64,000 nucleotides of DNA from Mycetocola reblochoni REB411 (lineage in GTDB: Bacteria > Actinomycetota > Actinomycetes > Actinomycetales > Microbacteriaceae). A program made the translations under genes and the position numbers. A model generated the notes under the pieces. It worked only from the letters and a program-made list of their open reading frames with translations, searched no databases and was not told the origin of the DNA. The DNA lies in contig NZ_FUKR01000036.1 of the NCBI RefSeq assembly GCF_900163835.1, forward strand, positions 186,001 to 250,000, in the 5' to 3' direction. Every line of letters begins with the position of its first letter. The stretch's first letter is position 1. This document shows positions 1 through 64,000 of the stretch, in pieces.

Positions 1-2264
1 CGCTCGCGCGGCGATTCGAGCTCACCAGCGACGACGGCAGTGTCGAGGTCCCGGCGCCGGAGCCGGTCCGCGCGCGTCTCGACGTCGTGCACGCGCGCGG
101 ACGCCGTCTGGAGCTGAACTGGTCCTGGGAACGGTCGACCCCCTCGCAGCAGGCCCCCGCGTTCGCGGACCGCGTGCCGGAGGGGCTGCTCCCGGACGCC
201 CTCGCGCCCGGCGCCGGTGCGGAGCCGAGCGACTCCGGGCTGCCCGGCCGCGTCACGCTCACGGGTGAGGACGCCGCGGACTTCGTCCTCACGGTGCAGC
301 CGAGGCTGCAGAGCCTGCCCGACGTCATCGTGCACATCACCGGTGCGGTGCCGCCGTACCGTCTGCTCGAGGGAGAGCCGACGCTGAGCGTCAGCGTCGT
401 GCCCAGCCAGAGGACGGACTGGTTCGACCTCGGGGTCGAGGTGCGCGTCGGAGACGTGACGATCCCGTTCGAGCCGCTGTTTCGCGCCCTCGCGGCGGGC
501 CGGACCCGTCTGCTCCTGGTCGACGGCAGCTACCTGTCCCTGCGGCAGCCGCTCTTCGCACCGCTCGCCGAGCTCATCGCCGAGGCGGCCGAGATGCCGG
601 AGTGGGAGCCGGAGCACCCGACCCTGCGACCGGAGCAGCTCGCGCTGTGGCACGAGCTCGAGGAGCTCGCCGATGAGGCGACGGCCGCCGCGGAGTGGCG
701 GAGCCTCGTCGACGCGCTCGGGGTCGAGCTCACGGACGAGGACCGCCGGCCGGCGGACGGCCTGACCGCGGCGCTGCGGCCGTACCAGGCAGACGGTGCG
801 GCGTGGATGCTCCGGCACTGGCGGCACGGTGTCGGCGGGGTCCTCGCCGACGACATGGGGCTCGGCAAGACGCTGCAGTGCATCGCGTTCCTGCTCGCGG
901 CCAGGGAGCGGCACGGCGCCGAGCGGATGCTCGTGGTCGCCCCGACGAGCGTCGTTCCCGTGTGGCTCGCCGAGGCGGAGCGCTTCGCCCCCGGTCTGGA
1001 CGTCGAGGCGGTGACGACGTCGCGCACCGCCTCGGGCGAGGAGGCCGCACGTCGGCGACGCGCCCAGGTCATCGTCACGAGCTATGCGGTGTTGCGGCGC
1101 TCGCCTGAACTCTTCGATGCGCTGCTCGCGGAGGCCGACAGGCCGGCGTGGGACGCGGTCATCGTGGACGAGGCGCAGGCGGTGAAGAACCGCGCGACTC
1201 TCGCGCATCGTGTTCTCGCGGAGGTGCGGACGCGCGCCCTGTTCGCCGTGACCGGGACGCCGATCGAGAATTCGCTCGGCGAGCTGCACGCGATCCTTTC
1301 GCTGACGACCCCCGGCCTGCTCGGCAGTGCCGCGCGGTTCCGCGAACGGTACGTTGTCCCGATCGAGCGCGCCCAGCCGGGCATCTCCGAGGGCAGGGGA
1401 GCGGGCTCAGGTCCGGCGGAGCATGCCGCGGAGCGGGCGCGGCTGCTGCGCCGGCTGCGCAGGCGGATCCGACCCGTCCTGCTCCGGCGGACGAAGGACG
1501 AGGTCGCCCCCGAGCTTCCGGAACGCCAGGAGCAGGTGGTGCGGGTGCCCCTTGATCCCTGGCACCGCCGCCGGTACACGGTCGCGCTTCAGCGGGAACG
1601 GCAGAAGCTGCTCGGGCTGCTGGAGGACCTCGACCGCAACCGCTTCACGGTGTTCCGCTCGCTCACCCTGCTGCGGCTCCTCGCTCTCGACGGGCGCCTC
1701 GTCGACGACGAGGCCGGACACGACGACGGCCGGCCGGGCGCGGGGGGCGACAGCGGGTCGGCGAAGCTCGACGCGCTCGTCGAGCGCCTTCGCCAGCTGG
1801 TCGGGGAAGGGCATCGGGCTCTCGTGTTCAGCCAGTTCACGCGGTACCTCGCGCTGGTCGAGCGCGCGCTGGACTCGGCCGGCATCGAGACGGCGTACCT
1901 GGACGGCGCGACGCGCGACAGGGCGGGGGCGGTCGCCGGCTTCCGCGACGGTGACGGGCCGGCCGTCTTCCTCATCAGCCTCAAGGCCGGCGGGGTGGGA
2001 CTCACCCTGACCGAGGCCGACTACGTCTTCCTGCTCGACCCGTGGTGGAACCCCGCCGTCGAGAACCAGGCCATCGACCGCGCGCACCGGATCGGTCAGA
2101 CTCGGCCGGTCATGGTGTACCGGATGATCGCCGAGGACACCATCGAGGAGAAGGTGCTCGCGCTCCAGGCCCGCAAGGCGCGGCTGTTCGACGAGGCCAT
2201 CGACGACCACGGCGAGTTCGCCGAGCTGCTCGACGCCGATGCGATCCGTTCGCTGCTCGGCTGA
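1..2264 (+). CDS. Snf2-family DNA helicase/ATPase, 5' end outside window
   Basis: Swi2/Snf2-type superfamily 2 ATPase. The frame is open from base 3 without a stop, so the true start lies upstream of the window; GTG at 87 is only an internal codon. Members translocate on double-stranded DNA and remodel protein-DNA complexes. Counting from 87, the P-loop DDMGLGKT is at residues 255-262, the DEAQ box (Walker B) near 361, and the C-terminal helicase lobe carries the arginine-finger motif HRIGQTR near 666. An N-terminal region of about 240 residues before the ATPase core has no motif I recognise. tRNA-Arg follows 63 bases after the stop. The family is certain; the cellular substrate is not known. 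Confidence 0.93.
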   Translation, partial: LARRFELTSDDGSVEVPAPEPVRARLDVVHARGRRLELNWSWERSTPSQQAPAFADRVPEGLLPDALAPGAGAEPSDSGLPGRVTLTGEDAADFVLTVQPRLQSLPDVIVHITGAVPPYRLLEGEPTLSVSVVPSQRTDWFDLGVEVRVGDVTIPFEPLFRALAAGRTRLLLVDGSYLSLRQPLFAPLAELIAEAAEMPEWEPEHPTLRPEQLALWHELEELADEATAAAEWRSLVDALGVELTDEDRRPADGLTAALRPYQADGAAWMLRHWRHGVGGVLADDMGLGKTLQCIAFLLAARERHGAERMLVVAPTSVVPVWLAEAERFAPGLDVEAVTTSRTASGEEAARRRRAQVIVTSYAVLRRSPELFDALLAEADRPAWDAVIVDEAQAVKNRATLAHRVLAEVRTRALFAVTGTPIENSLGELHAILSLTTPGLLGSAARFRERYVVPIERAQPGISEGRGAGSGPAEHAAERARLLRRLRRRIRPVLLRRTKDEVAPELPERQEQVVRVPLDPWHRRRYTVALQRERQKLLGLLEDLDRNRFTVFRSLTLLRLLALDGRLVDDEAGHDDGRPGAGGDSGSAKLDALVERLRQLVGEGHRALVFSQFTRYLALVERALDSAGIETAYLDGATRDRAGAVAGFRDGDGPAVFLISLKAGGVGLTLTEADYVFLLDPWWNPAVENQAIDRAHRIGQTRPVMVYRMIAEDTIEEKVLALQARKARLFDEAIDDHGEFAELLDADAIRSLLG

Positions 2265-2326
2265 GCGGCTGAGCGGCGACGGGGCGGTGAAGCCGGGTCC
2301 CGCCCTGCGTTAAGATGGTCCGGTGC

Positions 2327-2399
2327 GCCTCCGTAGCTCAGGGGATAGAGCAGGAGCCTTCTAATCTCTTGGTCGCAGGTTCGAATCCTGCCGGGGGCA
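2327..2399 (+). tRNA. tRNA-Arg (anticodon TCT)
   Basis: A full cloverleaf can be drawn. The acceptor stem is GCCTCCG with CGGGGGC (one T-G pair), the D arm is GCTC/GAGC, and the T arm contains GGTTCGAATCC. The anticodon loop CTTCTAA gives TCT, which reads AGA. The anticodon stem closes with a C-T mismatch at positions 31-39, so only four pairs remain. The discriminator base is A and CCA is not encoded. A -10-like TAAGAT at 2311-2316 lies just upstream. Confidence 0.95.
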
Positions 2400-2400
2400 C

Positions 2401-2416
2401 CGGGGTGCAGCCCCCG
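2401..2416 (+). terminator. short hairpin after tRNA-Arg
   Basis: A five-pair GC hairpin (CGGGG, six-base loop, CCCCG) directly follows the tRNA. It has no T-tract. It may end the tRNA transcript, but it is short and could be chance in this GC-rich DNA. Confidence 0.35.
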
Positions 2417-2452
2417 TTCGCGTGCTAGCCTGGCGGCGAGCCGCGGACGCGG

Positions 2453-2510
2453 CTGCGGACGAGGGAGCAGTACCCGCACAGCGACAAGACTGACCGTTTC
2501 TGGAGGTCAG
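2453..2510 (+). promoter_or_regulatory. guanidine-III riboswitch (ykkC-III) with translational expression platform
   Basis: The conserved blocks of the guanidine-III aptamer are present in order and spacing: CGGACGAGG (2456-2464), GTACCCG (2470-2476) and GACAAGAC (2483-2490). Helix P1 is TGCGG (2454-2458) with CCGCA (2474-2478). A short pseudoknot can pair CAG (2468-2470) with CTG (2490-2492). The same CTG begins CTGACC (2490-2495), which can instead pair perfectly with GGTCAG (2505-2510). That hairpin covers part of the Shine-Dalgarno TGGAGG (2501-2506) of the first SMR gene. Guanidine binding should hold CTG in the pseudoknot and free the ribosome site. The aptamer match is by memory of the known consensus; the switching model is inference. 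Confidence 0.86.
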
Positions 2511-2512
2511 CC

Positions 2513-2833
2513 ATGCTTGTTCACTGGTCCGTACTCGTCGCCTCGGGACTGCTCGAGGCCGTCTGGGCGCTCGCCCTGGCTCGCGCCAAAGGATTCACTC
2601 GGCTCGGCCCGACGATCGTCTTCCTCGTCGCCCTCGTCGTGTCTATGGCGGGGCTGGCGTTCGCGATGACCGGTCTTCCCACCGGGACGGCGTATGCGGT
2701 GTGGGTGGGGATCGGAGCGGTCGTGACGGTCGGCGTGTCCATGCTGCGGCGCGAGGAGGACGTCTCCGTCGCGCGCGTGCTGCTGCTCGTGCTGTTGGTC
2801 GGATGCGTCGTCGGCCTGAAGGCGGTGAGCTAG
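2513..2833 (+). CDS. SMR-family guanidinium exporter subunit 1 (Gdx/SugE-like)
   Basis: Small multidrug resistance protein of 106 residues with four predicted membrane helices, the usual size for the family. The conserved glutamate is in helix 1 in the motif LLEAVWA (about residue 14), and helix 3 has GTAYAVWVGIG, both typical of the Gdx/SugE branch that exports guanidinium in exchange for protons. The ATG at 2513 has a strong Shine-Dalgarno (GGAGG, six bases upstream) that lies inside the riboswitch expression platform. The stop TAG at 2831 is immediately followed by the ATG of a second SMR gene, so the two are probably made together as a heterodimer, as in YkkC/YkkD. Family certain; guanidinium as substrate is inferred from the riboswitch and sequence type. 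Confidence 0.93.
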   Translation: MLVHWSVLVASGLLEAVWALALARAKGFTRLGPTIVFLVALVVSMAGLAFAMTGLPTGTAYAVWVGIGAVVTVGVSMLRREEDVSVARVLLLVLLVGCVVGLKAVS

Positions 2834-3223
2834 ATGCCGTGGATCGTCCTGATGCTCAGCGCGGTGCTCGAGGCCGTGTGGGCGACCGCCCTGGGGCTCT
2901 CCGAGGGATTCAGCGAGGTGGGCCCGACGATCGTCTTCGTTGTCGCCCTGATCGGAAGCATGCTCGGTCTCGGATATGCCGCGAGGAGCATATCGATCGG
3001 GACCGCGTACGCCGTCTGGACGGGACTCGGTGCGGCACTCACGGTCGGCTACGCGCTTCTGTCCGGCACCGAGAGTGCGTCGCCGCTCAAGGTGCTCTTC
3101 CTGCTCGGCATCGTGGGCGCGGTCATCGGCCTCAAACTGGTGGGGACGCGCCGAGGGACCGGCGGGCCTGGCCGGGGTGCCGCGAGCGATGCCGACCGGA
3201 GCTCGCCCGGCCCGGTTGTCTGA
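2834..3223 (+). CDS. SMR-family guanidinium exporter subunit 2 (Gdx/SugE-like)
   Basis: Second small multidrug resistance subunit, 129 residues. It has four membrane helices, the catalytic glutamate in VLEAVWA (about residue 13) and GTAYAVWTGLGA in helix 3, very close to SugE/Gdx. Its roughly 25-residue tail after helix 4 is polar, glycine- and arginine-rich and longer than usual. It starts directly after the stop codon of subunit 1 with no gap, so translation is likely coupled and both respond to the same riboswitch. Paired SMR genes usually form obligate heterodimers with opposite membrane orientation; which orientation each takes cannot be read here with certainty. Confidence 0.92.
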   Translation: MPWIVLMLSAVLEAVWATALGLSEGFSEVGPTIVFVVALIGSMLGLGYAARSISIGTAYAVWTGLGAALTVGYALLSGTESASPLKVLFLLGIVGAVIGLKLVGTRRGTGGPGRGAASDADRSSPGPVV

Positions 3224-3248
3224 TCGCCGGGGGCCTGATCCGTGGGGC

Positions 3249-3254
3249 TAGGCT
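3249..3254 (+). promoter_or_regulatory. -10-like TAGGCT, leaderless start
   Basis: TAGGCT lies exactly six bases before the GTG of the histidine phosphatase gene, so transcription would start at or next to the start codon. No Shine-Dalgarno is present. No clear -35 box is visible. Confidence 0.45.
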
Positions 3255-3260
3255 TGTCCC

Positions 3261-3860
3261 GTGCGCCTGATTTTCGTCCGCCACGGACAGACCCCCGCCA
3301 ACGTTCTCGGTTCCCTCGACACCGACGCCCCCGGCCCGGGACTCACCGATCTGGGGCACGAGCAGGCGCTTGCGGTCGTGGATGAGCTCGGCGGCTACGA
3401 CATCGATCGGCTGGTCGTCTCGACGCTGCAGCGGACGCACCTCACCGCGGCACCCTTCGTTGAAGCGTCGGGGCTCGCTCCGGTCGAGCGGCCCGGCATC
3501 AGGGAGATCGCCGCCGGCAGCTGGGAGAAGCGCAACGACGCAGCGTCCGTGCAGGGCTACATGGACGCCGTCTTCGGTTGGGTCGGTGGGGCGCTGGAGC
3601 GGCGCATCCCCGGTGCGGAGTCCGGCCACGAGGTGTTCTCCCGTGTGAACGCGGTCGTCGACGAGTTCAGCGGTGACGAGACCGTGGCGATGTTCAGCCA
3701 CGGTGCGCTGATCCGGGCGTGGGTCGGGGCGAACGCCCCCGAGGCGGGCGTCGACTACGTCAGGGCCAGACCCCTGGCCAACACCGGTGTCGTGTCCCTG
3801 GTGGGGGACCCCGCCGCGGGCTGGCGGCTGGAGCGCTGGGAGTCTGAACGCCTGATCTGA
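3261..3860 (+). CDS. histidine phosphatase family protein (phosphoglycerate-mutase-like)
   Basis: A 199-residue enzyme of the histidine phosphatase (GpmB/RHG) superfamily. The RHG signature is at residues 7-9 with His8 as the nucleophile that is phosphorylated, followed by GQT. The second catalytic histidine is in the motif FSHGALIRAW near residue 149. Such proteins remove phosphate from sugars, cofactor precursors or other small molecules in the cytoplasm, and the exact substrate cannot be told from sequence. The GTG start at 3261 fits the family N-terminus (MRLIFVRHG), and nadE follows 36 bases later. Possibly co-expressed with nadE, though nadE has its own -10-like element. Confidence 0.88.
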   Translation: MRLIFVRHGQTPANVLGSLDTDAPGPGLTDLGHEQALAVVDELGGYDIDRLVVSTLQRTHLTAAPFVEASGLAPVERPGIREIAAGSWEKRNDAASVQGYMDAVFGWVGGALERRIPGAESGHEVFSRVNAVVDEFSGDETVAMFSHGALIRAWVGANAPEAGVDYVRARPLANTGVVSLVGDPAAGWRLERWESERLI

Positions 3861-3884
3861 GGCGCCACGGCCGGGGTCCGGCGA

Positions 3885-3890
3885 TAACAT
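3885..3890 (+). promoter_or_regulatory. -10-like TAACAT, leaderless start of nadE
   Basis: TAACAT is followed by six bases and then the nadE ATG at 3897. There is no ribosome binding site, which fits a leaderless transcript. Confidence 0.4.
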
Positions 3891-3896
3891 GGGGTC

Positions 3897-4742
3897 ATGC
3901 GTAGCGCTCAAGAAGTCATCATCTCCGAGCTGCAGGTGCAGCCCACGATCGATCCGGCGGCGGAGGTCGACCGTCGTGTCGGCTTTCTGACCGACTACCT
4001 CGCGGCCACGGGGGCGCGGGCACTGGTCCTCGGCATCAGCGGTGGCCAGGACTCCTCGCTCGCCGGGAGGATCGCCCAGCTGGCCGTGGAGCGGCGCCGG
4101 GCCTCGGGGGCGGCGGCGGAGTTCACGGCGGTGCGGCTGCCCTACCGGGTCCAGCACGATGAGGACGACGCGCAGCTCGCCCTCGACTTCATCCGGCCGG
4201 ACCGGCGCCTGGTGTTCAACATCGCCGCGGCCGTCGACGGCTTCAGCGAGGAGTTCCGCCAGTCGACGGGCGAGGCGCTGCTCGACTTCACCAAGGGCAA
4301 CGTCAAGGCGAGGGCGCGCATGATCGCGCAGTACGCGGTCGCGGGCCAGAGCGGCGCCCTCGTGATCGGGACGGACCACGCGGCCGAGGCGGTCACCGGG
4401 TTCTTCACGAAGTTCGGCGACGGGGCGGCCGACGTGCTCCCGCTCAGCGGCCTGTCCAAGCGTCAGGGTCGTGCCCTGCTGGAGTTCTTGGACGCCCCCG
4501 CCCGCATCTATGAGAAGACGCCCACGGCGGACCTCCTCGACGACAACCCCGGTCAGACGGACGAGGCCAACCTGGGTCTCAGCTACCGCGAGATCGACGA
4601 CTACCTCGAAGGGCTCGACGTTCCCGAGGACGTCGCCGAGGCGATCGAGGCGCGCTATCGCGCGACCGCGCACAAGCGCGCTCTCCCGGTGACACCGGGG
4701 GACGACTGGTGGCGCCCCCGCTCGGCCACCGGCGCGGTCTGA
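3897..4742 (+). CDS. nadE: ammonia-dependent NAD(+) synthetase
   Basis: Last step of NAD synthesis: adenylates nicotinate adenine dinucleotide and amidates it with ammonia. The 281-residue length matches the short, ammonia-only NadE type (about 275 in E. coli); the glutaminase domain of the long actinobacterial form is absent. The pyrophosphatase loop SGGQDS is at residues 48-53 and the synthetase core includes [20 protein letters not shown], with [12 protein letters not shown] near the end. The product is cytoplasmic and acts as a homodimer in this family. It is followed by a strong hairpin terminator. nadD lies 45 kb away in this window, so the pathway is dispersed. Confidence 0.96.
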
Positions 4743-4764
4743 CCCGGTTCGGTGGGCCAGACCA

Positions 4765-4804
4765 GCGAGGGGCCGGACGGAGTTTCTTCCGTCCGGCCCC
4801 TCGC
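4765..4804. terminator. bidirectional terminator between nadE and the 4849-5691 gene
   Basis: A perfect 16-pair inverted repeat, GCGAGGGGCCGGACGG, with an eight-base loop. It sits between two converging genes and can serve both strands. There is no long T-tract, as is common in actinobacteria. Confidence 0.85.
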
Positions 4805-4848
4805 CGGTCTCGTGCCTGTCGGGATGGCGGCCCTGCTGCCGCCCCTGC

Positions 4849-5691
4849 TCAGAGCGGGTCGGGCTTGCTGTCGTCGCGTTCGGGGAGGGTGCCCTCGAGC
4901 GCGGCCACATCATCGAGCAGCCGCTGGGGGGAGTCGGTCTCGCGCGCCGCGAGGGTCTCGGTCGCCGCAGTGGCTTCGGTCGCCGTGGTGGAGGCGGGGG
5001 CGGCAGTCTCCTCGGTCTGGGACGCCGAGCGGGTATCGGTCACGACCGTCGTTGCAGCGGAGTCGCTGCGGGTGCTCTCCTCGACCGGCGTCGTGTGCGT
5101 GGCAGCCGTCGCCGGCGCACTCCCGGGGAGTACCTGGGTCGCGGTCGGCGCGGGCGCGGCCGTCGGGAACACGGAGGCGGCCGAGGCGTCGCCCGTGCGG
5201 TCGAACTGCCAGCGCTCGAGGTCGTCCTCGAAGATCTTGCGGGCGCGGCCCGGCTTCGCCTGCCACTCGAGAAGGCGGTCCCTGAACTCGTGCACCACCG
5301 GCCCGAGGTCGGAGCCGTAGGTGGCGGAGTGTCGTTTGAGCTCGGCCAGCTGGTGCGCCGCCCAGTCCGCGGCGAGTTGCGCTCCCTTGACCGGCAACAG
5401 ACGCACGTGGATGTCAGCCTGGCCGATCGCCCTGTCCACCAGGACCTGCTCCGGCTGGGTGAGCGAGTTCCAAACCGCCGCCTCGGTCGAGGCGTCGATG
5501 AGGGTTCCGATGGCCGCCGCGCGCTGCTCACGCTCGCGCTGTGCCAGCAGACGCTTCACCGAGCGACGGGTCAGCGCGGTAGCCAGGACCGCGGCGACGA
5601 CGATCGAGACGAACAGGACCGCCGCCGTGAACACGGCTGTCCTGGCCTCGGGGGACACGAGCCAACTGACGAAAGAATTCCACCACTCCAT
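4849..5691 (-). CDS. conserved actinobacterial single-pass membrane protein, function unknown
   Basis: About 280 residues. I place the start at the ATG at 5691 (MEWWNSFVSW) because the 47 upstream residues in the open frame are basic and low-complexity. One membrane helix spans roughly residues 16-40. A charged, probably coiled segment rich in Arg, Glu and Ala follows, then a conserved-looking region with WNSLTQPEQVLVDRAIGQAD and LLEWQAKPGRARKIFEDDL. The C-terminal third is rich in Thr, Ala and Glu and looks disordered. I do not recognise a catalytic motif. It probably faces the cytoplasm with its large domain. Similar proteins, as far as I recall, occur across Microbacteriaceae without an assigned role. 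Confidence 0.75.
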   Translation of the reverse strand: MEWWNSFVSWLVSPEARTAVFTAAVLFVSIVVAAVLATALTRRSVKRLLAQREREQRAAAIGTLIDASTEAAVWNSLTQPEQVLVDRAIGQADIHVRLLPVKGAQLAADWAAHQLAELKRHSATYGSDLGPVVHEFRDRLLEWQAKPGRARKIFEDDLERWQFDRTGDASAASVFPTAAPAPTATQVLPGSAPATAATHTTPVEESTRSDSAATTVVTDTRSASQTEETAAPASTTATEATAATETLAARETDSPQRLLDDVAALEGTLPERDDSKPDPL

Positions 5692-5874
5692 GCCGCGAAC
5701 ACTACCCGGAGAGTCACCGTGGAGTGCCCAGGCTGCGCGCCGTGTCGTGATGCGACCGATCCGATCACGCAGACGGTGTCGGACGCGGCCGGCCTCGGGG
5801 CCGTGCCGGAACGGTTCCGATCCAGGGGGCACGCTCGACGGGCAGGAGCGCCCCGCGTTCGGTGACGCTCGTGG

Positions 5875-6105
5875 TCACGCCGAGCGGAGGCAGTCCACGG
5901 CGTCGCTCAGCGAGCGGAAGTCGCCGAGGTCACGAAACGAGCGCTGCGCGGGAACGAAACGCTTGGCCAGGTACCCCTCCGACCCGCCGCGCTGGAGACG
6001 CTCGACATGACCGATGATCGCACCGTCCGTGTTGACGACCCGTGCCAGTGCCGCGTTGACGCTGATCATCCTCAGATCGCGGTGCCGGGGGGCGAGCTTG
6101 TCCAT
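5875..6105 (-). CDS. small conserved hypothetical protein, 76 aa
   Basis: Short gene hidden inside a longer open frame. The ATG at 6105 (MDKLAPRHRDLRMIS) has a strong ribosome site AGGAAGG six to eight bases upstream, which decides the start. The 76-residue product has no membrane helix or signal peptide. It contains NTDGAIIGHVER and a Phe/Arg-rich C-terminal half ending in SLSDAVDCLRSA, which looks like a small alpha/beta domain. It is divergent from msrA with about 120 bases between them. Function unknown. Confidence 0.65.
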   Translation of the reverse strand: MDKLAPRHRDLRMISVNAALARVVNTDGAIIGHVERLQRGGSEGYLAKRFVPAQRSFRDLGDFRSLSDAVDCLRSA

Positions 6106-6228
6106 GAGCGTTTCCTTCCTGTCCGATCGCTGTCGAGTCCGACGATAGATCGCGCCACCGACAGTCCTGGAATAGCGTGGTCGGGTCATCGGTTCTCGCC
6201 GGTGACGGGATCGTAGAGAGGTGTTTTC

Positions 6229-6753
6229 ATGGAGTCCTTCATCCTGGCCGGCGGGTGCTTCTGGTGTCTTGACGCCGTCTACCGCTCGCTCAACGGCGTT
6301 CAGGACGTCGTATCCGGGTACATCGGCGGGACCACACCCGCGCCGAACTACGAACAGGTCTGCACCGGCACGACCGGTCACGCCGAGGCGGTCCGCGTCG
6401 TGTTCGACCCGTCCGTGATCCCCGCCGACGTCATCCTCGACGCGTTCTTCACCCTGCACGACCCGCGCCAGCTCAACCGTCAGGGAAACGATGTCGGCAC
6501 GCAGTACCGCAGCGCGATGTTCCCCCAGGACGAGCCGCAGCGGGAGCAGTTCATCGCGGCGCGCGACCGGGCCGACGAGCTGTGGGGTGGCGGAGTCGTC
6601 ACGACCATCGAGGGGCCGGCCGAGTTCCACCCCGCAGAGGAGTACCACCAGGACTTCTTCGCCAAGAACCCGGGCCAGGGCTACTGCATGATGGTGGCGC
6701 TGCCGAAGGTGGCCAAGGTGCGGGCGCGGTTCCAGGAGTACGCGCGCGGCTGA
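6229..6753 (+). CDS. msrA: peptide-methionine (S)-S-oxide reductase MsrA
   Basis: Reduces the S-epimer of methionine sulfoxide in proteins and free amino acid, using thioredoxin or an equivalent thiol system. The catalytic motif GGCFWC is at residues 8-13 with nucleophilic Cys10. Further family signatures are SGYIGGTTPAPNYEQVCTG and the C-terminal FHPAEEYHQDFFAKNP. At 174 residues it is a plain single-domain MsrA with no MsrB fusion. There is no clear Shine-Dalgarno beyond AGAGAGG upstream of the ATG. It is cytoplasmic and part of oxidative-damage repair, like the nearby DsbA-like protein and Dps genes, though not in one operon with them. Confidence 0.96.
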   Translation: MESFILAGGCFWCLDAVYRSLNGVQDVVSGYIGGTTPAPNYEQVCTGTTGHAEAVRVVFDPSVIPADVILDAFFTLHDPRQLNRQGNDVGTQYRSAMFPQDEPQREQFIAARDRADELWGGGVVTTIEGPAEFHPAEEYHQDFFAKNPGQGYCMMVALPKVAKVRARFQEYARG

Positions 6754-6763
6754 GGCGCGGCGT

Positions 6764-6787
6764 TCCCGGCGCGTTCGTGCGCCGGGA
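6764..6787 (+). terminator. hairpin after msrA
   Basis: TCCCGGCGC pairs with GCGCCGGGA around a six-base loop, 11 bases after the msrA stop. No T-tract follows. A likely intrinsic terminator of the GC-rich type. Confidence 0.55.
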
Positions 6788-6970
6788 CCGGGCACTGCCG
6801 GGACACCGGGTAGCTCGTCGACTCGTCGCGACGGCCGGCTGGACCCCTCCCTCCACAGACGGTGTCGACATTCGGCTCGCCGCAGCGGTCACGCGCGTGG
6901 AGCGGTGATCACCGTCGGGTGGCACCGTTGCCGTTCCAGATAGATAACTGAACGGAAGGGCGGCGCAGCA

Positions 6971-7438
6971 ATGGACGAGAGAATTACGGTCACGGGGATC
7001 GTCGCGACGGACCCCCGGCACGTCGTGACGCAGGACGGGCTGGCGATCACGAGCTTCCGGCTCGCGGCTCAGCAGCGCCGGTACGACAGGGAGCGTTCCC
7101 GATGGGTGTCGGGTGAGACGCACTGGTACTCGGTCTCCGCGTTCCGCCGTCTGGCGCTCAACTGCGAGCAGAGCCTGAACAAGGGAGACCGCATCGTGGT
7201 CGCCGGGCGCCTCCGCTTTCGTCAGTGGCAGAGCGACGCCGGCGGCGGGACGAACGCCGAGATCGACGCGGCGGCGATCGGGCACGACCTGTCCTGGGGG
7301 ACAAGCGCTTTCAGCCGAGTGCTGACCGCTCCCGAGGGCTCGGGCCCCGTTCCGGTCCCGGCGCCTGCGCCGTCGCCGGAGAGCGGTCACGACCGATCCG
7401 GTTCCGGTGGCGATCGCGCTCTAGACTGGTCGGCATGA
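6971..7438 (+). CDS. ssb: single-stranded DNA-binding protein (short SSB paralogue)
   Basis: OB-fold single-stranded DNA-binding protein of 155 residues. The N-terminal 105 or so residues carry the SSB pattern: ITVTGIVATDP, SFRLAAQQRR, THWYSVSAFRRLA, GDRIVVAGRLRFRQW. The tail is short, Pro-rich and ends without the acidic DDDIPF-type tip that recruits partner proteins in the replicative SSB. This suggests an accessory SSB rather than the one normally found beside rpsF and rplI. The ATG at 6971 is preceded by GGAAGGGCGGCGCAGCA, a usable ribosome site. The stop overlaps the start of the next gene in ATGA, so translation may be coupled. Confidence 0.85.
   Translation: MDERITVTGIVATDPRHVVTQDGLAITSFRLAAQQRRYDRERSRWVSGETHWYSVSAFRRLALNCEQSLNKGDRIVVAGRLRFRQWQSDAGGGTNAEIDAAAIGHDLSWGTSAFSRVLTAPEGSGPVPVPAPAPSPESGHDRSGSGGDRALDWSA
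7422..7427 (+). promoter_or_regulatory. -10-like TAGACT, leaderless start
   Basis: TAGACT lies seven bases before the ATG of the lipoprotein gene and inside the end of ssb. It may give a second, leaderless transcript for the lipoprotein. Confidence 0.35.
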
Positions 7439-7914
7439 CCACTGCATCCCCCGCCTCGGCGGGTCGACTGCTCGCGATCGTCGGCATCGTCGGAGCGCTC
7501 GCGGCGACGAGTGGATGCTCGTTCTTCGCAGAGTCCGAGCCCTCGCCCACGCCGAGTTCGTCGGCCAGCGATGCAGCCGAACCGGCGGCGCTGCAGCCGG
7601 ATGGCGACGCGGCCGACAACCGGCCCTTCTTCGACGAGGTGAACGCACGCACCGCCGACGGGGAGGTCGCCGACGGCCGGCACTTCGTCGATGCGCTCGT
7701 CGACGCCGGCTTCGACAGGGAGGCGATGTCGCTCACCTCCGACACGACGAGCATCGGACTCGAGGCCGATGCGATCGAGTTCGCTGTTCGGTGGGGCGAC
7801 GAGTGCCTGATCGGGCAGTTCAGCGACTCCGCCGGGTACCACTCGACGGTGTCACCGACGATGGCGGGCGAGCGGTGCCTGGTCGGCACCACGCGCCCCA
7901 TAGACTGGGAGTGA
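7435..7914 (+). CDS. predicted secreted lipoprotein, function unknown
   Basis: The 159-residue product has a lipoprotein signal: a hydrophobic stretch at about residues 12-25 and the lipobox ATSGC with acceptor Cys28. A Ser/Pro/Ala-rich linker follows. The mature domain (about residues 60-159) has two cysteines (in DECLIG and GERCLVG) and aromatic residues typical of a small extracytoplasmic fold. No enzyme motif is seen. I chose ATG 7435 because it gives the signal peptide and overlaps the ssb stop by four bases; the open frame extends further upstream without a signal. EttA follows one base after the stop. Anchored outside the membrane; role unknown. Confidence 0.78.
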   Translation: MTTASPASAGRLLAIVGIVGALAATSGCSFFAESEPSPTPSSSASDAAEPAALQPDGDAADNRPFFDEVNARTADGEVADGRHFVDALVDAGFDREAMSLTSDTTSIGLEADAIEFAVRWGDECLIGQFSDSAGYHSTVSPTMAGERCLVGTTRPIDWE

Positions 7915-7915
7915 T

Positions 7916-9598
7916 ATGGCTGAATACATCTATTCAATGGTCCGCGCGCGCAAGGCCGTGGGCGACAAGGTCATCCTCGATGACGTCACAATGGCTTTCC
8001 TCCCGGGTGCGAAGATCGGTGTCGTCGGCCCCAACGGGGCCGGCAAGTCGACGATCCTGAAGATCATGGCCGGGCTCGACACCCCGAGTAACGGTGAGGC
8101 AAAGCTCACCCCTGGCTTCACCGTCGGGATCCTCATGCAGGAGCCCGAGCTCGACGAGGACAAGACGGTTCTCGAGAACGTCCAGCAGGGCGTGGGCGAG
8201 ATCAAGGCGAAGGTTGATCGTTTCAACGAGATCTCGGCGCTCCTGGCAGAACCGGACGCCGACTTCGACGCGCTCCTGGCCGAGATGGGCACCCTGCAGG
8301 AAGAGATCGACGCGGCTGACGCCTGGGACCTTGACTCGCAGCTCGAGCAGGCGATGGATGCGCTTCGCTGCCCGCCGGGCGACGCGGTGATCAGTAACCT
8401 CTCGGGTGGCGAGAAGCGCCGGGTCGCCCTGTGCAAGCTGCTCCTGCAGAAGCCCGATCTGCTCCTCCTGGACGAGCCGACCAACCACCTCGACGCCGAG
8501 AGCGTGCTCTGGCTCGAACAGCACCTCTCCAAGTACCCCGGTGCCGTCATGGCGGTCACCCACGACCGGTACTTCCTCGACCACGTCGCGGGCTGGATCT
8601 GTGAGGTCGACCGCGGGCGGCTGTACCCCTACGAGGGCAACTACTCCACCTACCTCGAGAAGAAGGCCGAACGTCTGGAGGTCCAGGGCAAGAAGGACGC
8701 CAAGCTCGCCAAGCGCCTCACCGAAGAGCTCGCCTGGGTGCGAAGCAACACGAAGGGGCGCCAGGCCAAGTCCAAGGCGAGGCTGGCGCGCTATGAGGAG
8801 ATGGCGGCGGAGGCCGAGCGGACCAAGAAGCTCGACTTCGAAGAGATCGTGATCCCCGCCGGTCCCCGTCTGGGCCAGCAGGTCATCGAGGTCAGGGACC
8901 TGTCGAAGGGCTTCGGCGATCGTGTCCTCATCGACGGTCTCTCCTTCACCCTGCCGCGCAACGGCATCGTCGGCATCATCGGGCCGAACGGCGTCGGCAA
9001 GTCGACGCTGTTCAAGACCATCGTCGGGCTGGAGCCGGTGGACAGTGGTGAGATCAAGATCGGTGAGACCGTCAAGATCTCCTACGTCGATCAGAGCCGC
9101 TCCGGAATCGACCCGAACAAGACCCTGTGGGAGGTCGTCTCCGACGGTCTCGACTACATCCAGGTGGGCAACACCGAGATCCCGTCCAGGGCGTACGTGT
9201 CGACGTTCGGGTTCAAGGGGCCCGACCAGCAGAAGAAGGCCGGCGTGCTCTCGGGTGGTGAGCGCAACCGGCTCAACCTCGCGCTGACGCTCAAGCAGGG
9301 GGGCAACCTCCTGCTGCTCGACGAGCCGACCAACGACCTGGACGTCGAGACGCTGTCCAGCCTGGAGAACGCGCTCCTGGAGTTCCCCGGCTGTGCCGTG
9401 GTCATCACGCACGACCGGTGGTTCCTCGACCGGATCGCGACCCACATCCTCGCCTACGAGGGCACCGATGAGAACCCGGCCAACTGGCACTGGTTCGAGG
9501 GTAACTTCGAGGCCTACGAGGAGAACAAGATCGAGCGCCTCGGTCCCGACGCCGCCAAGCCGAGCCGTGCGAGTTATCGCAAGCTGACCAGGGACTGA
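7916..9598 (+). CDS. ettA: energy-dependent translational throttle protein EttA (ABC-F ATPase)
   Basis: Soluble ABC-F protein that binds the ribosomal E site and gates the first steps of elongation according to the ATP/ADP ratio. The length, 560 residues, is standard. Two ABC domains are visible: Walker A GPNGAGKST at 38-46 with signature LSGGEK near 162, and GPNGVGKST near 356 with LSGGER near 445. Both have full Walker B motifs (LLLLDEPTNHLD, LLLLDEPTNDLD). Between them are the arm and the linker (about 240-320) rich in Lys and Arg. There is no membrane domain, as expected. The gene follows the lipoprotein gene with a one-base gap, and a thioesterase gene starts four bases after it. Confidence 0.96.
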   Translation: MAEYIYSMVRARKAVGDKVILDDVTMAFLPGAKIGVVGPNGAGKSTILKIMAGLDTPSNGEAKLTPGFTVGILMQEPELDEDKTVLENVQQGVGEIKAKVDRFNEISALLAEPDADFDALLAEMGTLQEEIDAADAWDLDSQLEQAMDALRCPPGDAVISNLSGGEKRRVALCKLLLQKPDLLLLDEPTNHLDAESVLWLEQHLSKYPGAVMAVTHDRYFLDHVAGWICEVDRGRLYPYEGNYSTYLEKKAERLEVQGKKDAKLAKRLTEELAWVRSNTKGRQAKSKARLARYEEMAAEAERTKKLDFEEIVIPAGPRLGQQVIEVRDLSKGFGDRVLIDGLSFTLPRNGIVGIIGPNGVGKSTLFKTIVGLEPVDSGEIKIGETVKISYVDQSRSGIDPNKTLWEVVSDGLDYIQVGNTEIPSRAYVSTFGFKGPDQQKKAGVLSGGERNRLNLALTLKQGGNLLLLDEPTNDLDVETLSSLENALLEFPGCAVVITHDRWFLDRIATHILAYEGTDENPANWHWFEGNFEAYEENKIERLGPDAAKPSRASYRKLTRD

Positions 9599-9602
9599 CG
9601 CT

Positions 9603-10190
9603 GTGCGTCTGCACCTTCCCGTCGCCTTGCGCTGGGGGGACCTCGACGCGTTCAACCACGTCAACAACGTCTCGCTCCTCAAGATCCTCGAGGAAGCCAG
9701 GGTCCGTGCACTCTGGTCACCGACCACCGCGGGGGAGGACGCGCCATCCACCGCAGTGATCGGGGCGGGGACGTCCGGCGACGATCGGGGTGGGGCGACG
9801 CTCACGCTCATCGCACGGCAGGAGATCGAGTACCTCGCGCCGATCGAGTATCGCCGCGCACCGCTCGACATCCAGCTCTGGTTCGGTGCCCTCGGCGGTG
9901 CCAGTTTCGATCTCTGCTACGACGTCGTCGACGGTCCAGGGACGATCGAGGGCGCCGAGTCCGCGGGCCACACGGACGCCGATGTGAATCGCCGCGTCCC
10001 CGATGGCCCGAACGGTGCGATCGGAAGACAGGCCGGTGCGGTCGCCGCCGAACCACGGAGCTACGCCAGGGCGATGGCGACGGTCGTGCTCGTCGACTCG
10101 CTGACCATGCGGCCGCGGCGGATCGACGCACGTGAACGGGCGGCCTGGGAGCCCTACCTCGGCGAGCCGATCACGTTCCGGCGACGCTGA
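9603..10190 (+). CDS. acyl-CoA thioesterase, hotdog fold (4HBT family)
   Basis: A 195-residue single hotdog-fold thioesterase. The family motif is at the N-terminus: LRWGDLDAFNHVNNVSLLKI (residues 9-28), where the aspartate after RWG is the usual catalytic acid. These enzymes hydrolyse acyl-CoA esters in the cytoplasm. The C-terminal half is longer and more polar than in minimal members (about 140 residues), with an inserted stretch rich in Asp, Pro and Gly around residues 120-150. GTG 9603 starts four bases after ettA, with no clear ribosome site of its own, so it is probably translated with ettA. The gene converges on tesB, and the chain-length preference is unknown. Confidence 0.85.
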   Translation: MRLHLPVALRWGDLDAFNHVNNVSLLKILEEARVRALWSPTTAGEDAPSTAVIGAGTSGDDRGGATLTLIARQEIEYLAPIEYRRAPLDIQLWFGALGGASFDLCYDVVDGPGTIEGAESAGHTDADVNRRVPDGPNGAIGRQAGAVAAEPRSYARAMATVVLVDSLTMRPRRIDARERAAWEPYLGEPITFRRR

Positions 10191-10220
10191 GCCGTTCCGC
10201 GAGCCGGTGACCGCGCAGTT

Positions 10221-10304
10221 AGCGCCGGATGCTGCGCGGTCAGCGCCGGATGCTGCGCGGTCAGCGACGGATGCTGCGCGGTCAGCGACGGATGCCGTGC
10301 CGTC
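10221..10304. repeat. tandem repeat, four copies of a 21-base unit
   Basis: Four head-to-tail copies begin at 10221, 10242, 10263 and 10284. The unit starts AGCGCCGGATGC in copies 1-2 and AGCGACGGATGC in copies 3-4; the last copy is the most diverged. It lies between two converging thioesterase genes and is not in a coding region I believe in. There are no spacers, so it is not a CRISPR array. Confidence 0.9.
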
Positions 10305-10321
10305 GAACGACGCACGGCATC
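10291..10321. terminator. hairpin terminator between the two thioesterase genes
   Basis: GATGCCGTGC pairs with GCACGGCATC, extended inward by GTCG/CGAC past one bulged C. The last 21-base repeat copy forms its left arm. It sits between converging genes and just before the tesB stop. Confidence 0.7.
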
Positions 10322-10326
10322 CGGTG

Positions 10327-11214
10327 TCAGTCGTCGGCGTCTCGGCGCAGCTCGGGGATCCGGGTCATGCCCTCCTGCGCGACACTCGCGACCAGTCGGC
10401 CCTGACGATCGTAGATCCGCCCGTGGGTGAGCCCGCGCCCGCCGTGGGCGTTGGTCGACTCCTGAACGTACAGCAGCCAGTCGTCCACTCGCGCGTCACG
10501 GTGCCACCACATCGCGTGGTCGAGGCTGGCGACGCGGATCCCCGGCGTCGCCCAGCTGACGCCATGGGCACGCATCACGGGCTCGAGCATCGTGTAGTCG
10601 CTCACATAGGCGAGAGCGGCGCGGTGCAGGGCCGGATCGTCGGGAAGCGGCCCGGTCGAGCGTAGCCACACCGCCTGGTGCGGGGTGGGCTGGTCCACGC
10701 TCAGGTAGATACCGCCGTCGACGTGCCTGATGTCGAAGGGGCGGCCGAGGGCCCAGGCGGCCTCAGGCAGCTCGGCCACACGACCGAGAGACTCCAGCGC
10801 CGTCGGCAGGCTGTCGGGGTCCGGCAGATCGGCCGGCATCGGAAGCTGGTGGTCCACACCGTCGTCCTCGCTCTGGAACGATGCGATCAGCGACAGGATC
10901 GGCCGACCGTGCTGGTACGCCTGGGTTCGCCGTGTGCTGAACGAGCGTCCGTCGTGGATCCTGTCGACGGAGAACGTGATCGGGGCGTCGACATCGCCCG
11001 GGCGCAAGAAGTACCCGTGCATGGAGTGGACGGGTCGCTCGTCCTCGATCGTCCTCGTCGCGGCCATGATCGACTGCGCGAGCACCTGTCCGCCGAAGAC
11101 CCGACCCAGCGGGGACCACTGCGAGGGACCCGTGAAGATGTCCTCGCTGGTGCGTGCACCGGTGTCGACGAGATCGAGGACGCGAAGAAGGTCGTGAACG
11201 GGGTCGGGAGTCAT
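10327..11214 (-). CDS. tesB: acyl-CoA thioesterase II TesB
   Basis: Double-hotdog thioesterase of 295 residues, the normal TesB size (E. coli 286). Typical stretches are GQVLAQSIMAATRT (residues 41-54), VHSMHGYFLRPGD near 61-73, and the C-terminal half with LDHAMWWHRD and STNAHGGRGLTHGRIYDRQG, which holds the conserved Gln/Asp/Thr-type active site region. It hydrolyses medium- and long-chain acyl-CoA to free acid and CoA in the cytoplasm. It runs opposite to the smaller thioesterase gene and shares a terminator region with it. ATG 11214 is the only start that gives the family N-terminus (residues 1-30 align well). Confidence 0.95.
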   Translation of the reverse strand: MTPDPVHDLLRVLDLVDTGARTSEDIFTGPSQWSPLGRVFGGQVLAQSIMAATRTIEDERPVHSMHGYFLRPGDVDAPITFSVDRIHDGRSFSTRRTQAYQHGRPILSLIASFQSEDDGVDHQLPMPADLPDPDSLPTALESLGRVAELPEAAWALGRPFDIRHVDGGIYLSVDQPTPHQAVWLRSTGPLPDDPALHRAALAYVSDYTMLEPVMRAHGVSWATPGIRVASLDHAMWWHRDARVDDWLLYVQESTNAHGGRGLTHGRIYDRQGRLVASVAQEGMTRIPELRRDADD

Positions 11215-11281
11215 GCCCCCATTGTCCCGCAGAGCAGCCGTCGTCGCGTGCCAGGGCGGGCGTGTTGGTCTTGGTCTCGGT

Positions 11282-11287
11282 TAGCGT
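11282..11287 (+). promoter_or_regulatory. -10-like TAGCGT, leaderless start
   Basis: TAGCGT is seven bases before the GTG at 11295, and no ribosome site is visible. This supports that start codon. Confidence 0.35.
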
Positions 11288-11294
11288 TGAGACC

Positions 11295-11960
11295 GTGCCC
11301 GACGCCCTGCTCCTCACCGACTCGCACGCCGTCTCGGATCTGTCCGTGTTCCTGGGTCGAGCGCTCCGCCTCACGCCCGACGCGGTGCGACTCGCCGCGA
11401 CCGAGGGGGTCCTGACGGTGACCGTTCCGGTGCTCGTGCCGAAGGGGATCCTGGACCGGTCGCCGACCGTGCTGGGCATGAGGGCGATGCGCGAGCACTC
11501 CGGCGCACGAAGCGACCGGGTCGTGGACGTCAGGGCCGTCACGGAGCGGATCGCGCGCCCGGCCCAGCTGACCGAGGACGGCCACGTCCTGCTTCGGCTG
11601 CCGGACGCGGAGCAACACGTCTCGTGGGCCGGCACTGTCGTGCCGCGCGGGGACTGGCGGCTCCTCGATGAACTGCCTGCAGCGGTCGTGGCCCGCGTGG
11701 CGACGGACGGCATCGCCGCCGTCGCCACGGCGCTTCCGCAGTCACCGGGAGAAGCCGTCGTCGACCGGGTGCGCGCCGAGGTGTGGGCGCCGGCGGACGA
11801 CCGGTTAGGGGGCGCTCCGGCTGCGGCGGCACTCGCGGCTGACAGCCTCGGCTTCATCCCCGACGAGGCGGAGACGCTCCGGCTGTTTGGCTCCGGGCGT
11901 TGGCTGCGCCTCAGCTCCAGGGCCGGGCATGTCCTCGTCCGTCACGCTCCCGGCGCCTGA
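11295..11960 (+). CDS. conserved hypothetical protein, 221 aa
   Basis: I do not recognise this gene. GTG 11295 was chosen over earlier in-frame codons because the residues before it (from 11154) are the antisense of tesB and unlike protein, and because a -10-like element sits seven bases upstream. The product is rich in Ala, Val, Leu and Arg, with no signal peptide or membrane helix. It alternates short beta-like segments (VLTVTVPVLVPKG, GHVLLRLPD) and Ala-rich helices near the C-terminus. Codon use is like its neighbours. It faces away from tesB with 80 bases between them and converges on the globin gene. Confidence 0.65.
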   Translation: MPDALLLTDSHAVSDLSVFLGRALRLTPDAVRLAATEGVLTVTVPVLVPKGILDRSPTVLGMRAMREHSGARSDRVVDVRAVTERIARPAQLTEDGHVLLRLPDAEQHVSWAGTVVPRGDWRLLDELPAAVVARVATDGIAAVATALPQSPGEAVVDRVRAEVWAPADDRLGGAPAAAALAADSLGFIPDEAETLRLFGSGRWLRLSSRAGHVLVRHAPGA

Positions 11961-11990
11961 CGACGCGGACCGCTCGCGGGAGCCGCGTCG
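11961..11990. terminator. bidirectional hairpin between 11295 gene and globin gene
   Basis: CGACGCGG (11961-11968) pairs with CCGCGTCG (11983-11990), with a small inner CTC/GAG stem. It begins directly after the stop codon of the + strand gene and ends six bases before the globin stop. Confidence 0.7.
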
Positions 11991-11996
11991 CGGTGC

Positions 11997-12416
11997 TCAC
12001 TCCGAGCGGTTCACCATGGCGGTGGCCGCGCGCTCCAGGTAGTCCCACAGCTCCGCCTCGTGCAACGGAGAGATGTCGACGGAATCGAGGGCGCGGCGCA
12101 TGTGCCGGAGCCAGCGCTCACGCGCATCGGGGGTCACGGGGAACGGTGCGTGTCGCATTCGCAGCCGCGGATGGCCGCGTTCCTGGCTGTAGTCGGTCGG
12201 GCCGCCCCAGTACTGCTCGAGGAACATCAGCATCCGGCGCTCCGCCGGGCCGAGGTCCTCCTCCGGGTACATCGGACGGAGCACCTCGTCCTCGGCGACA
12301 CCGCGGTAGAACTCCGCGACCAGCGCGGCGAAGAAGTCGTGTCCGCCGACCTGATCGAAAAACGACGGGCCGAGGGGGGACGCGCCGTTCCCCATCAGGT
12401 TGCCGCCCTGGCTCAC
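11997..12416 (-). CDS. glbO: group II truncated hemoglobin (GlbO type)
   Basis: A 139-residue truncated globin with a 2-over-2 helix fold. Key residues of the HbO group are present: Tyr B10 in EFYRGV (Tyr37), Tyr CD1 in RPMYP (Tyr50), proximal His in RMRHAPF (His89) and Trp G8 in RWLRHM (Trp102). Such proteins bind oxygen or NO at the heme and are thought to protect respiration or detoxify reactive nitrogen species. The start overlaps the mscS stop by four bases (ATGA), so the globin is translated from the mscS transcript. The functional link between the two is not obvious. Confidence 0.93.
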
Positions 12417-13432
12417 TGTCGCTTGCCCTTGCGCGGCTTGACGATCCGGGGCGCCTCGTTCACGACCGAGACGGGGCGGGTGCGGGGCGGGTGCGCACCG
12501 GTGACGCTGTGCACGTCCTCAATGCCGGCCAACGCGACCGCGGCGAGCGACGGGGGCTGGACGCCGAGCTCGTCGAGGGTGTGCTTGAGCCGGGACCTCA
12601 GCTCGCGGGAAGCATCGTCCTTGGCGCTGGTTCTGGTGCGCATCACCAGGCGGAGGACGATGTTGTCCTCCGAGATCGACTGGATCCCCCACAGCTCGGG
12701 CTTGTCGATGACGCGGTTACGCCACTTCGGCTCCTTGCTCATCCCCACGGCGGTGGCGAGCATCTTCTCCTGGACGTCGTCGACGTCGGCCGAGTACGGA
12801 ATCGCAGTGTCGATGATGATGCGTGTCCAGCCCTGCGACATGTTGCCGAGGCGGATCACCTCACCGTTGCGGATGTACCAGAGCGTCCCGTTCACGTCCC
12901 TGATCTGGGAGACGCGGACACCGACGCGCTCCACGACACCGGCGACCTCGCTGCCGGTCACGTTGACGTTGACGACGTCGCCGACGCCGAGCTGGTCCTC
13001 CATGACCATGAACAGTCCGTTGAAGACGTCCTTGACGATGTTCTGGGCTCCGAAACCGAGGCCGGCGCCGACCGCCGCGGTCAGCAGTGAGAGCGAGCCG
13101 AGCAGGTTCGGTGCAAGGAGTTCGGTGATGTACGCCACCGCGACAACGACGACGACCACGTTGACGATGTTGGTCAGCACGGAGCCGATGGTGCGCGTGC
13201 GCTGCACCACCCTGACCGTCGCCAACGGCGACGCGTTCAGCGCCTGCGTGTCCTCGGCGCCCTGGGTCTTCTTCACCCCGTTGACGATCTGATCGACGAC
13301 GCGCTGGATCACGAAGTGCAGCAGCCAGATCAGGACGACGGTGGCGACGATCGCGATGGCGACGTGGACGGCGATGCCGAGGGGGGAGTCGAAGAAGCCG
13401 GTGACGGCGTCGGCTACGTCCTTTTCATCCAT
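12413..13432 (-). CDS. mscS: MscS-family mechanosensitive ion channel
   Basis: Small-conductance mechanosensitive channel of 339 residues. The N-terminus has a long hydrophobic helix (about residues 18-46), then another near 85-105 and the pore-lining TM3 around 107-135 with the glycine/alanine pattern [21 protein letters not shown] broken by polar residues. The beta domain follows ([17 protein letters not shown]), then the alpha/beta vestibule domain. The C-terminal tail is basic and proline-rich (PRTRP... KPRKGKRQ). It opens under membrane tension to release solutes during hypo-osmotic shock. It is the first gene of a two-gene unit with the globin. Confidence 0.94.
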
Positions 13433-13520
13433 GCCGCAAGTCTACCGACGGCCCACTGGGTGAGCGCTTGACGCCGCCGGTGACCGGGCTGTGTGCCGGC
13501 GGCGCGCGGCGGCAACGCCA

Positions 13521-13552
13521 GACGGCCCGCGCACTCCTGTGCACGGGCCGTC
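13521..13552 (-). terminator. terminator after pepN
   Basis: GACGGCCCG pairs with CGGGCCGTC, with an inner GCAC/GTGC stem and TCCT loop. It lies 27 bases beyond the pepN stop in the direction of pepN transcription. Confidence 0.75.
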
Positions 13553-13578
13553 CGGATGTCGCCGTTCGAGGTGAGACG

Positions 13579-16125
13579 TCAGCCCCTGGCGTCGCGCTCC
13601 CTGGCCGCGAGCGCCCTCTCGACCACGGCGAGGTGCTCGCTCAGGAGACGGCGGAGCGCCGTCGCTTCGGGGTGGGCGCTCAGCCACGACCGGGTCGCCT
13701 CGACGAGCGCATCGTCGAGGAGCGGAAGCGGGTAGAACCCCAGCACGATGTACTCGGCGATCTTGTAGCTGCGCTCGTTCCAGAGCCGCTCGATCTCGGC
13801 GAAGTAGCGGTCGACGTAGGGGGCGAGGTCCTCCGGATCGTGTGCCCGGAGGAAGCCGAGACCCGTCGAACGGACCTGGCTGTTGGGAAGGGTGTCGAGG
13901 TCGACGACCGACGCCCACGCCCTGGCCTTCGCCTCCGCCCCCGGCAAAGCGGCCCGAGCCTGCGCGGCGGACGACTGACCGGTCGCCGTGTTGTCCTCCG
14001 CCAGGGCGGCGTCGATGACCGCGTCGTCGACGCGTCCCCCCGCCGCGAGCGCGGTCAGCAGAACCCAGGCCAGGTCGGTGTCGACGGTGAGACCGTCGAG
14101 GACCTCACGGCCCTCCCTCAGCGCGGCGACGGCGTCCAGCTGCGCCTCGGTGTGCGCGACCTGCGCGAAGGCGGTCGTGAACTGGAACTGCGCGTCGCTT
14201 CCCGGTGCCGCCTCGCGGGCGAGGTCGAGCAACGCGTCGCCGACGCGATCGAGCTGCGCCTGCCGGTGCTCGGGGGCGACGTAGCTGCTGGCCGCGGTCT
14301 GGAGCTGGGCGAGCTGGATGCGCAGCGTCGTCGACTCGGTCTCCGCCGCGATGTTGCCGAGCACCAGGTCGATGTACTCGCTCGCGGGCGTCTCGGCGTC
14401 CCTCACCGCGTCCCAGACCGCACCCCACACCAGCGCCCTGGCGAGCGGGTCGGTGATCCGGGAGAGGTTCTCCGTCGCGGTGCTCTGCGATCGCTCATCG
14501 AGCCGGATCTTCGCGTACGCGAGGTCGTCGTCGTTGATGAGGATGAGAGCGGGACGCGCACGGCCGGCCAGCTCGGGGATCTCGGTCCTCTCGCCGGAGA
14601 TGTCGGTCTCGATCCGGTCGACCCGGACGAGCGAGCCCTCGACCAGATCGTAGAGCCCGATCGCGAGCCGGTGCGGACGCAGAGTGGGGTAGTCCTCCGG
14701 TGCGCTCTGCAGAATCGCGAACGACGCGATGGTGCCGTCGGGGGCGTCGGAGATCTCGGGCCGGAGCGTGTTCACCCCCGCCGTCTCCAGCCAGGCCGTG
14801 GACCAGCCGGAGAGGTCGCGCCCGCTCGCCTTCTCGAGCTCGACGAGCAGGTCGGACAGCTGAGTGTTGCCGAAGGCGTGCGCGGCGAAGTAGGCGGCGA
14901 CGCCGCGGAAGAACGCGTCCTCGCCGACCCAGGCGACGAGCTGCTTGAGCACCGAGCCGCCCTTGGCGTAGGTGATGCCGTCGAAGTTGACCTGGACGTC
15001 CTCGAGGTCGCGGATGTTCGCCACGATCGGGTGGGTGCTCGGCAGCTGGTCCTGGCGGTACGCCCAGCTCTTCTCCATCGCCTGGAACGTCGTCCACGCC
15101 TCGGTCCACTCGGTCGCCTCGGCGGTCGCGATCGTCGAGGCCCACTCGGCGAAGGACTCGTTGAGCCACAGGTCGTTCCACCAGGTCATCGTGACCAGGT
15201 CTCCGAACCACATGTGCGCGAGCTCGTGGAGGATGGTGACGACGCGTCGCTCCTTGACCGCGTCAGTGACCTTGGAGCGGAAGACGTAGGCCTCGGTGAA
15301 CGTGACGGCTCCGGCGTTCTCCATCGCCCCGGCGTTGTACTCGGGGACGAAGAGCTGGTCGTACTTCTCGAAGGGGTACGGGTAGTCGAAGCGCTCCTCG
15401 AAGTACGCGAAGCCCTGACGGGTCTTCTCGAGGATGTAGTCGGTGTCCAGGTGCTCCGCGAGGCTGCGCCTGGCGAAGACGCCGAGCGGGATGGTCCGAC
15501 CGTCCGAGCTGGTCAGCTCGCCGCGCTCCACGGCGTAGGGGCCGGCGATGAGGGCGGTGATGTAGCTGGAGATCCGCTGCGTCGGGGCGAACTCCCACCG
15601 GGATCGCTCGTCGTCGACGGCGACGGGCTCGGGGGTGGGGGAGTTGGACACGACCTGCCAGGCGCTCGGCGCCGTAACCGTGAAGCGGAACGCGGCCTTG
15701 AGGTCCGGCTGCTCGAAGACGGCGAACACCCGGCGGGAGTCGGGCACCTCGAACTGGCTGTACAGGTACACCTCACCGTCGACGGGGTCAACGAAACGGT
15801 GCAGGCCCTCGCCGGTGTTGGTGTAGCGGTAGTCGGCATCGACGACGAGCGTGTTGTCCTCGGCGAGCCCGGTCAGGTCGATGCGCACCCCGTCGGCGAC
15901 GGCTGCCGCGTCGAGCTCGACGCCGTTCAGCTCGACACGGTGGACCCGGTCGGTCAGGGCGTCGATGAAGGTCGAGGCGCCGGGGGTGGCGCGGAATCGC
16001 ACGGTGGTGATGCTGTGGAAGGTCTCCGGCCCCGTGGTGAGGTCGAGGGCGATGTCGTAGCTGTCGGTGCTGACGACGGCGCGGCGGGCGACCGCCTCGT
16101 CGCGGGTGAGGTTTTCTCCTGGCAC
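13579..16125 (-). CDS. pepN: aminopeptidase N (M1 zinc metallopeptidase)
   Basis: Cleaves N-terminal residues from peptides in the cytoplasm. The exopeptidase motif GAMEN is near residues 264-268 and the zinc site HELAH-(18)-E (HELAHMWFGDL...NESFAEW) near 297-320. A long helical C-terminal domain (about 550-848) completes the actinobacterial PepN form; 848 residues is normal. The open frame runs on to 16416, but I place the start at GTG 16125 because it gives the family N-terminus (MPGENLTRDEA) and has AGGAG eight bases upstream. The upstream extension is basic and low-complexity. It is divergent from the DsbA-like gene and monocistronic. Confidence 0.96.
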   Translation of the reverse strand: MPGENLTRDEAVARRAVVSTDSYDIALDLTTGPETFHSITTVRFRATPGASTFIDALTDRVHRVELNGVELDAAAVADGVRIDLTGLAEDNTLVVDADYRYTNTGEGLHRFVDPVDGEVYLYSQFEVPDSRRVFAVFEQPDLKAAFRFTVTAPSAWQVVSNSPTPEPVAVDDERSRWEFAPTQRISSYITALIAGPYAVERGELTSSDGRTIPLGVFARRSLAEHLDTDYILEKTRQGFAYFEERFDYPYPFEKYDQLFVPEYNAGAMENAGAVTFTEAYVFRSKVTDAVKERRVVTILHELAHMWFGDLVTMTWWNDLWLNESFAEWASTIATAEATEWTEAWTTFQAMEKSWAYRQDQLPSTHPIVANIRDLEDVQVNFDGITYAKGGSVLKQLVAWVGEDAFFRGVAAYFAAHAFGNTQLSDLLVELEKASGRDLSGWSTAWLETAGVNTLRPEISDAPDGTIASFAILQSAPEDYPTLRPHRLAIGLYDLVEGSLVRVDRIETDISGERTEIPELAGRARPALILINDDDLAYAKIRLDERSQSTATENLSRITDPLARALVWGAVWDAVRDAETPASEYIDLVLGNIAAETESTTLRIQLAQLQTAASSYVAPEHRQAQLDRVGDALLDLAREAAPGSDAQFQFTTAFAQVAHTEAQLDAVAALREGREVLDGLTVDTDLAWVLLTALAAGGRVDDAVIDAALAEDNTATGQSSAAQARAALPGAEAKARAWASVVDLDTLPNSQVRSTGLGFLRAHDPEDLAPYVDRYFAEIERLWNERSYKIAEYIVLGFYPLPLLDDALVEATRSWLSAHPEATALRRLLSEHLAVVERALAARERDARG

Positions 16126-16279
16126 GGTGCGTACTCCTGACGTTTCGGGGATCGTGTCCGTGTCCAAGCGTAGACCCGGCCGGCCCCGCGGCCGGATGAT
16201 GACGGAGTGTGCTGGAGCCGAGGGGCGGTGCCGCCTGACATCGCTCGCGGACGGGCCGGAGATGTGGTGTGGTTGTCTC

Positions 16280-16882
16280 ATGACTGCCGAACGCGTTGAC
16301 TTCTGGTTCGATCCCGTGTGCCCCTGGGCGTGGATGACTTCCCGCTGGGTGGACGAGGTCTCGGCGCACCGGGATCTGGACGTCCACTGGCACATCATGA
16401 GCCTCGCGGTGCTCAACGAGAACCGTGAGGTCGACGACGAGCACGCGGCGGCGTTCGCCAGGGCGATCCGCTTCGCCCGTGTCGTGGCGGCGGCGGAGCA
16501 GCTCCAGGGCGAGCAGATCGTGAAGCCGCTCTACGATGCGCTCGGCCGGCGGATCCACCTGGACTCCCGCACCGACACGGACGCGATCATCGCCGAGTCG
16601 CTCGCGGAGGCCGGTGCCGACGCCGCGCTGGCGTCCGCCGCCGAGGACGATGACGAGACGGCGCTGCGCCGCTCGCACCACGAGGGAATCTCCCGCGTGG
16701 GGGAGGACGTGGGCACGCCGATCGTCGCCGTCGCGGGGACCGCGTTCTTCGGGCCCGTCGTGTCCCCGACGCCGCGCGGAGACGACGCGGTCCGGCTCTG
16801 GGACGGGGTGCTGGCGGCCGCGTCGTACCCCGGGTTCTTCGAGCTGAAGCGCACACGGACGGTCGGCCCGATCTTCGACTGA
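16280..16882 (+). CDS. DsbA-family protein, Rv2466c-like mycothiol-dependent oxidoreductase
   Basis: A 200-residue thioredoxin-fold protein with a helical insertion, of the DsbA superfamily. The N-terminus DFWFDPVCPWAWMTSRW (residues 7-23) matches the Rv2466c family of mycobacteria, which uses mycothiol for reduction. The active site reads CPWA here: only the first cysteine (Cys14) is present, where Rv2466c has a second. The cis-Pro segment is GTPIVAV and a small C-terminal part completes the fold. No signal peptide is seen, so it is cytoplasmic. ATG 16280 starts the conserved part. rpiB follows 34 bases later with its own -10-like element. Confidence 0.87.
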   Translation: MTAERVDFWFDPVCPWAWMTSRWVDEVSAHRDLDVHWHIMSLAVLNENREVDDEHAAAFARAIRFARVVAAAEQLQGEQIVKPLYDALGRRIHLDSRTDTDAIIAESLAEAGADAALASAAEDDDETALRRSHHEGISRVGEDVGTPIVAVAGTAFFGPVVSPTPRGDDAVRLWDGVLAAASYPGFFELKRTRTVGPIFD

Positions 16883-16904
16883 GCGACGGGGCCCCGGCGT
16901 CGGC

Positions 16905-16910
16905 CAGAAT
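16905..16910 (+). promoter_or_regulatory. -10-like CAGAAT, leaderless start of rpiB
   Basis: CAGAAT is followed by six bases and then the rpiB ATG. No ribosome site is seen apart from the G-run between them. Confidence 0.35.
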
Positions 16911-16916
16911 GGGGGC

Positions 16917-17405
16917 ATGCGAATCCACATTGCGACCGACCATGCCGGTCTGGACCTCTCCCGTCGCCTTCAGGACCACCTTCGCGCCAACGGTCACGAC
17001 GTCGTCGACCACGGCCCGGAGGAGTACGACGCGCTCGACGACTACCCCTCGTTCTGCATCAACGCGGCCAGGGCGACCGTGCGCGATCAGCAGGACGGCG
17101 TCGATGCGCTCGGCGTCGTCTTCGGCGGCTCGGGGAACGGCGAGCAGATCGCCGCGAACAAGGTGGTCGGGGCGCGCGCCGCGCTCGTCTGGAACCACTC
17201 GACGGCCGTGCTCGCCCGGCAGCACAACGACGCGAACGTGATCTCCATCGGGGCCAGGCAGCACAGCGAGGACGAGGCGATCGCCTTCATCGACGCGTTC
17301 ATCGCGGAACCGTTCAGCGGTGAGGAGCGCCACGCGCGTCGTATCGCACAGCTGCGGGAGTACGAGCAGACCGGTCACATCGCCGGCAAGCGCATCGATG
17401 CCTGA
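16917..17405 (+). CDS. rpiB: ribose-5-phosphate isomerase B
   Basis: Interconverts ribose 5-phosphate and ribulose 5-phosphate in the pentose phosphate pathway. The 162-residue protein begins MRIHIATDHAGLDLS, with the Asp-His pair that binds the phosphate sugar, and has the loop GGSGNGEQ (70-77). The catalytic base of the actinobacterial type is Glu76, where E. coli RpiB uses a cysteine earlier; this matches the M. tuberculosis form. NHSTAVLARQHNDANVIS-type residues and ERHARRI near the end complete the active site. Its stop overlaps the start of the nei gene by eight bases, so both are likely on one transcript. Confidence 0.96.
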   Translation: MRIHIATDHAGLDLSRRLQDHLRANGHDVVDHGPEEYDALDDYPSFCINAARATVRDQQDGVDALGVVFGGSGNGEQIAANKVVGARAALVWNHSTAVLARQHNDANVISIGARQHSEDEAIAFIDAFIAEPFSGEERHARRIAQLREYEQTGHIAGKRIDA

Positions 17406-18387
17406 GGGGCACTCCGTCCACCGCATCGCCCGGCAGTTCGACGCGAACTTCGTCGGCAAGCGGATCGCCGTCTCCTCGCCGCAGGGGCGCTTCGCGGCGG
17501 GCGCCGCGGAGCTGGACGGGAGGACGCTCAACCGTGTCTTCGCGGTCGGCAAGCAGATGTTCGCCGAGTTCGACGGCGACCGCTGGCTGCGCGTGCATCT
17601 CGGACTCTACGGGGCGTGGGACTTCGCCGGTCGTATCCTCACCGATCCGACGATCGCCTCGGCGCAGGGACGGATGGGTCAGACGAACCAGCGCGGGACC
17701 CAGCTTCCCGAGCCGACCGACGTGGGAGGGGAAGACTCGGTGTCCAGCATCGGGGCGCCCCGCGTGAGCCGTCTGCGGATGTCCGAGCAGACCAGGGCCC
17801 TCGATGCGGCGGGGGAGAGCTTCCCTCCCGTACCGGTCGGTCAGGTCAGGGCCCGGCTGCTCACCGATGAGCAGCTCGCGGACCTGCGCGGTCCCACCGC
17901 CTGCGTGGTGACAGACGGCGCGGGCGTGCAGGCCGTCATCGATCGGCTGGGCCCCGACCCCCTCCACGACGACGGACCGCGGGCGCAGGAGGCGTTCGTC
18001 GCGGCCGTCCGTCGGCGAAGGACGGCGATCGCACTGCTCCTGATGGACCAGAGCGTGGTCAGCGGGATCGGGAACGTCTATCGCGCGGAGCTGCTGTTCC
18101 GGGCCAGGCTGAACCCGCACACGCCCGGACGGGCGCTGAGCGAGGACACCGCCGCGGCACTCTGGCAGGACTGGTCGCGACTGCTGCGCATCGGCGTCGA
18201 GACGGGGCAGATGATGACGATGGACGGGCTCTCGCCGGAGGAGAATCGTCGTGCGATGGCCACGCTGGCTGACCGGCACTGGGTCTACAAGCGCGAGGGG
18301 CTTCCCTGCCGGGTGTGCGGGACGAACATCGTCCTCGAGGAGCTCGGCGCGCGCAAGCTGTACTGGTGCCCGTCGTGCCAGCGCTGA
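17398..18387 (+). CDS. nei: Fpg/Nei-family DNA glycosylase (endonuclease VIII-like)
   Basis: Base-excision repair glycosylase/AP lyase for oxidised bases. After removal of Met1, Pro2 is the catalytic amine and Glu3 the acid (MPEGHSVHRIA). The helix-two-turn-helix region has QSVVSGIGNVYRAELLFRA, and the C-terminal zinc finger has four cysteines as CRVC and CPSC, 16 residues apart. The start PEGHSVH resembles Nei-type rather than Fpg-type proteins, but the oxidised-base preference cannot be told with certainty. 329 residues is slightly longer than usual because of a polar loop around residues 110-140. The ATG at 17398 overlaps the end of rpiB. Confidence 0.92.
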   Translation: MPEGHSVHRIARQFDANFVGKRIAVSSPQGRFAAGAAELDGRTLNRVFAVGKQMFAEFDGDRWLRVHLGLYGAWDFAGRILTDPTIASAQGRMGQTNQRGTQLPEPTDVGGEDSVSSIGAPRVSRLRMSEQTRALDAAGESFPPVPVGQVRARLLTDEQLADLRGPTACVVTDGAGVQAVIDRLGPDPLHDDGPRAQEAFVAAVRRRRTAIALLLMDQSVVSGIGNVYRAELLFRARLNPHTPGRALSEDTAAALWQDWSRLLRIGVETGQMMTMDGLSPEENRRAMATLADRHWVYKREGLPCRVCGTNIVLEELGARKLYWCPSCQR

Positions 18388-18402
18388 CGCGGGGCCGAAC
18401 GC

Positions 18403-18442
18403 GGTGAGGGCGGGAGACCCGGATGGGTCTCCCGCCCTCACC
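18403..18442. terminator. bidirectional terminator between nei and dps
   Basis: A perfect 18-pair inverted repeat, GGTGAGGGCGGGAGACCC, around the four-base loop GGAT. It lies between converging genes. Confidence 0.9.
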
Positions 18443-18476
18443 GGCGAGACGGGCCGTCCTCAGACGGGACGGGTCG

Positions 18477-18971
18477 TCAGGCGCTGACGTGCGCCGACAG
18501 GAACCAGCGGTCCTTGTCGAGGCCTCGAGCGATCTCGATGGCGACGTCCTGGCTGCTCGGGTCGATCTCGTCGAGCTCGGCGACCGCGGTGTTGACGCTC
18601 ACGAGGATCGCGTCGATCTGGGCGACGACCTCGGCGATCGTGTTGCCGATCTGGCTGAATCCTGCCGTCAGCTCCGGGGTCGTGGTCTTCGCCGCGACGG
18701 TGGAGAGCCGAGCGTCGACGGGGAGCCCGAGGGCGACGATGCGCTCCGCGGCGAGGTCCGCCCACTCCTGAGCGTGAGCCACGACGTCGTCGAGGAGCTC
18801 GTGCACGCCGATGAAGCTGCTGCCGCGCACGTGCCAGTGCGCCTGCTTTCCGTTCACGACGAGGGCGGTCAGATCGATGACGACGGGGGCGAGGAACTGC
18901 GCGACGCCGGAGGCGACGTCAGGGTCGACGCTGGACTGGATTGTGGTGGTGGTGGTGGTGGTGTCTGCCAT
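18477..18971 (-). CDS. dps: DNA-binding protein from starved cells (Dps), ferritin-like
   Basis: Forms a 12-subunit shell that oxidises and stores iron and protects DNA under starvation and peroxide stress. The inter-subunit ferroxidase site is visible as KQAHWHVRG...HELLDDVVAHAQEWADLAAER (about residues 42-77) with His45/His47, His57, Asp61 and Glu76. 164 residues is usual. The N-terminus MADTTTTTTTIQ holds seven consecutive threonines encoded by a triplet repeat, and lacks the Lys-rich tail that lets E. coli Dps bind DNA. Its promoter region probably lies in 18972-19095, in which I see no clear operator. Confidence 0.95.
   Translation of the reverse strand: MADTTTTTTTIQSSVDPDVASGVAQFLAPVVIDLTALVVNGKQAHWHVRGSSFIGVHELLDDVVAHAQEWADLAAERIVALGLPVDARLSTVAAKTTTPELTAGFSQIGNTIAEVVAQIDAILVSVNTAVAELDEIDPSSQDVAIEIARGLDKDRWFLSAHVSA
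18943..18963. repeat. GTG/ACC triplet repeat inside dps
   Basis: Seven near-identical triplets encode the threonine run at the Dps N-terminus. Slippage here would add or remove threonines without changing frame. Confidence 0.8.
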
Positions 18972-19095
18972 GAGTGCTCCCTGTCGTTTGTGTGTCTCTG
19001 TGGTGTCAACGCTACTCAGCTTCGGGCATTCCGCAAGGAAGAGCAGGCTGGGCTAACGCCGGTTTTACCTGGTGTTTCTCGGGTGGTGGTGAGGT

Positions 19096-19335
19096 TCATC
19101 GTCGTCGCATGTTTCCGCGAACGCGCCGTGCCGTGGCGCGGGTCGCGGAGGCGAAGAGGGCCGCACCGAGCGCGCAGACGACGATCCCCGCGGTGTAGCG
19201 GCCGCTCGCCGCCAGGATCAGCCCAAGCAGGAGCACCGCAACCGCGATGGATGCGCGGACGCGCACACGGAGGCTGGGCGTCCCGGATGGGGCGGGGGGA
19301 GTGTCGTCGCGGCCGGTCACGGTGTGACGATACAT
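19096..19335 (-). CDS. small membrane protein, function unknown
   Basis: A 79-residue open frame with two predicted membrane helices (about residues 28-44 and 47-66), a polar N-terminus with prolines and a strongly basic C-terminus ending RRVRGNMRRR. This arrangement (helical hairpin, positive inside ends) is typical of real small membrane proteins rather than of antisense frames. ATG 19335 lacks a strong ribosome site; a GTG seven codons later is another possible start. It sits between dps and tRNA-Gly, and no family is recognised. Confidence 0.55.
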   Translation of the reverse strand: MYRHTVTGRDDTPPAPSGTPSLRVRVRASIAVAVLLLGLILAASGRYTAGIVVCALGAALFASATRATARRVRGNMRRR

Positions 19336-19361
19336 GTCCGGTGCGGGCCGAGGCGGGGTGG

Positions 19362-19432
19362 AGGGGATGACGGGAATCGAACCCGCACCATCAGTTTGGA
19401 AGACTGAGGCTCTACCATTGAGCTACATCCCC
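19362..19432 (-). tRNA. tRNA-Gly (anticodon TCC)
   Basis: On the minus strand the acceptor stem is GGGGATG with CATCCCC, the D arm GCTC/GAGC, the anticodon loop CTTCCAA (TCC, reading GGA) and the T arm GGGTTCGATTCCC. The discriminator is T and CCA is not encoded. All helices pair fully. Confidence 0.96.
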
Positions 19433-19582
19433 GTGTCGTGACGACCTTCCGATCATAGCCGTCGCGCGGGGGCAAAGGAAAATCGGCTCGATGGGCTGTG
19501 CCGCCCGCGGCGTGCACTAGACTTGCCGAGGCTCTGCCGTGCATTCGTGTGCGTGGAGCCGGCATCCGGTTGTGTGATCATT

Positions 19583-19659
19583 CGGGGCGTAGCTCAGCTT
19601 GGTAGAGCACCCGCTTTGGGAGCGGGAAGTCGCAGGTTCAAATCCTGTCGCCCCGACCA
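19583..19659 (+). tRNA. tRNA-Pro (anticodon TGG)
   Basis: The acceptor stem is CGGGGCG with CGCCCCG, the anticodon stem CCCGC/GCGGG with loop TTTGGGA (TGG), and the T loop GTTCAAATC. The terminal CCA is encoded at 19657-19659. A -10-like TAGACT at 19518-19523 may be its promoter. It lies 49 bases before tig. Confidence 0.96.
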
Positions 19660-19708
19660 CACTTCCCACGAACGAGGGAACGTCCCCGATTTACAGGAGA
19701 TCCAACGA

Positions 19709-21046
19709 GTGAAGTCCACCGTCGAACAGCTGAGCCCGACGCGAGTCAAGATCGCGATCACGGTCACCCCGGATGATCTGAAGCCGGCCATCGCGCACGC
19801 GTACGAGCACATCGCTGAACAGGTCAACATCCCCGGCTTCCGCAAGGGCAAGGTGCCGCCGCCCATCATCGACCAGCGCGTGGGCAAGGGTGCTGTGCTC
19901 GAGCACGCCGTCAACGAGGGGCTCGACGGGTTCTTCCGCCAGGCCGTCTCCGACAACAGCATCCGCGTGCTGGGCCGGCCCGAGGCCGACATCACCACGT
20001 GGCCGAGTGACAAGGACTTCTCCGGCGACCTCGTCGTCGAGGTCGAGGTCGACGTGCGCCCCGAGGTCACCCTCCCCGACTACGCCGCGATCACCGTTCA
20101 GGTGGACCCCGTCGAGACCGCCGAGAGCGACGTCGACGAGGAGCTCGAGCGTCTTCGCGCCCGCTTCGGCACCCTTGTCTCGGTCGACCGTCCCGCCACC
20201 ACGGGCGACTTCGTCCAGCTCGATCTGGTCGCATCGATCGACGGCGCCGAGGTTGACCGTGCGGAGGGCATCTCCCACGAGGTCGGCTCGGGAGAGCTGA
20301 TCAAGGGCCTCGACGAGGCGGTCGACACGCTGACCGCCGGCGAGACGACCACCTTCACCGCGCCCCTGATGGGCGGGGAGCACGAGGGCGAGGACGCTGA
20401 GATCAGCGTCACCGTCACCGCTGTCAAGGAGCGCGAGCTGGCCGAGGCGAACGACGACTTCGCGCAGATCGCGAGCGAGTTCGACACTCTCGACGAGCTG
20501 CGTGCCAGCCTCTCGGAGCAGGTCGCCCAGCGTGCCGCGTTCGGCCAGGGCAACCAGGCGCGCGAGAAGCTCGTCGAGGCGCTGCTCGAGGCCGTCGAGG
20601 TGCCCGTCCCGGCCAAGCTGGTCGAGGACGAGGTGCACCGTCACCTGGAGGGCGAGAAGCGTCTCGAGGACGACGAGCACCGCGCCGAGGTCACCGAGGC
20701 CAGCGAGAAGGCGTTCGCGCAGCAGATCCTGCTGGACACCGTCGTCGAGGCGGAGAACATCCAGGTCAACCAGGACGAGCTGACCCAGTACCTCATCCAG
20801 GGTGCGTCGCAGTACGGCATGGAGCCGGGCGAGTTCATCAAGATCCTCGACGAGAACAACCAGATCCCGTCCATGGTCGGCGAGGTCGCGCGCAACAAGG
20901 CGCTCGCGGTCGTGCTCGGGAAGGTCACGGTCACGGACACCAACGGTGCCGCGGTCGACCTCAGCGGTTTCGTGCCGTCCGAGGACGAGGCCCCCGCCGA
21001 GGAGAGCACGCAAACAGAGGCCGACGCCGCGGACAACGCGAAGTAG
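19709..21046 (+). CDS. tig: trigger factor (ribosome-associated chaperone, peptidyl-prolyl isomerase)
   Basis: Binds the ribosome exit tunnel and shields nascent chains. The N-terminal ribosome-binding domain has the signature GFRKGKVP (about residues 40-47), the FKBP-type isomerase domain spans about 150-235 ([23 protein letters not shown]), and the helical chaperone domain forms the rest. The 445-residue length is normal for actinobacteria, with an acidic C-terminal tail ([12 protein letters not shown]...). I take GTG 19709 as the start since [14 protein letters not shown] is the family N-terminus and CAGGAG lies 11 bases upstream. clpP1, clpP2 and clpX follow, the usual neighbours. Confidence 0.97.
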
Positions 21047-21060
21047 GCATCGTCCCTTCA

Positions 21061-21095
21061 CGCTGGGCCGTCCCGATCATCGGGGCGGCCCAGCG
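21061..21095 (+). terminator. terminator after tig
   Basis: CGCTGGGCCG-T-CCCG pairs with CGGG-G-CGGCCCAGCG around a five-base loop, 14 bases after the tig stop. It separates tig from the clpP genes, which then need their own promoter in 21096-21239. Confidence 0.85.
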
Positions 21096-21239
21096 TCGTT
21101 CCGTGTCGGTGCGGGGTCGTTCGTCCCGGTTTCCCACGGGCCGGTGGGTGCCTGCGCACGCCGTGGGCGAACACGACCGCGGGGCGCTGTTGCAGCCGAT
21201 AGATTCGAACACGAAGCGACAAGTGAAACGGAGCTCGAT

Positions 21240-21827
21240 ATGGCCGAACCGACACTGACCCCCAGTGTTTTTGACCGACTGCTGAAGGATCGCATCATCT
21301 GGCTCGGCTCAGAGGTGCGGGACGACAACGCGAACGAGATCGCGGCCAAGCTTCTGCTGCTCGCAGCGGAGGACTCTGAGCGTGACATCTACCTCTACAT
21401 CAACTCTCCCGGTGGCTCGATCACCGCGGGCATGGCGATCTACGACACCATGCAGTTCGTGCCGAACGACATCGTCACGGTCGGGATCGGGATGGCGGCC
21501 TCGATGGGCCAGCTCCTGCTGACCGCAGGGACCAAGGGCAAGCGCTACATCACGCCGAACGCGCGTGTGCTGCTGCACCAGCCGCACGGTGGCTTCGGCG
21601 GAACGGCCAGTGACATCCAGACCCAGGCGCAGCTCATCCTGTCGATGAAGCAGCGGCTGGCGGAGATCACCGCGGCGCAGACGGGCAAGAGCGTCGAGCA
21701 GATCAACCAGGACGGCGACCGGGACCGCTGGTTCACCGCGCAGGAGGCGCTCGACTACGGCTTCGTCGACCACATCCGTGAGTCGGCCGTCGACGTCGCC
21801 GGCGGTGGCGGAACCCAGGCCGAGTGA
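21240..21827 (+). CDS. clpP1: ATP-dependent Clp protease proteolytic subunit 1
   Basis: Serine peptidase subunit of the Clp protease barrel. The catalytic serine is Ser88 in GMAASMGQ and the histidine is His113 in LLHQPHGG; the aspartate lies near the DRDRWF segment. 195 residues is the usual length. Actinobacteria need two different ClpP rings for activity, and the partner clpP2 follows at once. The ATG at 21240 ([15 protein letters not shown]) was chosen over the long upstream open frame, which is antisense-like. The upstream bases AAACGGAGCTCGAT give a GGAG ribosome site. Confidence 0.97.
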
Positions 21828-21856
21828 CCACGCGAGACAGATCGAAGGACAGAACA

Positions 21857-22522
21857 ATGGAATCACCCCTGATCAGCGCGTCCGGCGCTCGCGCCCAGTC
21901 GCCCTCGTCGCGCTACATCCTGCCGAGCTTCGAAGAGCGCACCGCTTACGGCTACAAGCGGCAGGACCCCTACGCCAAGCTGTTCGAGGACCGCATCATC
22001 TTCCTCGGCGTGCAGGTGGACGACGCCTCGGCCGACGACATCATGGCGCAGCTGCTCGTCCTGGAGAGCATGGACCCGGATCGCGACATCCAGATGTACA
22101 TCAACTCTCCCGGTGGATCGTTCACCGCGATGACGGCGATCTACGACACGATGCAGTACATCCGTCCCGAGGTTCAGACGATCGTGCTCGGGCAGGCGGC
22201 CTCCGCGGCGGCCGTGCTGATGGCCGCCGGTGCTCCGGGCAAGCGTCTGGCCCTCCCGAACGCGCGTATCCTCATCCACCAGCCGGCTGTTCAGCAGGGC
22301 GGTGGTCAGGCCTCGGACATCGAGATCCAGGCCGCCGAGATGCTCCGCATGCGCAGCTGGCTTGAGGAGACCCTCGCCCGGCACTCGAAGCGGAACGTCG
22401 ACGAGGTGAACCGCGACATCGATCGCGACAAGATCCTGTCCGCGCAGGAGGCTCTCGACTACGGCCTGATCGACCAGGTCCTGACGAGCAGGAAGAACGT
22501 CCCCGCAGCGATCGAGTCCTGA
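21857..22522 (+). CDS. clpP2: ATP-dependent Clp protease proteolytic subunit 2
   Basis: Second ClpP subunit, forming the mixed ClpP1P2 barrel that ClpX or ClpC feeds. Ser116 in [14 protein letters not shown] and His141 in LIHQPA form the active site with an aspartate near DRDKIL. It has a longer N-terminus ([24 protein letters not shown]) than ClpP1, typical of the second paralogue. 221 residues. ATG 21857 has GAAGGAC upstream; a GTG at 21824 that overlaps the clpP1 stop is a weaker choice. The two genes are 29 bases apart and surely co-transcribed. Confidence 0.97.
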
Positions 22523-22534
22523 TTGTGGCGGCTC

Positions 22535-22567
22535 CGGGGCGGTGGCGAGTTTCTCGCCACCGCCCCG
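22535..22567 (+). terminator. terminator between clpP2 and clpX
   Basis: A perfect 15-pair stem (CGGGGCGGTGGCGAG with its complement) around the loop TTT. It suggests that clpX is transcribed separately from clpP1P2. Confidence 0.85.
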
Positions 22568-22658
22568 AGGCCTGTCGTGACGGGATGTGTCCGGTGTTGT
22601 CGGTGGCCTGGGTTAGGCTCGAGGTCAGAGCCGATGGTCGGAGAGGGAGTGGTTCAGC

Positions 22659-23936
22659 ATGGCCCGAATCGGGGAGAGCGCGGATCTGCTCAAGTGTTCG
22701 TTCTGCGGCAAGAGCCAGAAGCAGGTGCAGCAGCTGATCGCCGGTCCCGGCGTGTACATCTGTGACGAGTGCGTCGAGCTCTGCAATGAGATCATCGAGG
22801 AGCGCCTCGCCGAGGCCAGCGAGGGCACGGAGACCGAGTTCGTCCTGCCCAAGCCGAAGGAGATCTTCTCCTACCTCAGCGAGTACGTCATCGGGCAGGA
22901 GCTCGCCAAGCGGTCGCTCGCCGTCGCCGTCTACAACCACTACAAGCGGGTCCGTTCCCTTCAGACCCTGGCCAGTGCCGATGCGATCACGACCGACGTC
23001 GAGATCGCGAAGAGCAACATCCTCATGATCGGTCCGACCGGGTGCGGTAAGACCTACCTCGCGCAGACCCTGGCCAAGCAGTTGAACGTCCCGTTCGCCG
23101 TCGCGGACGCGACGGCTCTGACCGAGGCCGGCTACGTCGGCGAAGACGTCGAGAACATCCTGCTCAAGCTCCTTCAGGCGGCCGACTACGACGTCAAACG
23201 GGCGGAGACCGGCATCATCTACATCGACGAGATCGACAAGGTGGCCCGCAAGGCGGAGAACCCGTCGATCACGAGGGACGTCTCCGGTGAGGGCGTTCAG
23301 CAGGCGCTGCTGAAGATCCTCGAGGGCACCGTCGCATCGGTGCCGCCGCAGGGCGGGCGGAAGCACCCGCACCAGGAGTTCATCCAGGTGGACACGACGA
23401 ACGTTCTCTTCATCGTCGCCGGGGCCTTCGCGGGGCTTGAGGACATCATCTCCTCGCGCTCCGGCAAGAAGGGCATCGGCTTCGGCGCCCCGCTGAACAT
23501 CCAGGACGACAGCGCCGACGCCTTCAGCGAGGTGCTCCCAGAGGATCTGCACAAGTTCGGCCTGATCCCCGAGTTCATCGGTCGGCTTCCCGTCGTCACG
23601 ACGGTGACCCCGCTCGACGCCGAGGCGCTCATGGACATCCTCACCGAGCCGAAGAACGCGCTCGTCAAGCAGTACCAGCGCATGTTCGAGCTGGAAGGGG
23701 TCGAGCTCGAGTTCACTCCCGACGCCTTGCAGGCGATCGCCGACCTCGCCGTGCTGCGCAAGACCGGTGCCAGGGGTCTGCGCGCGATCATGGAGGAGGT
23801 GCTGGGTCCGATCATGTTCGAGGTCCCGTCGAGCGACGACGTCGCACGCGTGGTCGTGACCCGCGAGTCCGTGGTCGAGAACGCCGCGCCCACCATCGTT
23901 CCGATCGAGCAGGGACGCGAGTCGAAGTCCGCATGA
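22659..23936 (+). CDS. clpX: ATP-dependent Clp protease ATP-binding subunit ClpX
   Basis: AAA+ unfoldase that feeds tagged proteins to ClpP. The N-terminal zinc-binding domain has Cys13, Cys16, Cys35 and Cys38. Walker A GPTGCGKT is at 125-132 and Walker [10 protein letters not shown] near 186. The IGF loop that docks on ClpP is the segment [10 protein letters not shown] near residue 270. 425 residues is standard. The ATG at 22659 is preceded by GGAGAGGGAGTGGTTCAGC. It is separated from clpP2 by a strong terminator, so it probably has its own promoter in 22568-22640. Confidence 0.98.
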
Positions 23937-24034
23937 GCGTCCTCGTCGCTTTCGCTCCTGGACGGTCCGACCCGGTCGGCGGCGCCGGAACACCAGCGAC
24001 GACGACTGCCGCGGTCGACGCGTAGGCACGTGCG

Positions 24035-24847
24035 ATGAGCGAGGAGCGGTACACCCTGGGGCACCACGACAGCGTGCTCCGATCGCACCGCTGGAGGACG
24101 GTCCAGAACTCGGCGGCCTACCTGGTCCCCTTCCTCCGCGAGGGACAGCGGATCCTCGACGTCGGGTCGGGGCCGGGCACCATCAGCATCGGACTGGCCG
24201 ACGCGGTCGGTCCCCGCGGAGAGGTCGTGGGCATCGATGCCGACCCCGACGTGGTGCACGAGGCCAGGCAACGTGCCATCGACCGCGAGGCCGCGAACGT
24301 GGTCTTCCACGTCGGTGACGCCTACGCGACGGGACTGCCGGATGCGAGCGTCGACATCGTGCACGCCCACCAGCTGCTGCAGCACCTCGCCGACCCGGTG
24401 CGGGCGCTCGTCGAGTTCGCGCGAGTGCTCACACCGGGAGGGATCGTCGCGGTCAGGGACGTGGTCTACGGGTCCGCGAGCTGGTTCCCGCGCCTCGACG
24501 GGCTCGAGGAGTGGATGACGCTCTACCACCGTCTCGCCGAACGCAACGGCGGTGATCCGGACGCCGGTGCGTCGCTCAAGGCCTGGGCCATGGAGGCCGG
24601 GCTCGAGGTGCAGTACTCGGGCGCCTCCGTGTGGTCGTTCGCCTCGGATGCGGACCGCGAGTGGTGGGGGAACGGGTGGGCGGAGCGTCTCCTCGAGTCC
24701 GACATCGCCGTCCAGGCGATCGAGAGCGGGCTGGCGGACCTCGACGGTCTGCGCCGCATCAGCGCCGCCTGGCGGGATTGGGCCACGGATGAGCGCGGCT
24801 GGTTCGCCGTGCCGCACGGTGAACTGATCGCACGCCGCCGGCCCTGA
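24035..24847 (+). CDS. class I SAM-dependent methyltransferase (UbiE-like)
   Basis: A 270-residue methyltransferase with the SAM-binding motif I ILDVGSGPGTISIGLA (residues 40-55), the acidic residue at the end of strand 2 (VVGIDADPD), and motif III ALVEFARVLTPGGIVAVRD. The N-terminus HHDSVLRSHRWRTVQNSAAYL and the aromatic-rich C-terminus (WSFASDADREWWGNGWAERL) resemble the actinobacterial branch of the UbiE/COQ5-like group. The methyl acceptor cannot be told. It follows clpX by 98 bases with the ribosome site weak, and converges on a small unknown gene. Confidence 0.87.
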   Translation: MSEERYTLGHHDSVLRSHRWRTVQNSAAYLVPFLREGQRILDVGSGPGTISIGLADAVGPRGEVVGIDADPDVVHEARQRAIDREAANVVFHVGDAYATGLPDASVDIVHAHQLLQHLADPVRALVEFARVLTPGGIVAVRDVVYGSASWFPRLDGLEEWMTLYHRLAERNGGDPDAGASLKAWAMEAGLEVQYSGASVWSFASDADREWWGNGWAERLLESDIAVQAIESGLADLDGLRRISAAWRDWATDERGWFAVPHGELIARRRP

Positions 24848-24866
24848 CCCGGCTGTCCGTGCCGGG
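24848..24866. terminator. weak hairpin between methyltransferase and 24875 gene
   Basis: CCCGGC pairs with GCCGGG around a seven-base loop, between converging genes. Short, so only a possible terminator. Confidence 0.4.
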
Positions 24867-24874
24867 GCTGGCGA

Positions 24875-25108
24875 TCAGATGTCGATGATCGTCACGACAT
24901 CACCCTGCGGGGTGCTGCTGACCACCGTGCCGTCCTCCAGCTCGAGCACGGCGCGACCCTCGAGCCAGCTCAGCGTCCACACGTAGCTGTCGGCGTCGTC
25001 GACACGGCGTCTGAGCCTGTCCTCGGCGGCGTCGACCTCCGCGAGGTAGCGCTCGTCGAGGCGGACCGGGATCGGGGCGCCCACCCTCCACCGCGTGCCG
25101 ATCTGCAT
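24875..25108 (-). CDS. small conserved hypothetical protein, 77 aa
   Basis: A short protein beginning MQIGTRWRVGAPIPVRL and ending with two beta-like stretches (GRAVLELEDGTVVSS, DVVTIIDI) after an Arg/Asp-rich helix and the Trp-containing SYVWTLSWLEG. This mixed composition looks like a genuine small domain. The only in-frame ATG or GTG near the beginning of the conserved part is at 25108; a GGAG 12 bases upstream is a weak ribosome site, and a non-standard start slightly upstream (a CTG directly before the ATG) cannot be excluded. It lies 115 bases downstream of the GNAT gene on the same strand. Function unknown. Confidence 0.6.
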   Translation of the reverse strand: MQIGTRWRVGAPIPVRLDERYLAEVDAAEDRLRRRVDDADSYVWTLSWLEGRAVLELEDGTVVSSTPQGDVVTIIDI

Positions 25109-25223
25109 CAGTGCCCGCTCCGCCGGCGTGCCGTCGGGGTCGCCGACCGTGCGGAGCGCACAGCCCGACCGCGCCGACCCGCGAGAGTCCGCGGGGCACG
25201 CGACCGCTCGTGTTCGCGGTTGG

Positions 25224-25655
25224 TCACAGCGGGAGCTCGCGCCAGAGGTCCTCGACCAGCTCGCCCGCGTCGCCGAGCTCCGCCACGTCGTCCTGCCAGC
25301 GGACCGTCGTGTATCCGCCGTCTCGCGCCTCGGTGGTGACCGCGTCGAACAGCGCGATCGTCGCCGCCGTGTCCGACGGGTCCGCGGCGAAGAGGTCGTC
25401 GATGACCAGCGACCGTGTCGCCGTCGTCGTGACGGGGACCGAGCGGACGTGAGCCACGGCACGAACGTCGCCGTCCTCGCCGAGGAGGAGCCTGCCCTGG
25501 ATCGCCTCGGCGTCGGTGGTCAGCCACTGCCACAGCTGTACGGCGATGCGATCGCTCACGGGTGCCTCGTCCGTGCCGCCCGCGTGCCGGGAGAACAGCG
25601 GATACCAGAGGAAGAAGTCCCGCTCGCTGACGGGCCTGACGGTGTCGATGCTCAT
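25224..25655 (-). CDS. GNAT-family N-acetyltransferase-like protein
   Basis: A 143-residue protein with the overall pattern of a GNAT fold: an N-terminal VRPVSERDFFLWYPLF, a central beta strand RAVAHVRSVPVTTTATRSLVIDDLF and a helix with ATIALFDAVTTEARDGGYTTVRW. The acetyl-CoA loop (Q/RxxGxG/A) is not well kept, so it may be a divergent or inactive member. Its ATG overlaps the valS stop by four bases, making it the second gene of a valS transcript. Acceptor unknown. Confidence 0.75.
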   Translation of the reverse strand: MSIDTVRPVSERDFFLWYPLFSRHAGGTDEAPVSDRIAVQLWQWLTTDAEAIQGRLLLGEDGDVRAVAHVRSVPVTTTATRSLVIDDLFAADPSDTAATIALFDAVTTEARDGGYTTVRWQDDVAELGDAGELVEDLWRELPL

Positions 25656-28237
25656 GCTGTGGCCTCCTCGTTGTCGACGACGATGTCGCTCACGGCGAGC
25701 TCCTCGCCCTCGGTGAAGTGGATCTCGGCGATGCGGCCGACGGCGCGGAGGTCGGCCTCCACGCTCCGCAGCGCCGCCAGCTCGGCCGCGGGAGCGGTGA
25801 TGACGGCACGGCGCACGCCGGTCTTCTGAGAGACCTTGGCGTCGGTCTTCGCCCGCCGGATCCGGGTCAGTGCCTGACTGGTGGCGACCAGGGTCGCCGG
25901 CTCACCCGAGGCGACGGCGTCGAGCTCCTCCGGCGTCGGCCAGCTGGCGGTGTGCACCGAGCCCTCGTGCCACCACGACCAGACCTCCTCGGTGGCGAAG
26001 GGGACGACCGGGGCGAACAGGCGAAGCAGCACGTCGAGCGCGTGCCGCAACGCCGCGACGGCTGAGGACTGCGCGGCGGTGTCGCCGGAGTAGGCGCGCT
26101 CCTTGACCAGTTCCAGGTAGTCGTCGCAGAACGTCCAGAAGAACGTCTCCGTCGTCTCCAGGGCGCGCGCGTGGTCGTAGGCCTCGAGCGCGTCGGTCGC
26201 GTCGGCGACGATGCGGCGCAGGGTCGCGAGCATGCTGATGTCCAGCGCCTCGGTCACGCGGGCGTCGGGAGCGGCCTCGAAACCGAGGATGAACTTCGAC
26301 GCGTTGAGGATCTTGATCGCCAGGCGGCGGCCGATCTTCATCTGCGTCGGGTTCTGCGGGTCGAACGCGGCGTCGGTGCCCAGCCTGCTCGACGCCGCCC
26401 AGTAGCGGACGGCGTCCGAGCCGTGGCGCTCGAGGATGTCGGCAGGGGTGACCACGTTGCCCTTCGACTTGGACATCTTCTTGCGGTCGGGGTCGACGAT
26501 GAAACCGGAGATCGCGGCGTCGCTCCAGGGGCTCCGGCCGTCCTCGAGCTGCGAGCGCAGCACGGTCGAGAACAGCCAGGTGCGGATGATGTCCTGCCCC
26601 TGGGGGCGGAGCGAGAAGGGCGCGGTGAGTGCCCAGAGCTTGGGGTCGCGCTCCCAGCCACCGGCCAGCTGAGGGGTGAGTGAGGAGGTGGCCCAGGTGT
26701 CCATCACGTCCAGCTCGCCGACGAAACCGCCGGGGACACCACGCTGGGACTCGTCGTAGCCGGGGGCCGGGTCGCTGCTCGGATCGACGGGGAGCTGGTC
26801 CTCGCTCGGAACGATCGGGGAGTCGAAGTCGGTCTCGCCGTCGGCCGAGACCGGATACCACAGCGGGAAGGGGACGCCGAAGAACCGCTGGCGGGAGATG
26901 AGCCAGTCGCCGCTCAGGCCGCCGACCCAGTTGTCGTACCTGACCCGCATGAAGTCGGGGTGCCAGTTCAGCTCCGCGCCGCGCTCGAGCAGCGCCTCGG
27001 AGAGGGCGGGGTCCTTCGCGCCGTTGCTGATGTACCACTGACGGGTGGAGACGATCTCGAGCGGCCGGTCGCCCTTCTCGAAGAACTTCACCGGGTGCGT
27101 GATCGGCTTCGGCTCGCCGATGAGGTCTCCGGAGGCGGTGAGCAGCTCGACGACCTGCTTCTTCGCGCTGAACACGGTCTTGCCTGCGAGCTCCGCGTAG
27201 GCGGCGATGCCCTGCTCGCTCGTGATGGCGGAGGGCGCCTCGGGCAGCACACGGCCGTCCGTGCCGATGATGGTGCGGTTGGGCAGGTCGAGCTCGCGCC
27301 ACCAGATGACGTCGGTGAGGTCGCCGAAGGTGCAGACCATGGCGATTCCCGCCCCCTTGTCCTTCTGGGCGAGGTGGTGGGCGAGGACGGGCACCTCGAC
27401 GCCGAAGACCGGGCTGGTCACCGTGGTACCGACGTACTCGCGGTAGCGCTCGTCATCCGGGTGGGCGACGAGGGCGACGCAGGCGGGCAGCAGCTCGGGG
27501 CGGGTCGTCTCGATCTCGATGGTGCCGCCGTCGGGGCGGTGGAAGCTCAGCCGGTGGTAGGCACCCGGCTGCTCCTTGTCCTCGAGCTCGGCCTGGGCGA
27601 CGGCGGTGCGGAAGGTGACGTCCCAGAGGGTGGGGGCGAGCGCCTGGTACGCCTCGCCCCTGTGCAGGTTGCGGAGGAAGGCGAGCTGGCTGGTGCGCAG
27701 CGACTCGTCGCTGATCGTGCGGTAGCTGTGGTTCCAGTCGACGGACAGGCCGATGCGGCGGTAGAGGTCCTCGAACTGCTTCTCATCCTCGATGGTGAGC
27801 GTCTCGCAGAGCTCGATGAAGTTGCGCCGAGAGATGGGCTTCTGGTCGGCGGCCTTGACGCTTTTGCCCTCCCCGCCGCTGAACGGCGGGACGAAGTCGG
27901 GGTCGTACGGCAGCGTCGGGTCACAGCGGACGCCGTAGTAGTTCTGCACGCGTCGCTCGGTGGGCAGGCCGTTGTCGTCCCAGCCGAGCGGGTAGAACAC
28001 GTCCTTGCCCCGCATGCGCTGGAAACGTGCCATCACGTCGGTGTGCGTGTAGCTGAAGACGTGGCCGATGTGGAGCGAGCCCGAGGCGGTCGGCGGGGGA
28101 GTGTCGATGGAGAACACGCGTGAGCGTTCGGCGTTCTCGCGGTCGAACCGGTAGGTGCCGGCGGCCGACCACGTTCCGTCCCACTTGCTCTCGAGACCCT
28201 CGAGGGCGGGCTTGTCGGGAACGGGGGAGAAAGTCAT
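25652..28237 (-). CDS. valS: valine--tRNA ligase
   Basis: Class I aminoacyl-tRNA synthetase of 861 residues. HIGH is at residues 56-59 and KMSKS near 587-591; the editing domain lies between about 220 and 400 (ETTRPELLPACVALVAHP), and the anticodon-binding domain follows. It ends at about the point where the coiled-coil C-terminal arm of E. coli-type ValRS would begin, so that arm is absent. The N-terminal motif DNGLPTERRVQNYYGVRCDP marks the divergent ValRS branch that I recall from actinobacteria, rickettsiae and archaea. ATG 28237 with AGGAG upstream was preferred to the frame extension to 28333. A GNAT gene is coupled downstream. Confidence 0.96.
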   Translation of the reverse strand: MTFSPVPDKPALEGLESKWDGTWSAAGTYRFDRENAERSRVFSIDTPPPTASGSLHIGHVFSYTHTDVMARFQRMRGKDVFYPLGWDDNGLPTERRVQNYYGVRCDPTLPYDPDFVPPFSGGEGKSVKAADQKPISRRNFIELCETLTIEDEKQFEDLYRRIGLSVDWNHSYRTISDESLRTSQLAFLRNLHRGEAYQALAPTLWDVTFRTAVAQAELEDKEQPGAYHRLSFHRPDGGTIEIETTRPELLPACVALVAHPDDERYREYVGTTVTSPVFGVEVPVLAHHLAQKDKGAGIAMVCTFGDLTDVIWWRELDLPNRTIIGTDGRVLPEAPSAITSEQGIAAYAELAGKTVFSAKKQVVELLTASGDLIGEPKPITHPVKFFEKGDRPLEIVSTRQWYISNGAKDPALSEALLERGAELNWHPDFMRVRYDNWVGGLSGDWLISRQRFFGVPFPLWYPVSADGETDFDSPIVPSEDQLPVDPSSDPAPGYDESQRGVPGGFVGELDVMDTWATSSLTPQLAGGWERDPKLWALTAPFSLRPQGQDIIRTWLFSTVLRSQLEDGRSPWSDAAISGFIVDPDRKKMSKSKGNVVTPADILERHGSDAVRYWAASSRLGTDAAFDPQNPTQMKIGRRLAIKILNASKFILGFEAAPDARVTEALDISMLATLRRIVADATDALEAYDHARALETTETFFWTFCDDYLELVKERAYSGDTAAQSSAVAALRHALDVLLRLFAPVVPFATEEVWSWWHEGSVHTASWPTPEELDAVASGEPATLVATSQALTRIRRAKTDAKVSQKTGVRRAVITAPAAELAALRSVEADLRAVGRIAEIHFTEGEELAVSDIVVDNEEATA

Positions 28238-28384
28238 GTGGGCTCCTGTTGTGGTGGCACCGTGTGTGCGTGCCGAGAAGGTGAACCTGCCAAGCCTATC
28301 CCAGTGAGGTTGCACGACGCGGCGGTCGCGCACCGGCGACGGCGTCGGCCGCGCTGCGTCACCACGCGCGGGCTGCGCGGCGCC

Positions 28385-30022
28385 TCACCCGGCCGCCCCT
28401 CGGCGGAGCGGGCGGGGCTCGGCGGCCAGCAGCCGGCGGGTCGCGCCGTGGCTGGCATCCTCGTCGAACCGCTCGACGGGGTGGCGGTCGACGATGCGGC
28501 CCTCGTCGAGGACGGCGATCTCGTGGGCGAGGCGCCGGACGACGGAGAGGTCGTGGCCGATCAGAAGGATCGCCATTCCCGTGCGGGTCTGGATGTCGGC
28601 GAGCAGGGTGAGCACGCCCTCCCGGACGGTCGCGTCGAGGGCGGTGACGGCCTCGTCGCAGATGAGGACCTCCGGGTCCCCCGCGAGCGCGCAGGCGATG
28701 GCGACGCGTTGGCGCTGGCCGCCGGAGAGTCGCGCGGGGTGGGCGGAGGCGAGCTCGGGCGGAAGGGCGACCTCGTCGAGCAGGCGCGACGCGCGGCGGT
28801 GGCCGGGGTCCCTGCCGGGGATCGCCGCGGACAGGAGCCGTCCGACGGTGAGGCGAGGGTCGAACGTCGACACCGGATCCTGGGCGATGGCGGCGACACG
28901 TCGACGGTACGGTCGGCGGTCGCGTTCGGGGGCGGGGACCCACCGGTGGCCGTCGAGGGTGACCGTGCCCTGCTCGACGGGCATGAGGCCGAGAAGGATG
29001 CGTGCGAGCGTGCTTTTGCCCGAGCCGGACGCACCGACCAGGCCGAGGGTCCTGCCGTGGTCGAGCGTCAGTGAGAGATCGTGGATGGTCGCCACGCCCC
29101 CGTGCGTGTGGCGTGCGGTGAGCCCCGTCGCCTCCAGCACGGGGCGGGACGGCTCCGCGGCCGGCGGTGCCAGCCTGGCTGCGCCGGCCGCACGCAGGAG
29201 CGCCCTGGTCGTCGCCCGGCGGGGCTCCTCGAGCACCCGGCGCGTGCTGCCGGTCTCGACCACCCGCCCGCGCTCCATCACGGCGACACGGTCGGCCAGC
29301 TCCGCGACGACGGCGAGGTCGTGGGAGACGAGAACGACGGCGGTGCCCTCGGCCATCGCCGCGGCGAGGGCGTCGAGCACCTGGCGCTGTGACACCGTGT
29401 CGAGCGCCGTCGTGGCCTCGTCGGCGATGATCACCTCGGGGCGGGCGAGCAGGGCGGCGGCGAGCAGCACCCGCTGGCGTTGTCCCCCGGAGAGGGACCC
29501 GGAACGGCGCTCCAGAAGGGTGTCGTCGCCGTGCAGGCCGAGCCGGGCGAGCTCGGCCAGGAGTCGCTCCGGCGTCGCATCGCCCTCTCGTCCGTGCAGA
29601 CGCAGGACGTCGGCGAGCTCGCGGCCGATCGGGCGGAGCGGGTCGAGGCCGCCGAGCGCGTCCTGACCGATGTACGCGATCGTGCGGCCCCTCAGCCCGC
29701 TCAGCACACGGTCGGATGCCCCCTCGAGCGCCGTTCCGGCGATGCGCCAGCGGCGGCGCCGGTAGTGAACGCCCTCGGGGGGCAGGCCGATCGCGGCGCG
29801 GACGAGCAGGCTCTTTCCGGAACCGGACGAGCCGACCACGCCCAGGCAGCGACCGCGTTCGACGACCAGGTCGGCATCGTCGACGAGCAGCTCGCCGACG
29901 GGCCCGCGGGCGGTGACCCCGCGCAGCTCGAGCACGATGCGTGCTGGCTCGGGGGCGGTCTCGGTGTCCGTGGTCAGAGCGTCGTCTCGGACGCGCGCGG
30001 ACCGGCGCCGCCGGCCGATCAT
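28385..30022 (-). CDS. fused double ATPase of an oligopeptide/dipeptide-type ABC importer
   Basis: Two ABC ATPase domains in one 545-residue chain, equivalent to DppD plus DppF. Walker A sequences are GSSGSGKS (64-71) and GASGSGKST near 328; both signatures LSGGQRQRV are intact, with Walker B EVIIADEATTALD and EVLICDEAVTALD. The chain energises the two permeases encoded just upstream. I take ATG 30022, which overlaps the stop of the permease gene by four bases; the longer open frame to 30154 is antisense-like. It is the last gene of a four-gene operon running leftward from 33463. Confidence 0.94.
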   Translation of the reverse strand: MIGRRRRSARVRDDALTTDTETAPEPARIVLELRGVTARGPVGELLVDDADLVVERGRCLGVVGSSGSGKSLLVRAAIGLPPEGVHYRRRRWRIAGTALEGASDRVLSGLRGRTIAYIGQDALGGLDPLRPIGRELADVLRLHGREGDATPERLLAELARLGLHGDDTLLERRSGSLSGGQRQRVLLAAALLARPEVIIADEATTALDTVSQRQVLDALAAAMAEGTAVVLVSHDLAVVAELADRVAVMERGRVVETGSTRRVLEEPRRATTRALLRAAGAARLAPPAAEPSRPVLEATGLTARHTHGGVATIHDLSLTLDHGRTLGLVGASGSGKSTLARILLGLMPVEQGTVTLDGHRWVPAPERDRRPYRRRVAAIAQDPVSTFDPRLTVGRLLSAAIPGRDPGHRRASRLLDEVALPPELASAHPARLSGGQRQRVAIACALAGDPEVLICDEAVTALDATVREGVLTLLADIQTRTGMAILLIGHDLSVVRRLAHEIAVLDEGRIVDRHPVERFDEDASHGATRRLLAAEPRPLRRGAAG

Positions 30023-30858
30023 CGCCGCCCCCTGGCGCGGCGCCCGAGCACGGTGGTGGCGACGGCGAGGACGACGATCGCCAGGCCGGGCGCGATGGTG
30101 AGCCACGGTGCCGTGGGGATATAGATCCGACCCGCGGACAGCATGGCCCCCCACTCCGCTGCGGGCGGCTGCATACCGAGCCCGAGGAAGCTCAGGGCGG
30201 AGGCCCAGACCACGGCCTGGCCCACGCCGAGGGTGATGAGCGGCCGCAGCGGCGTCGCCGCGTTCGGAAGCAGGGTGCGCGCGAGCAGCCGTGCGGGCGA
30301 GTCGCCCTTGAGGACGGCGCTCTCCCAGTACGCGGAGGCGAGGACGCCACGGATCTGTTCACGGAGGATGCGCGCGTAGCCGGGAGCGGTCGACAGACCG
30401 ACCGCGACAGCCGTCGGCACCGCGCCCGGACCCGTCACGACGATCACGAGCAGTGCGAGAAGGACGGTGGGGAACGCGAACGCCGTCTCGATGAGCCGGT
30501 CCACCGCGAGCCGGACCGGTCGCGGGGACAGCGTGGACAGGACCGCGAGCGCGACGCCGAGCACCGCGGCGAGCGCCGTCGAGGCGAGGCCGAGCAGCAG
30601 CGATGGGCGCGCACCCCAGACGATCCGGCTGAGCACGTCGCGTCCGGACTCGTCGGTGCCCAGCGGGTGGCCGGGCGAGCCGGGGGGCTGCAAGGCCTCG
30701 GTGGGCGCGATCGCCGTCGGTGAGAACGGGGCGACGAGATCGGGCACGAGCACCGCGAGGCCGATCGCCGCGATAGCGGCCCAGGCGAGAAGCCCGGGCG
30801 CGCGGGAGGCCAGTCGCCGGAGGGGGACGGCGCGCGTGGGGGAGGCGGTGGTGGTCAT
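30019..30858 (-). CDS. oligopeptide/dipeptide-type ABC transporter permease (DppC-like)
   Basis: Inner-membrane permease of 279 residues with about six membrane helices. The N-terminal part has GSPGHPLGTDESGRDVLSRI, the hallmark of the DppC/OppC subunit, and the EAA loop that contacts the ATPase is EQIRGVLASAYWESAVLKGDSPARLLARTLLPNA. It pairs with the DppB-like permease whose stop overlaps its start by four bases. The substrate is probably a peptide, nickel chelate or similar small molecule, and cannot be told from the sequence. Confidence 0.93.
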   Translation of the reverse strand: MTTTASPTRAVPLRRLASRAPGLLAWAAIAAIGLAVLVPDLVAPFSPTAIAPTEALQPPGSPGHPLGTDESGRDVLSRIVWGARPSLLLGLASTALAAVLGVALAVLSTLSPRPVRLAVDRLIETAFAFPTVLLALLVIVVTGPGAVPTAVAVGLSTAPGYARILREQIRGVLASAYWESAVLKGDSPARLLARTLLPNAATPLRPLITLGVGQAVVWASALSFLGLGMQPPAAEWGAMLSAGRIYIPTAPWLTIAPGLAIVVLAVATTVLGRRARGRR

Positions 30859-31841
30859 CGGGAGGTGGCCTCCCGTCCCCGCGGGTCGACCCAGCGCGCC
30901 GCGGCGTCGCCGAGGAAGCCGAGGACGATGAAGACCACGGCCGTGACGACGACGACCGCGACGATCACCGGCGCGTCCCGCTGCGTCACGGCGGAGAGCA
31001 GGACCCGGCCGAGGCCCGGCCGGGCGAACACGGTCTCCACCACGACCGCCCCGCCGATCAGCGTGCCCGCAGCCCAGGACGACAACGCGACCGCCGGCAG
31101 GACCGCGTGGCGCAGCGTGTGACGCCAGAGCAGTCCGCCGCGGCGCTCACCCCTCGCCCTGGCGCTGAGCGCGAAGGCCGTCGCCTCGGCGTCCGCCACC
31201 CCGTCCAGCATGGTCTGGGCGAGGTAGCCGCCGAGAGGCAGCGCGAGCGTCAGGACGGGCAGGACCAGTCCCGCGCCCCCTCCGTCCGACACCGCGGGCA
31301 GCCAGCCCAGACCCGTCGCGAACACCGCGACCAGGACCAGGCCCAGCCAGAAGTGCGGAAGCGACGCCGCGACCATCCCCACCGCGGAGGTGACCAGCCG
31401 CCCGCGCCTGCCGCCGAGGGCGGCGAGCACGGTGAGCGTGAGCGCGATCGCCCACGCCGCCAGCAGCGCCGCCACGGCGAGCACCGCCGTGGCCGGCAGC
31501 GCCTGGCCGATCACCTCCGCGACCGGGATCCTCTGCGCATAGGAGTCCCCCCACTGGCCGGTCGCCATGCGCAGAAGCTGTGAAAAATACTGGACGATCA
31601 GCGGTCGGTCGAGGCCGAGCCGTTCCCTCGTCGCCTCGACGGTCGCCGCCGAGGCCTGCGAGCCCGGACCGCCGAGCGCCGCCTCGACCGGGTCCCCGGG
31701 GATCAGCGACACCGCGACGAACACCGCTGTCGCCGCGGCCCACATCACGATCACGGCGTTGCCGAGCCGGCCGAGAAGCCACCGTGCCGTTCCGGTTCCG
31801 CCGCGCGCTGCTACCCGACGAGCCACGCGTCGCCGAGCCAC
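30855..31841 (-). CDS. oligopeptide/dipeptide-type ABC transporter permease (DppB-like)
   Basis: Permease of about 328 residues with six membrane helices. The N-terminal region has VSLIPGDPVEAALG and ERLGLDRPLIVQYFSQLLR, typical of DppB/OppB. The EAA-type loop is ADAEATAFALSARARGERRGGLLWRHTLRHAVLPAV. The start is uncertain: GTG 31841 and GTG 31826 both overlap the end of the binding-protein gene, by 31 and 16 bases, and neither has a good ribosome site. Forms the channel with the DppC-like subunit. Confidence 0.91.
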   Translation of the reverse strand: MARRRVARRVAARGGTGTARWLLGRLGNAVIVMWAAATAVFVAVSLIPGDPVEAALGGPGSQASAATVEATRERLGLDRPLIVQYFSQLLRMATGQWGDSYAQRIPVAEVIGQALPATAVLAVAALLAAWAIALTLTVLAALGGRRGRLVTSAVGMVAASLPHFWLGLVLVAVFATGLGWLPAVSDGGGAGLVLPVLTLALPLGGYLAQTMLDGVADAEATAFALSARARGERRGGLLWRHTLRHAVLPAVALSSWAAGTLIGGAVVVETVFARPGLGRVLLSAVTQRDAPVIVAVVVVTAVVFIVLGFLGDAAARWVDPRGREATSR

Positions 31842-33463
31842 ACCGTCGACACCGTGTCGGTCGCGCGCACCCCTGCGACGTCGTCCGAGACGAGGAAGTG
31901 GTTCTGCTGGTCGTAGAGCGGCAGGATGTACGAGCCCTCGAGGATGGTCCGCTGCGCCGCGGTGTACAGCTCGGAGCGCTCATCCGCGTCCTGGCTGCGC
32001 GAAGCACGGTCGAGCACGTCGTCGAGCTCGGGGTCGTCGATCTGCGCGTGGTTGGCGAAGTAGCCGCTCGGCGCGGGGACGATGCCGTCGGAGTGGTACA
32101 GGATCCGTAGCACGTCGGGCCCGAGCTTGGTGTAGGGGGCACTGACGAGCTCATACTCGTTGGCGCCGAGCGCCGCGTACCAGCTGGACAGGTCGAGCTG
32201 GTCGATCGTCACCTCGAAGCCGACCTCGGCCGCCTGGGCCTGGATCTGCTCGAACAGCGAGACCTCGGCGGGGATCGACTGGTTGGTCGACACCGGAAGG
32301 CGGAGCGTCAGACGCTGGCCGTCGCGGGACCTGACGCCGTCCGAACCGACCTCGTCCCAGCCCGCCTCGTCCAGCAGCTCGGCCGCACGCTCCACGTCGA
32401 CCGCGAACGGGGCCTCGTCGGAGTACGCGGCCGTCTCCGCGCTGGACAGCGGCGAGTAGGAGCGGGCGGCGGTCCCGGCGAACAGGCTCTCGATGCCCGG
32501 GTTCACGTCGACGGCGGCGAGGAACGCCTGGCGCACGCGCTCGTCGTCGAACGGGGCCTGGCCGGAGTTCAGCTCCAGTCGGTTGACGGAGCCGGGCCTC
32601 GGGGCGTCGATGTCGCTGATGCCGCCATCGGACTCCGCCCGGGCGACCGCGTCGGGCTGGGCGTTGTCGATCACGTCGACGTCGCCGGCCTCGAGCGCCG
32701 CGTACCGCGTCGTCGCGTCGGGCAGGAAACGCCAGATGATGCCCTCCAGGTGGGCGGGGCCGTCGTGGTCGGCGTCCGCGGGCGCCGAGGCGTAGTCGTC
32801 GTTGCGGACGAGCGAGATGTGATCCTGCTTGACCCAGTCGTCGATGATGAAGGGGCCGGTGCCGATCGGGGCGAGGCAGTTCTCGTCGGTCCCCCTGTCC
32901 AATCCCGCCGGCGACTGGATCGCCAGCCACGGCTGCGCGAGCGACTCGAGCAGGGCGCTGTCCGGCTCGCTGAGCACGAAGCGGGCGACGGTGTCCGACA
33001 CCGCCTCCACGCGCTCCACCCGCTCAAGCGCCAGGTAGCCCGTCGACGAGCCCGTGTCCGGGTCCTGCAGGTGTGCGATGTTGCGCGCGACCGCCTCGGC
33101 ATCGAGCGGGGTGCCGTCGGTGAAGCTCACCCCCGGCTTGAGGGTGACGTCCATGCTCAGGCCGTCCTCGGCGAGCTCCCACCCCTCGGCGAGCCAGGGC
33201 ACGATGGTGCCCTCGGCGTCCCGCGACACCAGCTGCTCCAGCACCTGGGTCGCCAGCAGCGCCTGCGGGTAGTTGCCGCCGACGTGCGGGTCGAGGCAGT
33301 CCGGTTCGGCATCACCACTGGCGTACACGAGCGTGCCCCCGTCGACGGGGGTGGCCGAGGCGTCGGGCTCCACGGTCGAGCCGCTGCACGCACTGAGCGC
33401 GAGGACGGCGACGAGCGACAGGGCGCCCGCCGCGAGCAGGCGGGGACGGGGGTGTGCGATCAC
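31811..33463 (-). CDS. extracellular solute-binding lipoprotein, family 5 (peptide/nickel type)
   Basis: Binding protein of 550 residues that delivers substrate to the permeases. It has a lipoprotein signal with Cys26 in LALSACSGS and the family 5 architecture: EPDCLDPHVGGNYPQALLATQVLEQL near the start of domain I, GVSFTDGTPLDAEAVARNI, and the end near DVAGVRATDTVSTVWLGDAW. Ligands in this family are oligopeptides, dipeptides, nickel complexes or opines; I see no residue set that decides. It is the first gene of the operon, and its start faces the tetR gene with a palindrome between them. Confidence 0.94.
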   Translation of the reverse strand: MIAHPRPRLLAAGALSLVAVLALSACSGSTVEPDASATPVDGGTLVYASGDAEPDCLDPHVGGNYPQALLATQVLEQLVSRDAEGTIVPWLAEGWELAEDGLSMDVTLKPGVSFTDGTPLDAEAVARNIAHLQDPDTGSSTGYLALERVERVEAVSDTVARFVLSEPDSALLESLAQPWLAIQSPAGLDRGTDENCLAPIGTGPFIIDDWVKQDHISLVRNDDYASAPADADHDGPAHLEGIIWRFLPDATTRYAALEAGDVDVIDNAQPDAVARAESDGGISDIDAPRPGSVNRLELNSGQAPFDDERVRQAFLAAVDVNPGIESLFAGTAARSYSPLSSAETAAYSDEAPFAVDVERAAELLDEAGWDEVGSDGVRSRDGQRLTLRLPVSTNQSIPAEVSLFEQIQAQAAEVGFEVTIDQLDLSSWYAALGANEYELVSAPYTKLGPDVLRILYHSDGIVPAPSGYFANHAQIDDPELDDVLDRASRSQDADERSELYTAAQRTILEGSYILPLYDQQNHFLVSDDVAGVRATDTVSTVWLGDAWLVG

Positions 33464-33498
33464 AGGGGGCTCCGAAGGGTCGATGGCTGTTCGCCGCG

Positions 33499-33515
33499 GA
33501 CCAGCTTATCTGGTC
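33499..33515. promoter_or_regulatory. candidate TetR-type operator between ABC operon and tetR
   Basis: A perfect inverted repeat GACCAG-CTTAT-CTGGTC in the 104-base divergent region. The size (17 bases, odd spacer) fits a TetR-family dimer site. It could control the operon, the regulator or both. Confidence 0.5.
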
Positions 33516-33567
33516 TCCGTCCCGAAAGTCGCGCCCTCGGCTCGCTAGGCTCGACGTGGAGGTACAG

Positions 33568-34167
33568 ATGACACGCGCAGGACGCCCCCGGCTTTCGTCC
33601 CGCCCCATGCTCGAGGACGCGGCACACGAGCTGTTCCTGGAACAGGGCTACGCGGCGACGACCGTCGACCAGATCGCCCAGAGGGCCGGCGTCGGACGCA
33701 ACACCTTCTTCAACTACTTCGGGGCCAAGAGCGACGTGCTCTGGGCCGACGTCGACGACGCGCTCGCTGCCCTCCCGCCCTCCGCCGAGCTCCGCGGCGA
33801 CGATGACCCGATCGACGCCGTCCGAACGGCGCTCCTCGAGGCCGCCGACACGATGCCCGCCCACCGGGTGCCCTGGGCTGTGAGCCAGTCCGAGCTGCTT
33901 GGCCTCGGAGCGGAGCTCGCCTCCTCCGGTGTGCACCGGCTCGCCCGGCTCACCGAGTGGCTCGGCTCCGTCCTCAGCTCCCGGCCCGAGCGCCCGAGCG
34001 TCACCGAGCGCGCCGCTGCGCACGCGCTCGCCGGGGCTGCGCTCGCGGGCGCCATCGACTGGGTACGGGCCGGCAGGGGGCGCTCCGCGCTCCGCGACCA
34101 CCTCGCGCCCGCACTGGAACCCGTCTGCACGGGATTCTCCGCCGGAAGCGGCTGTCGGACGGCCTGA
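33568..34167 (+). CDS. TetR-family transcriptional regulator
   Basis: A 199-residue regulator. The N-terminal helix-turn-helix spans about residues 12-55: DAAHELFLEQGYAATTVDQIAQRAGVGRNTFFNYFGAKSDVLWADV, a clean TetR signature. The C-terminal ligand domain (55-199) is Ala- and Leu-rich with no assigned ligand. ATG 33568 has GGAGG six bases upstream. It is divergent from the peptide-type ABC operon with a palindromic site between, so a role in controlling that transporter and itself is the simplest reading (inference). The regulator of ileS next door is the T-box and unlikely to involve it. Confidence 0.92.
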   Translation: MTRAGRPRLSSRPMLEDAAHELFLEQGYAATTVDQIAQRAGVGRNTFFNYFGAKSDVLWADVDDALAALPPSAELRGDDDPIDAVRTALLEAADTMPAHRVPWAVSQSELLGLGAELASSGVHRLARLTEWLGSVLSSRPERPSVTERAAAHALAGAALAGAIDWVRAGRGRSALRDHLAPALEPVCTGFSAGSGCRTA

Positions 34168-34174
34168 ATCCGCG

Positions 34175-34180
34175 TAGAAT
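34175..34180 (+). promoter_or_regulatory. -10-like TAGAAT of the ileS leader
   Basis: TAGAAT is four bases before the first helix of the T-box leader. This would place the RNA start at about 34186-34188, within the proposed stem I, so either the helix is shorter or the start is slightly earlier. A -35 box is not clear. Confidence 0.35.
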
Positions 34181-34183
34181 CAT

Positions 34184-34330
34184 CGGAGGCAGTGATCCGT
34201 CATCAGCGGGGAGTCTCCGGAAGAACGCCGTTCGCGGTCAGTAGAACCGGACGGGTGGCCCGTCACAGCCGAAACGAGCGGCCGCGCGAGCGGCAAGCGA
34301 GGTGGTACCGCGGCCAGAGCCGTCCTCGCA
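34184..34330 (+). promoter_or_regulatory. T-box riboswitch leader of ileS (actinobacterial, translational)
   Basis: The T-box core AGGTGGTACCGCG is present at 34300-34312. The antisequestrator can be drawn fully: GCGAGG (34297-34302) pairs with CCTCGC (34324-34329), the bulge begins TGGT (34303-34306) and an inner CGGC/GCCG stem caps it. TGGT would pair with the ACCA end of uncharged tRNA-Ile. A short stem I is bounded by CGGAG (34184-34188) and CTCCG (34215-34219), with a candidate specifier ATC (isoleucine) at 34195-34197. A hairpin ACGGG/CCCGT lies in the linker. No terminator follows, and the ribosome site is 20 bases downstream, so control is likely at translation, as in other actinobacterial ileS leaders. 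Confidence 0.88.
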
Positions 34331-34355
34331 GGAGACACAGATCACCTGGAGAGAC

Positions 34356-37300
34356 ATGGCCTACCCCAAGAACAGCCCCTCGGACGGCGCCGCGTTCGGC
34401 GTCACCGCGAGCCCTCGCTTCCCCGCCATCGAGGAGGGCGTCCTCGCCTTCTGGGCGGAGGACGACACCTTCGCCGCCTCGGTCGCGCAGCGCGACGGCG
34501 CACCGGAGTGGGTCTTCTACGACGGGCCGCCGTTCGCCAACGGGCTGCCGCACTACGGCCACCTCCTCACGGGCTACGCGAAGGACGTCTTCCCCCGCTT
34601 CCAGACGATGCGCGGCAAGCAGGTCCAGCGTCGCTTCGGCTGGGACACGCACGGCCTGCCCGCCGAGCTCGAGGCCGAGCGCCAGCTCGGGATCACCGAC
34701 AAGAGCCAGATCGAGGAGATGGGCCTGGCAGCCTTCAACGCGGCCGCCCGCAGCTCGGTGCTGCGCTACACGGACGAGTGGCGCGAGTACGTCACCCGGC
34801 AGGCCAGGTGGGTGGACTTCGACGGCGGGTACAAGACCCTCGACGTCACCTACATGGAGAGCGTCATCTGGGCCTTCAAGCAGCTGCATGAGAAGGGCCT
34901 CGCCTACGAGGGTTACCGGGTGCTGCCGTACTGCTGGCGAGACCAGACGCCGCTGAGCAACCACGAGCTGCGCATGGACGACGACGTCTACAAGATGCGG
35001 CAGGACCAGACCGTCACCGTGACGTTCCCCCTGGTGGGCGAGCGCGCCGCCGGGCTCGGGCTGGAGGGCGTGTCCGCGCTGGCGTGGACCACGACGCCGT
35101 GGACGCTGCCGACGAACGCGGCCCTCGCCGTCGGGCCCGACATCTCCTACGTCGTCGTGCCTGAGGGGCCGCGGGGGGCTGCCGACGTCGCCGCGGGAGG
35201 CGAGCGCGACGGCTCGCGCGGGAACCGCTACCTGATCGCCGCCGAGCTGCTCGGCGCCTACGCCACCGACCTCGGCTACGCGGACGCCGCGGAGGCGACG
35301 GACGCGGTCGTCGCGCGCGTGACGGGGAGCGAGCTGGCCGGGGTCCGCTACGAGCCGCTCTTCGACTACTACACCGATGCGGACGAGTACAACGTCGCCG
35401 CCTCGTGGCAGTTCCTCGTCGGCGACTACGTCACCACCACGGACGGAACCGGAATCGTCCACCAGGCACCCGCCTACGGCGAGGAGGACCAGAAGCTCTG
35501 CGAGGCCGCCGGCATCCCCGTGATCCTGTCGCTCGACGAGGGCGGGCGTTTCACCTCCGCCGTCACCGACGTCGCCGGGGAGCTGTGGCTCGACGCGAAC
35601 AAGCCGCTCACCCGCTTGGTGCGGGACCGGGGGCGTCTGCTGCGCCAGGCCAGCTACGAGCACTCCTACCCGCACTGCTGGCGCTGCCGCAACCCGCTCA
35701 TCTACAAGGCGGTGTCGAGCTGGTTCGTCCGGGTCCCCGAGTTCCGCGACCGCATGGAGGAGCTCAACCAGGAGATCACCTGGGTTCCGGAGAACGTCAA
35801 GGACGGCCAGTTCGGCAAGTGGCTCTCCGGCGCGCGCGACTGGTCGATCAGCCGCAACCGCTACTGGGGCTCGCCGATCCCGGTCTGGAAGAGCGACAAC
35901 CCGGACTTCCCGCGCATCGACGTGTACGGCTCGCTCGCCGAGCTGGAGCGCGACTTCGGCCGTCTGCCGCTGAACGCCGACGGCGAGCCGGACCTGCACC
36001 GGCCGTACATCGACGAGCTGACCAGGCCCAACCCGGACGACCCGAGCGGGGCGTCAACGATGCGACGCATCACGGACGTGCTCGACGTGTGGTTCGACTC
36101 CGGATCGATGCCGTTCGCCCAGGTGCACTACCCCTTCGAGAACCAGGAGTGGTTCGACACCCACAACCCGGCGGACTTCATCGTCGAGTACATCGGGCAG
36201 ACGCGCGGCTGGTTCTACCTGCTGCACGTGCTGTCGACGGCGCTGTTCGACCGCCCGGCCTTCCGCAACGTGATCAGCCACGGCATCGTCCTGGGCAGTG
36301 ACGGGCAGAAGATGTCGAAGTCGCTGCGCAACTACCCCGACGTCTCCGAGGTCCTCGACCGCGACGGCTCCGACGCGATGCGCTGGTTCCTCATGGCTAG
36401 CCCGGTGCTCCGCGGGGGCAACCTCGTCGTCACCGAGGAGGGCATCCGCGAGGGCGTGCGTCAGGTGCTGCTGCCGCTGTGGAACACCTGGTACTTCTTC
36501 TCCGTCTACGCCAACCTCGCCCGCGATGGCGGCTACGAGGCGTCGTGGTCGACCGCGTCGGAGGAGGTGCTGGACCGCTACATCCTCGCCAAGACCCGTG
36601 AGCTCGTCGTCGAGGTCACGGACCGCCTGGAGGCGCTCGACTCGACCACCGCCGCCGCGAGCCTCCGCGACTTCGCCGACGTGCTCACCAACTGGTACGT
36701 GCGCCGATCGCGCGACCGGTTCTGGGACGGCGTCGCGGCTGACGGCTCCGGCTCGGCCGCGTTCGACACGCTCTACACGGTGCTCGAGACGGTGTCCCGC
36801 GTCGCGGCGCCGCTGCTGCCGCTGGCGACGGAGAGCATCTGGAAGGGCCTGACCGGCGGGCGCAGCGTGCACCTCACCGACTGGCCCGACCCGGCGTCGT
36901 TCCCCGAGGACGGTGCCCTCGTCGACGCGATGGACAGGGTCAGGACGCTGACCGGCGTCGTGCAGGCGCTGCGCAAGCGCGCCGGGCGTCGGGTGCGTCA
37001 GCCGCTCAGCCTCGTCACGGTGGTCGCCCCCGGCGCGGCCGCGCTCGCGCCCTTCGCGGAGATCCTCCGGGACGAGCTCAACGTCAAGCGCGTCGAGTTC
37101 CTCGAGTTCGACGAGGGGGCGACGGCCAGGCACGGCATCACGCAGAGACTGACCGTGAACGCCAGGGCCGCGGGCCCGCGGCTCGGCCGGACCGTCCAGC
37201 AGGCGATCGCCGCGGCGAAGTCGGGCGACTGGTCCGAGTCCGACGGTATCGTCGTCGCCGGTGGGCTGGCGCTGGAGCCGGGGGAGTACGAGCTTGTTCT

Positions 37301-37775
37301 CGAGACGGCGGACGCCGGCGAAGCGAGCAGGGAGACCGGTCTGCTTCCCGGCGGCGGCTTCGTCCTGCTCGACACCGCGCTCACCCCCGAGCTCGAGGCG
37401 GAGGGTCTGGCTCGTGACCTCATCCGTGCTGTCCAGGACGCGCGCAAGCGCGCCGACTTCGACATGTCCGACCGGATCGCGCTGACGGTCGTCTTCGCCG
37501 ACGAGGAGGACGCGGCGGCCATCCGGGGCGCCGACGCGGTCGATGTGGCGGCGGAGACGCTCGCCCTCGACGCGGACGGCGCCCCGGGGTTCCGCATCCT
37601 TTCCCCCTCGACGGGTGTCCCCGCCGAGGCGGCCGACGCTCCGCTGGACGCCTGGCTGGCCGCGGTGGACGCGGACCCCTCCGAGCACGACCAGGACGTC
37701 GCCGCCGTACAGTACGCGAACGTCGGGCGATTCGTCGTCCGCGTGAGCCGCCGGACGGAGCACGCCGATGTCTGA
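34356..37775 (+). CDS. ileS: isoleucine--tRNA ligase, eukaryote-like type (IleRS2)
   Basis: Class I synthetase of 1139 residues, markedly longer than the classical bacterial IleRS (about 940). The nucleotide motif reads HYGH (66-69) instead of HIGH, and KMSKS is at 652-656. Both length and HYGH mark the IleRS2 branch of actinobacteria and eukaryotic cytosol, which is known for low sensitivity to mupirocin. The editing domain lies roughly 200-420 ([17 protein letters not shown]); the usual C-terminal Zn finger of IleRS1 is replaced by the long helical and alpha/beta tail. ATG 34356 has GGAGAG upstream and is under the T-box. folC overlaps the end by eight bases. Confidence 0.97.
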
Positions 37776-39117
37776 TCTCAGGGACGAGGCCGACGCCATC
37801 TACCGTGCGCTCCTGGAGCGGACGGGGGAGGGGACGCCGCGTCCGGGCCTGGCCCCGACGCGGAGCGCCCTGCAGCTGCTCGGCGATCCGCAGCGCGCCT
37901 ATCCGGTGATCCAGCTGACGGGGACCAACGGCAAGACCAGCACCGCCCGGATGATCGACGCCCTGCTGCGCGCCCACGGGCTGCGCACCGGACGCTTCAC
38001 GAGCCCGCACATCGACCGCTTCACCGAGCGGATCGCGATCGATGGCGAGCCGATCAGCGACGAGGACCTCGTCCGCAACTGGGAGGAGATCGAGCCGTTC
38101 ATCGCGATGGCCGACCGCGCGCTGGTCGAGCAGGGCGCGCACCGGCTGACGTACTTCGAGGTGCTCACCGTTCTCGCCTTCGCCGCCTTCGCCGATGCGC
38201 CCGTCGACGTCGCCGTGGTCGAGGTGGGCATGGGGGGTGAGTGGGACTCGACGAACACCGCGGACGCGGAGGTCGCCGTCTTCACCCCCATCGACCTGGA
38301 TCACACCGACCGGCTCGGCCGCACCATCGCCCAGATCGCGACGACCAAGTCCGGGATCATCAAGCCGGGAGCCCGCGTGGTCAGCGCCGCCCAGCCGCCC
38401 GAGGCTGCCGCGGTGCTGCGCGCCGCAGCCGAACGCTTCGAGGCCACGCTGAACGAGGAGGGCGCGGAGTTCGACCTCGTCGAGGACCGCGTCGCCGTCG
38501 GCGGCCAGCTGATCACGGTGAGGGGCCGGGCGGCCCGCTACGCCGACGTCTTCCTCCCGCTGCTCGGCGCGCACCAGGGGCAGAACGCGGCGACCGCGAT
38601 CGCCGCCGTCGAGACGTTCCTCGGCGACGGCACCCAGCCGCTGACGGCCGAGCTCGTCGAGGAGGGGCTCGCCGCTGCGAGCTCGCCCGGGCGGCTTCAG
38701 CCGGTCGCCACGGGGCCGAGCATCGTCGTCGACGCCGCCCACAACCCGCACGGCGCGCGAGCCCTGGCGGCGGCGATCGGTGAGTTCTTCGACTTCGACG
38801 GTGTCGCGCTGGTCATCGGCGTGCTCGCCGACAAGGACGCCGAGGGGATCCTGCGCGCGCTCCAGCCGGTCGTGGACAGGGTGTACCTCACCCGGTCCGA
38901 GTCGGAGCGCGCGCTCGACGTGGAGGAGCTCGACCGGATCGCCCAGCGCGTGTTCCCCGTCGACACCGTCTTCGTCCAGGACCACCTCGAGGACGCCCTC
39001 AGCGCTGCCCGTGACTGGGCGGCGGAGGGCGACAGGCGCGGTGTGCTCGTGACGGGGTCGATCACGCTGATCGGCGAGGTCAACGGGATCGTCGAGGACA
39101 GGGGGTGGAGGGAGTGA
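37768..39117 (+). CDS. folC: bifunctional folylpolyglutamate/dihydrofolate synthase
   Basis: Adds glutamate to dihydropteroate or to folates, an ATP-dependent Mur-ligase-like reaction in the cytoplasm. The P-loop TGTNGKTS is at residues 51-58, followed by [20 protein letters not shown] and the Mur-type [12 protein letters not shown]. The C-terminal domain has [16 protein letters not shown] and [12 protein letters not shown], which are standard. 449 residues. The start overlaps ileS by eight bases and the end overlaps the DUF4233 gene by 13, so the ileS-folC-DUF4233-ndk set is one translated unit. Confidence 0.96.
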
Positions 39118-39470
39118 GGGGGCGAAGCATCACCCAGATGCTCGGTGCCGTCGTCGTGACCTTCGAACTCCTGGTCATCTTCCTCGGCTCGCTCGTCGCG
39201 TTCGGGCTCAAGGCCGTGCCGCCGGCGACCGCGTTCATCGGCGGAGGGGCGATCTGCCTGGCGCTCATCGTCAGCGCCGTGCTGCTTCCCCGTCGGGTGG
39301 GGGTGGTCGTCGGGACGGTCGTCCATGTCGCTATCGTTGTCACCGGCGTGCTGCTGCCGGCGATGTACGTCGTCGGCGGGCTCTTCCTCGCCCTCTGGGT
39401 GTACTGCATGTACACCGGTACCACGATCGACCGAGGCCGCCTCGCGGCCGGAACGGAGTCCGCCCCATGA
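39105..39470 (+). CDS. DUF4233 family membrane protein
   Basis: A 121-residue integral membrane protein with four hydrophobic segments (about residues 14-35, 40-60, 62-82 and 84-104) and short charged loops. The size, the four-helix layout and above all the place between folC and ndk match the actinobacterial DUF4233 family, whose role is not known. Two GTG starts are possible, 39105 and 39114; the first has GAGG at a proper distance. Its stop overlaps the ndk ATG by four bases. Confidence 0.85.
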   Translation: MEGVRGRSITQMLGAVVVTFELLVIFLGSLVAFGLKAVPPATAFIGGGAICLALIVSAVLLPRRVGVVVGTVVHVAIVVTGVLLPAMYVVGGLFLALWVYCMYTGTTIDRGRLAAGTESAP

Positions 39471-39883
39471 ACATCGAAGAAACCCTCGTCCTGGTCAAGC
39501 CCGACGGCGTCGCCCGCGGCCTCACCGGCGAGATCCTCCGCCGGGTCGAGGCGAAGGGCTACTCGCTCATCGACCTGCGCCTCGTCCAGCCCGACCGCGA
39601 GCTGCTCGCCGCGCACTACGAGGAGCACCAGGGCAAGCCCTTCTACGAGCCCCTCGTCGAGTTCATGCAGTCCGGTCCGGTCGTCGCGATCCGCCTCGCG
39701 GGCAACCGCGTGATCGAGGGCTTCCGTTCACTGGCCGGCACGACCGACCCGACGACGGCCGCCCCCGGCACGATCCGCGGCGACCTCGGCCGGGATTGGG
39801 GACTGGCCGTTCAGCAGAACCTCGTGCACGGGTCCGACAGCCCCGAGTCCGCTGCCCGTGAGCTCGGTCTCTGGTTCGGCTGA
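39467..39883 (+). CDS. ndk: nucleoside diphosphate kinase
   Basis: Exchanges the terminal phosphate between nucleoside tri- and diphosphates through a phosphohistidine. The active histidine is His121 in NLVHGSDSPESA; the nucleotide site has TLVLVKPDGV at the N-terminus and GTIRGDLG. 138 residues is the usual bacterial size. It is the last gene of the ileS-folC-DUF4233-ndk unit (start overlaps the preceding stop by four bases) and ends before a strong bidirectional terminator. Confidence 0.98.
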   Translation: MNIEETLVLVKPDGVARGLTGEILRRVEAKGYSLIDLRLVQPDRELLAAHYEEHQGKPFYEPLVEFMQSGPVVAIRLAGNRVIEGFRSLAGTTDPTTAAPGTIRGDLGRDWGLAVQQNLVHGSDSPESAARELGLWFG

Positions 39884-39992
39884 GTGTCGACTGCTGCTGC
39901 GCTGACGCGTGGTGTTCGGACGCCGCGACGTCCGCTCGCCCGCGCCGGACGCGGCTGACGTTCGGACGCCGCTGACGGCGGGCCGACGCGGG

Positions 39993-40029
39993 GAACGCGG
40001 CGGGGAGAGACGATCTCCCCGCCGCGTTC
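39993..40029. terminator. bidirectional terminator between ndk and VKOR-like gene
   Basis: A perfect 16-pair inverted repeat GAACGCGGCGGGGAGA with a five-base loop, between converging genes. On the + strand it is followed by TGTTG, a weak T-rich tail. Confidence 0.9.
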
Positions 40030-40059
40030 TGTTGCGCGCCGGGCGCGGCGGGCGTCCGC

Positions 40060-40668
40060 TCAGAGGTAGGACAGGACGTCGAGGCGCAGCTGGGCGATGA
40101 GGGCGACCACCAGGTAGCACAGCAGCACGAGCAGCGGCAGCCAGGAGCTCGCCCTGTCGGCGACGCGCCGCCCGCGCTCGGGCAGCCCGAGGACGTCGCC
40201 GCGGGCGATGAAGAGCACCGTGGAGAGGAAGGCCGGGATCGTCACGGCCCAGGTGACCATGCACCACGGGCACAGCGTTCCGAGGACGAACACCGACTGC
40301 GAGATGAGCCAGATCACCAGACCGATGGCGAAGGCCATGCCGGCGGTGAACACGAGCCAGAACCACCGGGGCATCCGGACCCCGCTCACCGCGACGACAC
40401 CGGCGACGAGCACCATCGCCCAACCGGCGAGGCCGAGGATCGGGTTGGGGAAGCCGAACACCGCACCCTGCCACGAGTCGAGGTTCTTGCCGCACTGCAC
40501 GAGCAGGCTGAAGTTGCAGGAGAGGACGGCGTCCGGGTCGGCGAGCTGACGGAACTTGTCGATCGTGAGCGCGAACGCCGCAGCCCAGGCGATGAGGGAG
40601 GTGACGATGAGGACGACGCCGAGCGAACGCTGGCCCCTCGGCGTCGCGACGTCGGTAGCGGTGTACAC
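40060..40668 (-). CDS. vitamin K epoxide reductase (VKOR) family membrane protein
   Basis: Quinone-linked thiol oxidoreductase of the membrane, which in actinobacteria reoxidises the secreted disulfide-forming protein DsbA. The CPWC active motif is at 133-136 in TLCPWCMVTW, and the shuttle cysteines are Cys51 (VLSCNFS) and Cys59 (LVQCGKN). Five hydrophobic helices are predicted in 202 residues. There is no fused thioredoxin domain. The GTG start at 40668 gives the N-terminus MYTATDVATP; no better ATG exists. It is divergent from rne across a 305-base leader region. Confidence 0.93.
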   Translation of the reverse strand: MYTATDVATPRGQRSLGVVLIVTSLIAWAAAFALTIDKFRQLADPDAVLSCNFSLLVQCGKNLDSWQGAVFGFPNPILGLAGWAMVLVAGVVAVSGVRMPRWFWLVFTAGMAFAIGLVIWLISQSVFVLGTLCPWCMVTWAVTIPAFLSTVLFIARGDVLGLPERGRRVADRASSWLPLLVLLCYLVVALIAQLRLDVLSYL

Positions 40669-40973
40669 ACTCCGATTGTGCCACGCGGGTTGCGGGGTTC
40701 AGCTGCCTTCCGTGCCTGCGGGGGAGCATGCGGTAGTCTGAATCCGTGGTTGACGGTGAACGTCGGCCACGGATTAGAGTTTTGGCCGCCGCGGCGGCCG
40801 GAGGCGGTCCGCTTCACGGCGGATCGGACCAGAAGCACCGGTCGGTCGGAGTACCGATCGGGCACAGAACGTTCAGACCACTGAAGATGTGCGAGTCGCC
40901 CCGCAGAGGGGCGCCCGCAGAAGAGTTCCCGTCCCGTGGAGACACGGCGAACGGATGAGGAGTGCACCAGTCC
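40669..40973 (+). promoter_or_regulatory. divergent region with rne promoter candidate and long leader
   Basis: No gene is seen in these 305 bases. A promoter-like TTGACG (40750-40755) with TAGAGT (40775-40780) at 19 bases spacing would give an RNA start near 40787 and a leader of about 190 bases for rne. A perfect palindrome CCGCCGCGGCGG lies directly after it, at the likely 5' end of the RNA. A second -10-like TAGTCT is at 40734-40739. Long rne leaders are used for autoregulation in other bacteria; here that is inference only. Confidence 0.4.
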
Positions 40974-43900
40974 ATGGTGAAAGACAACGACACAAACGAA
41001 AACAGCTCGACCGACAGCGTGGCGGAGCACGAGGCCGCGGTCCAGACGGAGGGACGGCAGGCGGACGCGGTGATCGACACCGCCGTTCCCGATGCGGCGG
41101 GGGCCGCTGCCGCTGCGGCTGAGTCCGCCGCGGCCGCGACCGATGCGGATGAGCCCGCGGGTGCCGCGCCCGACACCGCCCCGGCGGGGAAGGCGACCGA
41201 CAGCGACGCCTCCGCGTCGGCGGACGAGGGCACGGACGCGTCGGTGGAAGCCGGCGCTGCCGTCGCCGGCGACCAGCACACTCCGGTGGCCGAGCAGGAC
41301 ATCCCGGCCGCGTTCGTGTCGAAGGTGAGCACCACGCTCGTCTTCCGCGCTCCCGACCTCAGCGCCTACCCGCCGCTGCCCCCGCTTCCGGGCAGCGGTC
41401 ATGATCGCGACGACGACGAGACCGACGAGCCCTCCGGGTCGTCGACGCGCCGCCGCAGCCGCCGCAGGGGGGATGACCGTAGGAACGACGACCGTCGCGA
41501 CGACGAGCCCCGCCGGCGCGAGCCCGAGCTCATCACCGAGCCGCAGAAGATCAAGGGCTCCACACGGCTCGAGGCAAAGAAGCAGCGTCGCCGCGATGGC
41601 CGCGACGCCGGGCGTCGCCGGAGCGTCGTGACCGAGGCGGAGTTCCTCGCCCGGCGCGAGTCGGTCGACCGCTCGATGATCGTGCGCTCGCTCCCGAACC
41701 GCACGCAGATCGGCGTCCTCGAGGACGGCGTCCTCGTGGAGCACTACGTCGCCAGGAGCCAGGAGGCGAGCCTCATCGGCAACGTCTACCTGGGTCGTGT
41801 GCAGAACGTGCTCCCGAGCATGGAGGCGGCCTTCATCGACATCGGCCGCGGTCGCAACGCCGTGCTCTACTCGGGTGAGGTCGACTGGGACAGCCTCGAG
41901 AACGGCAACCAGCCGCGCCGGATCGAGCTCGCGCTCAAGCCCGGTGACAAGGTGCTCGTGCAGGTCACGAAGGACCCCGTCGGGCACAAGGGCGCCAGGC
42001 TCACCAGCCAGATCTCCCTGCCGGGCCGCTACCTCGTCTACGTGCCGAACGGCTCGATGTCCGGCATCTCGCGCAAGCTCCCCGACACCGAGCGGTCCCG
42101 GCTCAAGAAGATCCTCAAGGAGGTCCTGCCCGAGAACGCCGGCGTGATCGTCCGGACCGCGGCCGAGGGCGCGACGGAGGAGCAGCTCACGCTCGACGTC
42201 AGCCGTCTCACCGGCCAGTGGGAGCACATCAGCTCGCGCGTCGCCTCGGCGAGTGCGCCCACTCTGCTGCACGCGGAGCCCGACCTCCTGGTCAAGATCG
42301 TCCGTGACGTGTTCAACGAGGACTTCCAGAAGATGGTCATCGCCGGCGACGACGCCAAGCAGACCATCGAGCAGTACCTGCACCAGGTCGCGCCCGAGCT
42401 CATCGACAGGATCGAGACCTACGAGGGCACGAGGGACGTCTTCGACCAGTACCGGGTGACCGAGCAGATCGAGAAGGCGCTCGACCGCAAGGTGTGGCTG
42501 CCCTCCGGCGGCTCGCTGGTGATCGACCGCACCGAGGCGATGACGGTGATCGACGTCAACACGGGGAAGTTCGTCGGATCCGGCGGCAACCTCGAGGAGA
42601 CGGTCACGAAGAACAACCTCGAGGCCGCCGAGGAGATCGTCCGGCAGCTGCGGCTGCGCGACATCGGTGGGATCATCGTCGTCGACTTCATCGACATGGT
42701 CCTCGAGAGCAACAGGGACCTCGTTCTCCGGCGTCTCATCGAGTGCCTGAGCCGCGACCGCACGAAGCACCAGGTCGCGGAGGTCACCTCGCTCGGCCTC
42801 GTGCAGATGACGCGTAAGAAGCTCGGCCTCGGGCTGCTGGAGACCTTCAGCGAGGCGTGCGAGGTGTGCGCGGGGCGCGGGGTGATCGTGCACCACGAGC
42901 CGGTCGCGAAGCACCGCTCGTCGTCGTCGAACAGCTCTCCCCGGAAGGGCAAGGGGTCCTCGAACGGCTCTTCGTCGAACGGATCGTCGTCGAACGGCTC
43001 CGGCCCGTCGAAGAACGAGTCCAAGGCACACGCCATCACCGATGACGCCAAGAACGCGCTGGCGAAGATCGCCGCCTCCACGCTCGTGGTCGACGGGGCG
43101 ATCGAACACGCCGATGCCGGCGGCCAGGCGGCAGCGGTCGAGGCCGCCGAGACGCGCCCGGCCGACGGAGCGGCGGCGGAGTCCGCGCACACGGACGAGC
43201 CCACCTCGCGACGCGGCGGCCGCGGTCGGGGCCGCGCACGGGGCAAGGGGGACGGCGAGTCCGCCCGCACCAGTGCGTCGACTGAATCGGAGTCGGCCGC
43301 GCGGGAGGTCGCAGGATCCCCGGTGACTGCCTCCGAGCCCGGAGAGCGCGGCACGGATTCCCCGCGCAACGGTTCGCGCCGTGCGTCCGCATCGAGCGCG
43401 TCGTCGGACGGCACGGCCGCGCCGACGGAGCGCGCGAGCGGCGATGAGCGTGCGAGCGGCGATGAGCGTGCGGCGCGCAGGGCGAGGGGCGAGCGTCCGA
43501 CCAGGGCCGAGCGTGCCGAGCGTGCGCGGGCGGCGAAGGAAGCCGAGCGGGCGTCGGCCGGTGAGGCGCCGGCAGGGAGCCGGGCCGCGACGGATCGTCC
43601 GGCGCGCTCGGCGTCGGCGGGCGGTTCGCCGCGCCGGACGACGGCCGATGCCACGGCGCCGGCGGCCACGGCGACGGCGACGGCGAGCGAGTCATCCGCG
43701 ACGACCGCACCCGCGGTGCCCGCCTCCGCCCCGGCCACCCGCCCGGCGTCACGTCGACGTCGGGTGTCGCAGCCCGTCACCGAGGCCGGAACGGCCGCGC
43801 CGGTCGTCCTCGACCTGCCGACGGCTGCACCGCACGGTCGTCCGGCGACGGACACGCGTCAGGCGAAGCAGCTTCTCGACTCCGTGCTCGACAGCCTGCC

Positions 43901-43997
43901 GACGCAGGAGCAGCCGCGAAAGGCCGTGCGTAGCCGCCGCGTGACGACGGATGCGATCACGGGCAGCGTGGGCGAGACTCAGGACTCGGCGGAGTAG
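40974..43997 (+). CDS. rne: ribonuclease E/G
   Basis: Endoribonuclease for mRNA decay and rRNA/tRNA processing. The catalytic core sits centrally (about residues 215-650): S1 domain at about 266-310 (NVYLGRVQNVLPSMEAAFID), catalytic DNase I-like part with DFIDM near 570, and the zinc-link CEVCAGRG near 629. The N-terminal 200 residues are acidic and Ala-rich; the C-terminal 370 residues are low complexity, rich in Ser, Asn, Ala, Arg and Glu, with a short repeated unit ERASGD. This double-sided tail layout is typical of actinobacteria. The start is uncertain: ATG 40974 lies 12 bases after GAGGAG, while GTG 40962 directly abuts it. Confidence 0.96.
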   Translation: MVKDNDTNENSSTDSVAEHEAAVQTEGRQADAVIDTAVPDAAGAAAAAAESAAAATDADEPAGAAPDTAPAGKATDSDASASADEGTDASVEAGAAVAGDQHTPVAEQDIPAAFVSKVSTTLVFRAPDLSAYPPLPPLPGSGHDRDDDETDEPSGSSTRRRSRRRGDDRRNDDRRDDEPRRREPELITEPQKIKGSTRLEAKKQRRRDGRDAGRRRSVVTEAEFLARRESVDRSMIVRSLPNRTQIGVLEDGVLVEHYVARSQEASLIGNVYLGRVQNVLPSMEAAFIDIGRGRNAVLYSGEVDWDSLENGNQPRRIELALKPGDKVLVQVTKDPVGHKGARLTSQISLPGRYLVYVPNGSMSGISRKLPDTERSRLKKILKEVLPENAGVIVRTAAEGATEEQLTLDVSRLTGQWEHISSRVASASAPTLLHAEPDLLVKIVRDVFNEDFQKMVIAGDDAKQTIEQYLHQVAPELIDRIETYEGTRDVFDQYRVTEQIEKALDRKVWLPSGGSLVIDRTEAMTVIDVNTGKFVGSGGNLEETVTKNNLEAAEEIVRQLRLRDIGGIIVVDFIDMVLESNRDLVLRRLIECLSRDRTKHQVAEVTSLGLVQMTRKKLGLGLLETFSEACEVCAGRGVIVHHEPVAKHRSSSSNSSPRKGKGSSNGSSSNGSSSNGSGPSKNESKAHAITDDAKNALAKIAASTLVVDGAIEHADAGGQAAAVEAAETRPADGAAAESAHTDEPTSRRGGRGRGRARGKGDGESARTSASTESESAAREVAGSPVTASEPGERGTDSPRNGSRRASASSASSDGTAAPTERASGDERASGDERAARRARGERPTRAERAERARAAKEAERASAGEAPAGSRAATDRPARSASAGGSPRRTTADATAPAATATATASESSATTAPAVPASAPATRPASRRRRVSQPVTEAGTAAPVVLDLPTAAPHGRPATDTRQAKQLLDSVLDSLPTQEQPRKAVRSRRVTTDAITGSVGETQDSAE

Positions 43998-44269
43998 CCG
44001 CGGGGGTGTCGGTCCTTGGCCGGCACCCTCAGCCCGCTTGCCAGGAGGCGGCGCACGAGGGCGTGGGCGTCGACGCTCACGGCACCCGCGGCGACAAGTT
44101 CGTGGTGGCGTGAGGCCGGGACGTCGTAGTGGTCCAGGTCGAAGCCTCGACGGGGCACCCGGTTGGCGTCGGCGAACGCGTGCAGCTCCTCGATCGACGT
44201 GTCGCTGATCAGATGCGACCACGTGGTGCCGTGGGCGGGCCAGAGCGGGGGGTCGATCAGGACGGCCAT
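43979..44269 (-). CDS. DUF4031 domain-containing protein
   Basis: A 96-residue protein that starts MAVLIDPPLWPAHGTTWSHL and has SDTSIEELHAFADANRVP and GFDLDHYDVPASRHHELVAAGA, the DUF4031 pattern with conserved Trp, His and Asp residues that look like a metal or nucleotide site. The biochemical role is not known to me. Its 3' end overlaps the 3' end of rne by 19 bases on the opposite strand, and a T-tailed terminator for the + strand lies just before its start. Confidence 0.87.
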   Translation of the reverse strand: MAVLIDPPLWPAHGTTWSHLISDTSIEELHAFADANRVPRRGFDLDHYDVPASRHHELVAAGAVSVDAHALVRRLLASGLRVPAKDRHPRGYSAES

Positions 44270-44321
44270 GGGGTCATGCTAGCCGAGCCCCGCGCCGGTC
44301 CCTGTTCCTCGGGGGACGGCC

Positions 44322-44358
44322 GATGCCGGGGTGCAGGGAACCCCGGCATCGGGTTTTT
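44322..44358 (+). terminator. rho-independent terminator with T-tract (for rne)
   Basis: GATGCCGGGG pairs with CCCCGGCATC around a nine-base loop and is followed by GGGTTTTT. The T-tract is on the + strand. It is 325 bases after the rne stop and beyond the whole antisense DUF4031 gene, so it most likely ends the rne transcript and protects the rplU promoter. Confidence 0.88.
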
Positions 44359-44382
44359 CGGCCCGCCGGGGCGTGTCACCAT

Positions 44383-44411
44383 TTGTCCCTCACCCTCGAA
44401 TCGAGTATTCT
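44383..44411 (+). promoter_or_regulatory. promoter of rplU operon
   Basis: TTGTCC (44383-44388) and TATTCT (44406-44411) are 17 bases apart, a good fit to the housekeeping sigma consensus. It lies between the rne terminator and the ribosomal protein genes. Confidence 0.65.
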
Positions 44412-44417
44412 CGATCT

Positions 44418-44551
44418 TTGGTATGCGGTGTGTTGTTCGCACCTCACGGATTTCTGCCGGACGGCAGCCCCAAGGGAACACCCGCCTCGTGCGGAGATTC
44501 CCGCACAGTGTTAGTTCGGAGCGTCAGCTCCCTAAGGAATAGGTACGAGTA
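44418..44551 (+). promoter_or_regulatory. structured 5' leader of rplU
   Basis: About 134 bases of leader hold two perfect small hairpins: GTGCGG/CCGCAC (44489-44506) and GGAGC/GCTCC (44518-44531). The second ends three bases before the ribosome site AAGGAA (44535-44540). This layout would allow L21 to control its own translation, as ribosomal protein leaders do elsewhere. I cannot assign it to a known leader family. Confidence 0.4.
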
Positions 44552-44860
44552 GTGGTTTACGCAGTTGTGCGCGCCGGTGGCCGGCAGGAGAAGGTGGAGA
44601 TCGGAACGATCGTCACGACGAACCGCATCGCGGGCGATAAGGACGGCAAGGTTTCGTTCCCGGCTGTTCTGCTCGTCGACGGTGACACCATCACCTCCGA
44701 CCAGGACGCGCTGGCCAAGGTCACGGTGACCGGCGAGGTCCTCAACGACCTTCGCGGCCCGAAGATCGTCATCCAGAAGTTCAAGAACAAAACCGGGTAC
44801 AAGAAGCGTCAGGGCCACCGCCAGGACCTCACCCGCGTCAAGATCACCGGCATCAAGTAG
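44552..44860 (+). CDS. rplU: 50S ribosomal protein L21
   Basis: Large-subunit protein that binds 23S rRNA near L20. The 102-residue protein starts [19 protein letters not shown], has the [21 protein letters not shown] basic segment that contacts rRNA and ends TRVKITGIK, all standard. The start is GTG with a ribosome site AAGGAA 11 bases upstream. First gene of the rplU-rpmA-obgE-proB transcript; rpmA starts 19 bases after the stop. Confidence 0.98.
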
Positions 44861-44879
44861 CCAGGCAGGAGAAACAGAC

Positions 44880-45137
44880 ATGGCACACAAGAAGGGTGCG
44901 AGCTCCACTCGCAACGGTCGTGATTCGAACGCTCAGCGCCTCGGCGTGAAGCGCTTCGGCGGTCAGGTCGTCTCCGCTGGCGAGATCATCGTCCGCCAGC
45001 GCGGCACCCACTTCCACCCCGGCGTGAACGTCGGCCGCGGTGGCGACGACACGCTGTTCGCCCTCGCCGCCGGTGCGGTCGAGTTCGGCGCCAAGGGCGG
45101 CCGCAAGGTCGTCAACATCGTCGCCGCAGCGGAGTAG
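44880..45137 (+). CDS. rpmA: 50S ribosomal protein L27
   Basis: Large-subunit protein whose N-terminal tail reaches the peptidyl transferase centre. The 85-residue sequence [20 protein letters not shown] is the mature actinobacterial form, with no cleavable leader as found in Firmicutes. RBS CAGGAG is 9 bases upstream. It is followed by two stable hairpins before obgE, which could lower transcription into the downstream genes. Confidence 0.98.
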
Positions 45138-45150
45138 TCCCGCTGTATCC

Positions 45151-45184
45151 GATGCAGGGGTGGGCACGTGCCCGCCCCTGCATC
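45151..45184 (+). terminator. hairpin after rpmA, terminator or attenuator
   Basis: A 34-base palindrome: GATGCAGGGG pairs with CCCCTGCATC, with an inner GGGC-ACGT-GCCC. It is followed by GTCGTTTG. Since obgE belongs to the same cluster, it may be only partly effective. Confidence 0.7.
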
Positions 45185-45192
45185 GTCGTTTG

Positions 45193-45223
45193 TGGCCCCC
45201 GGGCCGGACGCCCCTCGGGGCCA
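45193..45223 (+). promoter_or_regulatory. second hairpin just before obgE
   Basis: TGGCCCC pairs with GGGGCCA and encloses GGGC/GCCC. It ends 16 bases before the obgE GTG, next to the weak ribosome site AAAGAAAG. It could shape translation of obgE. Confidence 0.45.
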
Positions 45224-45239
45224 AAGAAAGTGAGCAACC

Positions 45240-46754
45240 GTGGCAACATTCGTCGACCGCGTCGTCCTGCACCTCAGCGCCGGTGATGGCGGCAACGGCT
45301 GCGTGTCCGTGCGCCGCGAGAAGTTCAAGCCCCTGGCCGGACCCGACGGAGGCAACGGCGGTGACGGCGGTGACATCGTCCTCGTCGCCGACTCCCAGGT
45401 GACGACGCTGCTCGGCTACCACCGGTCGCCGCATCGCCGGTCGGACCACGGTGGTTTCGGCATGGGCGACCACCGCGACGGTGCGAAGGGCGCCGTCCTG
45501 GAGCTGCCCGTCCCGGTCGGGACGGTCGTCAACGACGCGGACGGGACGGTGCTCGCCGACCTCGACGAACCCGGCATGCGGGTTGTTGTCGCGCCCGGGG
45601 GACAGGGCGGGCTGGGCAACGCGGCCCTGGCCTCGACCAAGCGGAAGGCGCCGGGCTTCGCTCTGCTCGGCACGCCCGGGTGGACGGGGGACGTGGAGCT
45701 CGAGCTGAAGACCGTGGCGGACGTCGCGCTCGTCGGGTATCCCTCGGCGGGCAAGTCGAGCCTGATCGCGGCGATGTCCGCGGCCAAGCCGAAGATCGCC
45801 GACTACCCCTTCACCACGCTCCACCCCAACCTCGGCGTCGTCCAGGCCGGCGACTACCGCTTCACCGTCGCGGACGTGCCCGGGCTGATCGAGGGCGCCA
45901 GCGAGGGCAAGGGACTCGGCCTCGAGTTCCTTCGCCACGTCGAACGCTGCTCGGCGCTGCTCCACGTACTCGACTGCGCGACCCTCGAGCCCGGACGTGA
46001 CCCGATCAGCGACCTCGACGTCATCCTCGGCGAGCTGGGCGCCTACACCGTGGCCGAGGGCGATGTGCCCCTGCTCGAGCGCCCGCAGTTCGTCGCCCTC
46101 AACAAGGTCGACGTGCCGGAGGCCCGTGAACTGGCCGAGTTCGTCCGCCCCGAGCTGGAGTCGCGCGGCTATCGTGTCTTCGAGATCTCCGCGGTGAGCC
46201 ATAGCGGACTCACCCCGCTGTCCTACGCCCTCGGTGAGCTCGTCGCGGCCGAACGAGCCGAGCGCGCCGCGCAGGAGCAGGTCAGCCCCCGCATCGTCCT
46301 GAGGCCGAAGGCGGTCGACGACTCCGGTTTCACCGTTGTGGCCGAGGGGGGCAGCTACGGCACGATCTACCGCATCCGCGGGGGGAAGCCGGAGCGCTGG
46401 GTGGCCCAGACGGACTTCACCAACGACGAGGCGGTCGGCTACCTCGCCGATCGGCTCGCCAAGATCGGTGTGGAGGACCAGCTCGTCAAGGCCGGCGCAT
46501 CGGCCGGATCGACGGTCGTCATCGGCGCGGGCGACGGGGTCGTGTTCGACTGGGAGCCCACGCTGACCAGCACGGCGGAGCTCCTGACGACGCCGCGCGG
46601 GTCCGACGCGAGGCTCTTCGAGAGCGAGCGCCCGACGCGCGGCGCCCGTAAGGCGAGCTACCACGAGCGCATGGACGCCAAGGCGGAGGCGCGGGAGGAG
46701 CTCGAGCGCGAGCGCGAGGCGGGCCTCTGGTCGGAGGGGGACGAGGAGCGGTGA
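45240..46754 (+). CDS. obgE: GTPase Obg (CgtA)
   Basis: Essential ribosome-associated GTPase. The N-terminal Obg fold covers about residues 1-158 with glycine-rich loops ([10 protein letters not shown]). The G domain begins with G1 [14 protein letters not shown] near 165, the switch region [15 protein letters not shown]3 [10 protein letters not shown] and G4 NKVD. The C-terminal OCT domain and a charged actinobacterial tail complete 504 residues. Acts in 50S assembly and stringent control. GTG 45240 gives the family N-terminus [19 protein letters not shown]. Its stop overlaps the proB start by four bases. Confidence 0.97.
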
Positions 46755-47584
46755 CCGTCGAGGAGCGCTCAGGGCTGCCGTCGGCACGCCGGATCGTCGT
46801 CAAGGTCGGCTCGTCGTCGATCAGCGGTGACCGCACCGCCCAGATCGAGCCGCTCGTCGACGCCCTCGCCGCAGCCAGGGCACGCGGCACGGAGGTCGTC
46901 CTCGTGTCCTCGGGGGCGATCGCCACCGGACTGCCGTTCCTCGACCTCTCGGCGCGCCCGACCGACCTGGCGACGCAGCAGGCCGCGGCGGCGGTCGGCC
47001 AGAACGTGCTCATGAACCGCTACCAGCGCAGCCTCACCAGGCACGGGCTCGTCGCGGGGCAGATCCTGCTCACGGCGGGCGACCTCGATGATCCGAGCTC
47101 GCGTGTCAACGCCCTCAGGGCTCTGGACAGGTTGCTCGCGCTCGGCATCCTTCCGATCGTCAACGAGAACGACACCGTCGCAACGCACGAGATCCGCTTC
47201 GGCGACAACGACCGTCTCGCCTCCCTCGTGTCCGTGCTGCTCGGCGCGGACGCGCTCGTGCTGCTCAGCGACGTCGATGCGATCTACACCAAGCCGCCGA
47301 CCGAGCCCGGGGCGACCCGGATCACGGCGGTCGCGCAGGGCGGTTCTCTCGCGCACGTGCAGTTCGGTGGCGCCGGCTCGGCCGGCGTGGGCACGGGCGG
47401 GGCGGGGACGAAGGCCAGCGCGGCGATGATCGCCAGCGAGGCGGGCAGCGGAGTCCTGATCACGGCGACGGAGCTCGTCGGCGACGCGCTCGGGGGAGCG
47501 GACGTCGGCACCTGGTTCGAGCCGGCTCCCCGGCCGGCCGGTCGGGCGTCGATGTTCACCGCTCCCGGCTCGGCCGCCGAATAA
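46751..47584 (+). CDS. proB: glutamate 5-kinase (without PUA domain)
   Basis: First step of proline synthesis, phosphorylating glutamate. The amino acid kinase domain starts [11 protein letters not shown] and includes [23 protein letters not shown] and [12 protein letters not shown]. At 277 residues it stops after the kinase domain: the C-terminal PUA domain of E. coli ProB (total 367) is missing, as in other Actinobacteria. The GTG start overlaps the obgE stop, and proA follows 13 bases later. Confidence 0.96.
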
Positions 47585-47585
47585 C

Positions 47586-47591
47586 TAAGCT
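47586..47591 (+). promoter_or_regulatory. -10-like TAAGCT, leaderless start of proA
   Basis: TAAGCT lies six bases before the proA ATG, immediately after the proB stop (TAA at 47582-47584). It may give proA its own leaderless RNA in addition to read-through from proB. Confidence 0.4.
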
Positions 47592-47597
47592 GGGGCC

Positions 47598-48869
47598 ATG
47601 AGTGCCCCCGACACCTCCATCGCCGCCGCCGTCGCCGAACGACTGCACCGGTCCCGTGCCGCCGCCACCGTGCTGGCCACGACGACAGGACGTCAGCGGA
47701 CGGACGCCCTGATCGGCATCGCGGCCGCGCTGCGGTCCAGCGCTTCGCTCATCATCGACGCGAACCGCCGTGACCTGGCCGCGGGCAGGGAGACGGGACT
47801 CGCCACTGGCCTGCTCGACCGCCTGCTGCTCGACGATGCCCGCGTCGAGGCGCTTGCCGTCGCCGTCGAGGACATCGCCCGGCTCGCCGACCCGGTCGGC
47901 CAGTCGGTTCGCGGTCAGGCCCTGCCGAACGGCGTGCGGGTGGACGAGATCCGCGTGCCGTTCGGCGTCGTGGGCGCGATCTACGAGGCCAGGCCGAACG
48001 TCACCGTCGACATCGCCGCGCTGGCGTTGAAGAGCGGGAACGCGATCGTGCTCCGTGGGGGCTCGGCCGCGGCGGAGTCGAACAGGGCGATCCTCGCCGT
48101 TCTCAGGGATGCGGTCGCCGCCGCGGGGCTGCCCGCGGATGCGGTGCAGTCGGTGGACGACTTCGGCCGGCAGGGCGGGACCGAGCTGATGCGCGCCAGG
48201 GGTCTCGTCGACGTGCTCGTGCCGCGGGGCAGCGCGCACCTGATCGAGACGGTCGTCACCGAGTCTCTCGTCCCCGTCATCGAGACCGGCTCGGGCGTGG
48301 TGCACATCGTCCTCGACGCCTCGGCGAGGGAGGACTGGGCGGTGGACATCGTGAACAACGCGAAGGTCCAGCGCCCGAGCGTGTGCAACGCGGTCGAGAC
48401 CGTCCTCGTCCACCGTGACGCCGCGGAGCGCCTGCTGCCGCCCGTCCTCGACCGGCTCGCGGAGTCCGGCGTCATCATCCACGGGGACGAGACGGTGCAG
48501 CGCCTGGGCCGTGACGTCGTGCCGGCCACCGACGACGACTGGGCGACCGAGTACCTCTCGCTCGACCTCGCCGTGCGGGTCGTCGACGACCTCGACGAGG
48601 CGATCGCCCACATCCGTCGGTACTCGACGGGGCACACCGAGTCGATCATCACCTCCGACCAGGCCAACGCCGAACGGTTCCTCGCTGAGGTCGACTCGGC
48701 CGTGGTCATGGTCAACGCCTCCACGCGGTTCACCGACGGCGGGGAGTTCGGCTTCGGCGCGGAGGTCGGAATCTCCACCCAGAAGCTGCACGCCAGGGGG
48801 CCGATGGGTCTCGCCGAGCTGACCAGCACGAAGTGGGTGGTGCGCGGTTCGGGTCAGAGCCGCGGCTGA
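47598..48869 (+). CDS. proA: glutamate-5-semialdehyde dehydrogenase (gamma-glutamyl phosphate reductase)
   Basis: Second step of proline synthesis, NADPH-dependent reduction of glutamyl 5-phosphate. The aldehyde dehydrogenase fold has PFGVVGAIYEARPNVT, GNAIVLRGGSAA, and catalytic Cys263 in RPSVCNAVET. The C-terminal segment GGEFGFGAEVGISTQKLHARGPM is typical. 423 residues, full length. It follows proB, while the last enzyme ProC is encoded 6 kb downstream. Confidence 0.98.
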   Translation: MSAPDTSIAAAVAERLHRSRAAATVLATTTGRQRTDALIGIAAALRSSASLIIDANRRDLAAGRETGLATGLLDRLLLDDARVEALAVAVEDIARLADPVGQSVRGQALPNGVRVDEIRVPFGVVGAIYEARPNVTVDIAALALKSGNAIVLRGGSAAAESNRAILAVLRDAVAAAGLPADAVQSVDDFGRQGGTELMRARGLVDVLVPRGSAHLIETVVTESLVPVIETGSGVVHIVLDASAREDWAVDIVNNAKVQRPSVCNAVETVLVHRDAAERLLPPVLDRLAESGVIIHGDETVQRLGRDVVPATDDDWATEYLSLDLAVRVVDDLDEAIAHIRRYSTGHTESIITSDQANAERFLAEVDSAVVMVNASTRFTDGGEFGFGAEVGISTQKLHARGPMGLAELTSTKWVVRGSGQSRG

Positions 48870-48916
48870 GGCTAGACTGGTCACCGAGCTTTACCGCTGA
48901 TTGAGGAGTCTTCCCG

Positions 48917-49120
48917 ATGACGTTCACCACCCTCCAGGTCCTCGCCGCCGAGGTCCACAACGAGCTGCCGATGCCGCCCTTCATGTACGGCGTCGTCGCG
49001 TTCCTCCTCTTCGTCGTCTTCGGCGTCGCCACGTGGTCGTACCGTGACGTGGCAAACCGTCACTCGCAGAAGACCGACACGGCGTCGTCGTCGCACAGCG
49101 ACCACGGGCACGGTCACTGA
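48917..49120 (+). CDS. small membrane protein with His-rich tail
   Basis: A 67-residue protein with one strong membrane helix (about residues 24-42), an N-terminal amphipathic part and a tail ending DHGHGH. A ribosome site GAGGAG lies 12 bases upstream of the ATG, and a -10-like TAGACT is at 48873-48878. It sits between proA and nadD, and nadD starts six bases later. The His-rich end could bind metal, but no family or function is known to me. Confidence 0.75.
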
Positions 49121-49125
49121 GCCGG

Positions 49126-49728
49126 GTGACCGAGCCTCAGGCGTCGCGGCGGCGGCGCATCGGGATCATGGGCGGCACGTTCGACCCGATCCACCACGGC
49201 CACCTGGTGGCCGCGAGCGAGGTCGCGGCGAAGATGGGGCTCGACGAGGTCGTGTTCGTCCCGACCGGTCAGCCGTCGCACAAGGGCAAGGTGACCGACG
49301 GGGAGCACCGCTACCTGATGGCGGTCATCGCGACGGCGTCGAATCCGCGATTCACCGTCAGTCGCGCCGACATCGACAGGGGCATCCCCACCTACACGAT
49401 CGACACGCTCCGGGACTTCCGCGCGGCGCAGCCGGACGCCGAGCTGTTCTTCATCACCGGTGCCGACGCCGTCGAGCAGATCCTGGGGTGGAAGGACGTC
49501 GACCAGCTCTGGGACCTGGCCAACTTCGTTGCTGTGACTCGGCCGGGTCATCCGCTCAACGTTTCTGGATTGCCCAGGGACCACGTAAGCTTGCAAGAAG
49601 TCCCGGCGCTGGCGATCTCGTCAACCGATTGCCGCAGTCGGGTCAGCCGGGGCTATCCGGTCTGGTACTTGGTTCCTGATGGCGTCGTGCAATACATCAG
49701 CAAACACCATCTGTACGTATCGGAGTGA
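49126..49728 (+). CDS. nadD: nicotinate-nucleotide adenylyltransferase
   Basis: Adenylates nicotinate mononucleotide in NAD synthesis. The nucleotidyltransferase motif [11 protein letters not shown] is at residues 16-26, and ISST near 165 closes the ATP site. 200 residues is usual. The GTG 49126 start gives the N-terminal arginine run [16 protein letters not shown]. It belongs to the obg-proBA-nadD-rsfS cluster common in actinobacteria. The last third of the gene is less GC-rich than the first, but the sequence stays normal for the family. Confidence 0.97.
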
Positions 49729-49731
49729 GTA

Positions 49732-50946
49732 ATGACAGAGCCCACCGGTGACTCCCCGTTGAGTCGGCGCGAGCTGCGTGAGCAGCGTCGTCGCGCTGAG
49801 ACGGCTGCCGGTCACGTCGTCTCCTCGGCGGCGACGAGCGGTGCCGATGAGGCGGCCGTCACCTCCGACGGTCCCGCGGCTCGCGTTCCGGTGTCGACGC
49901 CGGCGTCCGTCAGCGCGTCCGCCGCGGCATCCGCTCCGTCGGCGACTCCGTCGCCGTCGGCTGGTCGGGTCTCCGCCCCGGCGCAGCCGCCTGCCGAGAA
50001 GGCCGCATCGGGCCAGCCCCTCACGCGTCGGCAGCTGCGCGACAGGGAACGTCAGCGGACAGAGGGGATCTCCGTCGTCGACGACGGCAACGCCGAGACG
50101 GGGGAGCGGGCAGAGCCCCCGGCCCGTCCGGACGCTGCCCGCGCCGCGGCCGAGACGGCGGCCACCGCTCCTGCCCGGCCGCAGCTGCCCATGCCGGTCT
50201 CCTTCCCCCGCGGCGCCGAGAACACGCCCGCGCGCGAGCGCAAGACGGATGACTCCGCCGTCGGCACGCCCGTTGCGCCGGCGTCCCGGGAGCGCGCTTC
50301 GTCGGCGGACCGTGCCTCGTCGGCCGATCGCGCGACGCGGGCTGACCGCCCCGTGCCGACCGCGACGGAGGAGCCCGCGGCGATCGACGAGCTGGTCGCC
50401 GACGCTCCGCACACCCCGAGCGGCGGCCCGACGGTCTCTGACGCCTTCGGGCGGCACATCGATGTCGCCCCGGACCCCGCCGCGGCGGAGAAGTCGGTCA
50501 AAGAGGTCGTTGGAACGGCCTTCGATTCGTTGATCACCGATGCGTCCTCCGGCAGCACCACGGCCACCCACGCGCTGATCCTCCCGTCGATCCCGTCCTC
50601 GACGGGTCTCGGTCAGGCGTTGACGGAGAACGGCGGCGTCGTGCTGACCGGCTCGATCGACCTGCCCAGGGAACTGAGCACGACGGGCCAGCACCCCAAC
50701 TACTTCGAGAAGCCCGAGCTCGACGCCATGTTCGACGGCGACGAGGACCCGCAGGCGAACACGGGGTCGAGCCCCGTGTCGGCGGCCAGGGCCATCTCGA
50801 CGCACACCGCGGCGCGGGACCTCATCGCGCCTCCCGCCCCCCAGAAGAACAGCCGACTGCTGTTGACCCTGAGCATCACGGCCGGCGTGCTCGCCGTGTC
50901 CGTGCTCGCGGTCGTCATCGTCGGGCTCATGAACGGCTCGCTCTAG
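49732..50946 (+). CDS. low-complexity protein with one C-terminal membrane helix, function unknown
   Basis: A 404-residue protein encoded between nadD and rsfS. The N-terminal 230 residues are Ala-, Ser-, Pro- and Arg-rich and disordered in appearance, with two copies of a basic motif (LSRRELREQRRRAE near residue 10, LTRRQLRDRERQRT near 95). A better-ordered part follows (ATHALILPSIPSSTGLGQALTENGGVVLTGSIDLPRELS), and residues about 376-400 form a single membrane helix with a very short tail. It would be tail-anchored with the bulk in the cytoplasm. Start ATG 49732 is three bases after nadD. I recognise no domain. Confidence 0.78.
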   Translation: MTEPTGDSPLSRRELREQRRRAETAAGHVVSSAATSGADEAAVTSDGPAARVPVSTPASVSASAAASAPSATPSPSAGRVSAPAQPPAEKAASGQPLTRRQLRDRERQRTEGISVVDDGNAETGERAEPPARPDAARAAAETAATAPARPQLPMPVSFPRGAENTPARERKTDDSAVGTPVAPASRERASSADRASSADRATRADRPVPTATEEPAAIDELVADAPHTPSGGPTVSDAFGRHIDVAPDPAAAEKSVKEVVGTAFDSLITDASSGSTTATHALILPSIPSSTGLGQALTENGGVVLTGSIDLPRELSTTGQHPNYFEKPELDAMFDGDEDPQANTGSSPVSAARAISTHTAARDLIAPPAPQKNSRLLLTLSITAGVLAVSVLAVVIVGLMNGSL

Positions 50947-50964
50947 ATGCCGGAAGGGACACAG

Positions 50965-51342
50965 ATGACACTGTCCACGATCGAGCAGCTGTCGATCGCC
51001 GCCGCCGCGGCCGACCGCACCGGCGCAGAGGATGCCGTCGCACTGGACGTGTCGAGGCCCTTGCCCTTCGTCGACGCGTTCCTGCTCGTCACCGGGCGCA
51101 GCGAGCGCGGCGTCTCCGCCATCGCTCGCGAGGTGGAGGACGCGCTCAACGACGCCGGCGTCCGCACGCTGCGGCGCGAGGGGCGTGAGGCCGGACGGTG
51201 GGCATTGCTGGACTTCGGCGACCTGGTCGTCCACGTGTTCCACGAGGAGGAGCGCAGCTTCTACGCCCTCGACCGCCTGTGGAGCGACTGCCCGGTGATC
51301 ACCGTTCCCGTCAGGGACGCAGCGGAGACGACCGCGGGCTGA
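50965..51342 (+). CDS. rsfS: ribosomal silencing factor RsfS
   Basis: Binds L14 on the 50S subunit and blocks joining with 30S when nutrients are short. The 125-residue protein has the usual pattern: DAVALDVSRPLPFVDAFLLVTGRSERGV, then EGREAGRWALLDFGDLVVHVFHEEERSFYALDRLW. ATG 50965 has the ribosome site GGAAGGG seven bases upstream and is preferred over ATG 50947, which abuts the previous stop. It is the last protein gene before tRNA-Ala. Confidence 0.97.
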   Translation: MTLSTIEQLSIAAAAADRTGAEDAVALDVSRPLPFVDAFLLVTGRSERGVSAIAREVEDALNDAGVRTLRREGREAGRWALLDFGDLVVHVFHEEERSFYALDRLWSDCPVITVPVRDAAETTAG

Positions 51343-51402
51343 ACGGATCGGCGCCGACGGCGCGCGTGCGGAGTGGTGACACACCCGGACTGCTCGACCG
51401 AA

Positions 51403-51432
51403 TTGGTGTCGGCGTTGCACCTGTTGTAGGCT
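51403..51432 (+). promoter_or_regulatory. candidate promoter of tRNA-Ala
   Basis: TTGGTG (51403-51408) and TAGGCT (51427-51432) are 18 bases apart, giving an RNA start about 32 bases before the tRNA. Confidence 0.4.
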
Positions 51433-51470
51433 GTAATGGTTGGACGGGCCGCAAGGAACGCCAACGATCT

Positions 51471-51543
51471 GGGTCTGTGGCGCAGCTGGTAGCGCACCTG
51501 CATGGCATGCAGGGGGTCAGGGGTTCGAGTCCCCTCAGATCCA
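51471..51543 (+). tRNA. tRNA-Ala (anticodon GGC)
   Basis: The acceptor stem is GGGTCTG with CAGATCC (one G-T pair), the anticodon stem CCTGC/GCAGG with loop ATGGCAT (GGC), and the T arm contains GGGGTTCGAGTCCCC. Discriminator A; CCA is not encoded. A strong terminator follows. Confidence 0.96.
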
Positions 51544-51552
51544 CTCCATTGG

Positions 51553-51587
51553 CCGAGGGCCCCGCTTCACTGAAGCGGGGCCCTCGG
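51553..51587. terminator. terminator after tRNA-Ala
   Basis: A perfect 16-pair inverted repeat CCGAGGGCCCCGCTTC around the loop ACT, followed by TTGTTTCTG on the + strand. Confidence 0.9.
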
Positions 51588-51645
51588 TTGTTTCTGCTCG
51601 GTTGTTTCGGCGCGGGTATTCCTGCTTGGTTGTTTCGGCGCGGGT
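51586..51645. repeat. short direct repeats GGTTGTTTC
   Basis: GGTTGTTTC occurs at 51586, 51600 and 51628. The last two copies extend to 18 identical bases (GGTTGTTTCGGCGCGGGT), 28 bases apart. The rest of 51646-51805 shows nothing further. They lie in non-coding DNA between tRNA-Ala and the UvrA-like gene. Confidence 0.75.
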
Positions 51646-51805
51646 TTCTCTGTTCGGGCATCGCGCACGGCGGCGGTGCGCTGTCGGGGGACGGCTCCGG
51701 CACATGACTGTTGTGCGGTTCCCGTGCAGGGGGACTGCCGTGTCGGCGACCGGCGTGCGGGCCCGGCGGGTGTGCGCGGCCGGGAGGCAGAAGTCGCCCG
51801 CCGTG

Positions 51806-54139
51806 TCAGCGGCTAGCCGCTGCGGCGAGGGCCACACCGGTGGCGGAGTCGGGTGCGGTCAGCAGCTCGCTCGGCGGGCCGGAGAACACCAGCGAGCCGC
51901 CCTCCCGTCCGGCTCCCGGCCCGATGTCGATCACGCGGTCGGCCGTGCCGATCACCCGAAGGTTGTGCTCGACGACGACCAGTGTCGCGCCGGCGTCGAC
52001 GAGGTCGTCGAACAGTGTGGTGATGCGGTCGACATCGCTCGGGTGCAGGCCCGTCGTCGGTTCGTCGAGGACGATGCGCTCCGTGGAGAGGTCTCCGGTC
52101 TCGAGCAGATGCTTGGCGAGCAGGAGGCGTTGCTTCTCACCTCCGGAGAGCGTGTCGAGCGAACGGCCGACCGGCATGTAGCCGAGGCCGACGCGCTCCA
52201 GCCACTCCGCGGCGGCGGTGATGCGGGTGTCCGCGGCGAAGGCCCGTGCCAGACCGGATGCCGTCATCATGAGCACCTCGGCGATGGTGGACCCGCCGAC
52301 CGTCGTCGCCAGCGCCGTCTCGTTGAACCGCAGCCCGTGGCATGCGTCGCAGGGGACGGAGACGTCATCGAGGAAGGCGAGCTCCGTCGTGATCCTGCCG
52401 CGCCCTGTGCACTGGGGGCAGGCGCCCTTCGAGTTGAAGCTGAACCACGCGGGGTCGAGCCCCGACTCTGCCGAGAAGACACGTCGGACCGTCTCGGCGA
52501 TCCCGAGAGCGCTCAACGGGGTGGAACGCACACCGCCGCGCAGCGGCTCCTGGCCGACGACGGTGAACTCCGGGTGCTGAGCGGGCAGCTCACCGGTCGC
52601 GAACGACGACTTGCCCGACCCGGCGACACCCGTGACGACCGTCAGCACTCCGAGCGGCACCTCGACGTCGATGCCGGCGAGGTTGTGCATCGTGGCATTG
52701 CGCACCGTGACACTGCCGGTCGCTGCCCTGGGGGCCTGGCGCAGGGCGACCGGGGCGCGGAGCAGGCGTCCGGTGACGGTGCCGCTGCGGGTGAGGTCCC
52801 CCGGTGTGCCCTCGAAGCACACCGTCCCTCCGGCCGACCCCGCTCCGGGGCCGATGTCGATGACGTGGTCGGCCACGGCAATCACCTGCTGGTCGTGCTC
52901 GACGACGAGCACCGTGTTCCCGCCGTCGCGCAGCCGGAGCAGCAGCTCGGTGAGCCGGTGGACGTCGCGCGGGTGCAAGCCGACGGACGGCTCGTCGAAA
53001 ACATAGGTCACGTCGGTGAGCGCGCTGCCGAGGTGCCGCACGATCTTCACCCGTTGAGCTTCGCCGCCGGAGAGCGTGGACGAGGTGCGATCGAGCGTCA
53101 GGTAGCCGAGTCCGACGGAGAGCAGGGCGTCGAGGACCGTCCTGATCCCGTCGAGGGCGGGCTCCACACGCGGATCGTGGGTGTGTTCCAACAGACTTCG
53201 CAGCTCCGCGATGGGCGTCGACGACCAGTCGACGATGGAGCGGCCGTCGATCAGGCTCGCCCTGGCGGCGGCATTAACCCTGGCACCGTCGCACTCGGGA
53301 CAGACGTGGTCGGAGGTGATCCTCTCGAGCTCCCCGGCGACCTGGGCGGACAGCGATGCAGGCCGGTTCTTGATGTAGACGTCCCGGAGCCGCGTCACGA
53401 CGCCGTCGAACCGTGCGGTCTTGGGGAAACGCGGGTCGGGGTCGGTGAGCTTGACCCTGTCGGCGTAGAGGAACAGGCGCATCTGCTCGTCGGTGTAGTC
53501 GCGGAGCGGCACGGAGCGGTCGAACAGCCCGCAGTACGCGAATCGCTTCCACCGGTACACCCCCGGCCGGAACTGGCTGAAGCGGACGGGACCCTCGTCG
53601 ATCGTGCGGTCGAGGTCGATGAGCTCGTCGATGTCGATGTCGACGACGTGCCCGAGCCCCTCGCACCGCGGGCACATCCCCGTCGGATCGTTGAACGAGT
53701 ACGCGGGGGAGTACCCGGCCGACGGCTCGCCGATCCGGGAGAACACCAGGCGGATGAGGGGGGCGACATCGCTCGCGGTCGCCACGACGGAGCGCGCGTT
53801 GCCCGTAAAGCGGCGCTGGTCGATCAGCGCGGTGAAGGTCAGACCGGCCATCGACTGGACCTCGGCGGCCGGATGCTGGGGGAGACGGCTCCGGATGAAA
53901 GCGGGATAGGAGTCGTTGACGAGGCGCTGGGCCTCAGCCGCGATCGTGTCGAGCACGAGCGAGGACTTGCCCGAGCCGGACACCCCGGTGACCACCGTCA
54001 GGGTGTGCTTGGGTATGTCGACGCTGACGTCGTTGAGGTTGTTGGTCGAGGCCCCGACGACGCCGATGACCCCTGCCGATGATGTTCTGACCCCCGTTGA
54101 ACTGTTCACATCCCACAGGTTAGCGTTGACCACCGACAT
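51806..54139 (-). CDS. UvrA-like ABC ATPase, short form (drug-resistance/repair type)
   Basis: Excinuclease-subunit-A-like protein of 777 residues, against about 950 for true UvrA. Two ABC modules are present: GVSGSGKSS (52-60) and GVAGSGKSS near 503, with signatures STLSGGEAQRVKI and DTLSGGEKQRLLL and zinc-type CxxC pairs (CPRCEG, CPECDG, CPQCTG, CDACHG). The shortening fits loss of the UvrB-binding insert, as in UvrA2/DrrC-type proteins linked to drug tolerance rather than standard repair. The start ATG 54139 (MSVVNANLWD) is chosen; the open frame to 54814 upstream is antisense to proC. A LexA-type box overlaps the start region. Confidence 0.93.
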   Translation of the reverse strand: MSVVNANLWDVNSSTGVRTSSAGVIGVVGASTNNLNDVSVDIPKHTLTVVTGVSGSGKSSLVLDTIAAEAQRLVNDSYPAFIRSRLPQHPAAEVQSMAGLTFTALIDQRRFTGNARSVVATASDVAPLIRLVFSRIGEPSAGYSPAYSFNDPTGMCPRCEGLGHVVDIDIDELIDLDRTIDEGPVRFSQFRPGVYRWKRFAYCGLFDRSVPLRDYTDEQMRLFLYADRVKLTDPDPRFPKTARFDGVVTRLRDVYIKNRPASLSAQVAGELERITSDHVCPECDGARVNAAARASLIDGRSIVDWSSTPIAELRSLLEHTHDPRVEPALDGIRTVLDALLSVGLGYLTLDRTSSTLSGGEAQRVKIVRHLGSALTDVTYVFDEPSVGLHPRDVHRLTELLLRLRDGGNTVLVVEHDQQVIAVADHVIDIGPGAGSAGGTVCFEGTPGDLTRSGTVTGRLLRAPVALRQAPRAATGSVTVRNATMHNLAGIDVEVPLGVLTVVTGVAGSGKSSFATGELPAQHPEFTVVGQEPLRGGVRSTPLSALGIAETVRRVFSAESGLDPAWFSFNSKGACPQCTGRGRITTELAFLDDVSVPCDACHGLRFNETALATTVGGSTIAEVLMMTASGLARAFAADTRITAAAEWLERVGLGYMPVGRSLDTLSGGEKQRLLLAKHLLETGDLSTERIVLDEPTTGLHPSDVDRITTLFDDLVDAGATLVVVEHNLRVIGTADRVIDIGPGAGREGGSLVFSGPPSELLTAPDSATGVALAAAASR

Positions 54140-54142
54140 CTC

Positions 54143-54156
54143 TGAACGCCCGTTCG
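54143..54156 (-). promoter_or_regulatory. candidate SOS box (LexA site) of the UvrA-like gene
   Basis: On the minus strand the 14 bases read CGAACGGGCGTTCA, matching the Gram-positive LexA consensus CGAACRNRYGTTYG at 13 of 14 positions. The arms are GAAC and GTTC with a four-base spacer. The site ends four bases before the ATG. Confidence 0.6.
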
Positions 54157-54275
54157 GGTGTCGTGGCGGTTCGGTCGCCGGCGCTGTCGGGCGCGCGTGT
54201 CCTCTCCGGCACGATCGGCGTGGGCGCGGTGGTGTGTTCGACGTCAGGGCAGGGACACGGAGGGGCGGTACAGGA

Positions 54276-55065
54276 ATGGCTGGGGAACTTGACGCGATCG
54301 CGGTCGTCGGAACCGGGACGATGGGGGTCGCTCTGGCGCGGGGCACGCTCCGGGGCGGACTGGAGCCGGAGCGGCTGCGGCTGCTCGGACGGAGCTCTGG
54401 CAGGACACGCGCCGTCGCCGACGAGCTCGGCGTTGACGGGCGGACCGCGAGCGCGGAGTCGGTGCGGGGAGCCGCGACCGTCCTGCTCGCGGTACCTCCG
54501 CAGGCGGCCGCGGCGGTCCTCGGCGAGCTGGAGGCCGGGCTCGACGACGGCGCGGTCGTCGTCTCCGTGGTCGACGGCCTCGACACCTCGGACCTCGAGC
54601 GGCTGCTCCCCGCGGGTGTCGGGGGCGTTAGGGCGATGCCGAGCCTCGCGGCCCGCACCGGGCGGGGCGTGACCCTGCTGAGCGCGGCGGGGCGGTGCAC
54701 GGCGGACCAGGCCGAGCGCGCGCGGCAGCTGTTGGCGCTCTCGGGCGAGGTCCTGGTCGTTCCCGAGTCAGAGCAGGCCGCGCTGGCGCCGCTCAGCAGC
54801 GGAGGTGCCGCCACCGTGCTCTATCTGGTCGAGGCGATGGTCGAGGCCGGCGCGGTGCGGGGCGTCGCGCGGGAGGATGCCCGCGCGGTCATGGCGCAGG
54901 TTCTCCGCGGCGCTGCCGCGCTGATGGAGGAGGACGACACCGAACTCGCCGCGATCCGCGCCAGCATCTGCGCTCCGGGAGGGACGGGGGTCCGCCGGAT
55001 CGCCCGGCTCGACAGGGACGGGGGTGCGCGGGGCGGTGATCGGCGCCCTCGCCGACGAGGTCTGA
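54276..55065 (+). CDS. proC: pyrroline-5-carboxylate reductase, frameshifted near the 3' end
   Basis: Last step of proline synthesis. The N-terminal NAD(P) fold has VVGTGTMGVALARG (residues 9-22), and the C-terminal dimer domain has ALAPLSSGGAATVLYLVEAMVEAG and the signature ICAPGGTG. After codon 247 the frame reads GGG-GGT and runs on to a stop at 55301 through unrelated arginine-rich sequence. Dropping one G from the run of five at 55020-55024 restores DGVRGAVIGALADEV and a stop at 55063-55065, giving the expected 262 residues. A hairpin at 55085 follows this restored end. So this is either a true frameshift or a base-call error. Start ATG 54276 has an AGGA next to it. Confidence 0.9.
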
Positions 55066-55084
55066 GGACGGTGCCGAGCGGCGG

Positions 55085-55102
55085 CCGGCCGAGATCGGCC
55101 GG
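55085..55102. terminator. hairpin between proC and EamA gene
   Basis: CCGGCCG pairs with CGGCCGG around the loop AGAT. It lies 19 bases after the restored proC stop and three before the EamA stop, so it can serve both converging genes. Confidence 0.6.
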
Positions 55103-55104
55103 TG

Positions 55105-55941
55105 TCAGCTGCGACGCCGCCGTTCGCCGTCTCGTCGTCCCGCCGCGCGCCACGTGCCGATACCGAGCAGGGCCAGGGCGAGGGCGATCGGGCCGTACAC
55201 GAGCGCGTCGGCGGGCGCCAGCCGTTCCCCGAGCACGACCGCCGCGGCCAGGAGCAGAACCGGTTCCACGTAACCGAGAAGGCCGAACAGGCCGAGGGTG
55301 AGCAGTTGCGAGGCCAGGATGTAGAGCAGCATCGCCACCCCGCTGAGTGCAGCCATGACCAGCAGCGGCAGCCAGGTTGCCCCGCGGTCGACTGCGGCCG
55401 GACCGGTCGCCCCGATCAGGATCAGCGCGATCGAGGGGACGAGCAGCAGCGTGGTCTCCAGGAGGAACACCTCGAGCCTGTCGAGGTCGAACCAGCGGCG
55501 GAGCCCGAAGTAGACCGGGTAGAGCCCGGCCACCAGCAGTACGGGCCAGCCGATGGAACGGGTCATGATCAGCTCGGCGGCCACCCCCGCGGCGGCGAGC
55601 ACCACCGCTGCCCGCTGCCACCCGGTGAGGCGGTCGCCGAAGAACACCCGGCCGACGAGGACCATGACCAGCGGAAGCAGGAAGTAGCCGAGGGCGACGT
55701 CCTGGGTGCGGTGGTTCGCCGGTGCCCAGACGAACACCCACAGCTGCAGCCAGAGGATGCCAGCCCCCAGGCAGACGATCAGGACGAGCCGCGGCGAGCG
55801 GACGATCCGGCGGAGCTGGGCGAGCAGACGACGGCGGCGTTCGGAGGGGGAGAGAGCGGCGGCCACGGCGAGCACGACGAAGACGATGCGCCAGGCGGTC
55901 GCCTCGCCGGAGGAGACGCCGGGAAGCGAGCCGCTGATCAC
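55105..55941 (-). CDS. EamA-family transporter (RarD-like), 5' end uncertain
   Basis: Drug/metabolite-type exporter with about ten hydrophobic segments. From GTG 55941 it is 278 residues, but this start cuts through the first membrane helix. In-frame upstream sequence encodes ASSILASVLFGIISV, which completes helix 1, and TTTPTAGEPANASRGAA before it. No ATG, GTG or TTG exists in that stretch up to the stop at about 56055. An ATC at 56035-56037 stands where a start ATG would be expected; with it the protein has 310 residues, normal for RarD-like proteins. Substrate unknown. It converges on proC. Confidence 0.82.
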   Translation of the reverse strand: MISGSLPGVSSGEATAWRIVFVVLAVAAALSPSERRRRLLAQLRRIVRSPRLVLIVCLGAGILWLQLWVFVWAPANHRTQDVALGYFLLPLVMVLVGRVFFGDRLTGWQRAAVVLAAAGVAAELIMTRSIGWPVLLVAGLYPVYFGLRRWFDLDRLEVFLLETTLLLVPSIALILIGATGPAAVDRGATWLPLLVMAALSGVAMLLYILASQLLTLGLFGLLGYVEPVLLLAAAVVLGERLAPADALVYGPIALALALLGIGTWRAAGRRDGERRRRS

Positions 55942-56179
55942 GCTGATTATGCCGAAGAGGACCGAGGCCAGGATCGAGGACGCGGCTCCGCGGGAGGCGT
56001 TCGCCGGCTCGCCCGCGGTCGGGGTGGTGGTGCTGATGGGTGGATCCGTTCTGCTCGACGTCGCCCGACCAGCCTACGGTGTCGAGGAAATGTTCACCGG
56101 CGAGGAATATCCTCATCGTGCATTCGTTTGAATGGACTGTCGGGGGAACGCCCGACGAGCACACGACAAAGGAGCACTC

Positions 56180-56734
56180 ATGGTTACCGCTGCGCAGATC
56201 CCCGGCTACACCGCTGGAACGTGGAAGCTTGACCCGGTCCACTCGACCGTCACCTTCAGCATCCGCCACCTCATGGTGAGCAAGGTGCGCGGCTCGTTCA
56301 CCGAGTTCGACGCCACCATCGTCACCGGCGAGGAGATCACCGACTCGAGCGTCACGGCGAGCGTCACCGTCGCCTCGGTCAACACGGGCGAGCCGAACCG
56401 CGACGGCCACCTGCGCACCGGCGACTTCTTCGACGCCGAGACCTACCCGACCATCGACTTCCACTCGACCGCCGTCCGCAGCGAGAAGAACGACGTCCTC
56501 GTCGACGGCGACCTCACGCTCCGCGGCGTGACCAAGCCGGTCACCTTCACCGTCGAGGTCGGCGGCTTCGCCAAGGACTTCGAGGGCAACGTGAAGGCGG
56601 GCGCCACCGCGACCACGACCATCAAGCGGGGCGACTTCGGCCTCAACTACAACGCGGCGCTCGAGACCGGCGGCGTGCTGCTCGGCGACGACGTCACCAT
56701 CACGCTCGACCTGCAGGGCACGCTGCAGGGCTGA
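56180..56734 (+). CDS. YceI family lipid-binding-like protein
   Basis: A 184-residue YceI-fold protein (lipocalin-like beta barrel that binds polyprenoid chains in known structures). Family signatures: WKLDPVHSTVTFSIRHLMVSKVRGSF (residues 15-40), GHLRTGDFFDAETYPTIDF, LTLRGVTKPVTF and GLNYNAALETGGVLLGDDVTI. There is no signal peptide, so it is cytoplasmic, as is common for actinobacterial members. ATG 56180 has AAAGGAG nine bases upstream. A -10-like element TATCCT lies about 70 bases upstream. Its terminator is shared with the FUSC gene. Confidence 0.94.
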   Translation: MVTAAQIPGYTAGTWKLDPVHSTVTFSIRHLMVSKVRGSFTEFDATIVTGEEITDSSVTASVTVASVNTGEPNRDGHLRTGDFFDAETYPTIDFHSTAVRSEKNDVLVDGDLTLRGVTKPVTFTVEVGGFAKDFEGNVKAGATATTTIKRGDFGLNYNAALETGGVLLGDDVTITLDLQGTLQG

Positions 56735-56775
56735 TCCGGCAGCCCGCGGTCGGCGCGGGCGCGGACCGGGTACGG

Positions 56776-56807
56776 GGTCGTCGGGGAGCTAGCGCTCCCC
56801 GACGACC
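56776..56807. terminator. bidirectional terminator embedded in the FUSC 3' end
   Basis: A perfect 14-pair inverted repeat GGTCGTCGGGGAGC with loop TAGC. Its right part encodes the last residues (VVGER) of the FUSC protein, and the FUSC stop codon is in the loop. It also follows yceI by 41 bases. Confidence 0.85.
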
Positions 56808-57859
56808 TCGTCGTGTATGCGGCGGAGATCCTCGAGGAGCGAGCCGATGAGAACCCAGTGCGTCGCGCTGGGGGAGAGCACGACGAGGGGAGCCGTGAGC
56901 GCGGGCGGCTCAGTGGCCAGCGCGATGGACGCGGTGTCGTCGGCGTCGGGGTCGCCGGTCAGCAGTCGGATGTCGTGCGCAGCGCGACGCAGCTCGCCGA
57001 TGATGGATGGGATCGTCGGCTCGCTGGCGAGGTCGTCGTCGTAGTGGTCCTGGTAGGCCCGTGTCATGCCGATCACGCGGTTGACGACCGTGTTCAACCG
57101 TTCGGACAGGCCCTCGATCTGCTCGAGCTCCGCGCGGTAGCGTGCCTGGCGCGGGTTGAGCCTGAGCGAGTCGGCCGCCGCGATGAGGTCGTTCTGCAGT
57201 CGCGTCCTCATCGGACGCAGCAGGCGCGCCTGGATCATCAGCTCGGTGATCCGCTCCGTGCCCGGCCGGGTCGGCAGCAGGGCCGCGAGACCCTCCAGGG
57301 AGTCGGCGAGTGCCGAGCCGAGCCGGACGACGTCGGCACGGACGGGCGCGATCTGCAGCGGGGGAGCGATCGCGAGGTTGACCAGGACCGCGACGGCCGC
57401 GCCGATGATGGACTCCACGATCCGGTCCCAGGCGTAGCCCGGCGTCGTGGAGCCCAGGCTCAGGACGAGCATCGCGCTGATGGGGATCTGATTGGAGCTG
57501 CCGGGGGTGAGCTTGAGCAGCCACGCCAGGAGCAGGCAGGCGACGACCGAGAGCAGGATGACCGTGCTGTTGTCGCCGAACAGCTGCGACGCGGTCATCG
57601 CGAGCACGACGCCGAGGATCACGCCGGCGCTGCGCTCCAGTGCGCGGGCGTAGGACTGGTTGACGCTCGGCTGCACCACGAGCAGCGCGGCGATGGCGGC
57701 GAAGATCGGCGCCTGGCCCGGCACGACGAGGCCCGCGACGACCCACGACAGCGTCACGGCCACCCCGGTCTTCGCGACCTGGAGGAACGGGACGCGTGCG
57801 GGGGCGCGCAGGCGCGCGGAGACGACGCTCGCGGGGCGGAACAGCCGTCCCAGTCTCAC
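56789..57859 (-). CDS. FUSC family membrane protein (aromatic-acid-exporter-like)
   Basis: A 356-residue protein with six membrane helices in the first 170 residues (for example VAVTLSWVVAGLV, PIFAAIAALLVVQPSVNQSY), followed by a mostly helical cytoplasmic domain of 180 residues with AARAD-type heptads. It resembles half of a FUSC exporter unit, which acts as a dimer. Relatives export aromatic acids or similar toxic compounds; the substrate is unknown here. The start is GTG 57859, overlapping the App1 gene stop by four bases. Second gene of a DedA-App1-FUSC run on the minus strand. Confidence 0.9.
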   Translation of the reverse strand: MRLGRLFRPASVVSARLRAPARVPFLQVAKTGVAVTLSWVVAGLVVPGQAPIFAAIAALLVVQPSVNQSYARALERSAGVILGVVLAMTASQLFGDNSTVILLSVVACLLLAWLLKLTPGSSNQIPISAMLVLSLGSTTPGYAWDRIVESIIGAAVAVLVNLAIAPPLQIAPVRADVVRLGSALADSLEGLAALLPTRPGTERITELMIQARLLRPMRTRLQNDLIAAADSLRLNPRQARYRAELEQIEGLSERLNTVVNRVIGMTRAYQDHYDDDLASEPTIPSIIGELRRAAHDIRLLTGDPDADDTASIALATEPPALTAPLVVLSPSATHWVLIGSLLEDLRRIHDEVVGER

Positions 57860-58920
57860 GTCGACCGGCCGCCGTCCAGGCCGTCGGCCTCGATCTGCCT
57901 GAGCAGGCCCGAGCCGTCGGGAGCCGAGTACCAGCGCGGCCCGGTGCCGTGGTCCGACTTCGTGCGTCCGCCCGCGAGCATCGCCTGGCCGGCGGACAGC
58001 CGGCGGATGGCGATGGCGGCGACGTGCCCGGGGTTGGCCTCGGCGAAGCTGTCGTACAGCTCGACGTCGTGCTGGCCGTCGTCACCGACGAGCAGCCAGC
58101 GGATGTGGGGGAACTCGGCCGCCAGGCGGGACAGGTTGTCCTGCTTGTGCGCCCGTCCGGAGCGGAACACCCGATCGTGGGTGGGGCCCCAATCGGTCAG
58201 GAGCAGGGGGCCGCTCGGGTAGAGGTGCCGCTCGATGAAGCGGGTGAGGGTCGGAGCGACGTTCCAGGCGCCCGTCGACAGGTAGATGACCGGCGCGCCG
58301 GGGTTGTCCCTGACCATCCGCTCGAGGAACACGGCCATCCCCGGAACGGGCAGGCGCGCGTGCTCGTCACGCACGAAGGTGTTCCACGCCGCCACGAACG
58401 GGCGGGGGAGCACGGTCACCATGACCGTGTCGTCGACGTCGGACACGATCCCGAACCGGGTGGCCGGATCGACGATGAACACGGGGGCGGGGACGCGAGG
58501 CCCGCCGGGGCAGCGGAGCTGGATCGTCGACCAGCCCGGCTCGAGCTCGGCCTCGACGACGACGTCGACCACCCCGCCCCTGTCGGCGGTGACCTCGTGG
58601 TCGACGCCGTTGATCGTCACGATCACGGTCGCGGCGTTGACGGGGATGGCCAGGAAGGAGCGCCAGCCCCTGGCGCGCTGTGCGGCGCGCTCGGGCGGCT
58701 GCTCGCCCTCCGGCGTCATGAGCACCCGCGCGAGCACGCGCACCCATCCGGTCGAGCCGTACCCGATGAAGCCGATCGGCATGGGCACGGCGCCGCGGCG
58801 GGCCGCTCGCGCCGCCCGCCAGTCCTGGAACGCGTAGTCGATCCGTGCGGCCCGATGCAGGGGACCGCGGGGCACGGGGGAGGGGCTTTCGGGCACACTC
58901 CAGTGTGGCACGGCGGTCAC
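57856..58920 (-). CDS. App1-family phosphatase (DUF2183)
   Basis: A 354-residue protein of the App1/DUF2183 family, whose yeast member is a phosphatidate phosphatase. The HAD-like nucleophile motif DVDDT is near residue 169 (IVSDVDDTVMVTV), with PVIYLSTGAWNVAPTL and LLVGDDGQHDVELY as the later motifs. A beta-rich region precedes the catalytic part (residues 75-150). No signal peptide or membrane helix is obvious, so it probably works at the cytoplasmic face on lipid phosphates; substrate not proven. Start ATG 58920, ten bases after the DedA stop. Confidence 0.9.
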   Translation of the reverse strand: MTAVPHWSVPESPSPVPRGPLHRAARIDYAFQDWRAARAARRGAVPMPIGFIGYGSTGWVRVLARVLMTPEGEQPPERAAQRARGWRSFLAIPVNAATVIVTINGVDHEVTADRGGVVDVVVEAELEPGWSTIQLRCPGGPRVPAPVFIVDPATRFGIVSDVDDTVMVTVLPRPFVAAWNTFVRDEHARLPVPGMAVFLERMVRDNPGAPVIYLSTGAWNVAPTLTRFIERHLYPSGPLLLTDWGPTHDRVFRSGRAHKQDNLSRLAAEFPHIRWLLVGDDGQHDVELYDSFAEANPGHVAAIAIRRLSAGQAMLAGGRTKSDHGTGPRWYSAPDGSGLLRQIEADGLDGGRST

Positions 58921-58930
58921 GGCGTCCCCG

Positions 58931-59584
58931 TCAGTGCTCGTCCGTCGGCACCTCGAGGTGGCGACGCTCGTTCCAGCTGATCAGGCGCTTGACGAGCGCC
59001 GCCACGACGATGAACACGACGATCGCGCCGACGAAGAAGTACCCGGCCGTGTGGATCTCGCGGGAGAGCGCCCGGAAGCTGGTGGCGGCGAGGGAGCCGG
59101 CCCCGACGTAGGCGGCGGACCAGATCACGCAGGCGGGGACCGTCCACGCGAGGAAGGTGCGGTAGCGCATCTTGCTCATGCCGACCGTGAGCGGGATGAG
59201 GGAGTGCAGAACGGGCAGGAACCGCGAGAGGAAGACGGCGATCCCTCCGCGGCGTTGCAGGTAGTTCTCCGCCTTGACCCAGTTCTTCTCGCCGAGCCGG
59301 CGGCCGAGGGCGCTCCGCCTGATCCACGGTCCGAATCGCCAGCCGAGCCAGAAGCCGATGCTCTCCCCGACGAGGGCCCCGCAGACGACCGCGGCGCCGA
59401 GCGCGATCCCCTCGGGCGGGCTGCTCACGCCGGTGGCCGCCACGAGCACGACGCTGTCGCCCGGGACGATCAGTCCGATGAGCACGGACGTCTCGAGCAT
59501 GATCGCCACCGCCGCGATGAGGATGCGGGGCAGGGCGGGGACGGCCTGGACGGCGTCGAGCAGCCACGTGAGGAGGTCGTTCAT
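58931..59584 (-). CDS. DedA family membrane protein
   Basis: A 217-residue polytopic protein of the DedA/SNARE-associated family with the typical VPGDSVVL (re-entrant loop), GESIGFWLGWRFG and FLSRFLPVLHSLIPLTVGMSKM segments. The conserved acidic and arginine residues of the family are kept. Members flip lipid carriers or phospholipids and support envelope integrity. ATG 59584 faces the cyd operon, with a palindrome in the 155-base divergent region. It is followed by App1 (lipid phosphatase-like) and FUSC genes, suggesting an envelope-lipid theme. Confidence 0.94.
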   Translation of the reverse strand: MNDLLTWLLDAVQAVPALPRILIAAVAIMLETSVLIGLIVPGDSVVLVAATGVSSPPEGIALGAAVVCGALVGESIGFWLGWRFGPWIRRSALGRRLGEKNWVKAENYLQRRGGIAVFLSRFLPVLHSLIPLTVGMSKMRYRTFLAWTVPACVIWSAAYVGAGSLAATSFRALSREIHTAGYFFVGAIVVFIVVAALVKRLISWNERRHLEVPTDEH

Positions 59585-59615
59585 CGCGTCGAGTCTAGGC
59601 GACGGCGCGGCTCGA

Positions 59616-59632
59616 CTGTGGTCAGACCACAG
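59616..59632. promoter_or_regulatory. palindromic operator in the dedA-cydA divergent region
   Basis: A perfect 17-base palindrome CTGTGGT-CAG-ACCACAG. The core TGGT-N3-ACCA is the shape bound by GntR/FadR-type regulators. A -10-like TACTCT (59646-59651) lies 13 bases to the right, so the site would overlap the -35 region of a cydA promoter. Confidence 0.6.
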
Positions 59633-59739
59633 GGACTTTTTAGTGTACTCTGAGGAACATCAGACCGTTGTCGCCGCAGGAATCACCACCCTGACCGGGA
59701 TCGAGCCGTGCGCGAAGCGCACACAACCTGGAGCCAACA

Positions 59740-61152
59740 GTGAACGAACTCCTGGACCCCCTGCTGCTATCGCGGTGGCAGTTTGGTCTCACCACGATCT
59801 ACCACTTCCTCTTCGTGCCCATCACGATCGGAATGGCCACGACCGTCGCCATCTTCCAGACGGCGTGGGTCAGGACAGGTCAGCTGCGCTACCTGCAGAT
59901 CACGCAGTTCCTCGGCAAGCTGTTCCTGATCAACTTCGCGATGGGCGTCGTGACCGGCATCGTTCAGGAGTTCCAGTTCGGCATGAACTGGTCGGACTAC
60001 TCGCGCTTCGTCGGTGACGTCTTCGGGGCCCCCCTGGCGTTCGAGGGACTGCTGGCGTTCTTCCTCGAGGCGACCTTCATCGGGCTCTGGATCTTCGGCT
60101 GGGACAAGCTGTCCCCCAAGGTCCACCTGATCACCATCTGGGGCGTCGTCGTGGGAACGATGCTCTCCGCCTACTTCATCCTCGCCGCCAACGCCTTCAT
60201 GCAGAACCCCGTCGGCTACGAGTTCAACGCCGAGTCGGGGCGGGCCGAGCTCACCAGCATCGGCGAGGTGCTCACCAACCCCGTCGTGCTCGCGGCCTTC
60301 CCGCACACGATCTTCGCCTGCTTCATGGTCTCCGCCGGCCTCATCATCACGGTCGCCGCCTGGCACCTGGCCCGCAACCAGCACCTCGACACCATGCGGC
60401 CCATGCTCAAGACCGGTCTGTGGATGATGGTCGTCTCCTTCGCGCTGACCTTCCTCTCCGGTGACCAGCTCAGCATCGTCATGGTGGAGACCCAGCCGAT
60501 GAAGATGGCGGCGGCCGAGGCGGCCTTCAACACCGTCACCGGGCGCGACGCCTCCTTCTCGATCTTCACCCTCGGCACGCCAGACGGCAGCAGCGAGCTG
60601 TTCTCGCTTCGCATCCCGTACCTGCTCTCCCTACTGTCCACGCACAGCCTCGACGGAACCGTCGAGGGGATCAACGACCTGCAGGCGCAGTACCAGGCCG
60701 TCTACGGCCCCGGCGACTACACGCCCATCATCTGGGTGACGTACTGGTCCTTCCGCTGGATGATCGGCCTCGGTGCCGCGCACTTCCTCGTCGCCGTTGC
60801 CGGCCTGTGGCTGACCCGCAAGGGTCGCATGCCCACCCAGAAGTGGGTGTGGAAGATCGCGATCTGGGCGTTCCCGCTGTCCCTGCTGGCGATGAGCGTC
60901 GGGTGGACCTTCACCGAGATGGGGCGTCAACCCTGGCTCGTGTTCGGCCTGCTGAGGACCGAGGACGGCGTCTCACCGAACGTGACCGGCCTCGAGGTGC
61001 TGATATCCCTCGTCCTGTTCACCCTGCTGTACGCAGCGCTGGCCGTGGTGGAGTTCGTCCTCATCAAGAAGGCCGCGCAGAAGGGACCGGCCGACGCGCC
61101 GGCCATCGACCCGGAACGGGGAACCGTGCCCACCGCCCCGACGGTCTACTAG
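59740..61152 (+). CDS. cydA: cytochrome bd quinol oxidase subunit I
   Basis: Heme-carrying subunit of the high-affinity terminal oxidase, in the cytoplasmic membrane. 470 residues with nine or so helices. The heme ligand region at the N-terminus is LTTIYHFLFVPITIGMA, the GWTFTEMGRQPW motif (near residue 390-397) is conserved, and the Q-loop between helices 6 and 7 is of the short type. The GTG start at 59740 has CTGGAG seven bases upstream. First gene of cydABDC; a hairpin GTGCGC-GAA-GCGCAC lies in the leader. Confidence 0.97.
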   Translation: MNELLDPLLLSRWQFGLTTIYHFLFVPITIGMATTVAIFQTAWVRTGQLRYLQITQFLGKLFLINFAMGVVTGIVQEFQFGMNWSDYSRFVGDVFGAPLAFEGLLAFFLEATFIGLWIFGWDKLSPKVHLITIWGVVVGTMLSAYFILAANAFMQNPVGYEFNAESGRAELTSIGEVLTNPVVLAAFPHTIFACFMVSAGLIITVAAWHLARNQHLDTMRPMLKTGLWMMVVSFALTFLSGDQLSIVMVETQPMKMAAAEAAFNTVTGRDASFSIFTLGTPDGSSELFSLRIPYLLSLLSTHSLDGTVEGINDLQAQYQAVYGPGDYTPIIWVTYWSFRWMIGLGAAHFLVAVAGLWLTRKGRMPTQKWVWKIAIWAFPLSLLAMSVGWTFTEMGRQPWLVFGLLRTEDGVSPNVTGLEVLISLVLFTLLYAALAVVEFVLIKKAAQKGPADAPAIDPERGTVPTAPTVY

Positions 61153-61161
61153 GAGCACATC

Positions 61162-62169
61162 ATGGATCTGTCATATCTCTGGTTCTGGATCGTCGGCGCG
61201 CTGTTCATCGGCTACTTCGTCCTCGACGGCTTCGACTTCGGCGTCGGCATGTCACTGCCGTTCCTCAGCAAGGACGACACCGACCGACGCGTCATCATCA
61301 ACACCATCGGACCGGTCTGGGATCTCAACGAGACCTGGGTGATCGTCGCCGGAGCCTGCCTGTTCGCCGCGTTCCCCGAGTGGTACGCGACACTGTTCAG
61401 CGGGTTCTACCTGGCGCTGCTGCTCATCCTGCTCGCGCTGATCGTCCGAGGCGTGTCGTTCGAGTACCGGCACCAGGGGTCCAGTGACCGCTGGCGCGCC
61501 TGGTTCGACGGCTTCATCGTCTACGGCTCGGCCGTTCCGGCCCTGCTCTGGGGTGTGGCGTTCGCCAACATCGTCCAGGGCGTCCCCCTCGACGAGGGTC
61601 ACAACTACATCGGCGGCTTCTTCGCGCTGCTGAACCCGTACGCCCTGCTGGGAGGCGTCACGACGCTGCTGCTGTTCTTCACCCACGGCGTCGTCTTCGT
61701 CTCGCTCAAGACGACGGGCGAGCTCAGGGAGCGCGCCCGGACCCTCGCGGCCCGCTCCGGCGTGGTCACGGTCGTCGTCGCCGCGGCGTTCCTGGTCTGG
61801 ACGATCCTCCAGCACCCCGACTCCATCGGGACGATCATCGCCTCCGCTGTCGCCGCGGTCGCGCTCATCGCCGCCTGGTTCGCGAACAGGGCCGGGCGCG
61901 AGGGGAGGGCCTTCGCGCTCATGGCTGTCACGATCGCCGCCGCGGTGCTGGCGCTGTTCCTGGCGCTGTTCCCCGACGTCATGCCGGCGAGCAATGACCC
62001 GGCGAACAGCCTGACGATTGAGAACGCCTCCAGCACGCCGTACACGCTCGGCGTCATGAGCTGGACCGCGCTGGTCTTCCTGCCGCTGGTGCTCGCCTAC
62101 CAGGCGTGGACCTACTGGGTCTTCCGCAAGCGGGTCAGCAGGGCGACCGTCGAGGCCGCGGCACACTAG
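61162..62169 (+). CDS. cydB: cytochrome bd quinol oxidase subunit II
   Basis: Second membrane subunit of cytochrome bd, 335 residues with eight hydrophobic segments. The N-terminus MDLSYLWFWIVGALFIGYFVLDGFDFGVGM is diagnostic, as are the GPVWDLNETWVIVAGA and FPEWYATLFSGFYL segments. It stabilises the heme subunit. A ribosome site AGGAGCACATC lies directly upstream of ATG 61162, ten bases after cydA. The stop TAG is part of a -10-like element for cydD. Confidence 0.97.
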   Translation: MDLSYLWFWIVGALFIGYFVLDGFDFGVGMSLPFLSKDDTDRRVIINTIGPVWDLNETWVIVAGACLFAAFPEWYATLFSGFYLALLLILLALIVRGVSFEYRHQGSSDRWRAWFDGFIVYGSAVPALLWGVAFANIVQGVPLDEGHNYIGGFFALLNPYALLGGVTTLLLFFTHGVVFVSLKTTGELRERARTLAARSGVVTVVVAAAFLVWTILQHPDSIGTIIASAVAAVALIAAWFANRAGREGRAFALMAVTIAAAVLALFLALFPDVMPASNDPANSLTIENASSTPYTLGVMSWTALVFLPLVLAYQAWTYWVFRKRVSRATVEAAAH

Positions 62170-62172
62170 CCT
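62167..62172 (+). promoter_or_regulatory. -10-like TAGCCT, leaderless start of cydD
   Basis: TAGCCT, which contains the cydB stop codon, is seven bases before the cydD GTG. No ribosome site is seen for cydD. It may give a separate leaderless cydDC RNA. Confidence 0.35.
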
Positions 62173-62179
62173 GGACATC

Positions 62180-63841
62180 GTGCGCCCCCTCGACCCCCGA
62201 CTGCTCCGCTACGCGGCGGGCGCCCGATGGTTCTTCGCCGCCGGCGCCGTGCTCGCGGCCCTCCAGACCGTCCTCACGATCGCCTTCGCCTGGTCGCTCA
62301 GCCAGGCGATCGTGGGGGTGGTCGAGGGCCGGAGCCTGGCGGAGCTGCGCACCGAGATTCTCGTGTTCGCCGGGACGACGATCGCTCGGCTCGTGGTCAC
62401 CTGGGCCTCGGGCAGCGTGTCCATCCGCGGCGCAGCGCGGGTGAAGAGCGAGCTGCGATCACGGCTGTACCGCGCAATCGGTCGGCTTGGACCGGCCTGG
62501 TCGGCCGGGCGGTCGAGCGCGGGGCTCACCGTGCTGGGCACGCGGGGCCTGGACGCGCTCGACGACTACTTCGGCAAGTACCTGCCGCAGCTGATCCTGA
62601 CGGTGATCGCGACACCGGTCATCGTCGCGGTGATGTTCTGGCAGGACGTCCTCTCCGGGGTCTTCGTCGTCGTCACCCTCCCGCTGATCCCCGTGTTCAT
62701 GGTGCTCATCGGCTGGGCGACGCAGAGTGTGCAACGTCAGCAGTGGGACACGCTCAGCGAGCTGTCCGGCAACTATCTCGACGTCCTCGGCGGTCTGAGC
62801 ACCCTCAAGTCGTTCGGCAGGGCCGAGCGGCAGCTCACCCGGATCCGCGTCGTGACCGAGCGCTACCGGGTCGCGACGATGAAGGTGCTCCGGACGACGT
62901 TCCTCTCCGGGTTCGCGCTCGAGCTGGGCGCGAGCCTGTCCGTCGCCCTCGTCGCCGTCGGCGTCGGCATGCGCCTGGTCGCGGGTGACATCGGCTTCGG
63001 CCCCGCGCTCTTCGTCCTTCTGCTGGCGCCGGAGGCCTTCCTGCCGCTGCGCAACGTCGGCACGAACTTCCACGCCGCCGCGGAGGGGGTCACCGCCTCG
63101 GAGGACGTCTTCGCGATCCTCGACGAGGCGGCGGACGCCGCGGACGCGACCGCGACGGCCGTCCACCCCGGCGGCGGGCCGTCGTCGGCGGCGACGGCCC
63201 CGGCAGGGCTGGAGTTCCACGACGTGGGCGTGTCCTACGACGGCACGACGGTGCTCAGCGGCGTCTCTGCGCGCTTCGCCCCCGGCCGGGTCGGCGTGCT
63301 CACCGGCCCGAGCGGAAGCGGCAAGTCCTCCCTGATCTCCACGCTCCTCGGCACCGTCGCGCACGACGGCGTCCTCACCCTCGACGGCTCACCGCTGCCC
63401 TCCGGGCCGGGCGAGCGGCCCTGGCTCGCCTGGTCGGGTCAACGGCCAGGGCTCATCTCCGGCACCGTCGCCGACAACGTCTCGCTCGGCGAGGCCTCCG
63501 TCGATCCCGATCGGCTGACGCGCGCCCTCGCGCTCGCGCAGCTGGACGGCTGGGACGCGGACCGTGAGTGCGGCGTCGCCGGGTCCCTCCTGTCTGGTGG
63601 CCAGGCGCAGCGCGTCGCCGTTGCGCGGGCCTTCTACCGGGCGCTCCGTCCCGAGACGAGGGTCCTCGTGCTCGACGAGCCCAGCTCGGCACTCGACCAC
63701 GAAACCGAGCGCCGACTGGCCGCATCGATTACGGAGCTCGCCGCGGGCGGGCTGGTCGTGATCGTCGCCAGCCACCGCCGTCGGCTGAGGGACATCGCCG
63801 ACGTCGAGCTGGCGCTCACCCCCGCGGTGGCGAAGCGATGA
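62180..63841 (+). CDS. cydD: heterodimeric ABC transporter CydD (thiol exporter for cytochrome bd assembly)
   Basis: Half-transporter of 553 residues: six membrane helices in about residues 15-300, then an ATPase domain with Walker A GPSGSGKSS near 376, signature LLSGGQAQRV near 470 and Walker B VLVLDEPSSALD. With CydC it exports glutathione or cysteine-type thiols needed to build cytochrome bd (known in E. coli; the thiol here is unknown because actinobacteria use mycothiol). GTG 62180 starts 10 bases after cydB; the stop overlaps cydC by four bases. Confidence 0.95.
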   Translation: MRPLDPRLLRYAAGARWFFAAGAVLAALQTVLTIAFAWSLSQAIVGVVEGRSLAELRTEILVFAGTTIARLVVTWASGSVSIRGAARVKSELRSRLYRAIGRLGPAWSAGRSSAGLTVLGTRGLDALDDYFGKYLPQLILTVIATPVIVAVMFWQDVLSGVFVVVTLPLIPVFMVLIGWATQSVQRQQWDTLSELSGNYLDVLGGLSTLKSFGRAERQLTRIRVVTERYRVATMKVLRTTFLSGFALELGASLSVALVAVGVGMRLVAGDIGFGPALFVLLLAPEAFLPLRNVGTNFHAAAEGVTASEDVFAILDEAADAADATATAVHPGGGPSSAATAPAGLEFHDVGVSYDGTTVLSGVSARFAPGRVGVLTGPSGSGKSSLISTLLGTVAHDGVLTLDGSPLPSGPGERPWLAWSGQRPGLISGTVADNVSLGEASVDPDRLTRALALAQLDGWDADRECGVAGSLLSGGQAQRVAVARAFYRALRPETRVLVLDEPSSALDHETERRLAASITELAAGGLVVIVASHRRRLRDIADVELALTPAVAKR

Positions 63842-64000
63842 GGGCCGGAGCACGCGCGCTTCTGCGCCAGGCGGTCCCCTCGCCCCGCCGCGGCGCCCCC
63901 GGCGTCGCCGCGGGCATCCTGCAGGCCGTGAGCACGGTGGCCCTGCTCGCCTGCAGCGCGTACCTCATCACCCGGGCCTCCGAGCAGCCCCCCGTGCTGT
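63838..64000 (+). CDS. cydC: heterodimeric ABC transporter CydC, 3' end outside window
   Basis: Only the first 54 codons are in the window. They read MRAGARALLRQAVPSPRR and a first hydrophobic helix with VALLACSAYLITRASEQPPVL, the start of CydC. The ATG overlaps the cydD stop by four bases, as expected for the partner subunit. Confidence 0.88.
   Translation, partial: MRAGARALLRQAVPSPRRGAPGVAAGILQAVSTVALLACSAYLITRASEQPPVL

Follow-up and report, generated by a model that had tools for sequence, protein, structure and literature searches.

Two described gene arrangements are among the systems closest to the locus discussed here. In the excludon-type overlap of 3′ untranslated regions (UTRs) (PMC7154746), tail-to-tail genes stand without a T-tailed terminator between them and a long antisense 3′ UTR is possible. 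The same source covers the noncontiguous operon of S. aureus, menE-menC-ytkD with MW1733, where an opposite-strand gene lies between two genes of the other strand.

For the ends of transcripts we turn to mycobacteria. One review (PMC12288462) puts canonical terminators at 2–4% of termination sites and Rho-dependent termination at about 54%, and it describes hairpins without a poly-U tail at ≤50 bp from stop codons as well as a Rho of M. tuberculosis that accepts purine-rich RNA. Leaderless mycobacterial mRNAs, which begin at the start codon, are the subject of another article (PMC4633059). Feedback of RNase E on its own gene works via the rne 5′ UTR in E. coli, according to PMC10989929.

The locus and its relation to described systems

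The window, by which we mean the whole analyzed stretch of 64,000 nucleotides, comes from a 260-kb contig of Mycetocola reblochoni REB411, and all coordinates are counted from its first letter. A sequence-only reading had placed the only T-tailed terminator downstream of rne beyond an entire gene of the opposite strand. It concluded that the rne mRNA would carry a full antisense copy of this gene, and that RNase E activity on its own message could link the two. The features on which the following discussion depends are these:

40962–43997, + strand: rne, ribonuclease of the RNase E/G family, 1011 aa (PF10150, E 2.1e-104; TIGR00757 (Rne/Rng), E 1.8e-152)
43995–43997, + strand: rne stop codon TAG
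44269→43979, − strand: DUF4031 gene, 96 aa (PF13223, E 3.5e-31), also called by the codon model
44000–44033, + strand: hairpin without T-tail, candidate first 3′-end signal of rne (−24.8 kcal/mol)
44276–44281, − strand: TAGCAT, predicted −10 element for DUF4031, 6 nt upstream of the ATG
44320–44352, + strand: hairpin of a predicted T-tailed intrinsic terminator, T run at 44354–44358
44383–44411, + strand: predicted rplU promoter TTGTCC-N17-TATTCT (TTGTCC at 44383, TATTCT at 44406)
44552–44860, + strand: rplU (L21)
44880–45137, + strand: rpmA
45240–46754, + strand: obgE (the rplU-rpmA-obgE set matches PF00829, PF01016 and PF01018)

The coding ends of rne and DUF4031 meet tail to tail and share 19 bp, with the rne stop codon inside the DUF4031 end; such a layout is ordinary for these bacteria. 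A frame-aware codon gene model, which called 226 genes in the contig, agrees with the Pfam-supported open reading frames near rne, apart from placing the starts of rne and rplU 12 and 15 nt too far downstream. Two open reading frames after obgE are presumably proB and proA. Between rpmA and obgE, at 45150–45185, lies a 16-pair hairpin of −35.3 kcal/mol with a weak T tail (TCGTTTGT).

In keeping with the excludon-type layout, no T-tailed terminator separates the convergent genes and one lies beyond the opposite gene, so that a long antisense 3′ UTR is conceivable; measured against PMC7154746, the locus differs by the tail-less hairpin at the end of rne and by being described here from its sequence. 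With the noncontiguous operon of the same source it shares an opposite-strand gene between two + strand genes, rne and rplU, which are neighbours in relatives without DUF4031, whereas in the window a terminator and rplU's own promoter stand between them. The strong hairpin without a T run just downstream of the rne stop resembles the mycobacterial ‘I-shaped’ hairpins (PMC12288462), although the window belongs to another actinobacterial family and the way such hairpins would act is contested in mycobacteria. Likewise, the −10 element 6 nt before the DUF4031 ATG predicts an RNA start at the start codon, as in the leaderless mRNAs of PMC4633059, with the difference that the start site in the window is a prediction from sequence.

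A T-tailed terminator beyond the opposite gene

The + strand hairpin at 44320–44352 has 13 pairs, 10 of them G-C, folds at −28.0 kcal/mol and is followed by GTTTTTC (44353–44359), which gives it both the GC-rich stem and the immediate T run of an intrinsic terminator. It starts 323 nt downstream of the rne stop codon, past the whole of DUF4031, and is the sole T-tailed hairpin on the + strand from the end of rne to the rplU promoter, just as the sequence-only reading had it. A looser scan adds two weaker + strand hairpins, one overlapping the −10 of rplU (44400–44415) and one in the rplU leader (44489–44506). From the last T of the terminator to the −35 of rplU there are 24 bp.

How strong is this signal for a genome of this composition? 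It ranks 4th among the 45 T-tailed hairpins at ≤−10 kcal/mol on both strands of the contig, and the fold of 44314–44360 has a z-score of −4.6. At ≤−25 kcal/mol the contig holds 4 T-tailed hairpins on the + and 1 on the − strand, compared with 0, 0, 2 and 0 in four randomized 260-kb single strands of matched dinucleotide content; at ≤−10 kcal/mol the corresponding counts are 25 and 20 against 31, 23, 37 and 35. Since the latter do not exceed the random level, only strong T-tailed hairpins are meaningful and weak ones carry no weight.

A promoter between rne and the terminator had been named as one observation that would speak against the sequence-only reading. None came to light on the + strand: there is no TANNNT element in 43998–44319, and a scan of 40000–47000 gave no sigma-70-like match. 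Transcripts reaching the terminator should therefore originate at rne or further upstream, and rne is the sole + strand gene just upstream that the terminator could serve. Judged by its predicted fold and tail, the hairpin at 44320–44352 really is an intrinsic terminator, acting on + strand RNA that continues past rne.

Two other identities were rejected. A likeness to the FinP antisense RNA (RF00107) at 44285–44358 reaches 24.9 bits against a gathering cut-off of 45 (E 0.16) and reduces to the terminator stem and tail. As for a repeat element, matches of a 78-base query elsewhere in the same genome extend over 15–33 bases only. Besides the window's own copy, the 398 family genomes contain no full-length match to the 156-base terminator stretch; at E 0.01, 36 of 398 match, the own genome included and the others all partial (20 to about 60 bases), and because at most two candidates were scored per genome a diverged copy could be missed.

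How convergent genes end in the contig

A base rate is needed to judge how telling it is that rne and DUF4031 have no T-tailed hairpin between them. The genes called by the codon model in the 260-kb contig form 39 convergent pairs, the rne pair included, and hence 78 convergent ends. For 4 of these the nearest T-tailed hairpin lies between the pair, for 6 inside the first opposite gene, for 12 beyond the opposite gene and before the next gene on the own strand, and for 55 further away; one has none. A missing T-tailed hairpin between the pair is thus the rule (74 of 78) and no proof of run-on transcription: T-tailed hairpins are not how most genes in this contig end. Of the 39 pairs, 7 overlap by at least 4 bp and 11 have gaps of no more than 30 bp.

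Hairpins of either kind, T-tailed or not, peak 0–40 nt after the stop codons at the 78 convergent ends, where the means reach about −7 versus −3.5 to −5.3 elsewhere, which suggests a general 3′-end signal in this genome. As to Rho, the + strand of the interval from rne to the terminator is rich in G (132 G and 103 C of 323), and a scan of it for C-rich, G-poor Rho sites found none. This counts against a part played by Rho, although the Rho of M. tuberculosis accepts purine-rich RNA.

Gene order is kept among relatives, the terminator is not

DUF4031 is present in 307 of 398 family genomes. For comparison, 180 loci including the window were fetched, partly by taking best matches first and partly by hand from a match list, and 143 of them have DUF4031 on the − strand followed by rplU on the +. 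Of the 143, 132 are distinct in their DUF4031 DNA; the rne stop was located in 110 of the 132, and 94 of the 110 (window included) are tight loci, in which the rne–DUF4031 gap lies between −60 and 400 and the DUF4031–rplU distance is ≤400. Gap sizes vary widely among the relatives, with a median of 36.5 bp and 11 overlaps in the 110 loci; one value of −339 is probably a misread rne end. Among the named loci, the best 80 out of at least 589, 18 have no rplU at this place. We place 15 of the 18 outside the Microbacteriaceae, with Arthrobacter, Cellulomonas, Rothia and Georgenia among them, and 3 within it (Leucobacter, Amnibacterium, Mycetocola); the Mycetocola locus (L160) and one of the Cellulomonas loci (L185) run into a contig end after 240 and 432 bases, where rplU may be cut off. 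No other genome of the window's genus stood among the matches listed in the searches of family genomes.

The placement of T-tailed hairpins ahead of the rplU promoter follows a different pattern. In 88 of the 94 tight loci there is none, in 3 (L074, L091, L165) one lies between rne and DUF4031, and in 2 it lies beyond DUF4031, namely in the window and in L191, where it is weak (−16 kcal/mol) and overlaps the DUF4031 promoter. A candidate in L073, whose sequence is that of the rplU leader block, was left out of both placements because no promoter was found there. In L091 (G017) the choice made in the window is reversed: a 19-pair hairpin with a six-T run directly separates rne from DUF4031. The conservation check proposed with the sequence-only reading therefore has a divided outcome: the gene order holds, but a terminator beyond DUF4031 in 2 of 94 loci is not a conserved placement.

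Of the 91 family genomes that gave no DUF4031 match, 18 were examined, and rne was found in 17 of them, at 104–236 bp before rplU. Three T-tailed hairpins occur there, all weak (−10.7 to −11.7 kcal/mol), two of them inside the leader of rplU and the third spanning the rne stop codon. In the examined relatives that lack DUF4031, rne and rplU thus adjoin without a strong terminator, and in others DUF4031 sits between them.

A promoter pattern precedes rplU in 74 of the 94 loci. Its 5′ leader, 44411–44551 in the window, contains a block conserved right after the promoter in 21 aligned sequences, with the consensus GACCGTTGGTGTGCG...CCCGC...CCA.GGTTTTCTG, from which the copy in the window diverges. 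In 41 of the 47 loci that remain after thinning (see below), rplU is preceded by a −10 and then a TTGGTG-like box. Rfam assigned no family at its gathering cut-off to the loci of 12 relatives; the region could be an L21 leader or attenuator.

A tail-less hairpin directly after the rne stop codon

While the sequence-only reading was right about the T-tailed terminator, it overlooked a second strong structure on the + strand much closer to rne. The hairpin at 44000–44033, a stem of 13 consecutive pairs closed by a 3-nt loop and not followed by a T run, opens at the third base downstream of the rne stop codon and sits within the antisense of the DUF4031 3′ end. The 46 nt of 43995–44040 fold at −28 with a z-score of −3.2, equalled by 1 of 200 shuffles; this segment was chosen by eye, so that its z-score alone is no test.

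The best hairpin within 60 nt after the rne stop reaches −20 or lower in 29 of the 94 tight loci (window included) versus 9 of 1228 control windows taken from elsewhere in the same loci. Post-stop values have a mean of −14.5 and a median of −10.1, compared with −6.2 for both in the controls and a mean of −7.4 after shuffling, and the 60 nt after the stop outrank all other stretches of their locus in 38 of 94 cases, where 6.7 are expected. As several loci share genera, they were thinned to 47, one for each group at 80% protein identity, with the same picture: 14 of 47 against 5 of 614, or 13 of 46 against 5 of 602 when the window is omitted.

Among the 40 loci with a post-stop hairpin at ≤−12, 37 have no more than two T in the next 8 bases; 26 of the 40 hairpins extend into the DUF4031 coding end and 14 stop before it. 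The sequence of the strongest ones differs between groups and their position recurs. The other 54 of the 94 loci have no hairpin at ≤−12 in these 60 nt, which means that an early stop is not universal, and the milder peak at the convergent genes of the contig points to a general habit and not one special to rne. For the window, 44000–44033 is a competing candidate for the first 3′-end signal of rne. Such tail-less signals are contested in mycobacteria, since Czyz et al. reportedly argued in 2014 that the U-tract is needed for termination.

A conserved promoter motif for DUF4031

A TANNNT element lies 6, 7 or 8 nt before the DUF4031 start codon in 112 of the 132 distinct loci, where 200 shuffles average 3 and never exceed 10. 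In the window it reads TAGCAT-N6-ATG, within the 6–8 nt spacing of leaderless genes. The motif predicts that DUF4031 is transcribed from its own conserved promoter of the leaderless type and yields a leaderless mRNA.

DUF4031 is also found in other contexts. In six loci of the family or order away from rplU (L003, L008, L018, L028, L097, L103), it forms the N-terminal part of proteins of 245–317 aa. Of three of these proteins scanned with Pfam, one gave a sub-threshold NUDIX match (E 0.0014) and the other two nothing further; the tails of some have what we take to be an HD-like look. A phage genome paper mentions DUF4031 as well.

Where does the rne transcript end?

The best reading of these observations, to which we give a probability of roughly 60%, is that the terminator at 44320 is a lineage-specific second stop. 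Most rne transcripts would end or be trimmed near the stop codon, through the hairpin at 44000–44033, through Rho acting on untranslated RNA, or both. Polymerases passing the end of rne would run antisense through DUF4031, itself transcribed from its leaderless-type promoter, and be halted at 44320 before they reach the rplU promoter, which would thereby be insulated. A share of the rne RNA would then carry DUF4031 antisense. The sequence elements with their strength, the base rates, the kept gene order and DUF4031 promoter motif and the unkept T-tailed terminator are observed; the true end of the rne RNA, the extent of read-through and the insulation are inferred.

A simpler account treats the overlap and the distant terminator as by-products of compact packing without any regulatory effect on DUF4031, which is compatible with a second stop. 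The overlaps and short gaps among the contig's convergent pairs fit it, as do the variable gaps of the relatives and the terminator stretch that is matched in full in no other family genome. That the terminator is stronger than chance and placed just before a ribosomal-protein promoter suggests selection for insulation instead, and we regard this account as possible, if on the doubtful side.

We consider it unlikely that 44320 is the main terminator of rne, in which case a 3′ UTR of about 360 nt, fully antisense, would repress DUF4031 through interference or through cleavage of the duplex. In its favour, no other strong T-tailed terminator lies there, the + strand has no TANNNT in between, and the DUF4031 promoter motif means that sense and antisense RNA could coexist. 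Against this stand the strong hairpin directly after the rne stop, the rarity with which convergent genes in the contig end at T-tailed hairpins, and a placement shared with one other locus of the 94, whose weak hairpin covers the DUF4031 promoter. For the same reasons, namely the 74 like-built convergent ends, the nearer tail-less hairpin and the placement in 2 of 94 loci, the claim that the rne mRNA carries a full DUF4031 antisense copy is only partly borne out: the layout allows it, though probably not as the normal state. Of the proposed RNase E feedback at the rne 3′ end, the sequence analysis of the locus gave no supporting sign.

Quite improbable is a noncontiguous operon in which rne read-through in relatives feeds rplU-rpmA-obgE under mutual control with DUF4031, so that a unit across the Microbacteriaceae would couple RNase E, ribosomal proteins and DUF4031 until the gain of a strong terminator cut it in the window's lineage: the kept gene order, the 88 loci without a T-tailed hairpin before the rplU promoter and the adjoining rne and rplU of 17 DUF4031-less relatives with weak candidates only would suit it, but rplU mostly has a promoter pattern of its own, many loci have strong hairpins after rne, and the same scarcity of T-tailed hairpins at most convergent pairs of the contig makes theirs no special sign.

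What the locus means for the family

A partial literature search, not aimed exactly at this point, found no report on rne 3′ ends in Microbacteriaceae. The locus offers two candidate stop signals spaced by about 320 nt. Above all it illustrates, for a high-GC actinobacterium, that run-on transcription does not follow from a missing T-tailed terminator. Should transcripts extend past DUF4031 after all, antisense RNA to a conserved gene without an assigned function would come from an RNase gene, at a locus shared by much of the family.
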